Source of the DNA: Sphingobacteriales bacterium
GTDB taxonomy: Bacteria > Bacteroidota > Bacteroidia > Chitinophagales > Chitinophagaceae
Length of the DNA: 48,793 nucleotides
Assembly (NCBI GenBank): GCA_023251235.1
Contig: JAHEZE010000011.1
Span: 1-48,793 of the forward strand
Direction: 5' to 3'
Shown here: in pieces, positions 1 to 48,793 of the stretch
How the letters are laid out: each line of letters begins with the position of its first letter
Position numbering within the stretch: position 1 is the stretch's first letter
Translations under genes and position numbers: made by a program
The notes under the pieces: generated by a model
The model's input: only the letters and a program-made list of their open reading frames with translations
Database searches by the model: none
Told to the model about the DNA's origin: nothing

Positions 1-57
1 AAAAACAAAGAAAAGAGGCCTTTTTGATTTAGTTTTGCCAAGGCAAAAAAATCGACA
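1..57. other. Leader upstream of miaE with two small hairpins
   Basis: This short stretch before the first gene has two small inverted repeats: AAAAG/CTTTT at 11-15 and 20-24, and TTTTGC/GCAAAA at 33-38 and 43-48, each with a four-base loop. Either could be the tail of a terminator for a gene lying before the window. No coding sequence is visible. Both stems are short and AT-rich, so chance occurrence is quite possible. Confidence 0.3.
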
Positions 58-675
58 ATGGCTCAGGAAATACTTTCAGAAGATACCCGTAATATCCTTG
101 GACTTCAATTGCCTACTGATCCCCGTTGGGTAAACCTGATAGAAAAATCTTTAGAAGAAATTCTTACCGACCATGCATACTGCGAACAGAAAGCTGCAAC
201 ATCCTGTATATCCCTTATTCAATGTTACAGTGATAAAGAAAAACTGGTAACTGAACTATCTCCTATTGTAACAGAAGAATGGGGGCATTTCCGATTAGTA
301 CTGGCAGAATTGAAAAAACGAAACCTTAAACTGGGTAAGCAACGAAAAGATGAATACGTAAATAAGCTTATTGAGTTTCAAATAAAAGGCGGCAGCATTA
401 AAGACAGGTTATTAGATCAATTATTAACGATGGCATTGATAGAGGCAAGAAGCTGTGAACGATTCAAAAGACTAAGTGAAGGATTGCAAGATAAATATTT
501 AAGTAATTTTTACCGGCGTTTTATGGAAAGTGAGGCGGGTCATTATACCCTTTTTATTGAGTTAGCGGAAAGCTATATTGAAAAAGAAAAAGTCCGTATC
601 CGTTGGAAAGAGTGGCTGGCATATGAAGCCGGAATAATCGGGAATTTAGAAATAAGAGGGGACCGCATTCATTAA
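58..675 (+). CDS. miaE: tRNA 2-methylthio-N6-isopentenyladenosine-37 hydroxylase (MiaE-like)
   Basis: A 205-residue protein of the MiaE family, a ferritin-like di-iron monooxygenase. Known members hydroxylate the isopentenyl side chain of ms2i6A at tRNA position 37, after MiaA and MiaB have acted, and they need oxygen. Visible iron-ligand patterns are E74-W-G-H77, E129 in a LIEARSCERF stretch typical of the family, and E159-A-G-H162, which fit the two ExxH repeats of a di-iron four-helix bundle. The length matches the family. The ATG at 58 follows an A-rich leader. The next gene on the same strand starts 84 bases downstream and has no obvious functional link. The family call is strong; the exact tRNA substrate is inferred. 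Confidence 0.9.
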   Translation: MAQEILSEDTRNILGLQLPTDPRWVNLIEKSLEEILTDHAYCEQKAATSCISLIQCYSDKEKLVTELSPIVTEEWGHFRLVLAELKKRNLKLGKQRKDEYVNKLIEFQIKGGSIKDRLLDQLLTMALIEARSCERFKRLSEGLQDKYLSNFYRRFMESEAGHYTLFIELAESYIEKEKVRIRWKEWLAYEAGIIGNLEIRGDRIH

Positions 676-759
676 TCTCAATATTTTATTTTCTCCAATC
701 GTTTTATGTCTTTCAGATGCTGATTTGCAAGTAATTTCTGAGTATTTTGCTTTATCAAA

Positions 760-1824
760 ATGCTAAATATCACTGATACCAATCTTTTGAAAGCTACCCG
801 TAGTTTTGGTTTTGAGTCTCCATTTGAAATCAATCTGATCAGTAATGGATTAATTAACTCGACATTTAAAATTTCTGATAAGTTCAAAACAATCATTCTT
901 CAAAAATTAAACCACTATGTTTTTAAACAGCCAGAGGATATTGTCAACAATTATCTAAAAATTTACGATTATTTAAAAAATCATACTGACTACTCAATTC
1001 CCGCCCCTGTAAAAACGATTGATCATGACAACTACTTTAGGGATGAGGCAATGAATTGCTGGCGGGCAACTTGTTTTATTGAAGGCACGTTTACACCGGA
1101 AATTCCTAAAGTTCCTGAAGAAGCTTATTTGGCCGCTATTTCCTTTGGCAATTTTACAAAAGCATTATCCGGTTTTAATATCTCTGAATTGAAAACTATT
1201 ATTCCGAAATTCCATGATCTTGCATTTCGATATGAACAGTTTCTTGAGGCATTGAAAAAAGGATCGGTTGAAAGAAAAGAGAAAGCTGCAAACGAGATTG
1301 AATATCTTAAAATCCAAAAAAGCCCGGTTGATTTTTATACAGGCATTACTACAAACCCTGAGTATAGGCTGAGAGTCATGCATCATGATGCAAAACTGAG
1401 TAATATTCTTTTTGATCAGAAAACAAACAAAGTAATTTGCCCCGTTGATTTTGATACTATTCAACCTGGTTATTTCTTTTCAGACCTTGGTGATATGATT
1501 CGTTCTATGGCCTGTACCCAATCTGAAAGCTCGGTTGATTTTTCATCTATCGACATTCATCCTGATTTCTATAAAGCATTGATGAATGGTTATAAGGAAG
1601 CTATAAAAGATGAATTCACTGTTGCTGAGAAAAAGAATATCCATTATTCCGGGCTAATCATGATTTATATGCAGGCTTTGCGTTACATGACAGACTACCT
1701 TAACAATGATATTTATTACCGGATAGAATACAAAGAACAGAATTTTGACAGGGCAAAGAACCAACTGGTATTATTGAAAAAGCTGGAGGGATTTTTGAAA
1801 AGGGAATATCAGTTTTCTGTTTGA
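760..1824 (+). CDS. APH-fold phosphotransferase, probable sugar (N-acetylhexosamine-like) kinase
   Basis: A 354-residue protein with the aminoglycoside-phosphotransferase/choline-kinase fold. The catalytic loop is H209-D210-A-K-L-S-N215, the Brenner-type HxDxxxxN motif, and the metal-binding D230-F-D232 follows about 15 residues later. The N-terminal lobe (about 1-110) carries the expected nucleotide-binding beta strands. Bifidobacterial N-acetylhexosamine 1-kinase belongs to this superfamily. Here the gene converges on galactokinase with a 16-base overlap of the 3' ends and is followed by an aldose epimerase, so a kinase for an amino sugar or other sugar is a reasonable inference. An antibiotic-resistance role is unlikely in this context. 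The substrate cannot be read from sequence alone. Confidence 0.75.
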   Translation: MLNITDTNLLKATRSFGFESPFEINLISNGLINSTFKISDKFKTIILQKLNHYVFKQPEDIVNNYLKIYDYLKNHTDYSIPAPVKTIDHDNYFRDEAMNCWRATCFIEGTFTPEIPKVPEEAYLAAISFGNFTKALSGFNISELKTIIPKFHDLAFRYEQFLEALKKGSVERKEKAANEIEYLKIQKSPVDFYTGITTNPEYRLRVMHHDAKLSNILFDQKTNKVICPVDFDTIQPGYFFSDLGDMIRSMACTQSESSVDFSSIDIHPDFYKALMNGYKEAIKDEFTVAEKKNIHYSGLIMIYMQALRYMTDYLNNDIYYRIEYKEQNFDRAKNQLVLLKKLEGFLKREYQFSV

Positions 1825-2975
1825 TCAAGTAGTCTCACCCCATCCCCCGCTTCCGATGCAAATACATCTGGTTTATAGCCAATTTGTTTTTCATAATACA
1901 AACTTAGTTCAGCTATAAAATAATCATAGCGGTTTTTCTTCACCAAAGCAATGGCACAGCCACCAAACCCTGCGCCGGTCATGCGGGCACCGATACAGCT
2001 ATCAAAAGATTTACAAAAATCAACAATCGTATCCAGCTCTTTTCCGGATACTTCATAAAATTCTTTCAGTGATTGATGTGAGGCGTACATCAGTTTGCCG
2101 AAAGTAAAAAGGTCTCTGGCTTTTAAAGCATCCACCGCTTCTCCTACCCTTAAATTTTCTGCAATCACATGTAACGCTCTTCTTTCCAGCACAGGGTCAT
2201 TTATCAAATGACGGTGAGCTGAATATTCATGAAAATTTATCGCACATAAATGTTGTACGGGCAATTCTTTTTTTAAAGCTTTTAATGCTTTACCGCATTC
2301 GGTAAATCGTTCATTATATTTTGACTCAACCAGGTTCCTTGGCTTATTGCTGTTGATAATGGTAAGTACATAGTCTCTGGTTTCAAAAGGAAGATATTCA
2401 TAGACCAGTGTATCACAATTCAGCAGGATAGCATTGTCTTTTTTACCAAAGGCAACTGCAAACTGATCCATGATCCCGCAATTCACTCCAATAAATTCAT
2501 TTTCTACTTTTTTACAAAGCAGTGAAATGTCTTTTAAAGAAATATTCAGTCCAAAAAGGTTAGACACTGCAAATGCAGTCAATACTTCAATAGCGGCTGA
2601 TGAAGATAAACCTGATCCAATCGGCAAGTCACCATAGAATAACATGTTCAATCCTGATACTGAATGCCCGTTTTGTATTAGTTCATTGATTACTCCCAAT
2701 GGATAATTGAACCACTGGCTGCCGGCTTTAGAATAAGATTCCTGGAGGTGCAAATCTGCAGCTTCCGGGAAATTCATGCATTGAAAACGTAGCCGCTTAT
2801 CCGTGTTTTTCGAAACAGCAAGATAGGTTCCCATTGAAATGGCACAGGGCATTACGCAGCCACCATTATAATCAATATGCTCTCCTATCAGGTTCACACG
2901 GCCGGGGCAAAAAAAGATTTGTTGAGGTTCCTGATGAAATCTGATTCGGAATTCCTGAACAAGATTAACTTTCAT
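1809..2975 (-). CDS. galK: Galactokinase
   Basis: A 388-residue GHMP kinase that phosphorylates alpha-D-galactose at C1 in the Leloir pathway. The galactokinase signature GRVNLIGEHIDYNGG lies at residues 25-39, the ATP-binding motif PIGSGLSSSAA at about 118-128, the catalytic aspartate is D170 in CGIMDQF, and the C-terminal GHMP motif (MTGAGFGGC) is near residue 335. Length and motif order are normal. The gene is divergent from the aldose 1-epimerase gene, with a 28-base gap between starts. That makes a compact galactose pair: the epimerase supplies the alpha anomer used here. The 3' end overlaps the converging kinase gene by 16 bases. No galT or galE is in view. Confidence 0.95.
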   Translation of the reverse strand: MKVNLVQEFRIRFHQEPQQIFFCPGRVNLIGEHIDYNGGCVMPCAISMGTYLAVSKNTDKRLRFQCMNFPEAADLHLQESYSKAGSQWFNYPLGVINELIQNGHSVSGLNMLFYGDLPIGSGLSSSAAIEVLTAFAVSNLFGLNISLKDISLLCKKVENEFIGVNCGIMDQFAVAFGKKDNAILLNCDTLVYEYLPFETRDYVLTIINSNKPRNLVESKYNERFTECGKALKALKKELPVQHLCAINFHEYSAHRHLINDPVLERRALHVIAENLRVGEAVDALKARDLFTFGKLMYASHQSLKEFYEVSGKELDTIVDFCKSFDSCIGARMTGAGFGGCAIALVKKNRYDYFIAELSLYYEKQIGYKPDVFASEAGDGVRLLDQTEN

Positions 2976-3003
2976 TGACTGATTTATATTAATTTGAAAC
3001 TTT

Positions 3004-4038
3004 ATGAGTATAGAAAAAAAATACTGTCTTAAAAATTCTGCAGGTGAAGATATTTATTTGTTCACACTACGCAATGCAAGTAACATAGAAGTTTGTATTT
3101 CCAATTACGGTGCCATCATTACATCTTACAAAATAAATGGACTAAATATTGCGCTTGGCTTTGAAGATATCCGTGATTATTTTTCTCAAGATTATCTTGC
3201 CGTATATCCTTATTTCGGATGCATTGTAGGACGGTACGCCAACCGTATTAAAAACGCCAGCTTTTATATGGGTTCTGATTTTTTTTTAGTTTCTAAGAAT
3301 ATGGGCGAAGATCAATTGCATGGTGGTCTTGAAGGATTCGATAAAAAAGTATGGGAAATTGTTCCATCTGCTAATGCAATCAATGCGGTCACCTTTAAAT
3401 ATATCAGTAAAGATGGAGAAGAGGGCTTTCCTGGTAATCTCACTGTCACTATTAGTTTTGAATTGAATGAGGAAAATGAATTGATAATAGTAACAAGAGC
3501 AACTACGGATAAAACCACAGCAATTAATCTCACCCATCATGATTATTTTAATCTGAATGAGTTTGGAACTATTGATAAGCATCTTCTGAAAATAAATGCT
3601 GGCTATTATCTTGGGCAGGATGCTAACCTGGTTACTGATGGCAATCTTGTATCTGTTGCCGGTACATCGCTTGACTTCAGAAATTTCCGTGCAGTTGATG
3701 CATTGTGGAACCCTGATGATGGTTATGATCAGACTTTTGTAATTGATAAAAAAGAAAATGAATTAAGTCTCTGTGCTGAATGTATTGGTGATATTACAAA
3801 ACTTCGTCTGCAGGTCTTTACCACAGAGCCTTCAGTTCATTTTTATACTGGCAGATGGATACCTTTTATAGAAAGAAATAATAAAAAATATTTCGGTCCT
3901 TATTCAGGATTGTGTTTTGAAACACAAAAGCATCCGAATTCAATTAATATTCCTCACTTCCCTGATACTATTCTGCGACCGGGGGAAGAATATTATGAGA
4001 AAACAATTTATAAAATTTCTGCGGCTGAAGTAAAATAG
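3004..4038 (+). CDS. galM: Aldose 1-epimerase (galactose mutarotase)
   Basis: A 344-residue galactose mutarotase-like protein that interconverts the alpha and beta anomers of aldoses. Family landmarks are H106 in a QLHGG motif, the histidine pair H178-H179 followed by DYFNL (the general-acid region), and E306 in CFETQKHP, which corresponds to the catalytic base. No signal peptide is present, so a cytoplasmic location is expected. It starts at an ATG 28 bases from the divergent galactokinase start, so the two probably share a regulatory region. The 3' end runs 31 bases into the converging GSCFA-protein gene, which fits the compact packing seen in this whole block. Confidence 0.93.
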   Translation: MSIEKKYCLKNSAGEDIYLFTLRNASNIEVCISNYGAIITSYKINGLNIALGFEDIRDYFSQDYLAVYPYFGCIVGRYANRIKNASFYMGSDFFLVSKNMGEDQLHGGLEGFDKKVWEIVPSANAINAVTFKYISKDGEEGFPGNLTVTISFELNEENELIIVTRATTDKTTAINLTHHDYFNLNEFGTIDKHLLKINAGYYLGQDANLVTDGNLVSVAGTSLDFRNFRAVDALWNPDDGYDQTFVIDKKENELSLCAECIGDITKLRLQVFTTEPSVHFYTGRWIPFIERNNKKYFGPYSGLCFETQKHPNSINIPHFPDTILRPGEEYYEKTIYKISAAEVK

Positions 4039-5033
4039 TCCAGTTCACTTCTTAGATCCAGAAAAGAATATTGCTTCATCAGCTCTCTTGTTTTTGCCGC
4101 ATGTATTTGTAAAAAATCTTTATGAGCTATTGTTGTTGGTTGAAAGGCTTTATGTTTTCTTGCAATGACAATTTTTTTCACTTCTTCCATTATCTTATTG
4201 GACTCTTCATTAATAAAGTGTTCAGAAAATTTATCCAACACAAATTCTGTGGCCATATAATTGGGGTGTACAAGATCAATGTCATAAAAACGATAATCCC
4301 TTAACACATCAATCACTAACTCATATGCAGGAAAATAATGAAGCCGGTCGGATTGACTTACCATGTAATGCACTGCCTCAATCAATCTCGCCTTACTGCG
4401 ATTATTCTCAATCACACCGTCTCTGATATGCCGAACCGGACTAATAGTGAAAATGATATTGAGCTTAGGATTAAATTGGATCAATTGACGGTAACAATTA
4501 TCAAGTGCTGAAATAATTTCATCACTACCCGACAGATGTTTATTAAACCACTGTGCAGGTGCACGATGACAATTAGCAACGCCGGCCCCCTCTAAATCTC
4601 CCTCAACGGGGGGAACTCTTGAAAACTCTGATATCAATCGATACGAAAATGATGAACCCAGTGTAATTATTATCCAGTCAGATTCTTTTAAAAACTCATG
4701 GGCTGCTTTCTGTGATTGATTGATATTTTTTAAACACTCATCCTTATTAATATTTGAAAAACGGCTGTGATGCTGCCAACTATTCCAGACTTCATTCAAA
4801 AGAAAAAGATCGGCTTCTTTATATTGTTTGTTTTGAATATAGGAAATAAGACTTTTACATACACTTGAAGGATCAAAGAGAATTCCATTTGGATTTTGCA
4901 TCACCGAAAATTTCATTTCACTTAATGTATTACCAATATGTTCAGTAAAACATGATCCGACTAATAGAATCTTATCCCTGTAGTTAAGTTTTCTTTCCGG
5001 CGATTTGATTTGTATAGGTAGTTGAAATTGCAT
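4008..5033 (-). CDS. GSCFA-domain protein, SGNH-hydrolase-like
   Basis: A 341-residue protein of the GSCFA family, named after its N-terminal motif and seen here as G26-S-C-F-T30. The family is thought to be related to SGNH/GDSL hydrolases. The second conserved block (ITLGSSFSYR) lies near residues 125-134, and a C-terminal DLVHPNYMAT segment carries the usual Asp/His region. No signal peptide is visible. It is the last gene of a minus-strand set with a 154-residue unknown protein (5-base gap) and HMG-CoA lyase upstream. The biochemical role is not established for most family members. An esterase or acyl-carbohydrate function is only a possibility. Confidence 0.8.
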   Translation of the reverse strand: MQFQLPIQIKSPERKLNYRDKILLVGSCFTEHIGNTLSEMKFSVMQNPNGILFDPSSVCKSLISYIQNKQYKEADLFLLNEVWNSWQHHSRFSNINKDECLKNINQSQKAAHEFLKESDWIIITLGSSFSYRLISEFSRVPPVEGDLEGAGVANCHRAPAQWFNKHLSGSDEIISALDNCYRQLIQFNPKLNIIFTISPVRHIRDGVIENNRSKARLIEAVHYMVSQSDRLHYFPAYELVIDVLRDYRFYDIDLVHPNYMATEFVLDKFSEHFINEESNKIMEEVKKIVIARKHKAFQPTTIAHKDFLQIHAAKTRELMKQYSFLDLRSELDYFTSAAEIL

Positions 5034-5038
5034 AACTG

Positions 5039-5503
5039 TTATTTATATGACAAGGTCATTGTTTTACCTTCTTGCAATAAATTCCATTTCTGAATAAGTT
5101 GATTAGCTAAATTTCTGATTTTTTCCATCTTCAACTCATCAATAGGTAATGCTTTACTGCCTTCCACATCATTAATTGATGTAAAGATTTCAATAAAATT
5201 TTCCATTTTGCCCTGTGCAAATTCAATAGTAAGCATATTCACCAATTGTTCAGCAAAAAGAGCTTCTTCAGTAAGCTGAAAGTTGCGCTGAGCTTTCGGC
5301 AAATCAAATTCACTGATATCAGTTCCGGCTGCTACCATGCCATAAAAAGCATTTTTTAATGGCATTAATGTCTCCACTACAAAATGACAAAGATCATGAA
5401 TAATAAAAAATGAACTGACATGTTTCCAGCTAACTGATCCATCCTCTCTTTTACAGGATAAGATATGATCTCCGTTAAAGTTTTTTGTAAAAAGGATTTC
5501 CAT
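5039..5503 (-). CDS. Hypothetical protein, 154 residues, in HMG-CoA lyase operon
   Basis: I do not recognise this family. The protein is soluble and mostly alpha-helical in appearance, with no signal peptide, membrane segment or metal-binding cysteine cluster. A central HDLCHFVVETLM stretch (about residues 31-42) has two histidines four residues apart on a probable helix, reminiscent of a DinB-like or other four-helix metal bundle, but this is speculative. Its ATG overlaps the TAA of the upstream HMG-CoA lyase gene by one base (TAATG), indicating translational coupling, and the GSCFA gene follows after 5 bases. The context argues that it is a real gene co-expressed with HMG-CoA lyase. Confidence 0.7.
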   Translation of the reverse strand: MEILFTKNFNGDHILSCKREDGSVSWKHVSSFFIIHDLCHFVVETLMPLKNAFYGMVAAGTDISEFDLPKAQRNFQLTEEALFAEQLVNMLTIEFAQGKMENFIEIFTSINDVEGSKALPIDELKMEKIRNLANQLIQKWNLLQEGKTMTLSYK

Positions 5504-6363
5504 TAAACAAATATTTCTTCTGCAATCCGGAGGCTTTCATTCAATGCCTCTTTATTAAGTTTGGTTGAAATATTATTTTCCTCAAAATAATTGATCATCC
5601 ACCCTGTATTCATATTTCCAATAAGTTCATCATTGGCCATAGGACAACCACCAATACCTTTTAAAGCTCCATCAAATCGGGTGCAACCGGCTTTTAGAGC
5701 GGCTTCCAGTTTATTTTTCCAGTTTTCCGGTGAAGAATGCAAATGAACTCCTATCTCCGTTCCGGGTAATGTTTCAATCAAATACCTTGTAATATCATTT
5801 ACCTGTTCCGGTGTTGCTATGCCAACGGTATCGGCAAGTGAAATAATTTCTATGTCAAACTCCAATAAACTTTCCACGTAATTAAATACAATTTCTTCAT
5901 CATACACGTCTCCATAAGGATTGCCAAAGCCCATTGAAATATAAATTACCAGTTTCTTCCCGGCCTTAGTACAAAGAGTTTGAATTTCTTCTACTCTGTT
6001 TAAAGATTCACTGATTGTAGAATTTGTATTCCGGAGTTGAAAAGTTTCTGAAACCGAAAATGGAAAACCAAGATAAGTTATCTCATCATACATACAGGCA
6101 TCAATGGCCCCGCGCAGATTGGCGACAATCGCCAATAATTTTGTGTTGGTTGTTGCCAGATCCAGCTTCCTGGTTACATCCCTGGTGTCTGCCATTTGAG
6201 GAATAGCTTTTTCAGAAACAAAACTTCCATAGTCAATTGTATCAAATCCAACTTTCAGTAAAGAGTTGATATAAGCAATTTTATTTTCCGTTGAAATTAA
6301 ATTCTTCCATCCCTGCATGGCATCACGGGGGCATTCAATCAGTTTTATTTCAGAAGTATTCAT
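5503..6363 (-). CDS. Hydroxymethylglutaryl-CoA lyase
   Basis: A 286-residue HMGL-like TIM-barrel aldolase-type lyase. HMG-CoA lyase cleaves 3-hydroxy-3-methylglutaryl-CoA to acetoacetate and acetyl-CoA at the end of leucine breakdown. The N-terminal ECPRDAMQGW stretch (residues 10-19) carries the conserved Arg-Asp pair. HLHSS near residue 205 supplies the metal-binding His-x-His. GIGGCPMA around C240 matches the family active-site cysteine motif. The length is slightly below the usual 300. It begins a three-gene minus-strand operon through a TAATG overlap. A related DRE-TIM enzyme cannot be fully excluded, but the GGCPMA motif favours this call. No other leucine-degradation gene is in the window. 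Confidence 0.85.
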   Translation of the reverse strand: MNTSEIKLIECPRDAMQGWKNLISTENKIAYINSLLKVGFDTIDYGSFVSEKAIPQMADTRDVTRKLDLATTNTKLLAIVANLRGAIDACMYDEITYLGFPFSVSETFQLRNTNSTISESLNRVEEIQTLCTKAGKKLVIYISMGFGNPYGDVYDEEIVFNYVESLLEFDIEIISLADTVGIATPEQVNDITRYLIETLPGTEIGVHLHSSPENWKNKLEAALKAGCTRFDGALKGIGGCPMANDELIGNMNTGWMINYFEENNISTKLNKEALNESLRIAEEIFV

Positions 6364-6394
6364 TAGGGAGTAAAGTTACTACTTGACAGGTAAG

Positions 6395-7387
6395 TTATTT
6401 TTTTAAGCCATTTATCTTTTCCCTTAATGCATTAAAAAAACGATTTCTGTCTTTCTCACCTGTTTTGCTGATTAATGTAGAGCGGCTAAGCAGTGTATCA
6501 AAAGAACTAATTACTTTGTTTGAGAACCGGGAGTCCTTGGTAAATAAATAATGAAAAACACCATAAGTTACCATCGCCATTTTTTTCCCATCAAGATTTG
6601 CCACCATAGTGTTATTTCCAAGTATCAGTTCGTTAACATAAAATTGAATTGGAGCTTTATAAGAAACTTCAGTTGCACCCGGCATAAACTTAAATCCTTT
6701 TTCTGCCTGCAATTGTAAATGGTCAATCATTTTTTGAAAAGAACGAATGACAGAATCAAAATCTTCCTGTGTTTTAAAATTCCCGGCATCTCTGTAATAA
6801 GCAATCTGGTTGATAGTGCTGTACATACTTTCAAGATTCCATAATTCAACACACGGTATTTGATTATATTCTTCCAGTATCTTTTGCCCAAGTAAATAAC
6901 AATCATTGAAAGGGAATTCTTCAAATGAAAATGTCTTGTTACTAAGACTAGCTTCGTTATTAATTGTTTTAGACCAAAAGAAAGTTTTGAATGCAGCTAA
7001 TTCGGGGAAAAGGTAAAAATTCCAGATGGTAGAATCCTTGCACAAATAATGCATCTCCCTTGACTTAAATGAATTGAAATATTTGAATTGCATAAAAACC
7101 TCTTTCAAATAATCAACAAATTCCTTTGGGGTTCCATTCATTCCCGGTGCTTCAAATAAAACAGTTTCATTTTCCAGGTGAAGCAATTGGTCAATAGAAA
7201 GATGATAATGTTGGCAAATACGTTTCAATTCAATAAGGCTGATGGGCTTTTCCCCTCTTATTCGCCTGTATGCACTATCTGCACTTATTTCAAGCAAATC
7301 GCAAAGCTCATCCACCAATGATAAATGTGGGGGCAGGCTTTCTTTCAGATAGTTAAAAAGTTGCTGTTGGATCTCGTTGGTCTCCAT
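6395..7387 (-). CDS. Helix-turn-helix transcriptional regulator with large unknown C-terminal domain
   Basis: A 330-residue protein with an N-terminal XRE/BetR-like helix-turn-helix at about residues 24-70: LVDELCDLLEIS, then SADSAYRRIRGEKPIS as the recognition region, then LIELKRICQHYHLS. The remaining 260 residues are alpha-helical and match no ligand-binding domain I know. Proteins of this layout are common in Bacteroidota. It is transcribed away from the cluster at 7625-10375. A perfect palindrome, TTACGGA-AAA-TCCGTAA, lies 13 bases upstream of its start (7400-7416), a natural position for autoregulation and control of the divergent genes. That regulatory link is inference. Confidence 0.75.
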   Translation of the reverse strand: METNEIQQQLFNYLKESLPPHLSLVDELCDLLEISADSAYRRIRGEKPISLIELKRICQHYHLSIDQLLHLENETVLFEAPGMNGTPKEFVDYLKEVFMQFKYFNSFKSREMHYLCKDSTIWNFYLFPELAAFKTFFWSKTINNEASLSNKTFSFEEFPFNDCYLLGQKILEEYNQIPCVELWNLESMYSTINQIAYYRDAGNFKTQEDFDSVIRSFQKMIDHLQLQAEKGFKFMPGATEVSYKAPIQFYVNELILGNNTMVANLDGKKMAMVTYGVFHYLFTKDSRFSNKVISSFDTLLSRSTLISKTGEKDRNRFFNALREKINGLKK

Positions 7388-7624
7388 TTGATGTAAAAAT
7401 TACGGAAAATCCGTAAAACTCAAATTTTGATTATTGATTTTTCAAAAATTTGAACTCGCCATAGCAGCTCAAATGAATTTATGAGACTATACGTAAATAG
7501 ATTTCAGGATTAAACTTAAAAATTACTATTAATACAATCATTGTAGGGAAAAGCCATTTTGAATGACTCATGTGCTGTTTCATTTTTGTTCTGTAATCAT
7601 TTTAAACCTCAAAAAAGAAAAATC
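7388..7624. promoter_or_regulatory. Divergent intergenic control region
   Basis: A 237-base gap between the HTH regulator (minus) and the caspase-like protein gene (plus). It holds the palindrome at 7400-7416 and a second AT-rich inverted repeat, TCAAATTTT/AAAATTTGA, at 7420-7428 and 7445-7453. I could not find a convincing TAnnTTTG -7 element on either strand, so the promoters are not located. A TTG-initiated extension of the downstream reading frame back to 7559 is possible, but it would put charged residues before a clean signal peptide. Confidence 0.5.
7400..7416. promoter_or_regulatory. Perfect palindrome, putative operator of the HTH regulator
   Basis: Seventeen bases: TTACGGA, a three-base AAA spacer, then TCCGTAA. 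The two 7-base arms are exact reverse complements. The site lies 13 bases before the regulator's ATG, so a bound dimer would block its promoter or early transcription. Size and symmetry suit a dimeric helix-turn-helix protein. No copy was seen elsewhere in the window. A partial half-site-like TACGTAA lies near 7490. Confidence 0.5.
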
Positions 7625-8521
7625 ATGAAACCAGCGATCTTAATTTCTTGCATTATGTTCTGTTTGTCAAATTTTACTAGTGCACAGTTAGAGGTGAAGC
7701 AGGACAATTATAATGCAGCAGCAACTATTACTATTTCAGAATCACCCAAACACCGGATTAATTTTTATGTAGTTAATAAACCAAAAACACTGGATCTTTT
7801 TAGCCGGTTGGTAATTTGGAGAGCAAGGATAAGGGGCATGAGTCGTAGAAATAAATTTATTGTAGTTGTTTCCCGGTCTTCTAAAGAAGCAAGTGAAAAA
7901 ATACTTGATTATCTGAATAAAAAAAATGCTTTAATAGGAAGTCTCTGGTTCGATTCACATGGACATTATGCAAATGGCTACTCTTCATTTTCCCTGGGGA
8001 ATGACCAATTTAGTTATAAAACTATTCATGACACCTCCTATACAAAATACCTTCGTTTTCTTTCAGATTATTGTGATGTAAATACAAAAGTTGCAATTGG
8101 ATCATGCTACAGCGGGGCCACTTACCAAAAACCTGAACATAATGGAATACCACCAACAAGGATGAATGGAGATTCCTTAGTGATTGGTCTTGCCAATATT
8201 TTGCCAACAGCAACTGTGTATGGAACAGGCGGATGGGTAATGACAAAACCCGGAATTTTTGCAAGACATAAATATGCTTTGGCTGGTTACCCATTACAAA
8301 AAAGATTTAAGGATAAAGTCTATAAACCCGTTTGGGAAAATATGGGAGTCTGGTATAGCTACAATATTTGTTCAAATGTATATGCCAAAGTAAATACACT
8401 TTCGCTTAGCAGGATGGGAACAATTAATGTAAAAGGTGTAACTTATCTGGATAAAGAAAGTAGTAAGAAGAAATTAGTCAAGAACCTTGATAAACTTAGG
8501 AACGGGCTTGTAAAGTCATAA
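7625..8521 (+). CDS. Secreted caspase-like fold protein, putative cysteine peptidase
   Basis: A 298-residue protein with a clear Sec signal peptide (MKPAILISCIMFCLSNFTSA before Q21). The mature part has the landmarks of the caspase/clostripain superfamily: a hydrophobic strand ending in F-D-S-H112-G-H, and 49 residues later a second strand ending in A-I-G-S-C161-Y-S-G, close to the DSCYSG form of bacterial caspase-like proteins. These are the likely catalytic His and Cys. The C-terminal 100 residues are basic. I chose the ATG at 7625 because it gives the signal peptide; an upstream in-frame TTG at 7559 does not. The gene heads a three-gene plus-strand cluster divergent from a regulator. The fold assignment comes from motif and strand pattern only; the substrate is unknown. 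Confidence 0.6.
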   Translation: MKPAILISCIMFCLSNFTSAQLEVKQDNYNAAATITISESPKHRINFYVVNKPKTLDLFSRLVIWRARIRGMSRRNKFIVVVSRSSKEASEKILDYLNKKNALIGSLWFDSHGHYANGYSSFSLGNDQFSYKTIHDTSYTKYLRFLSDYCDVNTKVAIGSCYSGATYQKPEHNGIPPTRMNGDSLVIGLANILPTATVYGTGGWVMTKPGIFARHKYALAGYPLQKRFKDKVYKPVWENMGVWYSYNICSNVYAKVNTLSLSRMGTINVKGVTYLDKESSKKKLVKNLDKLRNGLVKS

Positions 8522-8563
8522 AAAAAATTATCAATTTTTTCTTAAACTCGTAAAAAAGAAATC

Positions 8564-9181
8564 ATGAGAAAATTCATCACTTTTTCGGTTTTGCTTCTTC
8601 TTGCCATTCAAATGGAGGCGCAAAAATCCAAAAGACAAAAACAATTCAGCATTGCCATTATGAATGTCCAGACTGCAATGCCTTTTGATAAATTCAGTGC
8701 TTTACTTTATAAAGATCTGCATCCCGGTGTTGAAGCAGGAATTGGGTTTAACTGGAAAGTGAAACGTAAGCATGATTGGTACCAGGAATTTAAAGCAGGT
8801 TATTTCTTTCATCGCTTTGTACAGCATGGTATTCCTGTTTATACAAATTTTGGGTACAGGTATAAATTTTCAAGCAAGTTATCCCTTGCTACATCAATTG
8901 GCGCAGGCTATCTTCATTCTATTCCTGCCACAGCAAAATTCAAACTCGCTTCAAACGGCACTTATGAAAAAAATATTGGTGTTGGAAGAGTGCAGGCAAT
9001 GGCAATTTATTCGTTGGGTGCAGGATATATTTTTAGATCTTCTACACAAAAGCCATTCAAGCTTTTTGCAAGTTATCAGCAGAGAATACAAATGCCATTT
9101 GTAAAATCTTATGTTCCTATTCTGCCATATAGCAGTTTTATGATTGGTATCAGTAAATCATTAATCAGAAAAAATAAATAA
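8564..9181 (+). CDS. Small outer-membrane beta-barrel-like protein
   Basis: A 205-residue protein with a signal peptide (MRKFITFSVLLLLAIQMEAQ). The mature part is a series of amphipathic beta strands rich in aromatic residues and glycine, such as GIGFNWKVKRKHDWYQEFKAGYFFH and SLATSIGAGYLHS. The C-terminal strand is FMIGISKSL followed by a short basic tail. This resembles 8- to 10-stranded outer-membrane proteins of Bacteroidota; no enzymatic motif is seen. It starts 42 bases after the caspase-like gene and ends 3 bases before the serine-hydrolase gene, so the three are probably one operon. It may anchor or assist one of its exported neighbours (inference). Confidence 0.65.
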   Translation: MRKFITFSVLLLLAIQMEAQKSKRQKQFSIAIMNVQTAMPFDKFSALLYKDLHPGVEAGIGFNWKVKRKHDWYQEFKAGYFFHRFVQHGIPVYTNFGYRYKFSSKLSLATSIGAGYLHSIPATAKFKLASNGTYEKNIGVGRVQAMAIYSLGAGYIFRSSTQKPFKLFASYQQRIQMPFVKSYVPILPYSSFMIGISKSLIRKNK

Positions 9182-9184
9182 TTT

Positions 9185-10375
9185 ATGAAACCCTTTATCT
9201 ATATAAGCTTTTTTACTGTTTTCATTTTTCTTTCCTGCAACAAACCACAGATTGGCAAAACGAAAGTAGTTGGAGTGGCAATCCCATGGTCAGACTCAAG
9301 CAGTATCCATCCAAAAAATATTGCTTTCAGAAATTTAATAGAGAAATATAATAAAAAAGGATTGCCGGGAATTTCTTTACTTGTAACAGACAAAAATGGA
9401 ACATGGGTTGGTGCTACAGGGAAAGCAGATCTTACTAATAATATTGATTTTGTTCCAGGAACTGTTTCGAAAGTTGCGAGCATCACAAAACTTTTTATTG
9501 GCACACTGGTTTTTAAATTAATGGAAGATTCAGTAACTACAGGAATTGGCTATAAGGATATTAATACGAAAATTTCAAAATGGTTGCCTTCCGGAGTTAT
9601 CAATAAACTTCCCAATGGAAACTTAGTTACTCTTGGCCAATGTATGAATCATGAAACAGGAATTCCTGATGTGATTGAAGAAGATCCTTTTTACCTGGCT
9701 GTATTAAATAATCCCAATAAAAAATGGAGAGCAGAAGAATTGCTTGAGTTTATTTACAATAAAACTCCTTTATTCAAACCATCGGATACAGCAATTTATT
9801 CCAATACCAACACAATTCTTGTAACAATGGTTATTGAAGCAGCGACAGGTAAAAATCATGCTGATTTATTGAAACAATATGTTTTGAATCCATTGAACCT
9901 GGCAAACACTTTTTACCAACCACATGATAAATTACCCAATAGTGTAGCACAGGGATATTTTGATCTTTATAACAATAATACAATTATCAATGTTTCCAAC
10001 CTCGTTACAGGAAGCGGAAATGGTTATGGCGGCATTTACAGTAATCTTTTTGATTTGCAAAAATTTCTAAATGCATTATTGGTTCAAAGAACATTTTTGA
10101 AGCCTTCGTCAATGGCTATTATGGAAACCTATGGCAAGTCCGATGATCCAAACCAATATGGATATGGAATTATGAAAAAATTTATCAGTCGTGGAATTAA
10201 TGCCGGCTATGGACACAGTGGCCGGGATCTTGGCTACACTGCCAACATGTTTTATTTTACCAATAAGAAAGTGTCACATATCTTCTTTATTAATTATGGT
10301 ACGGATGCTGATAGTGGATTAAAACAAGTCTTCAAAGATTTCCAGGAGGAATTATTGAATCTTACTCTTAATTAA
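9185..10375 (+). CDS. Lipoprotein serine hydrolase of the beta-lactamase/DD-peptidase (class C) family
   Basis: A 396-residue serine hydrolase with a lipoprotein signal (FLSC, lipidated Cys at residue 18). The catalytic S99-I-T-K102 is the SxxK motif, Y205-S-N207 the YxN motif, and H344-S-G346 replaces the KTG box as is usual in the AmpC/esterase-like S12 family. Relatives include D-aminopeptidases, esterases and PBP4*-type enzymes, so a true beta-lactamase role should not be assumed. A periplasmic location attached to a membrane is expected. It starts 3 bases after the outer-membrane protein gene. Its stop overlaps the converging rlmB stop by 4 bases. Confidence 0.85.
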   Translation: MKPFIYISFFTVFIFLSCNKPQIGKTKVVGVAIPWSDSSSIHPKNIAFRNLIEKYNKKGLPGISLLVTDKNGTWVGATGKADLTNNIDFVPGTVSKVASITKLFIGTLVFKLMEDSVTTGIGYKDINTKISKWLPSGVINKLPNGNLVTLGQCMNHETGIPDVIEEDPFYLAVLNNPNKKWRAEELLEFIYNKTPLFKPSDTAIYSNTNTILVTMVIEAATGKNHADLLKQYVLNPLNLANTFYQPHDKLPNSVAQGYFDLYNNNTIINVSNLVTGSGNGYGGIYSNLFDLQKFLNALLVQRTFLKPSSMAIMETYGKSDDPNQYGYGIMKKFISRGINAGYGHSGRDLGYTANMFYFTNKKVSHIFFINYGTDADSGLKQVFKDFQEELLNLTLN

Positions 10376-11139
10376 AGACTCTGACGTTGTTTCATTGCTT
10401 CAAATAAAATAATCCCCGTTGCCACTGAAACATTCAAGCTTTCAAAATCCCCACTCATGGGGATTTTTATTTTTTCATCACAAGCCTTTAACAGAGCGGG
10501 ATAAATCCCTTTTTCTTCACTGCCAATAACTAAAGCGCAAGGCTCAGTAAAATCAACTTCAATAATACTTTTTGCGGCCTTCATTTCACTGGCATAAACT
10601 TTTATACCATTCAGATGCAATTCATCAATTGTTTTTAATAAACTACTTACTCTGCAAACGGGTATTTTTTCCAAAGCGCCGGCTGATGTCAGAATCGCAT
10701 CTTCATTTAATGCTCCAATTCCTTTATCCGGAATAATAATGGCTTGCACTCCCATGCAATAAGCAGTACGGGCTATGCCACCGATATTCCTGATATCAGT
10801 TATTCCATCCAGTATGAGGAAAAGCGGGGTCTCTCCTTTTTCTATTACAAAGGATATGATATCCTGCAGATTTATGTACTGTACTTTAGCTATCTGTGCT
10901 ACACAGCCTTCATGATTGGTAATATTAAAAGCATTGAGTTTGGCTACCGGAACATAATTAACAGGAATAGCATTTTGCAGTGCCATTTTTTTAATTTCAT
11001 TTACCTGGCTGCCGATTACTTTTGTATCAAGATAAATTCTGTCCAGTGCCTGCCCGGTTTGCAAAGCCTTCATCACGGCTTGACGGCCAATTACCAAAGA
11101 ATTTTTCCTGGGACGATTTTGGTGTCTGAAATTTTTCAC
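10372..11139 (-). CDS. rlmB: 23S rRNA 2'-O-methyltransferase, RlmB/TrmH family
   Basis: A 255-residue SPOUT methyltransferase. The N-terminal 75 residues form the small substrate-binding domain (VIGRQAVMKAL). The C-terminal SpoU domain has the three family motifs: DGITDIRNIGGIART near residues 110-125, VIGSEEKGIYP near 203-213, and IPMSGDFESLNVSVATGI near 223-240. SAM binds in the trefoil knot made by the last two. RlmB methylates G2251 in the 23S rRNA P-loop. The assignment to RlmB rather than another TrmH paralogue rests on length and N-terminal domain. It lies just downstream of metK, which makes its methyl donor, though a strong terminator separates the two. Confidence 0.85.
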   Translation of the reverse strand: MKNFRHQNRPRKNSLVIGRQAVMKALQTGQALDRIYLDTKVIGSQVNEIKKMALQNAIPVNYVPVAKLNAFNITNHEGCVAQIAKVQYINLQDIISFVIEKGETPLFLILDGITDIRNIGGIARTAYCMGVQAIIIPDKGIGALNEDAILTSAGALEKIPVCRVSSLLKTIDELHLNGIKVYASEMKAAKSIIEVDFTEPCALVIGSEEKGIYPALLKACDEKIKIPMSGDFESLNVSVATGIILFEAMKQRQSL

Positions 11140-11160
11140 TTGTCAAATGTATTATAAACT

Positions 11161-11193
11161 AAAAACCCTGCAAGTTTTTCCAAACTCACAGAG
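11161..11193 (-). terminator. Rho-independent terminator of metK
   Basis: On the minus strand a 12-base stem (11182-11193 with 11166-11177, three G-U pairs) closes a four-base loop and is followed by five Ts (11161-11165). It lies between the metK stop and the rlmB start and should separate the two same-strand genes. Confidence 0.75.
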
Positions 11194-11219
11194 TCTTCGT
11201 AATTCCCCTTTAAGAGGAT

Positions 11220-12470
11220 TTAGAGGGTTTTTATTCCAAAAGCTTTTTTCACTTTTCCTACATAATCCAGCTTTTCCCAGGTAAACAATTCTACTTTTCT
11301 TTTTGCCACTCTGCCATCAGGAGAAACAAATGTTTTTTCAACAATTTGCGGGCTGCGACCCATATGTCCGTATGCGGCTGTTTCGCTGTAAATAGGATTG
11401 CGAAGTTTCAATCGGCTTTCAATAAAGTAGGGACGCATATCAAAAATCTTACTCACCTTATCTCCAATCTCAGCATCAGTCATTTTTACTTTTGCTGATC
11501 CGTATGTATTTACATTAATGCTGGTCGGTTGAGCTATACCGATTGCATAGGATACTTGTACCAGCACTTCATCACACACTCCTGCAGCTACCAGGTTCTT
11601 TGCAATATGTCGTGTTGCATAGGCTGCGCTTCTATCGACCTTACTTGGGTCCTTTCCACTAAATGCGCCACCACCATGAGCTCCTTTACCGCCATAGGTA
11701 TCAACAATGATTTTTCTACCGGTTAAGCCGGTATCACCATGCGGCCCACCAATTACAAATTTTCCGGTTGGGTTGATATGATACTTGATCTTATCATTAA
11801 ACTGTTTCTGAACAGATTTTTTACATTTCCCTTTCACCCTTGGAATGAGAATGTTGATAATATCTTTTCTGATTTTCTCCTGGCTTATGTTATCATCATG
11901 TTGTGTGGAAACTACAATTGCATCAATACGGATCGGGGTATTATTATCGTCATATTCCAGTGTAACCTGGCTTTTAGCATCCGGCCTCAGGTATTTAATC
12001 TGTTTATTCTCTCTGCGCAAAGCAGCTAACTCAATTAGCAGTTTATGAGCAAGATCCAGTGCTAAGGGCATATAATTGTCTGTTTCATTACAAGCATACC
12101 CAAACATCATTCCCTGGTCACCGGCGCCCTGTTCTTCTTTCTTTTTTCTGTCCACACCCTGATTGATGTCAGGTGATTGTTCATGAATAGCAGAGAATAC
12201 TCCGCAACTGTTTGCTTCAAACATGTATTCGCTTTTAGTATATCCTATCCTGCGAATAACTTCACGGGCAATCTCCTGTACATCCAGGTAAGCTTTGGAT
12301 TTCACTTCTCCTGCCAATACTACTTGGCCAGTAGTTACAAGTGTCTCACAGGCAACTTTAGAATTTGGATCAAAAGCAAGAAAATTGTCGATCAAAGCAT
12401 CACTTATCTGATCGGCTATTTTGTCCGGGTGCCCCTCGGATACGCTTTCAGAAGTAAACAAATATGGCAT
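11220..12470 (-). CDS. metK: S-adenosylmethionine synthetase
   Basis: A 416-residue methionine adenosyltransferase that makes SAM from methionine and ATP. Landmarks include [17 protein letters not shown] at residues 9-25 with the ATP-contacting His14, [12 protein letters not shown] near 116-127, the P-loop-like [19 protein letters not shown] near residue 270, and a normal C-terminus. The length is slightly above the E. coli enzyme (384) because of insertions common in Bacteroidota. The 196-base leader before the ATG contains two hairpins (12591-12638) that may belong to termination of the upstream gene or to metK control. Confidence 0.97.
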
Positions 12471-12590
12471 TCAATTTCAGATTTAATATTTATAATTTTT
12501 ATTTATTATCCCGGCGTTTGGTTCTCTATTAAGCTTTGTTGCGTCGCACTCTTCAGCGCTTTGTCCGCAATTGAGCTAAAGGAAATTCAA

Positions 12591-12614
12591 AAGCCCCTTA
12601 AGATTTTGGGGCTT
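12591..12614 (-). terminator. Hairpin terminator downstream of DUF4270 gene
   Basis: On the minus strand AAGCCCC (12614-12608) pairs with GGGGCTT (12597-12591) around a 10-base loop and runs into TTTT. It sits about 53 bases after the stop of the DUF4270 lipoprotein gene and about 120 bases before the metK start. Confidence 0.6.
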
Positions 12615-12617
12615 ATT

Positions 12618-12638
12618 CGGGTGTAAAGATAACACCCG
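12618..12638. other. Second hairpin in the metK leader enclosing a -7-like sequence
   Basis: A perfect 7-base inverted repeat, CGGGTGT/ACACCCG, with a 7-base loop. Read on the minus strand, the loop and its edge give TATCTTTA (12631-12624), one base from the Bacteroidota -7 consensus TAnnTTTG. It could be the metK promoter, part of a double terminator with the adjacent hairpin, or a regulatory leader. The -33 element is weak. Confidence 0.4.
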
Positions 12639-12666
12639 GCACAATTCAATTGAATACATTTATCCA

Positions 12667-14148
12667 CTAAATTTTCGAATAAACGATTCGCAATTTCATT
12701 TTTTGTGTAGCATGATTACCGCCCCCCAATCTTACACGGCCAACACCTAAATTTGAATTGATCTGGAGGGGTACTGAAATATAGTTTCCGGTATTGGAAG
12801 CATTACCCGTTTTCATTTCATCATAAATAAAATGATGAGTAAGCAGTCTGAAATTATGAAGGGGTTCTTTCTGAGTAAAAATATTCTGAATATAACGGGT
12901 GATATTAAATTTCCAGGTCCGGATGATATTGCCTGCACCATCTACTCCATTTTTCCCATACATACCGAATTGTTGCTGGCGTACTCCTGTATTATCAATT
13001 TCGAAATCATAGGGAATGGCCTTAAATTTTGATATAGATGAATCATACAAATCAAGAAATAATGCCTGTGGTGGAAAGAAGTTTTTATCAGAAACATCAT
13101 ACACTTCTTCCATGGTCAGTTCAGCACGGTGTACAATTCTGTTACTGAGATTTTGAAGGCCGGGTATTTTTAAAGCGGCATAGCTGCCGGGAGCATTAAT
13201 TAAATAAACGAAGTTATCAGGCGTTGTCCCCCCTTGTGCCGACAATAATGGAGTTCCGGAATAATTCCTTTCGATAAAGTTGTGATGAGCTGATGCCCCG
13301 GTAAAAGTGAAATACGATACAGTCGTATCTTGTTTTCCGCCTTTAGTATACCGGTAATATATTGCCAGCTTGGTATTAGGATCATTGGCTAAACCAAATG
13401 CCATTAATGCATTTCCGAACAAAGGATCTGCTTCAATGGCAAATCCTTTGAAATAAGTTTTAAAAGCTGAATCAGAAGCATATGCATTGGTTGAATCATA
13501 CCCCGGGCCTTTTAATAACCTTATTCCAAAGTTATCATTCAGTTTAATCCGTAATTGATTCGCCGTCGTATCCTGTAAAACTTTTACTGAATCTTTTAAT
13601 GAATAAGGGAAAAAATCTTTGGAGCCCAATAGGTTGGAATAAGTAAAGTTTTGCTGGCGAACCTGGTAAAGAGTATCTGCCCTGAAAACATTGGATTGAT
13701 CCATTTCATAAACCTTGAAACGTTGTGTTGCCAGACTGTCTCCATAAGTTCCCTTCCATCCAAGAACAAAAACCACTGAATCAAAATACAGGCTGTCTGT
13801 ATTGGTGATGCCTGAAAAAGTCCATTTGTAAGAAGAAGGTTTGAGTTCCAGGAAAAGTTTTGCATTGGTTTTTCCAAAAATCGGATCATTGAAAATATTT
13901 CCGATTAAATGATTCTCGGTGTTGCCGATCAGTAATGAATCATCAGTAGCTGTAAATAGACCGTTGTAGGCTTCAACAGTGAGGGAAGTATCAAAAGTAG
14001 TAACCCCATCCACCCCGGGAATGATATCATCACCCAGGTTAGTTGTTTCACTAATTTTTTTGCAGGAAGAAAAAGCCAGGAAAAGAACCAAAAAAAGAAA
14101 TAAAGCAGCAGGTTTTATTTTCTTCACAAATAATGTTTTAAGGGACAA
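12667..14148 (-). CDS. DUF4270 family lipoprotein
   Basis: A 493-residue exported lipoprotein. The signal sequence is long and ends at a lipobox (FSSC, Cys29). The mature N-terminus (TTNLGDDIIPGVDGVTTFDT) and the repeated beta-rich segments fit the Bacteroidota DUF4270 family, whose function is unknown. It follows the GT5-like gene on the same strand after 24 bases; this order beside panC recurs in related genomes as far as I recall. It probably sits in the outer membrane or periplasm. A hairpin terminator follows at 12591-12614. Confidence 0.85.
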   Translation of the reverse strand: MSLKTLFVKKIKPAALFLFLVLFLAFSSCKKISETTNLGDDIIPGVDGVTTFDTSLTVEAYNGLFTATDDSLLIGNTENHLIGNIFNDPIFGKTNAKLFLELKPSSYKWTFSGITNTDSLYFDSVVFVLGWKGTYGDSLATQRFKVYEMDQSNVFRADTLYQVRQQNFTYSNLLGSKDFFPYSLKDSVKVLQDTTANQLRIKLNDNFGIRLLKGPGYDSTNAYASDSAFKTYFKGFAIEADPLFGNALMAFGLANDPNTKLAIYYRYTKGGKQDTTVSYFTFTGASAHHNFIERNYSGTPLLSAQGGTTPDNFVYLINAPGSYAALKIPGLQNLSNRIVHRAELTMEEVYDVSDKNFFPPQALFLDLYDSSISKFKAIPYDFEIDNTGVRQQQFGMYGKNGVDGAGNIIRTWKFNITRYIQNIFTQKEPLHNFRLLTHHFIYDEMKTGNASNTGNYISVPLQINSNLGVGRVRLGGGNHATQKMKLRIVYSKI

Positions 14149-14172
14149 ATCAGTTTTGATATTGGTTTTATT

Positions 14173-14988
14173 TTACCGCGTTGCAAGGTCGCTATACAAT
14201 TGTAAATAGTCTGTTAAATCAGATTCAGGATTATACAATAATGTTTTTTTGCCACGTATCTTGGTGAATTCCTCTGCCAGCTTTTTTTCAATCTTATCTG
14301 TTCCAAAAGTTATTGCATCGGCGTAAGTGGCCCCCCCTCTGAAAAGAGCAGTATTTGTAGTCTCTTTAAACACTTCCAGATCCTTATCTTTAATACTCGC
14401 ATGTATTAAAGCTTTTTTTAAAAATTGGTTTCCCAATTTTTCTTTAAATGTATTCTGGCCAATAGTAAAAATTATTTTGCTTTGGGAAAAAACCGGCTCC
14501 TTTTTATAAACTGTTTTCAGGTAAGCAGGAATCAATCCTGACATCCAGCCACTGCAATGGATAATATCAGGTGGCCATCCGAATTTTTTTACGGTTTCCA
14601 AAGCCCCTTTGCAAAAAAATACGGTACGAAGGTCATTATCAGCATACCACTTTTCATGCTCATCATAAAAAACGAATTTCCTTTTGAAAAGATCCTCATT
14701 ATCCAGGAAATAAATCTGCAACCTTGCATTGGGAAGAGAAGCTACTTTAATCTGCAATGGCATATCATCACTGTCCACGGAAATATTTATTCCGGATAAC
14801 CTAACCACTTCATGTAAGCGATGACGACGTTCGTTTATGACTCCAAAACGGGGCATAATACAGCGAACTTCAAAACCCGAATCATTTGTTTTTATTGCCA
14901 GCCTGTTCACAATTTCTGAAAACTCAGTAAGTTCCAGGTATGGTGATATTTCATTGGCAATAAACAGAATTCTTTTCTTTGCTGACAT
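14173..14988 (-). CDS. Glycogen/starch synthase-like protein with only the N-terminal GT5 domain
   Basis: A 271-residue protein resembling the N-terminal Rossmann half of GT5 glycogen synthases, with the recognisable DIIHCSGWMSGLIPAYLK block (about 141-158, canonical HxHDWHTGL) and ISPYLELTEFSEIV at 14-27. Canonical GlgA is about 480 residues. The second GT-B half is absent, and the ADP-glucose-binding KxGGL motif expected at about residues 19-23 is replaced by ELTEF. Glycogen synthesis is therefore doubtful; a structural, regulatory or altered transferase role is more likely. The frame is open with no sign of decay, so it looks like a stable reduced family. A good TACTTTTG -7 element lies 66 bases upstream. 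Confidence 0.7.
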   Translation of the reverse strand: MSAKKRILFIANEISPYLELTEFSEIVNRLAIKTNDSGFEVRCIMPRFGVINERRHRLHEVVRLSGINISVDSDDMPLQIKVASLPNARLQIYFLDNEDLFKRKFVFYDEHEKWYADNDLRTVFFCKGALETVKKFGWPPDIIHCSGWMSGLIPAYLKTVYKKEPVFSQSKIIFTIGQNTFKEKLGNQFLKKALIHASIKDKDLEVFKETTNTALFRGGATYADAITFGTDKIEKKLAEEFTKIRGKKTLLYNPESDLTDYLQLYSDLATR

Positions 14989-15053
14989 CTTGTGCTTGTT
15001 TGAGTTTATTCCCTTAACCAGTTAATTTCAGAAGTAAAATTTTGGGATGGGCG

Positions 15054-15061
15054 CAAAAGTA
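15054..15061 (-). promoter_or_regulatory. Candidate Bacteroidota -7 element for the GT5-like/DUF4270 genes
   Basis: The minus strand reads TACTTTTG, an exact match to TAnnTTTG, about 66 bases before the ATG at 14988. Nineteen bases further upstream the -33 position reads TTC instead of TTG, so only the -7 half is strong. Confidence 0.45.
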
Positions 15062-15119
15062 AACATTTTATTCCGATATTGAACTCGAAAAAGGCCTTGT
15101 ACAGTTAATTTGAACTGAA

Positions 15120-15971
15120 ATGATTTTATTAAAAAAACCAGAGCATCTTCGGTCTTTTCTGGAAAAAAAGAGAGCTGAAGGATTAAATATTGGGTTGGTG
15201 CCAACAATGGGAGCACTGCACCCCGGGCATTTGTCATTGCTCGAAAAGGCAAAGAAAGAAAATGATATTGCTGTTTGCAGCATTTTTGTAAATCCAACTC
15301 AATTCAATGATTCGGATGATTTTAAAAAATATCCCGTAACGATTGAACAGGATATCTATTTGTTAGAAACCGGAGGATGTGATCTGCTTTTTATGCCATC
15401 TGTAAATGGAATTTATCCGGATGGTACAGAAAACCTCAGGCATTATGCTATCGGTCATCTTGAAACAATTTTGGAAGGGAAATACAGGCCTGGACATTTT
15501 CAGGGAGTTTGTCAGGTAGTTCACCGGCTGTTGGAAATAATATTTCCAGATAAACTTTATCTTGGGCAGAAGGATTACCAGCAATGTATGGTAATAAAGA
15601 AGTTAATTGAACTTACAGGTTTAAATGAAAAAACAGGTTGTATCATCTGCCCAACTTTACGTGAGCATGATGGACTGGCAATGAGTAGCCGGAACCTTCG
15701 TTTAAATGAAGAAGAAAGAAATAAAGCCGTGTTGATTTCAAGGGCATTAAAATTTATTAAAGACAATCTTCAGCGGGGAAACATCATGCAGATAAAAAAT
15801 GATGCAATGAAAATGCTGTATCAAAATAGTTTCAAAATTGATTACGTTGAAGTAGCTGATGCGGGTACGTTGCAAGAAGTGGAAAACTGGGATGGCAAAC
15901 AAAAATTGATTGCCCTGGCAGCTGCTTTTATTAATAAAGTGCGGCTGATTGACAATATGATTATTAATTAA
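15120..15971 (+). CDS. panC: Pantoate-beta-alanine ligase (pantothenate synthetase)
   Basis: A 283-residue enzyme that joins pantoate and beta-alanine using ATP in pantothenate (CoA precursor) synthesis. It has the nucleotidyltransferase HIGH-type motif H34-P-G-H37 inside PTMGALHPGHLSL, then SIFVNPTQF, LGQKDYQQ near residue 150, and the KMSKS-equivalent M188-S-S-R-N192. Length is typical. Its partner panB (pantoate formation) is 4.7 kb downstream on the same strand. The gene is divergent from the GT5-like gene. Confidence 0.96.
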   Translation: MILLKKPEHLRSFLEKKRAEGLNIGLVPTMGALHPGHLSLLEKAKKENDIAVCSIFVNPTQFNDSDDFKKYPVTIEQDIYLLETGGCDLLFMPSVNGIYPDGTENLRHYAIGHLETILEGKYRPGHFQGVCQVVHRLLEIIFPDKLYLGQKDYQQCMVIKKLIELTGLNEKTGCIICPTLREHDGLAMSSRNLRLNEEERNKAVLISRALKFIKDNLQRGNIMQIKNDAMKMLYQNSFKIDYVEVADAGTLQEVENWDGKQKLIALAAAFINKVRLIDNMIIN

Positions 15972-16001
15972 ATCTTACAATTTCCATTCACTTCAATACT
16001 G

Positions 16002-16009
16002 TAATTTTG
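16002..16009 (+). promoter_or_regulatory. Candidate -7 element before the flippase-like gene
   Basis: TAATTTTG matches TAnnTTTG exactly and lies 51 bases before the ATG at 16061. No clear TTG occurs 19 to 20 bases upstream, so it is a half-supported promoter. If real, it would start the run of genes from 16061 toward ppk. Confidence 0.4.
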
Positions 16010-16060
16010 CCTCACGAAAGAAGGAAATAAACTTTTAAAGCAATTATATATGCTTATTTT

Positions 16061-17083
16061 ATGAAGATCAATTTCCCCGCATTTTTAAAATATCTTTTCT
16101 TTTTTATTTTAGGTATTTTTTTTGTTTGGCTTTCAGTTAAAAATATTAATTATGAAAATTGGGAACAGATAAAGGATGCAGTTGCCAATGGCCGTAAATG
16201 GGTAATTATCCCGGTAATATTTATGCTTTTGCTGGCACATTACAGCCGGGCGATGAGATGGAAACTTTTAATGGAGCCATTAGGTTATCAACCATCCAAC
16301 TTTAATGCTTTTGCCGCTGTGATGATTGGATACCTGGTTAATGCTGCTGTACCAAGGCTTGGAGAAGTATTTAAATGTACCTTACTTGCCAGATACGAAA
16401 AAGCCAAAGTGGATAAACTGATTGGAACTATCCTTATTGAAAGAGCAGTGGATGTGGTTTTTCTTGTTTTTGTTTTCCTGCTAGCCATATTTTTGCAGGG
16501 AAATATTTTCGGGCAGTTTTTAAAAAATTTGCTGACAAAATTCTTTCATGATAAAACTGGTAACCTTTCCCAGACAAAACTTCTGATAGGAACCGGCATT
16601 TCGCTCATTATTATTTTACTTTTCTATTTTATTCTAAAAAAATTTGGACACATTGATGTGGTGGCTAAAGTAAAATTGTTTATAAAAAATATTATGCATG
16701 GACTATCAAGTATCCGTTACCTACAGCATAAGGGCTTGTTTTTATTTCACAGTGTTTTGATATGGAGTATGTATTTATTAGCTTCTACTGCAGGTTTGTT
16801 TGCTATCAAAGAGACCCAGCATCTGGGAATTTTAGGGGGAATCTCGGCACTGGCTATTGGAACTGTTGGAATAATTTTGACTCCAAATGGGATTGGAGCT
16901 TATCCCCTGCTTATTGCTCAATTGATGGGTCTTTATGGATTAAATCCAGATACTACAGGAAATGCCTCCGGCTGGCTCATGTGGAGTGCACAGACTTTTA
17001 TTATTATCGTTGGCGGACTCATTTGTTTTATTTTAATTTCGAGGGTAAATAAAGTAAATAAAAATCAAGTTGAAACATCCTGA
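16061..17083 (+). CDS. Lysylphosphatidylglycerol synthase TM-region/UPF0104 family flippase-like membrane protein
   Basis: A 340-residue integral membrane protein with about eight hydrophobic helices, starting with FLKYLFFFILGIFFVWLSV. It carries family features such as SRAMRWKLLMEP near residue 62 and NAAVPRLGEVFKC near 93-105. This is the flippase-like membrane domain of MprF, found alone in many bacteria and annotated as DUF/UPF0104. The aminoacyl-transferase domain is absent. Such proteins are thought to act on lipid translocation or export, but a substrate cannot be assigned. Its 3' end overlaps the heptose-phosphate adenylyltransferase gene by 14 bases, suggesting a cell-envelope lipid or LPS role. 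Confidence 0.8.
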   Translation: MKINFPAFLKYLFFFILGIFFVWLSVKNINYENWEQIKDAVANGRKWVIIPVIFMLLLAHYSRAMRWKLLMEPLGYQPSNFNAFAAVMIGYLVNAAVPRLGEVFKCTLLARYEKAKVDKLIGTILIERAVDVVFLVFVFLLAIFLQGNIFGQFLKNLLTKFFHDKTGNLSQTKLLIGTGISLIIILLFYFILKKFGHIDVVAKVKLFIKNIMHGLSSIRYLQHKGLFLFHSVLIWSMYLLASTAGLFAIKETQHLGILGGISALAIGTVGIILTPNGIGAYPLLIAQLMGLYGLNPDTTGNASGWLMWSAQTFIIIVGGLICFILISRVNKVNKNQVETS

Positions 17084-17561
17084 AATTATCGAATCGAAAA
17101 TTTTTTTGCTCAAGGAACTTCAAAGTAGGATACGGCAATGGCGGTTGCTGGGTAAAACCATTGCATTTACCAATGGTTGTTTTGATATTTTACACAGGGG
17201 TCATATTTATTCACTTTCACAGGCTGCAAAAGAAGCGGATATACTGATTGTCGGAATTAACTCTGATAAATCAGTAAAAAAATTAAAAGGGAATAACCGC
17301 CCGGTGGTTGATGAATATTCCAGGGCAATTATACTGGCATCTTTGGTCTTTGTAGAGGCAATAATTATTTTTGAAGAAGAAACTCCACTTGAACTAATTA
17401 AATCTATAAAGCCAGATGTGCTTGTAAAAGGCGGAGATTATAAGATAGAGGAGATTGCCGGTGCCAAAGAGGTTATTGCATCAGGAGGAAGGGTTGTGCT
17501 GAATCCAATTTTGGAAGGTTATTCAACTTCAGCAATATTAAAAAAGCTTTCAGGGAGCTGA
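17070..17561 (+). CDS. rfaE2: D-glycero-beta-D-manno-heptose 1-phosphate adenylyltransferase (HldE C-terminal type)
   Basis: A 163-residue stand-alone nucleotidyltransferase. G36-C-F-D-I-L-H-R-G-H45 is the cytidylyltransferase-like GxFDxxHxGH motif, and GINSDKSVKKLKG plus KGGDYK match the heptose-phosphate members. It makes ADP-heptose for LPS core together with a separate kinase (HldE N-terminal or HldA), not present here. The start is a TTG overlapping the previous gene by 14 bases; no in-frame ATG precedes the catalytic motif, so TTG is forced. Overlap implies translational coupling with the flippase-like gene. Confidence 0.85.
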   Translation: MKHPEIIESKIFLLKELQSRIRQWRLLGKTIAFTNGCFDILHRGHIYSLSQAAKEADILIVGINSDKSVKKLKGNNRPVVDEYSRAIILASLVFVEAIIIFEEETPLELIKSIKPDVLVKGGDYKIEEIAGAKEVIASGGRVVLNPILEGYSTSAILKKLSGS

Positions 17562-17643
17562 TTTCCCTTAAGTCCAAAAATTTATATCTTTCTTTCGTTC
17601 TGTTCCTTAATTTTATCTGTAACAGACCAATATTTAAGACTAT

Positions 17644-19734
17644 ATGGCTTCGGGTAAACATAAAACCATATTCAGGGATGTAAGCTGGCTTTCTTTTAAT
17701 GCCCGGGTATTACAGGAAGCTGCCGATCCAACAGTACCGCTTCGCGAACGAATCCGTTTTCTTGGTATTTTTTCCAACAATCTGGATGAATTTTTCAGGG
17801 TAAGAGTAGCTGCTTTAAAAAGGATGATCGGGTTTGGTGAAAAGGCTAATATGCATCTTGAAAGTAATCCACAGGAAATCATTGATGATATACAGATGAC
17901 GGTATTGAATCATCAAAGCGAATTTAACCGCATCTGGGAGGGAATAATAAATGAATTAAAAAATGAAAAAATATTTATTATTAAAGAAAATGAACTCAAT
18001 AAGGAACAACAATCCTTTGTGCGGAATATTTATGAAGATGAAGTGAGTACCAACGTAATTCCCCTGATGATTGAAAGTATTCCGAATTTTCCTTCATTAA
18101 GAGATAAATCAATTTACCTGGCTGTAGTGATGTGGAAAAAAGACAGTGCTTTAAAAAAGAAATATGCATTGATCGAAATTCCTGCAGTTTTGAGTCGCTT
18201 TGTTTTACTTCCCACTCCCCGCCCGGATGAGAACCATATTATTTTAATAGAAGATATCATCCGGTTCAACCTGCCTGATATATTTTCTTTTTTTGGTTAC
18301 GATCAATATGCTTCGCACATTTTTAAAGTAACCCGTGATGCAGAATTTGATATTGATAATGATATTCATACTTCGATCATCCAGAAACTTGAAAAAGCAT
18401 TGAAAAACCGAAGGAAGGGGAAACCGGTTCGCTTTGTATATGATCGTGAAATGGATCCCGGTATGCTGGAGTATCTTATCCGCCGTTTGAATCTTTCAAA
18501 ACGTGATAACCTGATTCCCGGAGGAAGGATACATAATTTCAGAGATTTTATGGATTTTCCTGAACAGATTTTCAAAGTAAAAAGTCAGCGGAGAAAGCCC
18601 TTTACACATCCTGCTTTAGTGGATGGTAAAAGAGTTACTGATGTGGTCATGGAAAAAGATATCATGCTTCATTTCCCTTATCAGTCTTTTGATCCGGTGA
18701 TCGATTTACTTCGGGAAGCTGCCATTGACCCTGATGTTACCACTATTAAAATAACTGGTTACAGGCTGGCTTCACAATCAAAAATTATTAATGCATTGAT
18801 TAATGCCGTGCGGAATGGCAAGCAGGTTGTTGTAATGCTTGAATTAAGAGCACGGTTTGATGAAGAAGCTAATTTAGAGTGGAAAGAAAGACTGGAGGAA
18901 GAAGGCGCTAAAGTATTTATTGGCATTCCCGATATGAAAGTGCATGCAAAAATCTGCATTATTAAAAAGAAGCTTCAGGATAAAACCCTTCAGTATGGTT
19001 TTGTAAGTACCGGAAACCTGAATGAAAAGACGTCTAGAATTTATGCCGATCACTGTTTGCTTACAAGCGATAAACATATTATGTCCGATATAAACAGGAT
19101 TTTTAATTTTATTGAGCAACCAGGGTTGGGAACCCAGTATCTTAAAGAATGTTCAATGATTGTGCCGAGTCCTGCCATTATCCGGAGAAAATTATTTAAC
19201 CTGATTGATACTGAAATTAAAAACGCAAAAGCCGGGAAACCGGCTTCTATGATCTTAAAAATGAACTCACTTTCAGATGAGTCATTAATTATGAAACTTA
19301 ATGAAGCGGCTAAAACAGGAGTAGAGCTTCACCTGGTCATCAGGGGCGTTTTCTGCATGCGTTCTCAAAGTAAAAAGTATAAAAAACCTGTTAATGCGAT
19401 CAGTATTGTTGATGAATACCTTGAGCATGCAAGGGTGTGGGTGTTTCATAACAATGGTAAAGAAAAGGTTTATATATCTTCAGCCGATTGGATGGTGCGG
19501 AACCTCGATCACCGGGTAGAAGCATCCTGCTTGATCACCAATCAGCAGATAATTGATGAATTAAAAGATATTCTGAATATTCAGCTCAACGATAATGTGA
19601 AGGCAAGAAGATTAAATAATGTATTGAGCAATGAATATATCACGAGCGGAAGAAAAAAAGTTCGCTCACAGGTGGAAACATATAAATATCTCTATAAAAA
19701 AACACAAATAACTGTTGAGACTGGCAGCAATTGA
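17644..19734 (+). CDS. ppk1: Polyphosphate kinase 1
   Basis: A 696-residue PPK1 that reversibly polymerises the gamma phosphate of ATP into inorganic polyphosphate. The N domain begins with DVSWLSFNARVLQEA at residues 8-22 (typical YRELSWLxFNxRVLxEA). The two HKD-like phospholipase-D-type motifs contain H434 (KVHAK), the autophosphorylated histidine, and H623 (DHRVE), matching E. coli His435 and His592. FHNNGKEKVYISSADWM lies in the second. Length agrees with the family. The exopolyphosphatase gene starts 20 bases before this stop, so synthesis and breakdown are co-expressed. Confidence 0.97.
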   Translation: MASGKHKTIFRDVSWLSFNARVLQEAADPTVPLRERIRFLGIFSNNLDEFFRVRVAALKRMIGFGEKANMHLESNPQEIIDDIQMTVLNHQSEFNRIWEGIINELKNEKIFIIKENELNKEQQSFVRNIYEDEVSTNVIPLMIESIPNFPSLRDKSIYLAVVMWKKDSALKKKYALIEIPAVLSRFVLLPTPRPDENHIILIEDIIRFNLPDIFSFFGYDQYASHIFKVTRDAEFDIDNDIHTSIIQKLEKALKNRRKGKPVRFVYDREMDPGMLEYLIRRLNLSKRDNLIPGGRIHNFRDFMDFPEQIFKVKSQRRKPFTHPALVDGKRVTDVVMEKDIMLHFPYQSFDPVIDLLREAAIDPDVTTIKITGYRLASQSKIINALINAVRNGKQVVVMLELRARFDEEANLEWKERLEEEGAKVFIGIPDMKVHAKICIIKKKLQDKTLQYGFVSTGNLNEKTSRIYADHCLLTSDKHIMSDINRIFNFIEQPGLGTQYLKECSMIVPSPAIIRRKLFNLIDTEIKNAKAGKPASMILKMNSLSDESLIMKLNEAAKTGVELHLVIRGVFCMRSQSKKYKKPVNAISIVDEYLEHARVWVFHNNGKEKVYISSADWMVRNLDHRVEASCLITNQQIIDELKDILNIQLNDNVKARRLNNVLSNEYITSGRKKVRSQVETYKYLYKKTQITVETGSN

Positions 19735-20611
19735 TATTGGTAGTAACGCAGCAAGACTTCTTATCTCCGATGTAAAACCCGGTACACAGGGCAAAATGGA
19801 ATTTATTAAAGCAGCCCTTGTAAGAGTTCCTCTCCGGCTTGGCTTTGACGTATTTGATAAAGGAGAAATTTCTCCGGGGAAGATTGAGAAGATGATTAAA
19901 ACACTGAAAAGCTATAAACTTCTCCTGGAGGTCTACGAAGTGAAGTATATTAAAGCCTGTGCTACTTCTGCTATGAGGGAGGCGGCTAATTCTAATGAAA
20001 TCATTAAAAGAATAAAAACGGAAACCGGTATTGAAATTAAAATTGTTTCCGGTCAGGAAGAAGCATCGCTTATTTATGAAAACCATGTGGCAGAAAATCT
20101 TACAAAGGAGGAATCTTACCTTTATATAGACGTGGGCGGCGGCAGCACGGAACTTACTTTTTTCAGTGATGGAAAACTGGTTTTCAAAGAATCATTCAAT
20201 ATCGGAACTATCAGGTTAATAAAAAATCAGGTTGGCGAAGCACTGTGGGATGAAATGAAAGAATTTATCAAAGAAAAAACCAAAGGATACCATCATGTAA
20301 CCGCCATCGGCTCTGGTGGCAACATCAATAAAATATTTTCGCTTTCAAAACGAAAAGAAGGAAAACCTCTGCCACTTGATTTATTGAAAGAATATTATAA
20401 AGAGTTCAGTAATCTTTCTGTTTCGCAACGCATCTCTTTATTTCATCTTCGGGAGGACAGAGCGGATGTAATAGTTCCTGCACTTTTAATTTATTTAAAT
20501 ACAATGCGCTGGGCAGATGCTGAGGAGATATTTGTTCCAAAGATCGGTCTTGCAGATGGTCTGATACATACACTTTATGAAGAAGTAAGACTAAAAGAGA
20601 TAGAAGTTTGA
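19715..20611 (+). CDS. ppx: Exopolyphosphatase/pppGpp phosphohydrolase (Ppx/GppA), short form
   Basis: A 298-residue ASKHA-fold phosphatase, the two-domain short form without the C-terminal HD-like region. The phosphate loops are D7-x-G-S-N11 (AIDIGSN) and D139-V-G-G-G-S, with GSGGNINKI near residue 200. Members release phosphate from polyphosphate ends or from pppGpp. The TTG start overlaps the ppk1 3' end by 20 bases; the family N-terminus begins exactly there and no better start exists. The adjacent ppk1 makes the polyphosphate substrate the likelier one. Confidence 0.9.
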   Translation: MRLAAIDIGSNAARLLISDVKPGTQGKMEFIKAALVRVPLRLGFDVFDKGEISPGKIEKMIKTLKSYKLLLEVYEVKYIKACATSAMREAANSNEIIKRIKTETGIEIKIVSGQEEASLIYENHVAENLTKEESYLYIDVGGGSTELTFFSDGKLVFKESFNIGTIRLIKNQVGEALWDEMKEFIKEKTKGYHHVTAIGSGGNINKIFSLSKRKEGKPLPLDLLKEYYKEFSNLSVSQRISLFHLREDRADVIVPALLIYLNTMRWADAEEIFVPKIGLADGLIHTLYEEVRLKEIEV

Positions 20612-20644
20612 TTTTATATACTTTTAGGTTTCAATTGCAATCAA

Positions 20645-21460
20645 ATGTCAGTAAACAAGGAAGTAAAAAAGATAACAACCAATACACTCCAAAAAATGAA
20701 GGTAGCGGGAGAAAAAATTGCTATGTTGACTGCTTATGATTTCTCTTTTGCAAAAATTTTTGATTCAGCCGGAATCGATGTAATACTGGTTGGTGATTCA
20801 GCTTCGAATGTAATGGCTGGACATGAAACCACACTGCCCATTACTATGGAACAGATGATCTATCATGCCTCGTCAGTAATCCGTGGCATAAATCGTTGTC
20901 TTGTTGTGGTAGATCTTCCTTTTGGTTCTTATCAATCCAATTCTGACATAGCCCTGGCTTCTGCTATACGTATTATGAAAGAAACCGGCGCCCATGCTAT
21001 CAAACTTGAAGGTGGTGAAGAGGTAATTGAATCCGTTAAAAAAATTGTTTCCGCGGGCATCCCGGTAATGGGCCACTTAGGATTAACTCCTCAATCCATT
21101 TATAAATTCGGGACATACAATGTAAGAGCAAAGGAGGATGAAGAAGCAAACAAACTTCGTCGTGATGCCAAATTGCTGCAAAAAGCCGGATGCTTTACCA
21201 TTGTGCTTGAAAAAATACCAGCCTCATTGGCAAAAGAGGTTTCAGAAAATTTAACGATCCCAACCATTGGTATCGGGGCAGGTATGTATTGCGATGGCCA
21301 GGTATTGGTGATGCATGATATGTTAGGTATTAATACAGAATTCAAACCAAGATTTCTCCGGCAGTATCTGAATTTGCACGAGCAAACAACCAAAGCAGTT
21401 CAGCATTATATCAGTGATGTAAAAAATAAAGACTTCCCCAATGAAAACGAGCAGTACTGA
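20645..21460 (+). CDS. panB: 3-methyl-2-oxobutanoate hydroxymethyltransferase
   Basis: A 271-residue TIM-barrel enzyme that transfers a hydroxymethyl group from methylene-THF to ketoisovalerate, giving ketopantoate. V49-G-D51-S52 is the metal- and substrate-binding motif in [21 protein letters not shown], followed by KLEGGEE near residue 121, GHLGLTPQS near 142 and the catalytic Glu in ITIGIGAG-like TIGIGAG. Typical length. It follows ppx by 33 bases; panC, which uses the product after reduction by PanE, is upstream on the same strand. Confidence 0.96.
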
Positions 21461-21510
21461 ATGACTGTCTGCGTTTCTTTGTTCGTATCTTGCGGCCTCA
21501 ATTTATGATT

Positions 21511-23037
21511 ATGCAGGATTTTCTGAAAATACTTAAAATAAAAGTTGAGAATGACGGATGTTCTACCGGACTTCATTGGATCCAAAGCAAAAAAGAAAAA
21601 ATAAATTCCTTTTCTCCTGTAGATGGAAAGTTGATTGGCTCAGTTACTGCAGCTGATGATGAAGCATACGAAGCGGTGTTAAAAAAAGCGGAAGAAGCTT
21701 TTGGACATTGGAGATTAAATCCTGCTCCCAGGCGTGGTGAAATTGTGAGACAAATCGGTGAAGCATTACGACATTATAAAGAACCTCTTGGCAAACTGGT
21801 TTCTTATGAAATGGGAAAAAGCTTACAGGAAGGATATGGTGAGGTTCAGGAAATGATTGACATCTGTGATTTTTCAGTTGGTCTTTCAAGACAATTATAT
21901 GGTTTAAATATGCACAGCGAAAGACCCGGGCACAGAATGTATGAGCAGTGGCACCCGCTTGGTATTGTTGGAATTATTTCTGCATTTAATTTTCCAGTAG
22001 CAGTTTGGAGTTGGAACTGTATGCTTGCATTGGTATGTGGTGATGTCTGCATATGGAAACCTTCCGAGAAAACTCCAATATCTGGCATAGCCTGCCAGCA
22101 TATCATTGCAGAAGTATTTGCAAAAAATAATGTACCTGATGGAGTTTGTTGTCTTGTATCAGGAGGCCGTGATGTGGGTGAATGGATGGCAAATGACCAT
22201 CGTGTTTCTTTATTGTCTGCAACAGGATCCACAAGAATGGGTAAAGCAGTAGGAGCCGCCGTCGGCGCCAGGTTAGGAAGGGCTTTGCTTGAGTTAGGAG
22301 GAAACAACGCTATTATCATTTCAAAAGATGCAGATATTGATATTGCCATCCGTGGATCTATATTCGGAGCTGTTGGCACGGCAGGCCAGCGATGTACCAG
22401 TACAAGGAGACTTATTATTCAGGAAGAAGTATATAATAAAGTAAAAGAAAAACTGGTAGCAGCTTATAAGCAATTAAGAATCGGGAATCCTCTTGATGAA
22501 AATAATCATGTTGGACCGCTTATTGATAAAGATGCAGTAGCAATGTATGAGTCTGCAATCGAACAATGTAAAAGCGAAGGAGGAAAATTTATTGTTGAAG
22601 GAGGTGTTTTAAAAGGTGATGGATACGAAAGTGGTTGTTATGTTAAGCCTTGTGTTGCAGAAGTAAAACCAGACTTCGACATTGTACAAAAAGAAACTTT
22701 TGCACCAATTCTTTATTTATTAAAATATAAAGCGATGGATGATGCTATTGCCATTCAAAACGGAGTACCCCAAGGTTTGTCTTCTGCTATCATTACGAAT
22801 AACCTGAGAGAAGCCGAACTTTTCCTTTCCGTTGCTGGCAGTGATTGTGGAATCGCAAATGTCAATATTGGGACCAGTGGCGCTGAAATTGGCGGGGCAT
22901 TTGGTGGAGAAAAAGAAACCGGCGGTGGCCGGGAAAGCGGCAGCGATGCATGGAAAAATTATATGCGCCGTCAGACCAATACCATCAATTACAGCAATAA
23001 TCTGCCTTTAGCACAAGGAATTAAATTCGACATCTGA
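21511..23037 (+). CDS. ALDH7-type aldehyde dehydrogenase (alpha-aminoadipic semialdehyde dehydrogenase-like)
   Basis: A 508-residue NAD-dependent aldehyde dehydrogenase. The catalytic thiol is C295 in GTAGQRCTSTRR, the general base E261 in LELGGNN; both motifs match the ALDH7/antiquitin group, as does the C-terminal AEIGGAFGGEKETGGGRESGSDAWK. Antiquitins oxidise alpha-aminoadipic semialdehyde in lysine breakdown. I place the start at ATG 21511 (MQDFLKIL); earlier in-frame TTG 21490 and ATG 21505 would add only 7 or 2 residues. It stands alone with no other lysine-degradation gene nearby, so the substrate is inferred from family only. Confidence 0.9.
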   Translation: MQDFLKILKIKVENDGCSTGLHWIQSKKEKINSFSPVDGKLIGSVTAADDEAYEAVLKKAEEAFGHWRLNPAPRRGEIVRQIGEALRHYKEPLGKLVSYEMGKSLQEGYGEVQEMIDICDFSVGLSRQLYGLNMHSERPGHRMYEQWHPLGIVGIISAFNFPVAVWSWNCMLALVCGDVCIWKPSEKTPISGIACQHIIAEVFAKNNVPDGVCCLVSGGRDVGEWMANDHRVSLLSATGSTRMGKAVGAAVGARLGRALLELGGNNAIIISKDADIDIAIRGSIFGAVGTAGQRCTSTRRLIIQEEVYNKVKEKLVAAYKQLRIGNPLDENNHVGPLIDKDAVAMYESAIEQCKSEGGKFIVEGGVLKGDGYESGCYVKPCVAEVKPDFDIVQKETFAPILYLLKYKAMDDAIAIQNGVPQGLSSAIITNNLREAELFLSVAGSDCGIANVNIGTSGAEIGGAFGGEKETGGGRESGSDAWKNYMRRQTNTINYSNNLPLAQGIKFDI

Positions 23038-23271
23038 TCACCTGATGGCTTTTTAACTCTATGGCCGGTCGATATTTCTATTTTTTTCCCGGGTAATTAA
23101 TAATGATAAGAACTGTTAAAATCTTCTGAATAATAAGCAGGGATTTATCTAAACTTCTTTTTAAAAGAATAACAAACCCATAGTATTATTGTCATACTCA
23201 GATAATATTTTATGGAAGGTTTCAGTTATTTTTACAGAGTATGCAATTTTGCAATTACTAAATTGATTTAA
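23038..23271. other. Intergenic region before the subtilase
   Basis: A 234-base AT-rich gap between the ALDH stop and the subtilase start. I see no gene, clear terminator or convincing TAnnTTTG promoter. A GCAATTTTGC stretch lies about 27 bases before the start codon but lacks the TA of a -7 element. Confidence 0.4.
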
Positions 23272-24972
23272 GTGAATAAGATCCCCAAATTCTTTTTACT
23301 GCTTACAATTGCGTTTAGTTTATTTCTGAATGTCATTGCACAAACTGATATAAAAGAACCATTGCCTAATGGCTGGTACCTAAAAGACCAGAAAGAGACA
23401 GGCATATTTGGAATAAGCCTGGATAAAGCATACCAGTTTGTAAAAAATAAAAAAAGTAAACTGGTTATTGTCGCAGTCATCGACGGCGGAGTGGATACAC
23501 TGCATGAAGACCTGAAAGAAATTTTGTGGCACAATCCAAAAGAAATACCCGGCAATGGAATTGATGATGATAAAAACGGATATGTGGATGATATTTATGG
23601 ATGGAATTTTCTTGGGGGTAAAGATGGACGCAATGTAACTGTGGAATCATTGGAAAGAGACAGAGTGTATCACCAATACAAAAGCAGGTATGAAGGAAAA
23701 AGTATTAATCCGGATTCTTTATCAAAAGACGAACTTCCCTTATATGAAATGTGGAAGAAAGCCAAAGATGAATTATTTAAAGATGACGGCGAAGGCGGAT
23801 TAGACCTGGCTCTTATGAAAATGGCATATCAGAATATGACAAAAACTGATAGCATACTTCAAAAAGCTCTGGGCAAGACAGTGTACACCGGAAAAGAACT
23901 TGAAAAATTTACACCAGCAGAAGATAGATTGAAAAGAGCAAAAGAAGCTTTGTTAGAAATGATGGAGGCTACCGGAGGCCTTGAAACCTCTAATAAAGAA
24001 TTTAATGAAGGATTTAGAGATTATCTTGACCAGGAACAACGTAAAGCGGATGCAAAAGAAAAAGCCCCGAAAAATTTCCGGGATGAAATAGTGAAAGACA
24101 ATTACAATGATATCTCCGACCGGTATTATGGTAATAATAATGTATTTGTTGATGATAAAGCAGCCTTTCACGGCACGCATGTTACAGGAATCATTGGGGC
24201 GAAAAGAAACAATAAAATAGGTATTGATGGTATTGCTGATAATGTAAAGATTATGATGATTCGCGCAGTTCCCGATGGAGATGAACATGATAAAGATATT
24301 GCACTGGCAATTCGGTACGCCGTGGATAATGGTGCACAGGTTATCAATATGAGCTTTGGTAAATATTTTTCACCAGAAAAGAAGTGGGTGGATGAAGCTA
24401 TTCAATATGCACAGTCAAAAAGTGTTTTATTAGTTTCGGCTGCCGGTAATGAAGCCTTTAATGCGGATTCCATCATACATTTTCCCGAGAAAAAATTAAA
24501 TAATGGGAAAATTGTGACCAACTGGATATCCGTTGGTGCCAGTGGCGATCTATCTATTGACCAATATATGTCCGATGGTACCATTTATCATTCCCTCCCA
24601 GCTTATTTTTCTAATTATGGAAAGGATGATGTTGATGTATTTGCGCCAGGAATGAAAATCTATTCCACAATAACAGGGGGCAATGCATATGGCAATGCCC
24701 AGGGTACCAGTATGGCTTCTCCGGTAGTAGCAGGTATGGCCGCTCTTATTTTGTCTTATTATCCAACACTGAGCGCAGAGCAGGTAAAATATGCTATTGA
24801 AAAATCTGCTGTGGCCCCCTTATACAAGGTAAATATACCCGGAACTGAAAAAGTAGTTAACATGTCAGACCTATGTAAATCCGGCGGAGTGGTGAATGCG
24901 TATGAAGCTATAAAACTTGCGGCTACCCTAAAAGGAGAACGAGGAACTGGCAATAACTTGAAACCTTTCTGA
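23272..24972 (+). CDS. Secreted S8 family serine peptidase (subtilase)
   Basis: A 566-residue exported subtilisin-like peptidase. A signal peptide (NKIPKFFLLLTIAFSLFLNVIAQ) is followed almost directly by the catalytic domain. The triad is D71 (VIDGGVDT), H300 (FHGTHVTG) and S480 (GTSMASPVVAG). The 229 residues between Asp and His are far more than in subtilisin: a charged, helical insertion (about 115-285, rich in Lys/Glu/Asp) splits the domain, as in a Bacteroidota S8 subgroup. The GTG start at 23272 is forced by an upstream in-frame TAA at 23269. The protein ends shortly after the domain, with no C-terminal sorting domain. A strong terminator follows. Confidence 0.92.
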   Translation: MNKIPKFFLLLTIAFSLFLNVIAQTDIKEPLPNGWYLKDQKETGIFGISLDKAYQFVKNKKSKLVIVAVIDGGVDTLHEDLKEILWHNPKEIPGNGIDDDKNGYVDDIYGWNFLGGKDGRNVTVESLERDRVYHQYKSRYEGKSINPDSLSKDELPLYEMWKKAKDELFKDDGEGGLDLALMKMAYQNMTKTDSILQKALGKTVYTGKELEKFTPAEDRLKRAKEALLEMMEATGGLETSNKEFNEGFRDYLDQEQRKADAKEKAPKNFRDEIVKDNYNDISDRYYGNNNVFVDDKAAFHGTHVTGIIGAKRNNKIGIDGIADNVKIMMIRAVPDGDEHDKDIALAIRYAVDNGAQVINMSFGKYFSPEKKWVDEAIQYAQSKSVLLVSAAGNEAFNADSIIHFPEKKLNNGKIVTNWISVGASGDLSIDQYMSDGTIYHSLPAYFSNYGKDDVDVFAPGMKIYSTITGGNAYGNAQGTSMASPVVAGMAALILSYYPTLSAEQVKYAIEKSAVAPLYKVNIPGTEKVVNMSDLCKSGGVVNAYEAIKLAATLKGERGTGNNLKPF

Positions 24973-24995
24973 TTCGTTAATAAATAATATTTAAC

Positions 24996-25019
24996 CTCTG
25001 CAATTAGCAGAGATTTTTT
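24996..25019 (+). terminator. Rho-independent terminator after the subtilase
   Basis: A perfect stem CTCTGC/GCAGAG (24996-25001 with 25007-25012), loop AATTA, then six Ts, 24 bases after the subtilase stop. Confidence 0.8.
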
Positions 25020-25138
25020 ATGTTGCCGGCTTTTGCACTACTATCAGCATTTGTTGCGACGCTCCGTTTATCTTACTGTTCCCTGGTCAGCTCCTAAAAA
25101 TAATTGTAACTTCCACGCCTAAACTTTAAACTAAGCTT

Positions 25139-25648
25139 ATGCCACGCCCCGATCTTACCAGAGTTCCTGAATTCTATCACAATTATATTAACCAGGTAAA
25201 AGAAGAGGATCTGATGAATGCATTAAAAAGTAATACATCAGCTTTTCTTTCATTTATGAAATCAATACCAATTGAAAAACATGATTACCGGTATGCAGAA
25301 GGCAAATGGACCATCAGGGAACTGCTTCAGCATTTAATAGATACAGAAAGAGTATTCTGTTATCGTGCTTTACGTTTTGCGAGAAAAGATAATACCCCCC
25401 TTCCAGGCTTTAATGAAAATCTTTTTGCTGCCAATGCAAAGGCAGATAAAAGAAAATGGGTTGACCTGATAATTGAATTTGAAGCGGTAAGAAAGTCGAC
25501 AGAAATTCTTTTTAATTCTTTTGATGAAGAACAGTTGGAATCGTCAGGGATTTCAAATAACCATCCAATTTATGTTCTTGCAATTGGTTTCATTTGCGCA
25601 GGACATTGCAATCACCACATCAATATAATTAAGGAAAGATACTTGTGA
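25139..25648 (+). CDS. DinB-family four-helix metalloprotein
   Basis: A 169-residue DinB/YfiT-like protein. The histidine pattern fits the family's metal site: H in LLQHLIDTERVFCYRA near residue 59, and the C-terminal GHCNHHINIIKERYL near residues 155-169, which supplies two more. WTIRELLQHL is the common DinB signature. Relatives include thiol-dependent transferases (bacillithiol, mycothiol), but many are uncharacterised, so no reaction is given. It is a single gene converging on the tail-specific protease, with a terminator-like inverted repeat between the two. Confidence 0.82.
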   Translation: MPRPDLTRVPEFYHNYINQVKEEDLMNALKSNTSAFLSFMKSIPIEKHDYRYAEGKWTIRELLQHLIDTERVFCYRALRFARKDNTPLPGFNENLFAANAKADKRKWVDLIIEFEAVRKSTEILFNSFDEEQLESSGISNNHPIYVLAIGFICAGHCNHHINIIKERYL

Positions 25649-25664
25649 TAAAGATCTCACAAAG

Positions 25665-25732
25665 CCACGCAGAATACTAAGAAGATTAAAACTGGTGTTG
25701 AATTTTTCTTTGTAACTCAGTGGGTTTTTTTT
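25665..25732 (+). terminator. Imperfect inverted repeat and T-run between convergent genes
   Basis: The left arm (25665-25683, CCACGCAGAATACTAAGAA) and right arm (25706-25723, TTCTTTGTAACTCAGTGG) are imperfectly complementary and are followed by eight Ts. It probably terminates the DinB gene. The CACAAAG/CTTTGT flavour resembles degenerate intergenic repeats found in many Bacteroidota genomes. Confidence 0.5.
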
Positions 25733-27905
25733 AAAAAGGTTTTTTAGTTTCTTCTGCCGGCTTTTTACCCATAGCAATATTCCGTTGGATGATCATGTCA
25801 TTTTCTACGCGGGAAGCCTGATCAATGTAGATATCCCTTTTCAGATTTTTAATCCATTGATTAAATCTGTCTTGTTTGCCTTTATCATAACTGAACCGAT
25901 CGGCGTCCTGAGGTAATGAGGTAATATCAATTTCTTCCTGAAGTTTTTTTAGAGCTTCAATCTGCCGAAAAGTTGCACTAATTGCTTTTTGGTCTTTCTG
26001 ATATTTTTCCAGGTTCAGTGAATATTCTTTATCATTTTGTTTTGCCAACCAGTCTGTATTCTCTTTAATAAGTTTAAAAGCATCGCTATTTTGAAGACGT
26101 GAATTACTTAGTTTTTGAATTGTTGCAATATCATAACCTGAATTCCATGATATAATCGGTGCCTTGCTCACTTCATCCCATGGCAAGGCATCAGGATCAT
26201 CCTTTTCACGTAGTTTTAAATATTCATAATTATCAGGAAGAACAATGTCCGAACTTACACCTTTCAGCTGTGTAGAACCGCCATTGACTCTGTAAAATTT
26301 CTGGAGAGTAAGTTTTATAGTTCCCAGATCAGAATTGGAACTTAAAAAGCCTGCTTCAGGATCCAGTCCGATATTACGTTGTACGGTTCCTTTGCCATAA
26401 GTGGAAGTGCTTCCAATTATCACCCCACGTCCATAATCCTGAATAGCTGCTGCAAAAATTTCGGAGGCAGAAGCGCTGAACTCATTTACCATTACCGCTA
26501 ATGGCCCATCATATGCTACCGATTTATTTTTGTCCTCTAAAATATTGGGTTTACCATCTCTATCCTTAACCTGTACTATCGGTCCTTTATCAATAAACAA
26601 GCCTACCATTTGCACTACATCATATAAAGACCCACCCCCATTATTACGAAGATCCATGATAATTCCATCTACTTTGTTTTCTTTCAATTTTTCAATTTCT
26701 TTTGCTACATCAATAAAACAACGGCTGCCATTTGGCCGATCAAAATCAGCATAAAATTCCGGCAGGTAGATATATCCAAGTTTACCGGTTCCGTTATTAA
26801 TAATAGCACTCCGGGCAAATGTTTCATCCTGGATTATTTCATCCCGAATCAAAGAGATTGTTTTGATGGCGCCATCCTGCTTTTTTAGAGTAAGCTTTAC
26901 TTCAGTTCCTTTTTTTCCGCGAATAAGCTTTACTGCATCTTCCACCACATAGCCAGTTAATTCTAAAGGGTCTTCCTTGCCCTGCCCTACTTTCATGATG
27001 ATATCGCCCACCTGTAATTCTCCGCTCTTCCAAGCCGGACTGCCTGCCAGCAACGTACTTATTTTTATATTTCCTTCATCATATACCAGCGAGGCACCAA
27101 TACCAAAAAAACGGCCACTCATTTGTTCATCAAAATATCTTTTATCTACCGGAGGAAAAAACTCCGTATGAGGATCCATTGCATTGGTAATTGTTTTCAC
27201 AAAAACATTGAACTTATCTTCTTCATTAAACTTATATCTATATCTTTCAAAAATTCTTTCCATCACCTGAGTTACTTTTTCCCGGGCATCTTTTTCAAGT
27301 TCAGCATCACTTTTAACCTTAAAGTCACTTCTTTCTTTATTCTTCTCACGTATTTCAAGTAAATCAACATATCGTTCCAAAGCCTGGTATTTTAAAAATT
27401 TTCTCCAGCTATCTTTTCTTTCAGCTTCATTGGAAGGAAATTTTAATTTTTCAGGACTGGTTATTATAGATTCTTCAATAGTGAAATCAAATGGCTTTGC
27501 GAGAATTTCTTTGTATAATAAAGCAGCTTCTTCCATTCTCTTGTCAAACAAATGGCCCGCAGCAATAAAAAACTCCACCTGGGCACCTTTCATTTCATCA
27601 TCAATCTTTGTTTCATATTTTTTCAGTGACTCAATATCGCTTTGCAAAAAAATATTTTTATTAAGATCTATATTTTCAAAAAAACGGAAATAGATTTTTT
27701 TTGAAAATTCATCATCAATTGCTTGAGGACTGTAATGTGCCTCTTTTAGCATATCTGTTATATTACGCAGGATTTTCTCATATTTGCCAGGAGGGTTTTT
27801 GACCGGATTGCTCATTGAACTGGCTAAAAAAACACCTGCTACCAACAACAGGATAAGGATGGGAAGTCTTTTAATACTTGTCATATATTTTATCAGCTTT
27901 ATCAT
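25731..27905 (-). CDS. prc: Tail-specific carboxy-terminal processing protease (S41, Prc/Tsp type)
   Basis: A 724-residue periplasmic protease like E. coli Prc/Tsp, which degrades proteins marked at their C-terminus. An N-terminal hydrophobic segment (LPILILLLVAGVFLASS) serves as signal or anchor. A helical N-domain (about 40-235) is followed by a PDZ domain (about 250-340, with RFFGIGASLV and VGDIIMKVGQG), the S41 core and a Tsp-type C-terminal domain. The catalytic Ser is S479 in SASASEIFAAAIQDYG and the Lys K505 in YGKGTVQ, one residue further apart than in E. coli. Length fits the long Prc class. It is the last minus-strand gene after tRNA-His. Confidence 0.93.
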   Translation of the reverse strand: MIKLIKYMTSIKRLPILILLLVAGVFLASSMSNPVKNPPGKYEKILRNITDMLKEAHYSPQAIDDEFSKKIYFRFFENIDLNKNIFLQSDIESLKKYETKIDDEMKGAQVEFFIAAGHLFDKRMEEAALLYKEILAKPFDFTIEESIITSPEKLKFPSNEAERKDSWRKFLKYQALERYVDLLEIREKNKERSDFKVKSDAELEKDAREKVTQVMERIFERYRYKFNEEDKFNVFVKTITNAMDPHTEFFPPVDKRYFDEQMSGRFFGIGASLVYDEGNIKISTLLAGSPAWKSGELQVGDIIMKVGQGKEDPLELTGYVVEDAVKLIRGKKGTEVKLTLKKQDGAIKTISLIRDEIIQDETFARSAIINNGTGKLGYIYLPEFYADFDRPNGSRCFIDVAKEIEKLKENKVDGIIMDLRNNGGGSLYDVVQMVGLFIDKGPIVQVKDRDGKPNILEDKNKSVAYDGPLAVMVNEFSASASEIFAAAIQDYGRGVIIGSTSTYGKGTVQRNIGLDPEAGFLSSNSDLGTIKLTLQKFYRVNGGSTQLKGVSSDIVLPDNYEYLKLREKDDPDALPWDEVSKAPIISWNSGYDIATIQKLSNSRLQNSDAFKLIKENTDWLAKQNDKEYSLNLEKYQKDQKAISATFRQIEALKKLQEEIDITSLPQDADRFSYDKGKQDRFNQWIKNLKRDIYIDQASRVENDMIIQRNIAMGKKPAEETKKPF

Positions 27906-27984
27906 TTCGGTAAAAATAACGTAAAATCACTTCTTTTCTTGTCAGCAAAAGCTTTTAACATTGGTTTTTGATGAATGGTGCTAT

Positions 27985-28013
27985 AAAAAAAGCTTCCATT
28001 TACCGGAAGCTTT
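27985..28013 (-). terminator. Terminator of the tRNA-His gene
   Basis: On the minus strand a 9-base perfect stem (28013-28005 with 27997-27989), loop of seven, then a run of seven Ts. It begins 10 bases after the tRNA 3' end. Confidence 0.8.
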
Positions 28014-28022
28014 AATAAAACG

Positions 28023-28097
28023 GGTAACCAATGGGGTTCGAACCCACGACCCTCAGAACCACAATCTGATGCTCTAACCAGCTGAGCTATGGCTACC
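28023..28097 (-). tRNA. tRNA-His (anticodon GTG)
   Basis: A 75-base minus-strand cloverleaf. The acceptor arm GGTAGCCA pairs with TGGTTACC and includes the extra G at -1 opposite C73, the identity element of bacterial tRNA-His. The D arm GCTCAGCTGGTTAGAGC, the anticodon stem TCAGA/TCTGA with loop TTGTGGT (anticodon GTG) and the T loop TTCGAAC are all present. The 3' CCA is not encoded. A promoter lies at 28115-28144 and a terminator at 27985-28013, so it is a monocistronic tRNA unit. Confidence 0.96.
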
Positions 28098-28114
28098 ATT
28101 TTGAATTCGGACAA

Positions 28115-28144
28115 CAAAATTAAATAAAACAGAACTGACCCCAA
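28115..28144 (-). promoter_or_regulatory. Bacteroidota-type promoter of tRNA-His
   Basis: On the minus strand TTG (28144-28142), exactly 19 bases, then TAATTTTG (28122-28115): a full match to the -33/-7 consensus of the Bacteroidota primary sigma factor. The tRNA begins 17 bases after the -7 element. Confidence 0.7.
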
Positions 28145-28153
28145 AATGAGATT

Positions 28154-28183
28154 TTGAATACGGAGCACCTTTCTGTTTCTTTG
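28154..28183 (+). promoter_or_regulatory. Divergent promoter candidate for the DUF445 gene
   Basis: TTG (28154-28156), 19 bases, then TTTCTTTG (28176-28183), one mismatch from TAnnTTTG. The ATG follows 16 bases later. It lies just outside the tRNA-His promoter and points the other way. Confidence 0.45.
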
Positions 28184-28199
28184 CAGACCTTTTTTAGTA

Positions 28200-28805
28200 A
28201 TGAATTACTGGCTTTTTTTAATCCCTGTTATTTCTGCATTTATTGGCTGGGTCACTAATTGGATAGCAATTAAAATGCTTTTTCATCCCAGACAACCCAA
28301 ACGTATTTTAGGATTCACCCTGCATGGAATTTTTCCAAAAAGACAAAAAGTTTTTGCTGAAAAACTGGGCAAATTGGTGAGTGATGAATTATTATCGTAT
28401 GAAGATATTCAACAGAAAATTACCAGTCCGGAAAATCTGAAAAAGCTGATGCCCTTGATTGAAGGGCATATCGAAAATTTTTTGCGGGTTAAATTGAAAG
28501 ATGAAATGCCTTTTATCAGTATGTTTATTGGCGACCGTACCATTAAATCAATGAAAAGAATCTTTATGCAGGAATTAGAAATCCTGTTTCCGCAGATAAT
28601 GAAGAATTATACCGGCAACTTGAGATCAGAACTGGACCTGGAAAAAATTGTGACTGAGAAGGTGGCTGCATTTTCTACCGAAAAGCTAGAATCAATTCTA
28701 TACCAGATTATGAGCAAAGAATTTCGATTTGTTGAAATCATTGGCGGGGTTATAGGTTTGATCATTGGCCTGGTTCAGGTTTTAATTACAGTTTGGACTA
28801 CCTGA
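28200..28805 (+). CDS. DUF445 family membrane protein
   Basis: A 201-residue protein with one hydrophobic helix at each end (about residues 3-22 and 177-197) and a helical, charged middle. The N-terminal GWVTNWIAIKMLFHP block and the LHGIFPKRQKVFAEKLGKLV segment are typical of DUF445 (YheB-like) proteins. It is short for the family, whose longer members repeat the module. Function is unknown; a membrane-tethered role is likely. It is divergent from tRNA-His and followed by a TonB-dependent receptor gene after a 128-base gap with its own hairpins. Confidence 0.8.
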   Translation: MNYWLFLIPVISAFIGWVTNWIAIKMLFHPRQPKRILGFTLHGIFPKRQKVFAEKLGKLVSDELLSYEDIQQKITSPENLKKLMPLIEGHIENFLRVKLKDEMPFISMFIGDRTIKSMKRIFMQELEILFPQIMKNYTGNLRSELDLEKIVTEKVAAFSTEKLESILYQIMSKEFRFVEIIGGVIGLIIGLVQVLITVWTT

Positions 28806-28859
28806 TTTCATTAAAATCAGCTTGGTTTAATGCGCCTTTCCCATTTATGATTATCAGTA

Positions 28860-28879
28860 ACCTTTTATCATTAAAAGGT
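28860..28879. other. Hairpin in the DUF445-to-receptor gap
   Basis: A perfect 8-base inverted repeat, ACCTTTTA/TAAAAGGT, with loop TCAT. A further AAGGT/ACCTT pair lies just downstream (about 28892-28907). No T-run follows on the plus strand, so it is not a classic terminator; it could be an operator or an mRNA leader structure for the receptor gene. Confidence 0.4.
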
Positions 28880-28933
28880 GGTACTTACAGAAGGTTATAA
28901 GACCTTTGCCCGTCTAATTCTAAAATTCACACA

Positions 28934-31561
28934 ATGAGCAAACTATTATCAGTAATGGCATTATTATTAATAAACCTGGGTGCTTTTTCCCAAAATCCAA
29001 TGGCGATGGATGCAGGCCGTTCAGGAGCTGCTCCGCAAATGAATGGTCATATGTACGGAAAAGTTATCGAAACACTAAGCGGGAAAGGGATAGATGCTGC
29101 TTCAATACAATTAGTCCAGAATAAATTCGATACAGTAAGTAAAAAAAGAAAAGACGTTATCATTGGTGGAATGATTACCAAAGCAAATGGCGAATTCAGC
29201 ATAGAGAATCTTCCTTTGTTTGGACAATTAAAGTTGAAAATAACCGCCATTGGATTTAAAAGTTATGAACAGCCGGTAAGCTTTAATATTAAAATGGGTA
29301 GTGCGAATAATTTTGATATGTCTGCCATGTTGAATGCAGTAGATAAAGATCTTGGAAATATTAAAATAGAATTTGATGAAAAAGTCTTAAGTACTGTGAC
29401 GGTGAATTCTTCCAAATCGCTTTTTCAGTTAGGCATTGACAGGAAAGTTTTTAATGTTGAAAAAGACCTTGTATCCACAGGTGGTACTGCTGTGGATGTA
29501 ATGAAAAATATTCCTTCTATCTCAGTTGATATTGATGGCAATGTTACCCTCCGCAATAATGCTCCGCAGATATTTATTGATGGAAGACCTACCACAATGG
29601 AACTGAACCAGATTCCGGCAGATGCAATTGAATCTGTTGAAATCATCACAAACCCTTCGGCAAAATTTGATGCATCAGGTGGCACCGCGGGTATTTTAAA
29701 TGTTATATTAAAAAAGAATAAAAAGGTTGGCTATAACGGAAGTATCCGTACTAATATTGATTCGAGAGCTAAAGTTGGATTTGGGGGAGATATTAACTTA
29801 AGACAAAGTAAGATAAACCTGTTTTCCAGCCTTAATATCAATCATGGAAAATCAATAGGAACAGGCAATACAGATCGGTATAATATTCTGGATAACCCCA
29901 ATACAATTCTTTACCAGGATGATAATAGCACCTCTAATCACAATTTTGGGTTTGGAAGGGCCGGCTTTGACTACTTTGTGAATAACAGGAATACTATTTC
30001 AGCAAACGTAAGTCTGGTGCGTGGGAAATTTAATTCTGAATCACTAAGCGAACTTCTTGTTGATTCACTTTACAATGTTAAAAGATCTTCCTACACAGAA
30101 AGAGGTTCCAATTCCGATGGATTGTTCAGGAGACTTGGATCCCAACTAAGTTTTAAACATAATTTTCCCAGGCCCGGAAGAGAGTTAACAGCTGATGCTA
30201 CATTCAACTCAAGAAAGAACGATAATTCTAATTATATTGTTACTGATTTTTTCAATTATCCTTCCAATACACTTAATAACAGATTTACCCAACAGCAAAA
30301 TGGTACGGGTACAGGTAAAAGCCTCGTGATTCAAAGTGATTTCGTAAACCCATTAACTGAAAAATCCAAATTGGAAATGGGTATCCGGGGCTCGTTTAAT
30401 CATTCAAAAAGCACAAATGCATTCTATATCGTTTCTCCTACAGGGCAGTTAACACTGCAGCCGTCTTCGCAGATTGACTATGAAAGCAACGATCATGTAA
30501 TTGCCGGTTACACCACGTTCACTAACCAGTTTAAAAATTTTGGTTACCAGTTGGGCTTGCGGGTTGAAAGCTCCGGTAATGATGCTACCCTGATAAAAAC
30601 AAATGAGAAGTTTAAAAATGATTTTCCGGTAAGTTTTTTTCCAAGTGTTTTTCTAAGCTATAAAATGAAGAATGACCAGGATCTGCAATTAAATTTTTCA
30701 AGAAGAATAGGCCGTCCGAATTTCTTCCAGCTTTCACCATATACAGATTCATCTGATTTCCTGAATCTGAGTAAAGGCAACCCCGGGTTAAAACCGGAGT
30801 TTACCAATTCGGCAGAATTTTCTTATCAGAAGGTTTTTGAGAGTAAAGACAATATTCTTGCCACTGTTTATTTCAAGAATACCAATGACCTTATTACACG
30901 CTTCCAGGAAAAATATATCAGCCCCGTTAATGGTAAAGAATATGTTCTGAACACTTATATCAATGCTAATTCAAGCTATGTAACCGGTCTTGAAGCTACC
31001 ATGAAGAATAAAATAACCAAGATATGGGAACTGACTTCCAATCTTAACCTTTATACTTCCAAAATAAAAATTGATGACCCCACGCAGCCCAAACAGGATC
31101 AGTTTTTAAGCTGGTATGGAAAATTGAATAATACTTTCAAGCTACCGAAGAATTTTACTATACAATTATCCGGGGAATACCAATCTAAAACTATTCTTCC
31201 GCCCGGCGGCAGCGGCAGCAGAATTGGTGGAGGATTTATGGGAATGGGCTTTGGCTCGCCAACATCGGCACAAGGATATGTGAGGCCAAACTATTTTGTA
31301 GACGCAGCATTTAAATATGAGTTTTTGAAAACCAAAGCGGCATCCATTTCATTAAACATAAACGACATCTTCAGAACCCGTCGTACATATGTACATTCTG
31401 AGTCGCTTTATTTTGTACAGGATGTTTTCCGTAGAAGGGATCCCCAGGTACTTCGGCTTAATTTCAACTGGAGGTTTGGTAAGTTTGATCCTAATCTTTT
31501 TAAACGTAAGAATTTGAAAGGTGAAAGAGAAAACATGAACAATATGGATATGAATCAATAA
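28934..31561 (+). CDS. TonB-dependent receptor-like outer-membrane protein (OMP_b-brl_3 type)
   Basis: An 875-residue outer-membrane protein with a signal peptide (MSKLLSVMALLLINLGAFSQ), an N-terminal CarboxypepD_reg-like domain (about 35-140, YGKVIETLSGKGIDAASIQL), a TonB plug-like domain (about 150-260, KNIPSISVDIDGNVTLRNNAPQIFIDGRPT) and a large beta-barrel to the C-terminus. A glycine- and methionine-rich loop (about 756-780) is unusual, and the tail beyond the last strand ends in NMNNMDMNQ. No SusD partner adjoins, so a SusC polysaccharide system is unlikely. The ligand is unknown. A strong bidirectional-looking terminator follows. Confidence 0.85.
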   Translation: MSKLLSVMALLLINLGAFSQNPMAMDAGRSGAAPQMNGHMYGKVIETLSGKGIDAASIQLVQNKFDTVSKKRKDVIIGGMITKANGEFSIENLPLFGQLKLKITAIGFKSYEQPVSFNIKMGSANNFDMSAMLNAVDKDLGNIKIEFDEKVLSTVTVNSSKSLFQLGIDRKVFNVEKDLVSTGGTAVDVMKNIPSISVDIDGNVTLRNNAPQIFIDGRPTTMELNQIPADAIESVEIITNPSAKFDASGGTAGILNVILKKNKKVGYNGSIRTNIDSRAKVGFGGDINLRQSKINLFSSLNINHGKSIGTGNTDRYNILDNPNTILYQDDNSTSNHNFGFGRAGFDYFVNNRNTISANVSLVRGKFNSESLSELLVDSLYNVKRSSYTERGSNSDGLFRRLGSQLSFKHNFPRPGRELTADATFNSRKNDNSNYIVTDFFNYPSNTLNNRFTQQQNGTGTGKSLVIQSDFVNPLTEKSKLEMGIRGSFNHSKSTNAFYIVSPTGQLTLQPSSQIDYESNDHVIAGYTTFTNQFKNFGYQLGLRVESSGNDATLIKTNEKFKNDFPVSFFPSVFLSYKMKNDQDLQLNFSRRIGRPNFFQLSPYTDSSDFLNLSKGNPGLKPEFTNSAEFSYQKVFESKDNILATVYFKNTNDLITRFQEKYISPVNGKEYVLNTYINANSSYVTGLEATMKNKITKIWELTSNLNLYTSKIKIDDPTQPKQDQFLSWYGKLNNTFKLPKNFTIQLSGEYQSKTILPPGGSGSRIGGGFMGMGFGSPTSAQGYVRPNYFVDAAFKYEFLKTKAASISLNINDIFRTRRTYVHSESLYFVQDVFRRRDPQVLRLNFNWRFGKFDPNLFKRKNLKGERENMNNMDMNQ

Positions 31562-31582
31562 ATAATCAAAAGAATTTCATTT

Positions 31583-31614
31583 AAAAAGCCCCCACTCAAT
31601 AGTCGGGGCTTTTT
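31583..31614 (+). terminator. Terminator after the first TonB-dependent receptor
   Basis: A 10-base perfect stem AAAAAGCCCC/GGGGCTTTTT (31583-31592 with 31605-31614) around a loop that forms an inner ACT/AGT pair. The A-run and T-run on the two sides let it work in both directions; only the plus strand has a gene just upstream. Confidence 0.85.
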
Positions 31615-31618
31615 AATT

Positions 31619-31626
31619 TATATTTG
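31619..31626 (+). promoter_or_regulatory. Candidate -7 element of the oxidoreductase/glycosyltransferase genes
   Basis: TATATTTG matches TAnnTTTG and lies 13 bases before the ATG at 31640, directly after the terminator. No TTG is at the -33 position, and the leader would be very short, so support is partial. Confidence 0.35.
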
Positions 31627-31639
31627 AAGCTGATAAGAG

Positions 31640-32647
31640 ATGAACAATCAATTAAACTTTGCCATTATCGGCTGTGGAAAAATAGCACCCCGCCATGCGG
31701 AGAATATTGCGAGAGTCGGCAAATTAGTTGCGGTTTGTGATATTATTCCTGAAAAGGCTGATTTGTTGGCGGCCCCGTTTGCTTCAAACCCATATTATTC
31801 TTTAGATGAATTAATTTTTAAAGAAAAAAAACTTGATGTATTAGTAATATGCACACCAAATGGACTTCATGCTGAGCATAGCATCAAAGCATTATTGTCG
31901 GGGCACCATGTACTATGTGAAAAACCAATGTGCCTTTGCAGTACAGAAGCCATACAGATGAAAGAAGTTGCTGAATCCGTTGATAAAAAAATTTTTGTAG
32001 TGAAACAAAACCGGTATAACCCGCCGGTTATTGCTGTTAAAAAAATGATTGATGAAGGAAAATTAGGAAAAATTCTGTCCGTGCAGATCAACGGTTTCTG
32101 GAACAGACCCAAAGAATACTTTGCCGATGGCTGGAAAGGAACAAAAAAAATGGATGGTGGAATTTTATTTACCCAGTTCAGTCATTTTATTGATCTGGCT
32201 TATTGGCTGGTGGGAAATATTAATTCAGTGAAAGCAATTAAAAGAAATTTTCAACTGAAAGATATTATAGAAACTGAAGACAATTGCTTTGTGCTTGCAG
32301 AATTCAGCAATGGCGCCATTGGTACGTTCAACTTTTCGATCAGCGCTTACGAAAAGAATATGGAAGGTTCAATAACTTTACTGGCAGAAAAAGGAACTGT
32401 AAAAATTGGTGGACAATATCTAAATGTTCTGGACTATCAGCAAATTGAAGCGATGGAGCCAATAATGCTTGAAAAAGGAAATCCGGTAAATAACTATGGC
32501 ATCTATGAAGGCACCATGAGTAATCATGATAAGGTATATGACAATTTGATTTTAGCTATAAAAGATCCGGGTCATTCATTTACCGGTATTGAAGATGGAA
32601 TGAAAACAGTGGAAATAATCGAAAAAATTTATGCCTCCTGTGAATAA
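31640..32647 (+). CDS. Gfo/Idh/MocA family NAD(P)-dependent oxidoreductase
   Basis: A 335-residue sugar oxidoreductase. The Rossmann motif GCGKIAPRHAENI (residues 12-24) starts the protein. VICTPNGLHAEHSIKALLSGHHVLCEKPM (about 73-101) holds the EKP motif, whose Lys is catalytic in this family. The C-terminal alpha/beta domain has the usual GGILFTQFSHFIDLAYWLVG. It is followed at 11 and then -8 bases by two glycosyltransferases, so it probably makes or modifies a nucleotide sugar, for example a UDP-N-acetylhexosamine 3-dehydrogenase-like step of a surface glycan. That specificity is inference. Confidence 0.88.
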   Translation: MNNQLNFAIIGCGKIAPRHAENIARVGKLVAVCDIIPEKADLLAAPFASNPYYSLDELIFKEKKLDVLVICTPNGLHAEHSIKALLSGHHVLCEKPMCLCSTEAIQMKEVAESVDKKIFVVKQNRYNPPVIAVKKMIDEGKLGKILSVQINGFWNRPKEYFADGWKGTKKMDGGILFTQFSHFIDLAYWLVGNINSVKAIKRNFQLKDIIETEDNCFVLAEFSNGAIGTFNFSISAYEKNMEGSITLLAEKGTVKIGGQYLNVLDYQQIEAMEPIMLEKGNPVNNYGIYEGTMSNHDKVYDNLILAIKDPGHSFTGIEDGMKTVEIIEKIYASCE

Positions 32648-32658
32648 ATTAAAAAACT

Positions 32659-33750
32659 TTGAAAAAAATTATCTTCACTGTTACCAATGATCTTACATAC
32701 GACCAGCGGATGCAGCGCATTTGTACTTCATTGGTTTCAGCGGGATATCTTGTAGAATTGGTTGGAAGAAAATTTTCTACTTCTCCTTCTCTGATTGATA
32801 CAAACTATGTTCAAAAGAGATTGAACTGCTGGTTTAAGAGAGGGAAATTTTTTTATTTTGAGTATAATATCCGTCTTTTTCTTTTTCTACTTTTTACCAG
32901 AGCAGATTGTATTTGTGCTATCGACCTTGATACCATAATCCCCTGTTGGGTGGTATCAAAACTAAAGGGAATAAAAAGAGTATATGATGCTCATGAATAT
33001 TTTTCTCAATTATATGAAGTGGTAAGCCGCCCGACTATTTACCAGCTATGGCATTGGATTGAAAAGAAGATGATACCCCGGTTTAAAAACGGATATACTG
33101 TTTGCCAGAGTATTGCTGACGAATTTTCAAAGGAACATGGGGTTGTTTATGAAGTGATCCGGAATGTTCCTGTTTTGAATGAGCTAAAAATTTCTTTGGG
33201 AAATGAAAAAATAATTCTTTACCAGGGAGCCGTTAATAAAGGCAGGGACCTGGATAAACTTGCCGAATCCATGAAATCAGTTGATGCTGAATTGTGGATT
33301 TACGGGAATGGCAATTATATGGCTGAAATGAAAAGAGTAGTTGAAAAGAATAATATTACAGACAAAGTAAAATTCTTCGGCATGCTCTCTCCTTCTGAAT
33401 TGAAAAGCAAGATAACTCAGGCTTACCTGGCGGTGAATCTATTTGGTAGAAAAGGACTCAACCAATACCTGTCTCTGGCGAATAAATTTTTTGATTACAT
33501 ACATGCCGGCATTCCCCAGGTAACGATGAATTACCCGGAATATCAGAAAATAAATCAGCAATATGAAATTGCCATCTTGATTGATGATACTGACCCGGCT
33601 GAAATAGCAGGAGCCATCAACAAATTATTGAATGACCAAATGCTTTACAAGCGTCTGAAAGAAAATTGTTTAAAAGCAAGAGAAGAGTTGAATTGGCAAA
33701 AGGAGGAAAGAAAATTAATAAGCTTTTACCGGAATTTATTTAATGAGTAG
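32659..33750 (+). CDS. GT-B fold glycosyltransferase (GT4-like)
   Basis: A 363-residue glycosyltransferase. The N-terminal half (FTVTNDLTYDQRMQRICTSL at about residues 6-25, RVYDAHEYFSQL near residue 112) and the C-terminal half (ILYQGAVNKGRDLDKL near residue 190, IYGNGNYMAEM near 212) form the two Rossmann domains. The family is common in Bacteroidota surface-glycan loci. The start is a TTG with an in-frame TAA 9 bases upstream; the N-terminus of relatives begins at MKKI. It is 11 bases after the oxidoreductase and overlaps the next gene by 8 bases. Donor and acceptor are unknown. Confidence 0.82.
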   Translation: MKKIIFTVTNDLTYDQRMQRICTSLVSAGYLVELVGRKFSTSPSLIDTNYVQKRLNCWFKRGKFFYFEYNIRLFLFLLFTRADCICAIDLDTIIPCWVVSKLKGIKRVYDAHEYFSQLYEVVSRPTIYQLWHWIEKKMIPRFKNGYTVCQSIADEFSKEHGVVYEVIRNVPVLNELKISLGNEKIILYQGAVNKGRDLDKLAESMKSVDAELWIYGNGNYMAEMKRVVEKNNITDKVKFFGMLSPSELKSKITQAYLAVNLFGRKGLNQYLSLANKFFDYIHAGIPQVTMNYPEYQKINQQYEIAILIDDTDPAEIAGAINKLLNDQMLYKRLKENCLKAREELNWQKEERKLISFYRNLFNE

Positions 33751-34870
33751 TGAAAGAAGATTACATATTATTTGTCATGATGTGCCTTGGCCGGCTGATT
33801 ACGGAGGGGTGATTGATCCTTTTTATAAGACCAAAGCTTTGCATGAACTGGGAATAAAAGTGCATCTGCATTGCTTTTTATATGGGAGGGCTGAACAGGT
33901 TGAATTGAAAAAATATTGTGAAGAAGTGTACTATTATAAAAGAAAAACAGGGTGGAAAGGATTATCTATTACAACTCCCTATATAGTCAGTTCAAGAGCT
34001 GTACCTGAATTGCTGGAAAATCTGCTCAAAGACGATTACCCCGTTCTGATGGAAGGGATGCACTGTACCGCATTTGCAACAAAGCTTATCCAGCATGGAA
34101 AGAAAGTCTTCCTTCGTTTGCATAATACGGAGTCAGTTTATTACCGTTATCTCTATCAATATGAAAAAAAATGGATGAAGAAAATCTACTATCGGATTGA
34201 AAGTATCTTATTAAAGAAGTTTGAAAAAAAAATACCAAAGGAAATACCTGTTTTTACAGTTTCACAAACCGATGCTGATTATTATTCAGAAAAATTTAAA
34301 CAAAAATCTGTAAAATTTCTGCCTGTCTTTATTCCTCCTTACGAGGTTTCAGGTAAGGAAGGAATTGGAAATTACAACCTTTATCATGGAAATTTATCTG
34401 TGACAGAAAATGAAAAGGCAGCTACCTGGTTAGTAAAAAATATTTTTTCAAAAATCAATATTCCTTTAATAATCGCCGGGAAGAATCCTTCAAAAAGGCT
34501 AACAGCTATTTTGACCAGAAGCAATAATATTTCTCTTGTTGCCAATCCAACTGATGATGAAATAAAAAATCTGATCAGAAATGCACATATAAATGTATTG
34601 CCCTCATTCAATAATACTGGGGTGAAGCTGAAACTCATCAATGCTCTTTTTAATGGCCGGCACTGCGTTGTTAATGAAGCTGCTGTTGCCGGTAGCGGAT
34701 TGGAAGCAGCCTGTCATGTAGGAGTGAATGCAAATGCAATGGCTTCCATTATTATGCAGCTCACTCACCAGCCATTTGCTGAAGAAGAGATTACCTTACG
34801 AAAAAAGTTACTGCCAGCCATTTTTGATAATAAAGCAAATGCTGAAAAGCTTATTCAATGGATATACTAG
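33743..34870 (+). CDS. Glycosyltransferase, GT-B-like
   Basis: A 375-residue protein with the general layout of a GT4-type transferase: an N-terminal domain with HDVPWPADYGGVIDPFYKTKAL (about residues 12-33), the middle RLHNTESVYYRYL region (about 130-142), and a C-terminal nucleotide-binding half containing NYNLYHGNLSVTENEKAATWL and NVLPSFNNTGVKLKLINAL (about 285-303), the EX7E-like region. The first ATG overlaps the previous glycosyltransferase by 8 bases, which implies coupling. Its 3' end overlaps the converging ftsE gene by 20 bases. Probably the last gene of a three-gene glycan unit. Confidence 0.75.
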   Translation: MSSERRLHIICHDVPWPADYGGVIDPFYKTKALHELGIKVHLHCFLYGRAEQVELKKYCEEVYYYKRKTGWKGLSITTPYIVSSRAVPELLENLLKDDYPVLMEGMHCTAFATKLIQHGKKVFLRLHNTESVYYRYLYQYEKKWMKKIYYRIESILLKKFEKKIPKEIPVFTVSQTDADYYSEKFKQKSVKFLPVFIPPYEVSGKEGIGNYNLYHGNLSVTENEKAATWLVKNIFSKINIPLIIAGKNPSKRLTAILTRSNNISLVANPTDDEIKNLIRNAHINVLPSFNNTGVKLKLINALFNGRHCVVNEAAVAGSGLEAACHVGVNANAMASIIMQLTHQPFAEEEITLRKKLLPAIFDNKANAEKLIQWIY

Positions 34871-35540
34871 CATTATCCAGCACTCTTCCTCTTTCTGTTC
34901 TTATCATCCGGGCAGGAAATTTTTGCACAACAATATAATCATGTGAGGCCATCACTATTGTAGTTCCATAATCTTTTGAAATATGGAATAGAAGAGTCAT
35001 GATCTCGTCCGATGTTTCAGGATCAAGATTTCCGGTAGGCTCATCAGCAAGAATAAGTTTTGGAGAATTCAGCAAAGCTCTTGCTATATCAACTCTTTGC
35101 TGTTCGCCGCCGCTTAATTCAAAAGGCATTTTAAATCCCTTTGATTTCAATCCAACTTTATCCAGCACATCCATAATCTTTTCATCCATTAATTTTTTAT
35201 CCTTCCAACCTGTTGCAGTAAGAACAAACCTGAGATTTTCATTTACATTTCTGTCTGTCAGCAACTGAAATTCCTGAAAAACCACGCCAAGAGTACGACG
35301 CAGATATGGTACTTTCTTCCAGTCAAGTTCCCTTAGATTGAAGCCTGCAACCATACCTTCTCCTTCAGTTAGGGGTAACTCTCCGTAAAGCGTTTTTAAA
35401 AGAGTGGATTTTCCTGTTCCGGTTTTTCCAACCAGGTAAACAAACTCTCCCCTGCTCACTGTAAGATTTACATCCTGCAAAATGGGACTGCCGCTCTGGT
35501 AAATATTGGCATGCTTTAGTTCAATTATATAATCTGACAT
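34851..35540 (-). CDS. ftsE: Cell-division ABC transporter ATPase FtsE-like
   Basis: A 229-residue ABC ATPase. Walker [10 protein letters not shown] is around residue 38-46, the Q-loop FQEFQLL near 88, the signature [16 protein letters not shown] near 141-156 and Walker [13 protein letters not shown] near 161-172. The GNLDPETS segment and short length fit FtsE, which with the membrane protein FtsX activates peptidoglycan hydrolases at the septum. FtsX is not adjacent here. An upstream in-frame ATG (35588) would add 16 residues and overlap purM; the MSDYI start at 35540 is better. A LolD-type lipoprotein exporter ATPase is the alternative. Confidence 0.85.
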
Positions 35541-35568
35541 TCTATCGGGTTTGTTGCAAAATAATGGA

Positions 35569-36753
35569 TTAAGCAGATATAAAATCAAAAATTAAATCTT
35601 CTTTTTCATTTTTAATCACCAACTCTTTCTTCCCACTCTCCTCTACCCTGCCGATCACCTGCGCAGGAACACTAAATTTTTTTGATGTGCTGATAATTTT
35701 GTCAGCATCTTTTTCATTTGTATAAATTTCCATCCTTGTACCCATATTAAATACCTGGTACATTTCCCGATCGTCGGCTTTGCTTGCTTCCTGTATCAGT
35801 TTAAAAATGATGGGGGGGGCAAATAAATTATCTTTTACAATGCGGACATTCTCTGGTACATATTTCATGCATTTTGTTTGTCCGCCGCCACTGCAATGAA
35901 TTAATCCATGAATTTCATCAAAATGATTTTTCAGCAACTCTTTCATCACAGGCACAAATGTTCTAGTTGGGCTCAATAAAAGTTTACCGATTGCCAATTG
36001 CCTGTTGTCAATTAATATTTCATCCGTTATATGATGGGGCCCGATATAAACTACATGTTCATCCAAAGAAGTATCATAGGATTCATGAAATCTTGCCCCA
36101 TAGGTTTTATGCAGCATATCGTGCCGGGCAGAAGTAAGACCATTACTGGCAATGCCGCTATTATATTCTGCTTCATAAATAGCCTGGCCAAACCCTGCCA
36201 ACCCGACAATTACATCTCCCGCTTTTATCTTTTCATTGGTGATGAGTTTTGCTTTTGGCCACCTGGCTGTCATTGTTCCATTCACTGCTATTGTTCTTAC
36301 CACATCTCCCACATCGGCAGTTTCGCCGCCCATATAACTGATGTTTACTCCAAAGCCTTTCATCTTGTTAAAAAATTCCTGTGTACCGGTGATGATGGCT
36401 TCCAGTACTTCAACAGGAATTAGATGCTTATTTCTGTCAATGGTAGAAGAAAAAAGAATATTATCATAAATACCAACACAAAGCAGGTCATCCAGATTCA
36501 TAACAATAGCATCCTGAGCTATTCCCTTCCAAACAGTGACATCACCGGTTTCTTTCCAGTATAAGTAAGCCAGAATGGATTTGGTGCCGGCTCCGTCTGC
36601 ATGCATAATATTCACCCATTCGTCATCACCGCAAAGTATATCCGGATAAGTTTTGCAAAATGCTTTGGGGTAAAGACCTTTGTCAAGGCCGATGGTCGCT
36701 GTATGTACTTCTTCTTTTTGTGCGGATACACCTCTTTTGGAGTACAAATTCAT
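35569..36753 (-). CDS. purM: Phosphoribosylformylglycinamidine cyclo-ligase (AIR synthetase)
   Basis: A 394-residue PurM that closes the imidazole ring of AIR with ATP in purine synthesis. The HADGAGTKSILAYLYWKETGD motif near residue 50-70, DLLCVGIYDNILFSSTIDRNKH near 92-113 and YMGGETADVGDVV near 140 are signatures. Bacteroidota PurM are longer than E. coli (345). The ATG at 36753 (MNLYSKRGVSA) is preferred; an in-frame start at 36795 would add 14 unlikely residues. It is divergent from ribF and 28 bases upstream of ftsE on the same strand. Confidence 0.93.
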   Translation of the reverse strand: MNLYSKRGVSAQKEEVHTATIGLDKGLYPKAFCKTYPDILCGDDEWVNIMHADGAGTKSILAYLYWKETGDVTVWKGIAQDAIVMNLDDLLCVGIYDNILFSSTIDRNKHLIPVEVLEAIITGTQEFFNKMKGFGVNISYMGGETADVGDVVRTIAVNGTMTARWPKAKLITNEKIKAGDVIVGLAGFGQAIYEAEYNSGIASNGLTSARHDMLHKTYGARFHESYDTSLDEHVVYIGPHHITDEILIDNRQLAIGKLLLSPTRTFVPVMKELLKNHFDEIHGLIHCSGGGQTKCMKYVPENVRIVKDNLFAPPIIFKLIQEASKADDREMYQVFNMGTRMEIYTNEKDADKIISTSKKFSVPAQVIGRVEESGKKELVIKNEKEDLIFDFISA

Positions 36754-36832
36754 AATTGAAATTAAGGAGCAAAAATAGCATTCGACAACCAACACTCAAT
36801 AGGTAATTATCTATTAGTTTTGCTGCTCTTTT

Positions 36833-37816
36833 ATGCAGGTATATTATGATATAGAAAATCTGCCGCTTTTCCGGAAAGCAATCGTAACAATCGGAACTTT
36901 CGATGGTGTCCATATGGGGCATCGGCAGATCATTGACCGGCTGAAAGCCGAATCAAAGAAAACAGACGGTGAATCGGTAATTATCACTTTTCATCCACAT
37001 CCCCGAAAAATTGTTTCTTCTACCATATTGGGTATACGGCTTATTAATACTCTGGAAGAAAAAATAGTTTTACTGGATAAACTCGGGATTGATCACCTGG
37101 TGGTGGTCCCCTTCACTGATGCTTTTGCCAACCAGTCTGCTGAAGAATATCTGAAGAATTTTCTGATTGAAAAATTTCATCCCCATACGATTATTATTGG
37201 ATATGATCATCGATTTGGGCGGGAAAGAATAGGTGATTACAGGTTATTGGAGAAATTAGCTCCGGTATACAGGTTTAAATTAAAGGAAATCTCCAAACAA
37301 CTTCTGGATGAAATCGCCATCAGCTCCACGAATATCCGGGAAGCGATTCTTCATGGTGATATGGATACTTCAAATAAGCTTCTTGGGTATGAATTTTCTT
37401 TTGAAGGAAGGGTGGTACATGGCAATAAACTGGGCCGGGAATTGGGATATCCGACAGCAAATCTGAAAATTGAAAACGCAGAAAAAATAATACCGGGTGA
37501 TGGCATCTATGCGGTGTATGTTGAAGTCAATATTCAATTGTCAGTGGTCAATGAAAAGAGCATAAAAAACCATTCACCATTCACTATTCCCCATTCACGA
37601 TATAAAGGAATGATGAGTATTGGTTTCCGTCCGACTGTGGATGGAAAGAAAAGAGTTATTGAAGTAAATATTTTTGATTTTAATGAGGAAATTTATGGAC
37701 AAGTAATAAGAGTTTATGTAAAAAAATACCTCCGACCGGAGGTTAAGTTTGATTCTTTACCCGAATTAGTAAAACAGATAGACGGAGATAAAATAGAAAG
37801 TTTGAATGTTTTATAA
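36833..37816 (+). CDS. ribF: Bifunctional riboflavin kinase/FAD synthetase with a repeat-derived loop
   Basis: A 327-residue RibF making FMN and FAD. The adenylyltransferase domain has G21-T-F-D-G-V-H-M-G-H30 and YDHRFGRERIGDY near residue 123-135, then SSTNIREAI near 163. The riboflavin kinase domain starts with GRVVHGNKLGRELGYPTANL (about 191-210). Between EV (232) and RYKGMMSIG (256) lies a 23-residue insertion (NIQLSVVN to HS) encoded by a 69-base segment rich in CATTCAC units. Relatives run straight from the GIYAV strand to YKGMMNIG. The frame stays open, so the enzyme is probably intact with a longer loop. Confidence 0.92.
   Translation: MQVYYDIENLPLFRKAIVTIGTFDGVHMGHRQIIDRLKAESKKTDGESVIITFHPHPRKIVSSTILGIRLINTLEEKIVLLDKLGIDHLVVVPFTDAFANQSAEEYLKNFLIEKFHPHTIIIGYDHRFGRERIGDYRLLEKLAPVYRFKLKEISKQLLDEIAISSTNIREAILHGDMDTSNKLLGYEFSFEGRVVHGNKLGRELGYPTANLKIENAEKIIPGDGIYAVYVEVNIQLSVVNEKSIKNHSPFTIPHSRYKGMMSIGFRPTVDGKKRVIEVNIFDFNEEIYGQVIRVYVKKYLRPEVKFDSLPELVKQIDGDKIESLNVL
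37529..37597. repeat. CATTCAC-rich repeat-like insertion in ribF
   Basis: A 69-base segment within ribF with CATTCACC, ATTCACT and CATTCAC tandem units on one side (37570-37597) and a GTCAGTGGTCAATGA stretch on the other (about 37541-37555) that is roughly their reverse complement. This pattern resembles short palindromic intergenic repeats (for example GTCAATGGTCAATG/CATTGACCATTGAC) reported in many Bacteroidota genomes. Its length is a multiple of three, so the frame survives. Confidence 0.5.
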
Positions 37817-37843
37817 AAACTCCGGAGATTCCAAGGCATTCTT

Positions 37844-38626
37844 TTAATACTCTATCTGGTATTCAAATTTTGACGGGTCATCAAAAAAGTCGTCAATAGT
37901 AGCTTCGATGATAACCTTCTTTTTATCACTTGAAAGTTTTACGCCTTTACCTTCTGCTTTTGTTGCCGGTTTAGGTAAATTGAAAACTACTTTCATGGTC
38001 ATTGGGGTTCCCATTTGACTCATTTCCCGGAGACTTATTAAGCTCTTGTCATTTTCGGCATCAATATATCTTTCTTTATTTAATTTTTTTCCAAGCTTTC
38101 CGTTTTCAGTAATGATATCAAAATATTCGTCGATCTCCGGAATATAATTTTCATTTTCTTTACCCATTGCCATCGGGTTGCCAGCGGCGTCATCTCCTGG
38201 TATCAGTGATTCTAACTGCTGCGCAATCGCTTTTTGTTTTGTTTTCTTCAGAATGTTTTTAATCAGGTTGATATCCGAAGATTGAGAATAGGGAAAATTA
38301 AAAGTCAGAAAAAACTTTTCATCATGTATATTAAGGACAATGTTTAAAGTGGCATTATCCAGAAGTAGTTTTTCTTTATCATTCAAATCAGCAATACTGT
38401 CTTTAAAATTACTAAGAGAGATAGTGGTATCTTTTGCCACTTTATCCATCTTCTTGGTTTCCTCCCCTCCCATTATACTAAGTATTCCCAGCATGGAACT
38501 AAAATCAGTTGTATTAGAAAAAACCCCGCTTCCGTCCTCGTGAATTTCAGATTCCTGAACTATTTCGAAGCAACCGTAAAAAAGAATTATTAAAAACAGA
38601 CTTAGAACAGATAGTATCTTTTTCAT
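37844..38626 (-). CDS. Lipoprotein of unknown function
   Basis: A 260-residue lipoprotein with a short signal and lipobox FYGC (Cys19). I recognise no family. The mature protein is mixed alpha/beta, with an early EIHEDGSGVFSNTTDFSS, a lysine- and aspartate-rich central part (SLSNFKDSIADLNDKEKLLL) and a C-terminal acidic beta region. It ends 27 bases after the convergent ribF stop. It is followed upstream by holA on the same strand with a 74-base gap. Likely anchored in a membrane facing the periplasm; the role cannot be assigned. Confidence 0.7.
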   Translation of the reverse strand: MKKILSVLSLFLIILFYGCFEIVQESEIHEDGSGVFSNTTDFSSMLGILSIMGGEETKKMDKVAKDTTISLSNFKDSIADLNDKEKLLLDNATLNIVLNIHDEKFFLTFNFPYSQSSDINLIKNILKKTKQKAIAQQLESLIPGDDAAGNPMAMGKENENYIPEIDEYFDIITENGKLGKKLNKERYIDAENDKSLISLREMSQMGTPMTMKVVFNLPKPATKAEGKGVKLSSDKKKVIIEATIDDFFDDPSKFEYQIEY

Positions 38627-38700
38627 AAAGTAAATTTAATATCCGGGATGTGAAGTTTTGATCCTGCGGTTGAAAAGAAAAGGGTTTAATGATAATAAGT

Positions 38701-39705
38701 TTAAGCAGCGGCAATTATTTTATAGACCATTTCTTTCAGCAAAGATGCATCTTCTGTACCCGGATCGTTTACTCCAACAGATCTCAAGTTGTATTGGTGC
38801 AGTAGCAAAATAACTTTTTCCACTTCGGGGAAACTATAAATCTTTATTGCCTTCAGGTAATCTTTTACAAAAAACGGGTTCACTCCAATTGCTGCCGCTA
38901 CTGTTTTCTCATCTCTGCTCTGCAAACCATAGATCATATATAATTTACTGAAAAAAGAATAAAATGAAGGAAGCACCAGCTGAATAGGCGCAGATTTAGG
39001 ATTGGCTTCAAAATATTGAATGATGCGTATACATCTGGAAAAATCCTTTAGAGCTAATGCATTTTGAAATTCAAAAACATTAAACTCCTTGCTGATTCCA
39101 ATGAACTCTTCAATATCCTCTTCCTGTATTGTTTTCCGGTGCCCGATGTTAATTAAAATCTTGTCTATTTCATTCTCAAGCCTGCAAAGGTCGTTACCAA
39201 TATGATCGACCATCAACATCAGCGCTTTTTTGGTGATCTCATATCCTTTTGACTGAACGATGTCTTCTGTCCATTGAGGTAACTGGTTCTCATAAAATTT
39301 TTTTGTAGTTAACATCACTCCTTTTTCTTTCAATAGTTTGGAAAATTTTGTTCTTCCATCAACCTTTTTGTCTTTATATGATATTATCAATATTGTGGAG
39401 AGAAGTGGGTTTTCAATATAGGGTTCCAGTTTTTCAATTTCCCGCATTTGTTGCGCTTCTTTCAATAAGACAACCTGCCGTTCTGCAAACATGGGGTATC
39501 GTCGGCAGGCATTTATTACATCAGGCCAATTGGCATCTTTTCCATAAAAAACGGTAAGATTAAATGCTGCTTCACTTTCATTTAAAATATGGTGTTCAGC
39601 AAAGTCAACCACTTTATCAATAAAATATTCTTCCTCACCCTCCAGCCAGTAAATGGGCTTGAATTTTTTTTCTCTCAAATCAGAAATAATCTTTTCGTAA
39701 GACAT
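38701..39705 (-). CDS. holA: DNA polymerase III delta subunit
   Basis: A 334-residue HolA-like protein, the clamp-loader subunit that opens the beta clamp. The N-terminal PIYWLEGEEEYFIDKVVDFAE (residues 17-37), LSTILIISYKDKKVDGRTKFSKLL (about 99-122) and LVDHIGNDLCRLENEIDKIL (about 165-185) are characteristic of the delta AAA+-like fold, which lacks an ATPase P-loop. The C-terminal helical collar domain follows from about residue 210. Sequence conservation of delta is low, but this set is distinctive. Single gene, with a 197-base intergenic region upstream. Confidence 0.9.
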   Translation of the reverse strand: MSYEKIISDLREKKFKPIYWLEGEEEYFIDKVVDFAEHHILNESEAAFNLTVFYGKDANWPDVINACRRYPMFAERQVVLLKEAQQMREIEKLEPYIENPLLSTILIISYKDKKVDGRTKFSKLLKEKGVMLTTKKFYENQLPQWTEDIVQSKGYEITKKALMLMVDHIGNDLCRLENEIDKILINIGHRKTIQEEDIEEFIGISKEFNVFEFQNALALKDFSRCIRIIQYFEANPKSAPIQLVLPSFYSFFSKLYMIYGLQSRDEKTVAAAIGVNPFFVKDYLKAIKIYSFPEVEKVILLLHQYNLRSVGVNDPGTEDASLLKEMVYKIIAAA

Positions 39706-39902
39706 AAGACGCTAAATTACAGGCTTTGGGGAGTTATACCGTGAATACTTATTGACAAAAAAATCAGCTGAACTTCTATTTTTGGCATGATTTTTCATTA
39801 AAGGGGCTTACTGATTCTTTAATTAATATTTTCTTATTTCTGACAAATTATCTTTGCAAAAATTATATGTAAACCTAAAACCAGATTTTAAAATCACAAA
39901 AA
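39706..39902. other. Divergent gap between holA and the first coiled-coil gene
   Basis: This 197-base AT-rich gap holds the -7 element TATCTTTG at 39849-39856 pointing right, 46 bases before the ATG at 39903. No equally clear element is seen on the minus strand for holA. No gene is visible. Confidence 0.45.
39849..39856 (+). promoter_or_regulatory. Candidate -7 element of the first coiled-coil gene
   Basis: TATCTTTG is an exact TAnnTTTG match, 46 bases before the ATG at 39903. There is no TTG about 19 bases upstream, so only half of the promoter is supported. Confidence 0.45.
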
Positions 39903-40880
39903 ATGACAAACACAAATTATCCATCAGCTACTCCGGAAAGTCCGGCTCCCAAAAGCAATAATAACAAAAACATCATTATTGGACTTTTGGCAATTGCCTT
40001 GTTAGGCACCTGGGCATATTTACTCTGGAATAAAAATAAAACCGGGGAGGAAAAACAGCAATTAACTGAGCAGGTTGTAAAAAATATGAGTCAGAGGGAT
40101 TCAATCCAGCTTCTCTATGATTTTGCTTTACAAAATTATGATTCGGTTACCGTAGCCAATAACGATCTTCAGGGAAAGCTTACCGGGAAACAAAGCGAAA
40201 TAGGAAAACTTAAAAGCGAGATCGGCAGCATTTTAAATAAACAAAATGCTACGAAGGAGGAATTGAACCTGGCAAAATCCAAGATTGCAGAATTAAATGA
40301 CAAAATCACAACTCTGGAAGCTGAAGTGACAAGACTAACCGGCGAAAATCAACAACTGACAACTGCCAATACTCAGCTTTCAACAGAAAAGAAAACCCTT
40401 GAGACAAACCTCGCTACTACTCAAACAGAAAAGAAATCACTGGAAGAAACCGTTGATGTTGGGTCTACTTTTACTGCCACCAATATTCAGATTACAGCAG
40501 TAAATGAAAAGAAAAGCGGCAGGGAAAAATTAACTTCTACTGCAAAAAGAGTGGATAAGCTTTTAGTTTCTTTCGATGTAGAAAACAGGATAGCTAAGAG
40601 TGGACCGACTGATATGTATATTATGGTTATGGCGCCAGATGGCAAAGTAATTTCAAGTGATTCTACCGGCGGGGGCACACTTACAACCAGACAAGATGGA
40701 GATAAAATCTATACTTCAAAAGTTTCGGTAAACTACGAACAGGGTACAAGGAAAAATGTGCAATTACCGATTTATCAAACAAAATTCCAAACTGGTGATT
40801 ATAAGATTCAGGTATATCAAAATGGTTTCAAAATTGGTGAGGGTACCAGAAATCTGAAGAAGGGAGGTTTATTCAGTTAA
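39903..40880 (+). CDS. Membrane-anchored coiled-coil protein, paralogue 1
   Basis: A 325-residue protein with a single N-terminal transmembrane helix (about residues 24-42, IIIGLLAIALLGTWAYLLW), a long coiled coil (about 48-180) with LTGENQQL and LAKSKIAEL heptads, and a C-terminal beta-rich domain (about 185-325). No known family is recognised. The gene downstream encodes the same three-part plan with clear similarity, so the pair arose by tandem duplication. The topology suggests a tether across the periplasm from the inner membrane. A terminator follows. Confidence 0.75.
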   Translation: MTNTNYPSATPESPAPKSNNNKNIIIGLLAIALLGTWAYLLWNKNKTGEEKQQLTEQVVKNMSQRDSIQLLYDFALQNYDSVTVANNDLQGKLTGKQSEIGKLKSEIGSILNKQNATKEELNLAKSKIAELNDKITTLEAEVTRLTGENQQLTTANTQLSTEKKTLETNLATTQTEKKSLEETVDVGSTFTATNIQITAVNEKKSGREKLTSTAKRVDKLLVSFDVENRIAKSGPTDMYIMVMAPDGKVISSDSTGGGTLTTRQDGDKIYTSKVSVNYEQGTRKNVQLPIYQTKFQTGDYKIQVYQNGFKIGEGTRNLKKGGLFS

Positions 40881-40904
40881 TATTCAGACAAACGAATCTA
40901 TTAG

Positions 40905-40934
40905 GGCCGCATTGTTTCAACGATGCGGCCTTTT
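40905..40934 (+). terminator. Terminator after coiled-coil paralogue 1
   Basis: A perfect 8-base GC-rich stem GGCCGCAT/ATGCGGCC (40905-40912 with 40923-40930), extendable inward, followed by TTTT. It separates the two paralogues into distinct transcripts or attenuates read-through. Confidence 0.8.
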
Positions 40935-41002
40935 AGTTTACAGTTTTCCACATTATTAAATTTGGCCTTTCCCGTCTTGAATTATTAATTAGCTTGACAC
41001 CG

Positions 41003-41929
41003 ATGAGGGACAGCAGATCACTTTTACTTGCCTTGCTTTCTGTTGGTTTAATAACCACATGGGTTTATCATTTATATGATAAGAGTAATTATGCCAGCCG
41101 TAAAAGAGAGGTTTTTATAAAAGACTCAACAGCAGTAGCTGAAGCTGTTTCCGACTCCCTGAAAAGAATATTTACGCAATCGCTGAATCTGCTCAGTACC
41201 GAAAAATCCGGTATTGATTCTGTAAACAACACACTTAAAGGTGAACTGGGACAAAGAATAAAGGATATAAATAAACTAAGAACTGACATTGGAGATATTC
41301 TTAAAAAGAAAAATATAACCCAATCGGATTTAACAGAAGCAAGGAATAAAATCCGGGAATTAGAACAAAGGATCGAAGAATTCCGAAATGAAAACACATC
41401 ACTGGCAAATGAAAGAAAGAAATTGGACGGGATACTGGCTCAGTTAAACGGAGAAATGAATTCACTTCAACAGAGTATTCAGCAATTAACGGTTGAAAAC
41501 AAAGAGATGGCTCAAAAGATAAATGATGCATCAATTTTTATAGCCTCTGAAATAAGATTTTCGGCATTTAATATCAGACCGGAGCAAAAAGAAATAGAAA
41601 CGCCTTTGTATAAAAAAGCCGATAAATTTATAGCTTCTTTTGTTGTACAAAATAATGTTTTAGATTTTCCCAATGCAGAAGTTGTAATTGTTATTACAGA
41701 TCCGTCTGGCAAAACATTAAACACCGAAGTATGGGACTCCGGCAGTTTTGACACAAAAACGGAGGGCAAAAAAGCCTTTACCCGTAAAATGAAATTTGAA
41801 TACAATAAAGCAGAAGCTAAAAGATTAATATTTACTATACAGCCAGATGTCTTTCAGAAAGGTATTTATATGTTCAGCATTTACCATAATGGAATAAGGA
41901 TTGGTGAATCGACCTGCAGACTCAATTGA
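41003..41929 (+). CDS. Membrane-anchored coiled-coil protein, paralogue 2
   Basis: A 308-residue protein when started at ATG 41003 (MRDSRSLLLALL); the in-frame TTG at 40994 would add three residues. An N-terminal hydrophobic helix (about residues 5-22), a coiled coil (about 28-175) and a C-terminal beta domain (about 178-308). It shares landmarks with the upstream gene, for example DIGDILKKKNITQSDLTEARNKI against EIGSILNKQNATKEELNLAKSKI, and FxAxxIxxxAxN at the start of the beta domain. No known family is recognised. Confidence 0.75.
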   Translation: MRDSRSLLLALLSVGLITTWVYHLYDKSNYASRKREVFIKDSTAVAEAVSDSLKRIFTQSLNLLSTEKSGIDSVNNTLKGELGQRIKDINKLRTDIGDILKKKNITQSDLTEARNKIRELEQRIEEFRNENTSLANERKKLDGILAQLNGEMNSLQQSIQQLTVENKEMAQKINDASIFIASEIRFSAFNIRPEQKEIETPLYKKADKFIASFVVQNNVLDFPNAEVVIVITDPSGKTLNTEVWDSGSFDTKTEGKKAFTRKMKFEYNKAEAKRLIFTIQPDVFQKGIYMFSIYHNGIRIGESTCRLN

Positions 41930-41941
41930 TAATTCACGGAT

Positions 41942-41971
41942 AAAAAAACGGCTTCTTATAAAAGAAGCCGT
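41942..41971 (-). terminator. Bidirectional-looking terminator, receptor 2 and coiled-coil paralogue 2
   Basis: A 10-base perfect stem (41948-41957 with 41962-41971) with loop ATAA. On the minus strand it runs into seven Ts and lies 25 bases after the second receptor's stop. It may also serve the converging plus-strand gene. Confidence 0.85.
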
Positions 41972-41995
41972 AAATATTTAAGGGGGAATTATTAA

Positions 41996-44935
41996 TTAAA
42001 AAACATTGTACCCATAGCTTACATAATATACACCACCTACGTATGGGCTGCCATACCCTGTTCTTCTATATTCGTTAGCAACATTTGAACCGCCAATTTT
42101 AAGTACACTTTTTGACTTTGGTATTTTATAAGAAACCTGTGCATCAACCCAGGTGAATTGAGGTAACATGCCGGTTACAAATGTGCCTTCATAATAGTTC
42201 GCATCCTGATATTTTACAATAACATTGAAACCAATGTTCTTATAAACGTTATCATTTCTCAAACTTAAATTCCATCTGTAATAAGGAGCATTGAAAAAAG
42301 AAATAAAGCCTGGAGCAAGGTCCTGCAGCTCATCAGAAAAGACATTACCACCCAGCATAAAACCTTTTGGCAACTGGTATTCTGCACCAAGACCCCAGCC
42401 AAGGGCTTTAACCTCAGTAGTACTGTTCTGTATATAAGAATAGTTTGTTGATGTAAATGGATTTAATGCTGCAACTGCTGATGCCGCCTTTACAACAGCT
42501 ATCCTTGCAAAAAAATCTTTATAACGGCTGTAATAAACATAACCATCAATCAAAAGTTTTTTTGCTATTAAGCCTTTATATCCTATTTCACCGGAAGAAA
42601 CATTTTCGGGTTTAACGGTAGTGAAAGTTGATGGAACTAACAAACCAGGATTTAATTGTGCCCTGGCTGCTGTCACTGATTCAGCCGTGTAAGTGTTTGT
42701 AGTTAATCCATATTTATTAATAAAAGAAGGTAATGTCCCAATCAAATAAACAGATCCGGTAAACAGATTTATATACTGATCCTGGTTGGTTGGAAAACGA
42801 TAGGCAGTCTGGTAGGAAAGACGAATATTATTGTCTTTTGCCACCTTGATAACTGCGGTAAACCTCGGTGTCCAATGACCGTCAAAATTTGTTTGTTTAT
42901 CATAACGCATAGCGCCGGTAAGAGTTAGTACATCATTAAGAAGTTTTTTCTTTAATTGAATATATCCTCCCGTTTCACTAATATTTATAGTGCCGGCTGT
43001 ATCAGCAAAAATGGTACCCTGAGAATTCAAAACCCACTGTTTCCATTGCACGCCGGTTATCATTTCAAGTTTATCAGAAAAATGCAAAGCATCGGAAAGG
43101 TTCAACTGTCCTTCGCCAGACCATAAATGAGATTTATCAAGGAATTTAGCACCACCACGACCGATTGCAGTTGATCTGATTTTTTCTTTTGAAGCATTAT
43201 AAGCCGCTGTGCCTGGTAAAGGTCTGTTTACGTCTGCAGCAGTACGGGCAAAAGCAAAAGCATTTGCATCACTGGGTGTATTACCGGCTGCATAATTATT
43301 CCACTTATATCCAATAAAATTTCCAATATACGTGGGATACCAAACTGTGGCGCTTGGACTGAATGCTTCCTGCATCAGCCGGCCCAGTGCAGTTGCCTGG
43401 TATGCCTCTCCTGCATTTTCCTGTGTTGTGTATCCTCTCAGGAACCAATATTTATGACGAATTTCTAATTTATGTTGAGCCATTTTAAAATTACGTAATG
43501 AATATCTGTCAGCTCCTGTGTAAACGGTAGTACCGGTTCCCCAATAAGTAGTCCACGATGCTTCTATTCCCGGTGTTATCTTGTAATGAAGACCAGCAGT
43601 AAATTTAAAATTCAACGTGCCATAATCCACAAGATCTCTTTCATTATAACCAGTTCTTGAAACTGCCTGAGAGGGAACCCAATTCTGTTTTAACCCCCAG
43701 TAAAAAGGCAATAACTGATTAACAGTTGGCAATAAACCCGCGAGGGGGCCTGCAAAAACACTTGAAAGTATTCCAGCAGCTTGAGCAGGAGTAGCATTAT
43801 TAGGAATTGGAAGGCTATTTAAAGTGTTTACAATATTTGGAATAAGACCACCTTGTCCGTTGGTTCCTCCTGTTGCATTAGAAATACCAGCCCTGAAATT
43901 TTCCTGAATTAATTGTGTTACAGATCTTATATCAGCACTGGTTTCATCCCCATAAACATTTATACCATCATAATTAGGATCTGTAGTACGATTTCCGGGA
44001 ATAACTTTACTTAAAACACCGGTTCGGCTTACATTACTGTAGTCATTTGCCTGCCAGTCTTCGGCCTTAAGCAACTGCCATGTGAATTTAAATGCGAGTT
44101 TGTTTTTAAAACTTTTTGCCCACCGCATTGTCCAGTCATAATAAGGTGCAGCGTTTCTTTGTTTACCATCGACGTGCATGATGCCCTGTTTCACATTAAA
44201 ACTTAAACCCTGGTATTTAAAAGGATTTTTGCTGTTAATCAGCAAAGTTCCATTCATACCTCCAGAACCATATAAAGCAGAAGAAGCTCCTGAAAGTAAT
44301 TCTATATTATCAACATCCAATTCTGTTAAACCAATTATGTTGCCAACAGAGAAATTAAGCCCCGGAGCCTGGTTATCCATTCCATCTATTAGTTGATTAA
44401 GTCTGTTGTTACCACTGCTTACAAATCCACGGGTAGTTATGGTGCGGAAAGTTAAACTGGCCGTATGCATATCTACTCCCTTTAAATTGTTCAGGGCTTC
44501 ATAATAATTGGGAACAGCGGCATTGCGAAGGGCTGATGAACTTAATCGTTCAACAGTTACGGGCGACTCAAGAATTCTCTGAGGGGTGCGGTTGGCAGCC
44601 ACTACTACATCCTGACCAAACGTGGAGATTGCAATAAAATCAAGATCCAGATTTTCGGTAGTTTTAGTAACATTCACTTCTTTCGCTTCATATCCTACCG
44701 AACTAAAAACAAGTGTCAATGGCGTTTTGGCTGTTGTAGAAATTGAATATTTCCCTTTATCATCTGTATATGTACCCTGCGAGGTTCCTTTAATAACAAC
44801 GGAAACAGCAGGGACACCTTCTTTTGAAGTCGAATTACGGACTGTTCCGCTAATTGTAACGGATTGCGCAATCGCAGCAATTGAAAACAAAGCCGCAACG
44901 AAAAAGGCAGTTGTTAATCGCAGGCTTTTACTCAT
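41996..44935 (-). CDS. TonB-dependent receptor with CarboxypepD_reg domain
   Basis: A 979-residue outer-membrane receptor. A signal peptide (TAFFVAALFSIAAIAQ) is followed by a CarboxypepD_reg-like beta-sandwich (about 25-105, SGTVRNSTSKEGVPAVSVVIKG), a plug domain (about 115-240, SPVTVERLSSSALRNA with RTITTRGF and LIDGMDNQAPG), and a 22-strand-type barrel ending in YVSYGYNVF, whose last residue is aromatic as expected. The RTITTRGF-plus-LIDG plug is like siderophore or heme receptors; no SusD gene adjoins. Ligand unknown. It is an isolated minus-strand gene divergent from purC. Confidence 0.9.
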   Translation of the reverse strand: MSKSLRLTTAFFVAALFSIAAIAQSVTISGTVRNSTSKEGVPAVSVVIKGTSQGTYTDDKGKYSISTTAKTPLTLVFSSVGYEAKEVNVTKTTENLDLDFIAISTFGQDVVVAANRTPQRILESPVTVERLSSSALRNAAVPNYYEALNNLKGVDMHTASLTFRTITTRGFVSSGNNRLNQLIDGMDNQAPGLNFSVGNIIGLTELDVDNIELLSGASSALYGSGGMNGTLLINSKNPFKYQGLSFNVKQGIMHVDGKQRNAAPYYDWTMRWAKSFKNKLAFKFTWQLLKAEDWQANDYSNVSRTGVLSKVIPGNRTTDPNYDGINVYGDETSADIRSVTQLIQENFRAGISNATGGTNGQGGLIPNIVNTLNSLPIPNNATPAQAAGILSSVFAGPLAGLLPTVNQLLPFYWGLKQNWVPSQAVSRTGYNERDLVDYGTLNFKFTAGLHYKITPGIEASWTTYWGTGTTVYTGADRYSLRNFKMAQHKLEIRHKYWFLRGYTTQENAGEAYQATALGRLMQEAFSPSATVWYPTYIGNFIGYKWNNYAAGNTPSDANAFAFARTAADVNRPLPGTAAYNASKEKIRSTAIGRGGAKFLDKSHLWSGEGQLNLSDALHFSDKLEMITGVQWKQWVLNSQGTIFADTAGTINISETGGYIQLKKKLLNDVLTLTGAMRYDKQTNFDGHWTPRFTAVIKVAKDNNIRLSYQTAYRFPTNQDQYINLFTGSVYLIGTLPSFINKYGLTTNTYTAESVTAARAQLNPGLLVPSTFTTVKPENVSSGEIGYKGLIAKKLLIDGYVYYSRYKDFFARIAVVKAASAVAALNPFTSTNYSYIQNSTTEVKALGWGLGAEYQLPKGFMLGGNVFSDELQDLAPGFISFFNAPYYRWNLSLRNDNVYKNIGFNVIVKYQDANYYEGTFVTGMLPQFTWVDAQVSYKIPKSKSVLKIGGSNVANEYRRTGYGSPYVGGVYYVSYGYNVF

Positions 44936-45132
44936 AAAAGGTAATTTTGGTTATAAAATGTAATGGAAAAATAAGAATTGTAATTTGTATCTAAAAATCT
45001 AATTTTTAAGACATAAGCCCGTCTGACCACATTTTTGTATTTTCATTTTAACTGTTGTCGGGCAGGGATAATTTGTTGAAATCTTGACAGGGTTACAATT
45101 GGGTAGCTTTTTTTACATTTTTACTTTCGGGC
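44936..45132. other. Divergent gap between receptor 2 and purC
   Basis: A 197-base AT-rich gap. A TTGACA lies at 45084-45089 and several TA-start, T-rich stretches follow, but none gives a good TTG-N19-TAnnTTTG spacing compatible with the purC ATG. No gene, riboswitch or strong inverted repeat is seen. Confidence 0.4.
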
Positions 45133-46065
45133 ATGGCAAATTTTCATTTTCCTGGACAAACAAATTTTTACAAAGGAAAAGTAAGAGATGTTTATACTAT
45201 TGACCAGCAATTGCTGGTTATGATTGCTTCAGATAGAATCTCTGCTTTTGATGTAATTCTTCCCAGACCTATTCCATTTAAAGGACAGGTGCTGAACCAG
45301 ATTGCCGCTTACATGCTTAATGCTACAAAAGACATTTGCCCCAATTGGTTATTGGATGTTCCTGCTCCTAATGTTTCAATTGGTAAAAGATGTACCCCTT
45401 TTAAAATTGAAATGGTGGTAAGAGGTAATCTTGTAGGACATGCCTGGAGAACCTATCATTCAGGAAAAAGAGAATTGTGTGGAGCCTCGATGATGAATGG
45501 CTTGAAAGAAAATGATCTTTTCTCCTCTCCCATTATTACTCCATCCACAAAGGCCGATGCCGGTCATGATGAAGATATTTCTCCAAAAGAAATAATACAA
45601 AAAGGACTTGCAACCGAATATGAATGGGAGGTGCTGAGTAAATATGCATTGGCTCTTTTTGCCCGGGGAAAAGAGATAGCGGGAAAGCAGGGGTTAATTC
45701 TGGCTGATACTAAATATGAATTTGGTAAGATTAATAATCAAATTTTTTTAATGGATGAAATACATACTCCCGATTCATCCAGATATTTTTATGCAGATGG
45801 TTTTGAAGAAAGACAACAGAAAGGAGAACGACAAAAACAATTAAGCAAAGAATTTGTGCGGGAATGGTTGATTGCAAATAACTTTATGGGTAAAGAAGGC
45901 CAGTCAGTTCCGGAAATGACTGATGAATGGATTGATACAATCAGCAAAAGATATATTGAACTTTACGAAAAAGTGATTGGTGAAAAGTTCATTCCACAAC
46001 AGTTAAGCGAAAAAGAAACCTTCCATCTTATTAGTGAATCACTTAAAATAATTTCTGAAAAATGA
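45133..46065 (+). CDS. purC: Phosphoribosylaminoimidazole-succinocarboxamide synthase
   Basis: A 310-residue SAICAR synthase that couples CAIR and aspartate with ATP in purine synthesis. GKVRDVYTI (residues 15-23), [28 protein letters not shown] (about 96-111), AGHDEDIS near 143-150 and LADTKYEFG near 192-200 are conserved blocks. It is the long form, closer to yeast Ade1 than to the E. coli 237-residue enzyme, as is normal in Bacteroidota. Its TGA overlaps the ATG of the next gene (ATGA). purM is in the same window but on the other strand. Confidence 0.95.
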
Positions 46066-46922
46066 AAAATGTTCTCTTTATTGGTGCAAGCGGAATGCTG
46101 GGGCAACCGGTGGCGCTTGAATTACTCAGAGCCGGTTTCGATCTTACCTTGTTCGGACGAGATACAGAAAAACTGAAAAAATTTTTCCCCAATACCAGCT
46201 CAATAAAAGGTGATGTATTTGATAAATCAAGCCTTGAACAGGCAATGAAAGACCAGGAAATAATTTATTTGAATCTTTCTATTAATCAGTCCCTGGGCAA
46301 ATCCGGATTTCATTCTGAACGGGAAGGAATTAATAATATTATTGCTGCAGCACAAACAGCAGCCGTAAAAAGAATTTGCTACATATCATCCCTTATTAAA
46401 AACTACCATGGAATGAATGGATTTAACTGGTGGGCCTTTGACATAAAACATGCTGCAGTAGATAGAATAAAAAGTTCAGGTATCCCCTATTCCATTTTTC
46501 ATCCCTCTACGTTTATGGAAACATTGGATAAACAAATGATGCAGGGAAGCAGGCTGATGCTGGCAGGCAAATCAGAAGCGCCGATGTGGTTCATTGCTGC
46601 AAAAGATTATGGTATGCAGGTGGCGTGGGCATTAAAAAAAGCAGGAGAAAATAACCAGGAATATAATGTTCAGGGATTAGAACCATTTACATTTGATGAA
46701 GCCGCTAAGATTTTTGTATCCAATACAAAAAAGAAAATAAAAGTTTTTAAAGCTCCTCTTACACCAATAAAACTGCTGGGAAAATTTCATCAGCGAATGA
46801 ATTATGCCGCTAACATTATTGAGGCTTTAAATAAATATCCTGAAAAATTTGAAAGTGAAAATACCTGGAACGATCTTGGGAAACCATCCATCACCCTGGC
46901 TCAATATTCAGCTTCATTATAA
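46062..46922 (+). CDS. NAD(P)-binding Rossmann protein, atypical SDR (NmrA/epimerase-like)
   Basis: A 286-residue atypical short-chain dehydrogenase. The nucleotide loop [15 protein letters not shown] (residues 8-22) fits GxxGxxG, and the adjacent [12 protein letters not shown] region suggests NADP binding. No YxxxK catalytic pair is evident; the equivalent region ([13 protein letters not shown], then [18 protein letters not shown]) retains K in a changed setting. Such proteins can be oxidoreductases or sensors. The ATGA overlap with purC means coupled translation, but there is no evident link to purine synthesis. The secreted lactonase-like gene follows after 7 bases. Confidence 0.8.
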
Positions 46923-46929
46923 TTTTTTT

Positions 46930-48054
46930 ATGAAACTTATTATCGCCTCTTTGTTTTCATTATTCGTAAGTAATCTGCATGCACAGTTTAAAAACTGCTA
47001 CATGATCGTTGGCACTTACACGTCCGGCAAGAGTGAAGGCATTTATGTTTACAAAGTCAACAACAGCACTGCTAAAGTTGATTCCGTAACAATGATCAAA
47101 ACGCAAGACCCTTCTTATCTAACTATGAAAGGGCGGGATTTTGTTTACGCAGTTAATGAGATTGCCGATAATGGTAAGGGGGGCACTGTATCAGCATTTT
47201 CATTTAATAAAAACACCGGGGTATTGAGTTTTATCAATAAACAATCCACGGGTGGGGATCATCCCTGTTATATTAGCCTTGACCGAACAGGAAAATGGAT
47301 AGCAGTCAGCAATTATACCAGTGGAAATTTTTCCATATTACCTGTAAGAAAAGATGGCGGATTGGATTCAGCAGTAGCAACAATTCAACATGTTGGCAGC
47401 AGCGTTAATAAAGAAAGACAGCAAAGTGCTCATGCGCATTGTTCAGTATTTTCCAGGGATAATAAATACTTGCTGGTGGCAGATCTTGGTGTTGATAAAG
47501 TGATGGTATATCCTTTTAATCAGAATACCGGCGCCATAGGCAAAGCAGACATTCAATACGCTGACGCAAAGCCCGGAGCTGGGCCCCGGCAAATTGTTTT
47601 TGACAGCAGTGGCAGGTATGCTTATGTTATTGAAGAACTAACCGGCAGTGTTTCAGTTTACAAATTTGAAAACGGAAAACTCCGGTTGATTCAAAGTATT
47701 TCATCCACTCCGAAAGACTTCAAAGGCTTTGCCGGTAGTGCAGATATACATATTTCCGGCGATGGAAGATTTTTATACGCCTCCAATCGTGGCGAATCCA
47801 ATACACTTGCCATTTTTAAAATTGAAAAGTCCGGAATGCTTGTTCCTGCCGGTCATCAATCTACATTGGGTGTGGCTCCACGTTATTTCAGCCTGGTACC
47901 CTGGACTGAAAAATATTTAATGGCTGCTAATCAGAACAGCGATCAAATTGTGATATTCAAAAGAAATAATAAAACGGGTTTATTAACTGACACAGGCAAA
48001 AGAATACAAGTTGGAAAGCCTGTATGCATGAAATGGGCATATATTGGTAAATAA
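46930..48054 (+). CDS. Exported lactonase, seven-bladed beta-propeller (6-phosphogluconolactonase/YbhE-like)
   Basis: A 374-residue beta-propeller of the lactonase (Pgl/YbhE) family with a signal peptide (MKLIIASLFSLFVSNLHAQ). YMIVGTYTSGKSEGIYVYKV (about 28-47), GGDHPCYISLDRTGKW (about 105-120), QQSAHAHCSVFSRDNKYLLVADLGVDKV (about 158-185) and HISGDGRFLYASNRGESN (about 265-282) are typical. Cytoplasmic YbhE hydrolyses 6-phosphogluconolactone; a secreted member more likely acts on another sugar lactone. The ATG at 46930 gives the signal peptide; an in-frame start 81 bases upstream would bury it inside the previous gene. Confidence 0.85.
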   Translation: MKLIIASLFSLFVSNLHAQFKNCYMIVGTYTSGKSEGIYVYKVNNSTAKVDSVTMIKTQDPSYLTMKGRDFVYAVNEIADNGKGGTVSAFSFNKNTGVLSFINKQSTGGDHPCYISLDRTGKWIAVSNYTSGNFSILPVRKDGGLDSAVATIQHVGSSVNKERQQSAHAHCSVFSRDNKYLLVADLGVDKVMVYPFNQNTGAIGKADIQYADAKPGAGPRQIVFDSSGRYAYVIEELTGSVSVYKFENGKLRLIQSISSTPKDFKGFAGSADIHISGDGRFLYASNRGESNTLAIFKIEKSGMLVPAGHQSTLGVAPRYFSLVPWTEKYLMAANQNSDQIVIFKRNNKTGLLTDTGKRIQVGKPVCMKWAYIGK

Positions 48055-48084
48055 ATTTAAAATTCTTTCATAGTTTTTGTCAAA

Positions 48085-48793
48085 ATGGAAATTACTGCTG
48101 AAGATATAATCAAAGCACATGAAAGAATAAAACCATTTATTCATAAAACACCCATTCTTACCTGTCAAACAATTAATAAACTCACGGGGAGCGAAATCTT
48201 TTTCAAATGTGAAAATTTTCAAAAGATCGGGGCATTCAAAATCCGTGGCGGAATGAATGCAGTTCTTTCTTTATCAAAAGAAAAGCAGCAAAGGGGGATC
48301 GCCACGCATTCATCCGGTAATCATGCACAGGCTATTGCGTATTCAGCTAGAGAGGTAGGAACCAAAGCCTATATAGTAATGCCTGATAATTCTCCCAAAG
48401 TAAAAGTGGATGCAGTAAAAGGCTACGGCGCTGAAATATTTTTTTGTGAACCTAACCAGCAGGCAAGAGAAAAAATGCTGAATGAAATTGTGGAAAGAAC
48501 CGGAGCTGAATTTATTCATCCTTACAATGACTACCGTGTAATAACCGGGCAAGCCACCTGTGCAAAAGAATTGATTGAAGGAGTTCCTTCTTTGGATTTC
48601 ATTCTTGCTCCTGTTGGCGGCGGCGGTTTGCTTAGTGGCACATTATTGAGTGCTCATTACTTTTCACCGGCAGCAACCGTTTATGCAGGCGAGCCGGAAG
48701 GGGCCGCCGATGCTGTACTTTCTATAAAAAGTGGCAAGATTGAAAAAGCTCCTTTTGTAAAAACCATTGCCGACGGATTATTGACTACGCTTG
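48085..48793 (+). CDS. Serine racemase/threonine ammonia-lyase-like PLP enzyme, cut by the window end
   Basis: The first 236 residues of a fold-type II PLP enzyme; the stop lies outside the window. K52 in AFKIRGG is the PLP lysine, S76-S-G-N-H80 the substrate/phosphate loop, and PVGGGGLLSGT near residue 178-188 the glycine-rich PLP-phosphate loop. KCENFQKIGAFKIRG fits threonine dehydratase and serine racemase families, which cannot be told apart here; a regulatory ACT domain would mark the long biosynthetic IlvA, and the end is not visible. It starts 30 bases after the lactonase stop at an ATG. Confidence 0.88.
   Translation, partial: MEITAEDIIKAHERIKPFIHKTPILTCQTINKLTGSEIFFKCENFQKIGAFKIRGGMNAVLSLSKEKQQRGIATHSSGNHAQAIAYSAREVGTKAYIVMPDNSPKVKVDAVKGYGAEIFFCEPNQQAREKMLNEIVERTGAEFIHPYNDYRVITGQATCAKELIEGVPSLDFILAPVGGGGLLSGTLLSAHYFSPAATVYAGEPEGAADAVLSIKSGKIEKAPFVKTIADGLLTTL

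What the first reader, a model, noticed from the sequence alone, without database searches (positions are those of the whole stretch)
6395..10375. Regulator-controlled envelope cluster: caspase-like protein, small OMP and serine hydrolase
An HTH regulator with a large uncharacterised domain is divergent from three plus-strand genes, close together (42- and 3-base gaps), all exported: a protein with a caspase-like His/Cys dyad, a small outer-membrane barrel and an S12 lipoprotein hydrolase. I know no named system with this make-up. It could be a regulated envelope proteolysis or peptidoglycan-modification module; the shared control region has a palindrome. Co-function is inference from spacing and export.
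Basis: partly seen in the sequence, partly recalled or inferred. Interest (0 to 1): 0.6.

Follow-up and report, generated by a model that had tools for sequence, protein, structure and literature searches.

The report
Rigid-geometry switch for exported caspase-fold protein
In a Chitinophagaceae-like genome, a local regulator and its own DNA operator sit at a nearly fixed distance from the promoter of an exported, caspase-like protein; several related genomes keep this layout with other exported genes in its place, so it looks like a dedicated switch for envelope enzymes, not yet tested at the bench.

Summary
Observation confirmed: four genes, 42- and 3-base gaps, perfect 17-bp palindrome (7400-7416). 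The 'one system' reading is partly supported: the cluster joins two modules. S12 follows OMP in 11 of 11 family hits. The caspase-like gene is divergent from this regulator in 8 of 19 loci and from a LytS-type kinase in 7; these are two tree clades. All four genes in order: 5 of 19, one with an insertion. The caspase-like protein has no named family; its model is clan-CD-like (best Tce1, Z 13.3) with an invariant His/Cys dyad. The regulator's second domain looks PLD-like without HKD (0 of 23). The palindrome follows the regulator clade, not the cargo, and occurs once in this genome. New here: operator to cargo -7 box is 180-182 bp in 12 of 13 loci although the DNA between is unalike and cargo differs; three paralogous regulators with another operator word keep 179-182 bp. 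Proposed: a local, perhaps DNA-looping switch for an envelope cysteine-peptidase module. Function untested.

The parts
6395..7387 (-). REG: XRE/BetR-type HTH regulator (residues ~1-75) with C-terminal domain (~76-306) that looks PLD-like but lacks the HKD motif
   Evidence: PF08667 over cut-off; AlphaFold2 model pLDDT 88.3; VIA matches to PLD-superfamily chains, Z 7.2-8.8; 0 of 23 HxKxxxxD
7400..7416 (.). Operator 1 (proposed): palindrome TTACGGA-AAA-TCCGTAA, 12 nt from the REG start codon
   Evidence: single exact site in own genome
7557..7561 (+). Upstream element of the cargo promoter (TTTTG here; in relatives a TTA is conserved 24 bp before the -7 box)
   Evidence: inference
7581..7588 (+). 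Cargo promoter -7 box, proposed (CATTTTTG here, 5 of 6 to TAnnTTTG), 181 bp from operator start
   Evidence: consensus from passages of PMC9723704
7625..8521 (+). CASP: exported caspase-fold (clan-CD-like) protein, 298 aa; His112 codon 7958-7960, Cys161 codon 8105-8107
8564..9181 (+). OMP: small exported protein, probable outer-membrane barrel (inferred), partner of S12
9185..10375 (+). S12: lipoprotein serine hydrolase of the class C beta-lactamase/PBP type; SITK at residue 99, YSN 205, HSG 344
5503..6363 (-). Flank: HMGL-like lyase, downstream of REG; recurring neighbour that marks the site
10372..12470 (-). Flank: rRNA methyltransferase-like gene (10372-11139) and metK (11220-12470), both named from recall; recurring neighbours on the other side
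   Evidence: homology only

Best explanation
A self-contained, locally regulated envelope-enzyme module. REG senses an unknown ligand through a PLD-like domain without the catalytic motif. It binds the palindrome beside its own start codon (auto-control) and, by contact with the divergent promoter about 17 helical turns away (probably a DNA loop), sets transcription of the cargo operon CASP-OMP-S12. CASP is exported by Sec and acts as a His112/Cys161 cysteine endopeptidase in the envelope; the S12 lipoprotein with its OMP partner hydrolyses or remodels envelope material. Shown: gene layout, predicted fold and invariant dyad, operator conservation, single genomic site, fixed spacing, conflict of the two gene trees. 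Inferred: REG-operator binding, looping, sign of control, one transcript, export route, proteolysis, substrates.
For: Operator-like palindrome (at least 11 of 14 positions) in 14 of 21 REG upstream regions scored; all 14 belong to the 17-member REG clade, and the 3 scored regions outside that clade plus L014:683 (not in the tree) lack it. It is present whether the cargo is CASP or not. Operator start to -7 box is 180-182 bp in 12 of 13 loci. The middle 105 nt have mean pairwise identity 0.295 against 0.265 shuffled, L012 left out. Three regulators of another subgroup with TTTAGTAAA pairs 31-32 bp apart have the box at 181, 179 and 182 bp (L009, L048, L063). In 57 distinct REG upstream regions 16 of 25 exact TAnnTTTG boxes lie 185-200 nt from the REG start. 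CASP: pLDDT 81.8; Tce1 Z 13.3, 168 residues aligned of a 178-residue chain; CHAT, CPD, Raptor, C11 and legumain chains next; dyad 21 of 21. OMP-S12 11 of 11. S12 gene within at most 6 kb of CASP in 8 of 19 loci (four loci have shorter flanks), own genome holding 14 PF00144 matches.
Against: The window's own box (CATTTTTG) misses the consensus at one base, and it has no exact second operator site. The exact box is in 9 of 13 loci, not all. L012's best box is 192 bp from its first operator site and 161 bp from its second, better one. Among other REG genes, L014:1784 has its box at 314, L050:2704 at 216, and L049:2484 and L052 have an operator-like word but no box. No expression or binding data. 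REG and CASP trees conflict. Of 17 CASP loci outside the window with enough flank, 10 lack REG next door (7 have a kinase, 3 neither). Three members of the operator-bearing REG clade lack the palindrome (L067, L071, L072). PLD-like Z values of 7-9 are in a range the tool warns about.
Confidence: 0.5

Rival explanations
1. CASP is an exported effector or antibacterial toxin: a stand-alone version of the caspase-like tips of polymorphic toxins and of Tce1-type T6SS effectors.
For: Best fold match is Tce1, a putative T6SS cysteine-protease effector (passages of PMC13323088). The distant relative in G425 carries an RHS-core-like stretch (TIGR03696, 31.0 bits, just under the 32.5 cut-off) before its caspase-like domain. 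PMC3482391 section 11 describes caspase-like toxin tips in Bacteroidetes.
Against: Signal peptide plus one domain, no delivery domain, no constant small partner seen that could be immunity, no plasmid or phage match, recurring chromosomal sites beside housekeeping genes. PMC13323088 itself reports no marked growth effect of Tce1 in E. coli and no obvious immunity gene (passage), so lack of immunity does not exclude an effector.
Confidence: 0.2
2. CASP is a non-proteolytic caspase-fold protein (binding or scaffold), as in Raptor; the dyad is kept for other reasons.
For: Raptor chains appear among the VIA matches; no activity data.
Against: His and Cys 21 of 21, with D[ST]HG and G[SA]CY kept in the 19 close members, speaks for catalysis.
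Confidence: 0.12
3. REG controls only itself and CASP; OMP-S12 is an unrelated two-gene unit parked downstream with its own promoter, and the four-gene cluster has no joint function.
For: OMP-S12 stands without CASP beside it in 8 of 11 family hits; the full set is in 5 of 19 CASP loci.
Against: In the contiguous loci CASP-OMP gaps are short (42 bases here, 26 in L014, 23 in L017 and L094); an S12 gene of another subfamily sits downstream of CASP in L008 and L015.
Confidence: 0.3
4. The constant 181-bp spacing is shared ancestry, not a constraint on regulator action.
For: All regions are homologous by descent; rows are not independent. 181 bp is 17.2 turns, not a whole number, at 10.5 bp per turn.
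Against: Intervening sequence is near-random in identity, cargo genes and total lengths (199-408) differ, and three regulators with another operator word keep the spacing. L012 is longer by about one helical turn if counted from its first site.
Confidence: 0.2

Closest known systems
Tce1 (P. aeruginosa Hcp3-loaded putative cysteine protease, PDB 9qpe)
   Same: Same caspase-like core over 168 residues, Z 13.3, rmsd 3.1; His/Cys dyad with similar spacing (His186/Cys240 in Tce1 per passages of PMC13323088; 112/161 here)
   Different: 11% identity; CASP has a signal peptide and a dedicated regulator; a T6SS was not searched for
Clan CD peptidases (C11, C13 legumain, C14 caspases, C80 CPD, CHAT)
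   Same: Fold matches; HG and C follow model strands 103-110 and 155-159
   Different: No Pfam or NCBIfam family reached for CASP; in the samples searched, close members only in the window's own family
TrmB-type regulators (archaeal; HTH plus PLD-like sensor; general description recalled)
   Same: DNA-binding domain joined to a PLD-like domain; TrmBL2 Z 7.6
   Different: HTH is XRE/BetR type; Bacteroidota; no sequence hit
Rgg/PrgX/ComR regulators
   Same: XRE HTH with large C-terminal part; top Foldseek rows, VIA aligns the HTH part
   Different: C-terminal part of the model is alpha/beta and matches PLD-like chains instead
Looping repressors with divergent promoters (AraC, GalR; recalled)
   Same: Paired sites about three turns apart and a fixed long distance to the other promoter
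   Different: No binding evidence here; spacing 181 bp; other regulator type
AmpH and other S12 hydrolases
   Same: SxxK, YxN, HxG motifs; AmpH equivalog is the best NCBIfam row
   Different: 68.7 bits against a 266-bit cut-off; paired with an OMP

Membership tests
Clan CD cysteine peptidases (for CASP) | caspase/hemoglobinase fold | tested here: met
   Predicted model only. Tce1 Z 13.3, and 48 of the 50 rows shown are clan CD, CHAT or Raptor-type chains (6bcu_W taken as Raptor); the two others are 9qfh and 9nr6. Foldseek rows mix caspases with RecA-like chains
Clan CD cysteine peptidases (for CASP) | His-Gly and x-Cys each after a hydrophobic strand | tested here: met
   D[ST]HG and G[SA]CY in 19 of 19; H, G and C in 21 of 21 with the two distant rows
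Clan CD cysteine peptidases (for CASP) | peptidase activity lost without the Cys | not testable with these tools
   needs purified protein
Peptidase C14 / metacaspase | match to the family's profile | tested here: not met
   not among the 12 families hit at E <= 1 by any of 14 members
Polymorphic toxin (Tox-Caspase) | delivery or repeat domain before the toxin tip | tested here: not met
   CASP is signal peptide plus one domain
Polymorphic toxin (Tox-Caspase) | adjacent immunity gene | tested here: inconclusive
   no constant small partner noticed in the loci, but the function of small neighbours is unknown
T6SS effector (Tce1-like) | delivery by Hcp/T6SS | not tested
   no search for T6SS genes was made
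XRE / BetR regulators (for REG) | Cro/CI-type HTH | tested here: met
   PF08667 over cut-off; HTH chains Z about 8
TrmB family (for REG) | PLD-like sensor domain | tested here: inconclusive
   several PLD-superfamily chains at Z 7.2-8.8 including TrmBL2, a range the tool calls middling
TrmB family (for REG) | winged HTH of PF01978 | tested here: not met
   not among the 5 Pfam hits at E <= 1; XRE-type HTH found instead
Active PLD enzymes (for REG) | HxKxxxxD motif | tested here: not met
   0 of 23
S12 serine hydrolases | PF00144 match and SxxK, YxN, HxG | tested here: met
   (133.8 bits, cut-off 27); the motif names are recalled
AmpH equivalog | score over NCBIfam cut-off | tested here: not met
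   68.7 against 266 bits

The most novel reading that the evidence does not exclude
XRE-pseudo-PLD regulators form an undescribed class of Bacteroidota local switches that hold the cargo promoter at about 17 helical turns from their operator by looping. The operator word drifts with the regulator subgroup, the geometry stays, and exported cargo is exchanged in and out of the site. In this window the cargo is a new clan-CD family, so the locus is a signal-gated bacterial caspase-fold envelope protease with an S12/OMP helper pair.
Probability: 0.35. Interest if true: 0.75.

Novelty: new variant of a known kind. Interest (0 to 1): 0.6.

Why it matters
It gives an unnamed caspase-fold family with a clear regulatory context (two regulator types that match two clades), a regulator family with a testable operator, and a spacing rule exact enough for a simple helical-phase experiment. 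Locally regulated exported caspase-like enzymes would be an entry to what such proteins do inside bacterial envelopes.

Tried and rejected
PDB by sequence: no useful match for CASP alone (best E 0.12) and none as a profile; the REG profile reaches one HTH chain at 0.0013. Plasmids and phages: no CASP match. PADLOC: only a weak HTH hit for REG, so a defence system was not pursued. A general rule 'REG always faces an exported gene' was dropped: my crude signal-peptide script of 320 background ORFs exported and misses 7 of 19 CASPs, one of them truncated. A regulon was sought with up to 2 mismatches: 1 perfect site and 5 others with 2 mismatches, fewer than the reversed-pattern control (15), so no regulon is claimed. 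The generic sigma-70 scan gave 10 sites against a shuffle mean of 14.5 and the terminator scan 2 against 2.1; one of these 2 is the palindrome itself, read on the REG strand, so an attenuator-like role is not excluded. Papers: Chitinophagaceae with caspase and peptidase none; DUF4347 with caspase none; caspase-like, clan CD, Bacteroidetes, periplasm 18 papers, 15 listed, of which I opened only PMC3482391 (passages; section 11). Searches were seen as listings, except passages of PMC9723704 and PMC13323088. That nothing on this cluster is in print rests only. VIA and Foldseek absences prove nothing.

L067, L071, L072 and L073 were not in the 13 spacing loci because they have no palindrome. L012 was left out of the identity count. 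For the 13 loci the box was taken as the best match at 189-196 nt from the REG start; in 11 of them it is also the best or equal best at 150-240, the others being L064 (region too short for that scan) and L012 (best at 202).

Full report
What is there. The four genes and the gaps are as described. REG (6395-7387, minus) has a BetR/XRE HTH (PF08667 over cut-off). S12 is a PF00144 hydrolase (E 9.9e-39) with SITK, YSN and HSG and a lipobox. The caspase-like protein (CASP, ATG at 7625) and the OMP have no family over cut-off in Pfam and none at E <= 1 in NCBIfam.

What CASP is. Relatives: 7 of 147 genomes of the family sample, 11 of 396 of the order sample including the own genome and two distant ones, only the own genome of 395 in the phylum sample, and 7 loci by pattern scan of named genomes. 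In 14 aligned members H112, G113, C161, Y162, G164 and a GDSL stretch are invariant; with five more close and two distant rows H, G and C are 21 of 21. The AlphaFold2 model (mean pLDDT 81.8) puts the His two residues after strand 103-110 and the Cys two residues after strand 155-159, as in caspases (comparison recalled). Foldseek's first row is caspase-3 (E 1.7e-4), with RecA/RAD51-like rows at similar E. VIA-align gives Tce1 at Z 13.3 (168 residues aligned, chain of 178, rmsd 3.1), well above CHAT 7.9, CPD 7.7, an mTORC1 chain 7.6, C11 7.5 and legumain 6.6. Tce1 is a putative T6SS cysteine-protease effector (passages of PMC13323088). One distant relative (L096) has an RHS-core-like stretch before the domain (31.0 bits, cut-off 32.5). 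So CASP is a clan-CD-like fold with an intact dyad; activity is not shown.

Neighbours of CASP. Of 19 loci (the window included), 8 have REG divergent and next door (W, L009, L012, L014, L015, L017, L019, L094), 7 have a LytS-type histidine kinase divergent (L010, L013, L018, L020, L091, L092, L093; kinases by Pfam; LytTR regulators by Pfam in L010 and L091, by eye in L018, L020, L092 and L093, none seen in the stretch of L013), and 4 have neither or cannot be judged (L008, L016 and L095 neither; L011 cut by the contig end). L020 also has two REG paralogues about 3 kb away. On the CASP tree the two labelled groups fall on two sides of one branch (support 100/99). All four genes in order: W, L014, L017, L094, and L009 with a methyltransferase inserted (5 of 19). 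An S12 gene within at most 6 kb of CASP: 8 of 19 (flanks are shorter in L008, L011, L015 and L016); L008 and L015 have an S12 of another subfamily downstream, L093 a convergent one. The own genome has 14 PF00144 matches, so by chance about one of 19 would be expected (my estimate).

OMP-S12. In the family sample OMP has hits in 11 of 147 genomes. In 11 of 11 an S12 gene follows at once on the same strand; in G038 it is split into two frames. CASP is beside the pair in 2 (own and G091), unknown in G038 (contig end), and not in the other 8; one of these (G019) has a CASP on another contig. The pair is a module of its own.

REG. Three copies in the own genome, matches in 42 of 147 family genomes at E <= 1e-20 and 31 of 395 in the phylum sample at E <= 1e-15. 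The model (pLDDT 88.3) has an HTH and an alpha/beta domain that VIA matches to PLD-superfamily chains: SauUSI 8.8, F13 8.3, FAM83B 7.8, PPK 7.7, TrmBL2 7.6, NucT 7.6 (that these share the PLD fold is recalled). These Z values are middling by the tool's own note; their agreement on one superfamily is what persuades me. HxKxxxxD is absent in 23 of 23. A sensor role is inference.

The control region. The palindrome scores at least 11 of 14 in 14 of 21 REG upstream regions, each reached by at most 3 of 500 shuffles. All 14 lie in the supported REG clade of 17 (100/97); the three clade members without it are L067, L071 and L072 (L072 scores 10 of 14). The three scored regions outside the clade, and L014:683, which was not in the tree, lack it. 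It is there with CASP cargo (8 loci) and with other cargo (L064, L065, L066, L069, L070; also L068, cargo unseen). In the own genome there is one exact site, and 5 further sites with 2 mismatches against 15 for a reversed control: REG looks like a local regulator.

Fixed geometry. Thirteen REG-cargo intergenic regions were aligned. A Bacteroidetes-type -7 box (TAnnTTTG; consensus read in passages of PMC9723704) is exact in 9 of 13 between 151 and 230 nt from the REG start, against a shuffle mean of 0.53 and maximum of 4. Exact or 5-of-6 boxes lie 180-182 bp from the operator start in 12 of 13; the window's is 5 of 6 at 181. L012's best box (5 of 6) is 192 bp from its first operator site, one helical turn more, but 161 bp from its second and better site. 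In L064 the ORF start used overlaps the box, so its true start is probably further in. The 105 nt between have mean pairwise identity 0.295 (shuffled 0.265; L012 left out), while the operator has 0.793. A second operator-like half-site follows at about +31/32 in 9 of the 14 operator regions (in L065 only its far arm; not in the window), and a TTA 24 bp before the box is conserved (13, 12 and 10 of 13). Three REG genes of another subgroup carry TTTAGTAAA pairs 31-32 bp apart and a box 181, 179 and 182 bp away (L009:1497, L048, L063). Over 57 distinct REG upstream regions, 16 of 25 exact boxes are 185-200 nt from the REG start; 41 of 57 have no exact box there, about a dozen of them second members of tandem pairs. 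Against the rule: L014:1784 (box at 314), L050:2704 (216), L049:2484 and L052 (operator-like word, no box). The regions are related by descent and are not independent.

Cargo exchange. REG of the window is closest to L017 (73%), CASP to L015 (66%). The REG data reject W+L015 (p-AU 8e-4) and the CASP data reject W+L017 (p-AU 2.7e-73). On the REG tree the CASP label needs 5 changes, at least 3 by starred branches (L068's cargo is unseen and counted as none). The groups for these tests were chosen after seeing identities, so the p values are indicative.

Mechanism. Best reading: local auto-controlled switch, probably looping between operator and cargo promoter, driving an exported cysteine-peptidase module with an OMP-S12 helper pair (confidence 0.5). 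Shown: layout, predicted fold, dyad, operator, spacing, tree conflict. Inferred: binding, looping, sign of control, co-transcription, proteolysis, substrates.

Compared with the known. It works like regulator-controlled exported enzymes with divergent promoters. CASP belongs by predicted fold and motif to clan CD but to no named family tested; it is not a C14 member by profile. REG resembles TrmB in having a PLD-like domain but its HTH is of another class. Overall: a new variant of known kinds, with an uncommonly rigid control-region rule.

Noticed in passing
own genome contig C83:1348-3392 (L022/L023): Two tandem REG paralogues followed by a DUF4197 gene; DUF4197 is next to, or one gene from, tandem REG pairs in L049, L053, L055, L056, L057, L058 and L062, and near clade-B CASP genes beside a lysS-like gene (lysS named from recall).
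   Followed up: partly
L065:4002-4637, L066:9829-10464, L064:8429-9634, L069:7618-8784, L070:9257-10426: Probably exported proteins without Pfam match take the CASP place opposite REG; L069 and L070 look alike by eye.
   Followed up: partly
L096:8497-10014 and L097:8581-10062: Distant CASP relatives of about 500 aa: one with an RHS-core-like stretch, the other with a helical-looking N-terminus and repeated small lipoprotein-like neighbours.
   Followed up: partly
L018:9497-9991, L091:8441-8827, L092:8357-8845, L010:7582-7920: Small, probably exported protein just upstream of clade-B CASP genes; no Pfam hit in the two scanned (L018, L092).
   Followed up: no
L074:859-2045 (G038): The S12 gene is split into two overlapping frames, a frameshift or assembly error.
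   Followed up: no
window 5039-5503: A 154-aa frame lies between the HMGL-like gene and the 4008-5033 gene; in L017 and L019 these two are direct neighbours.
   Followed up: no
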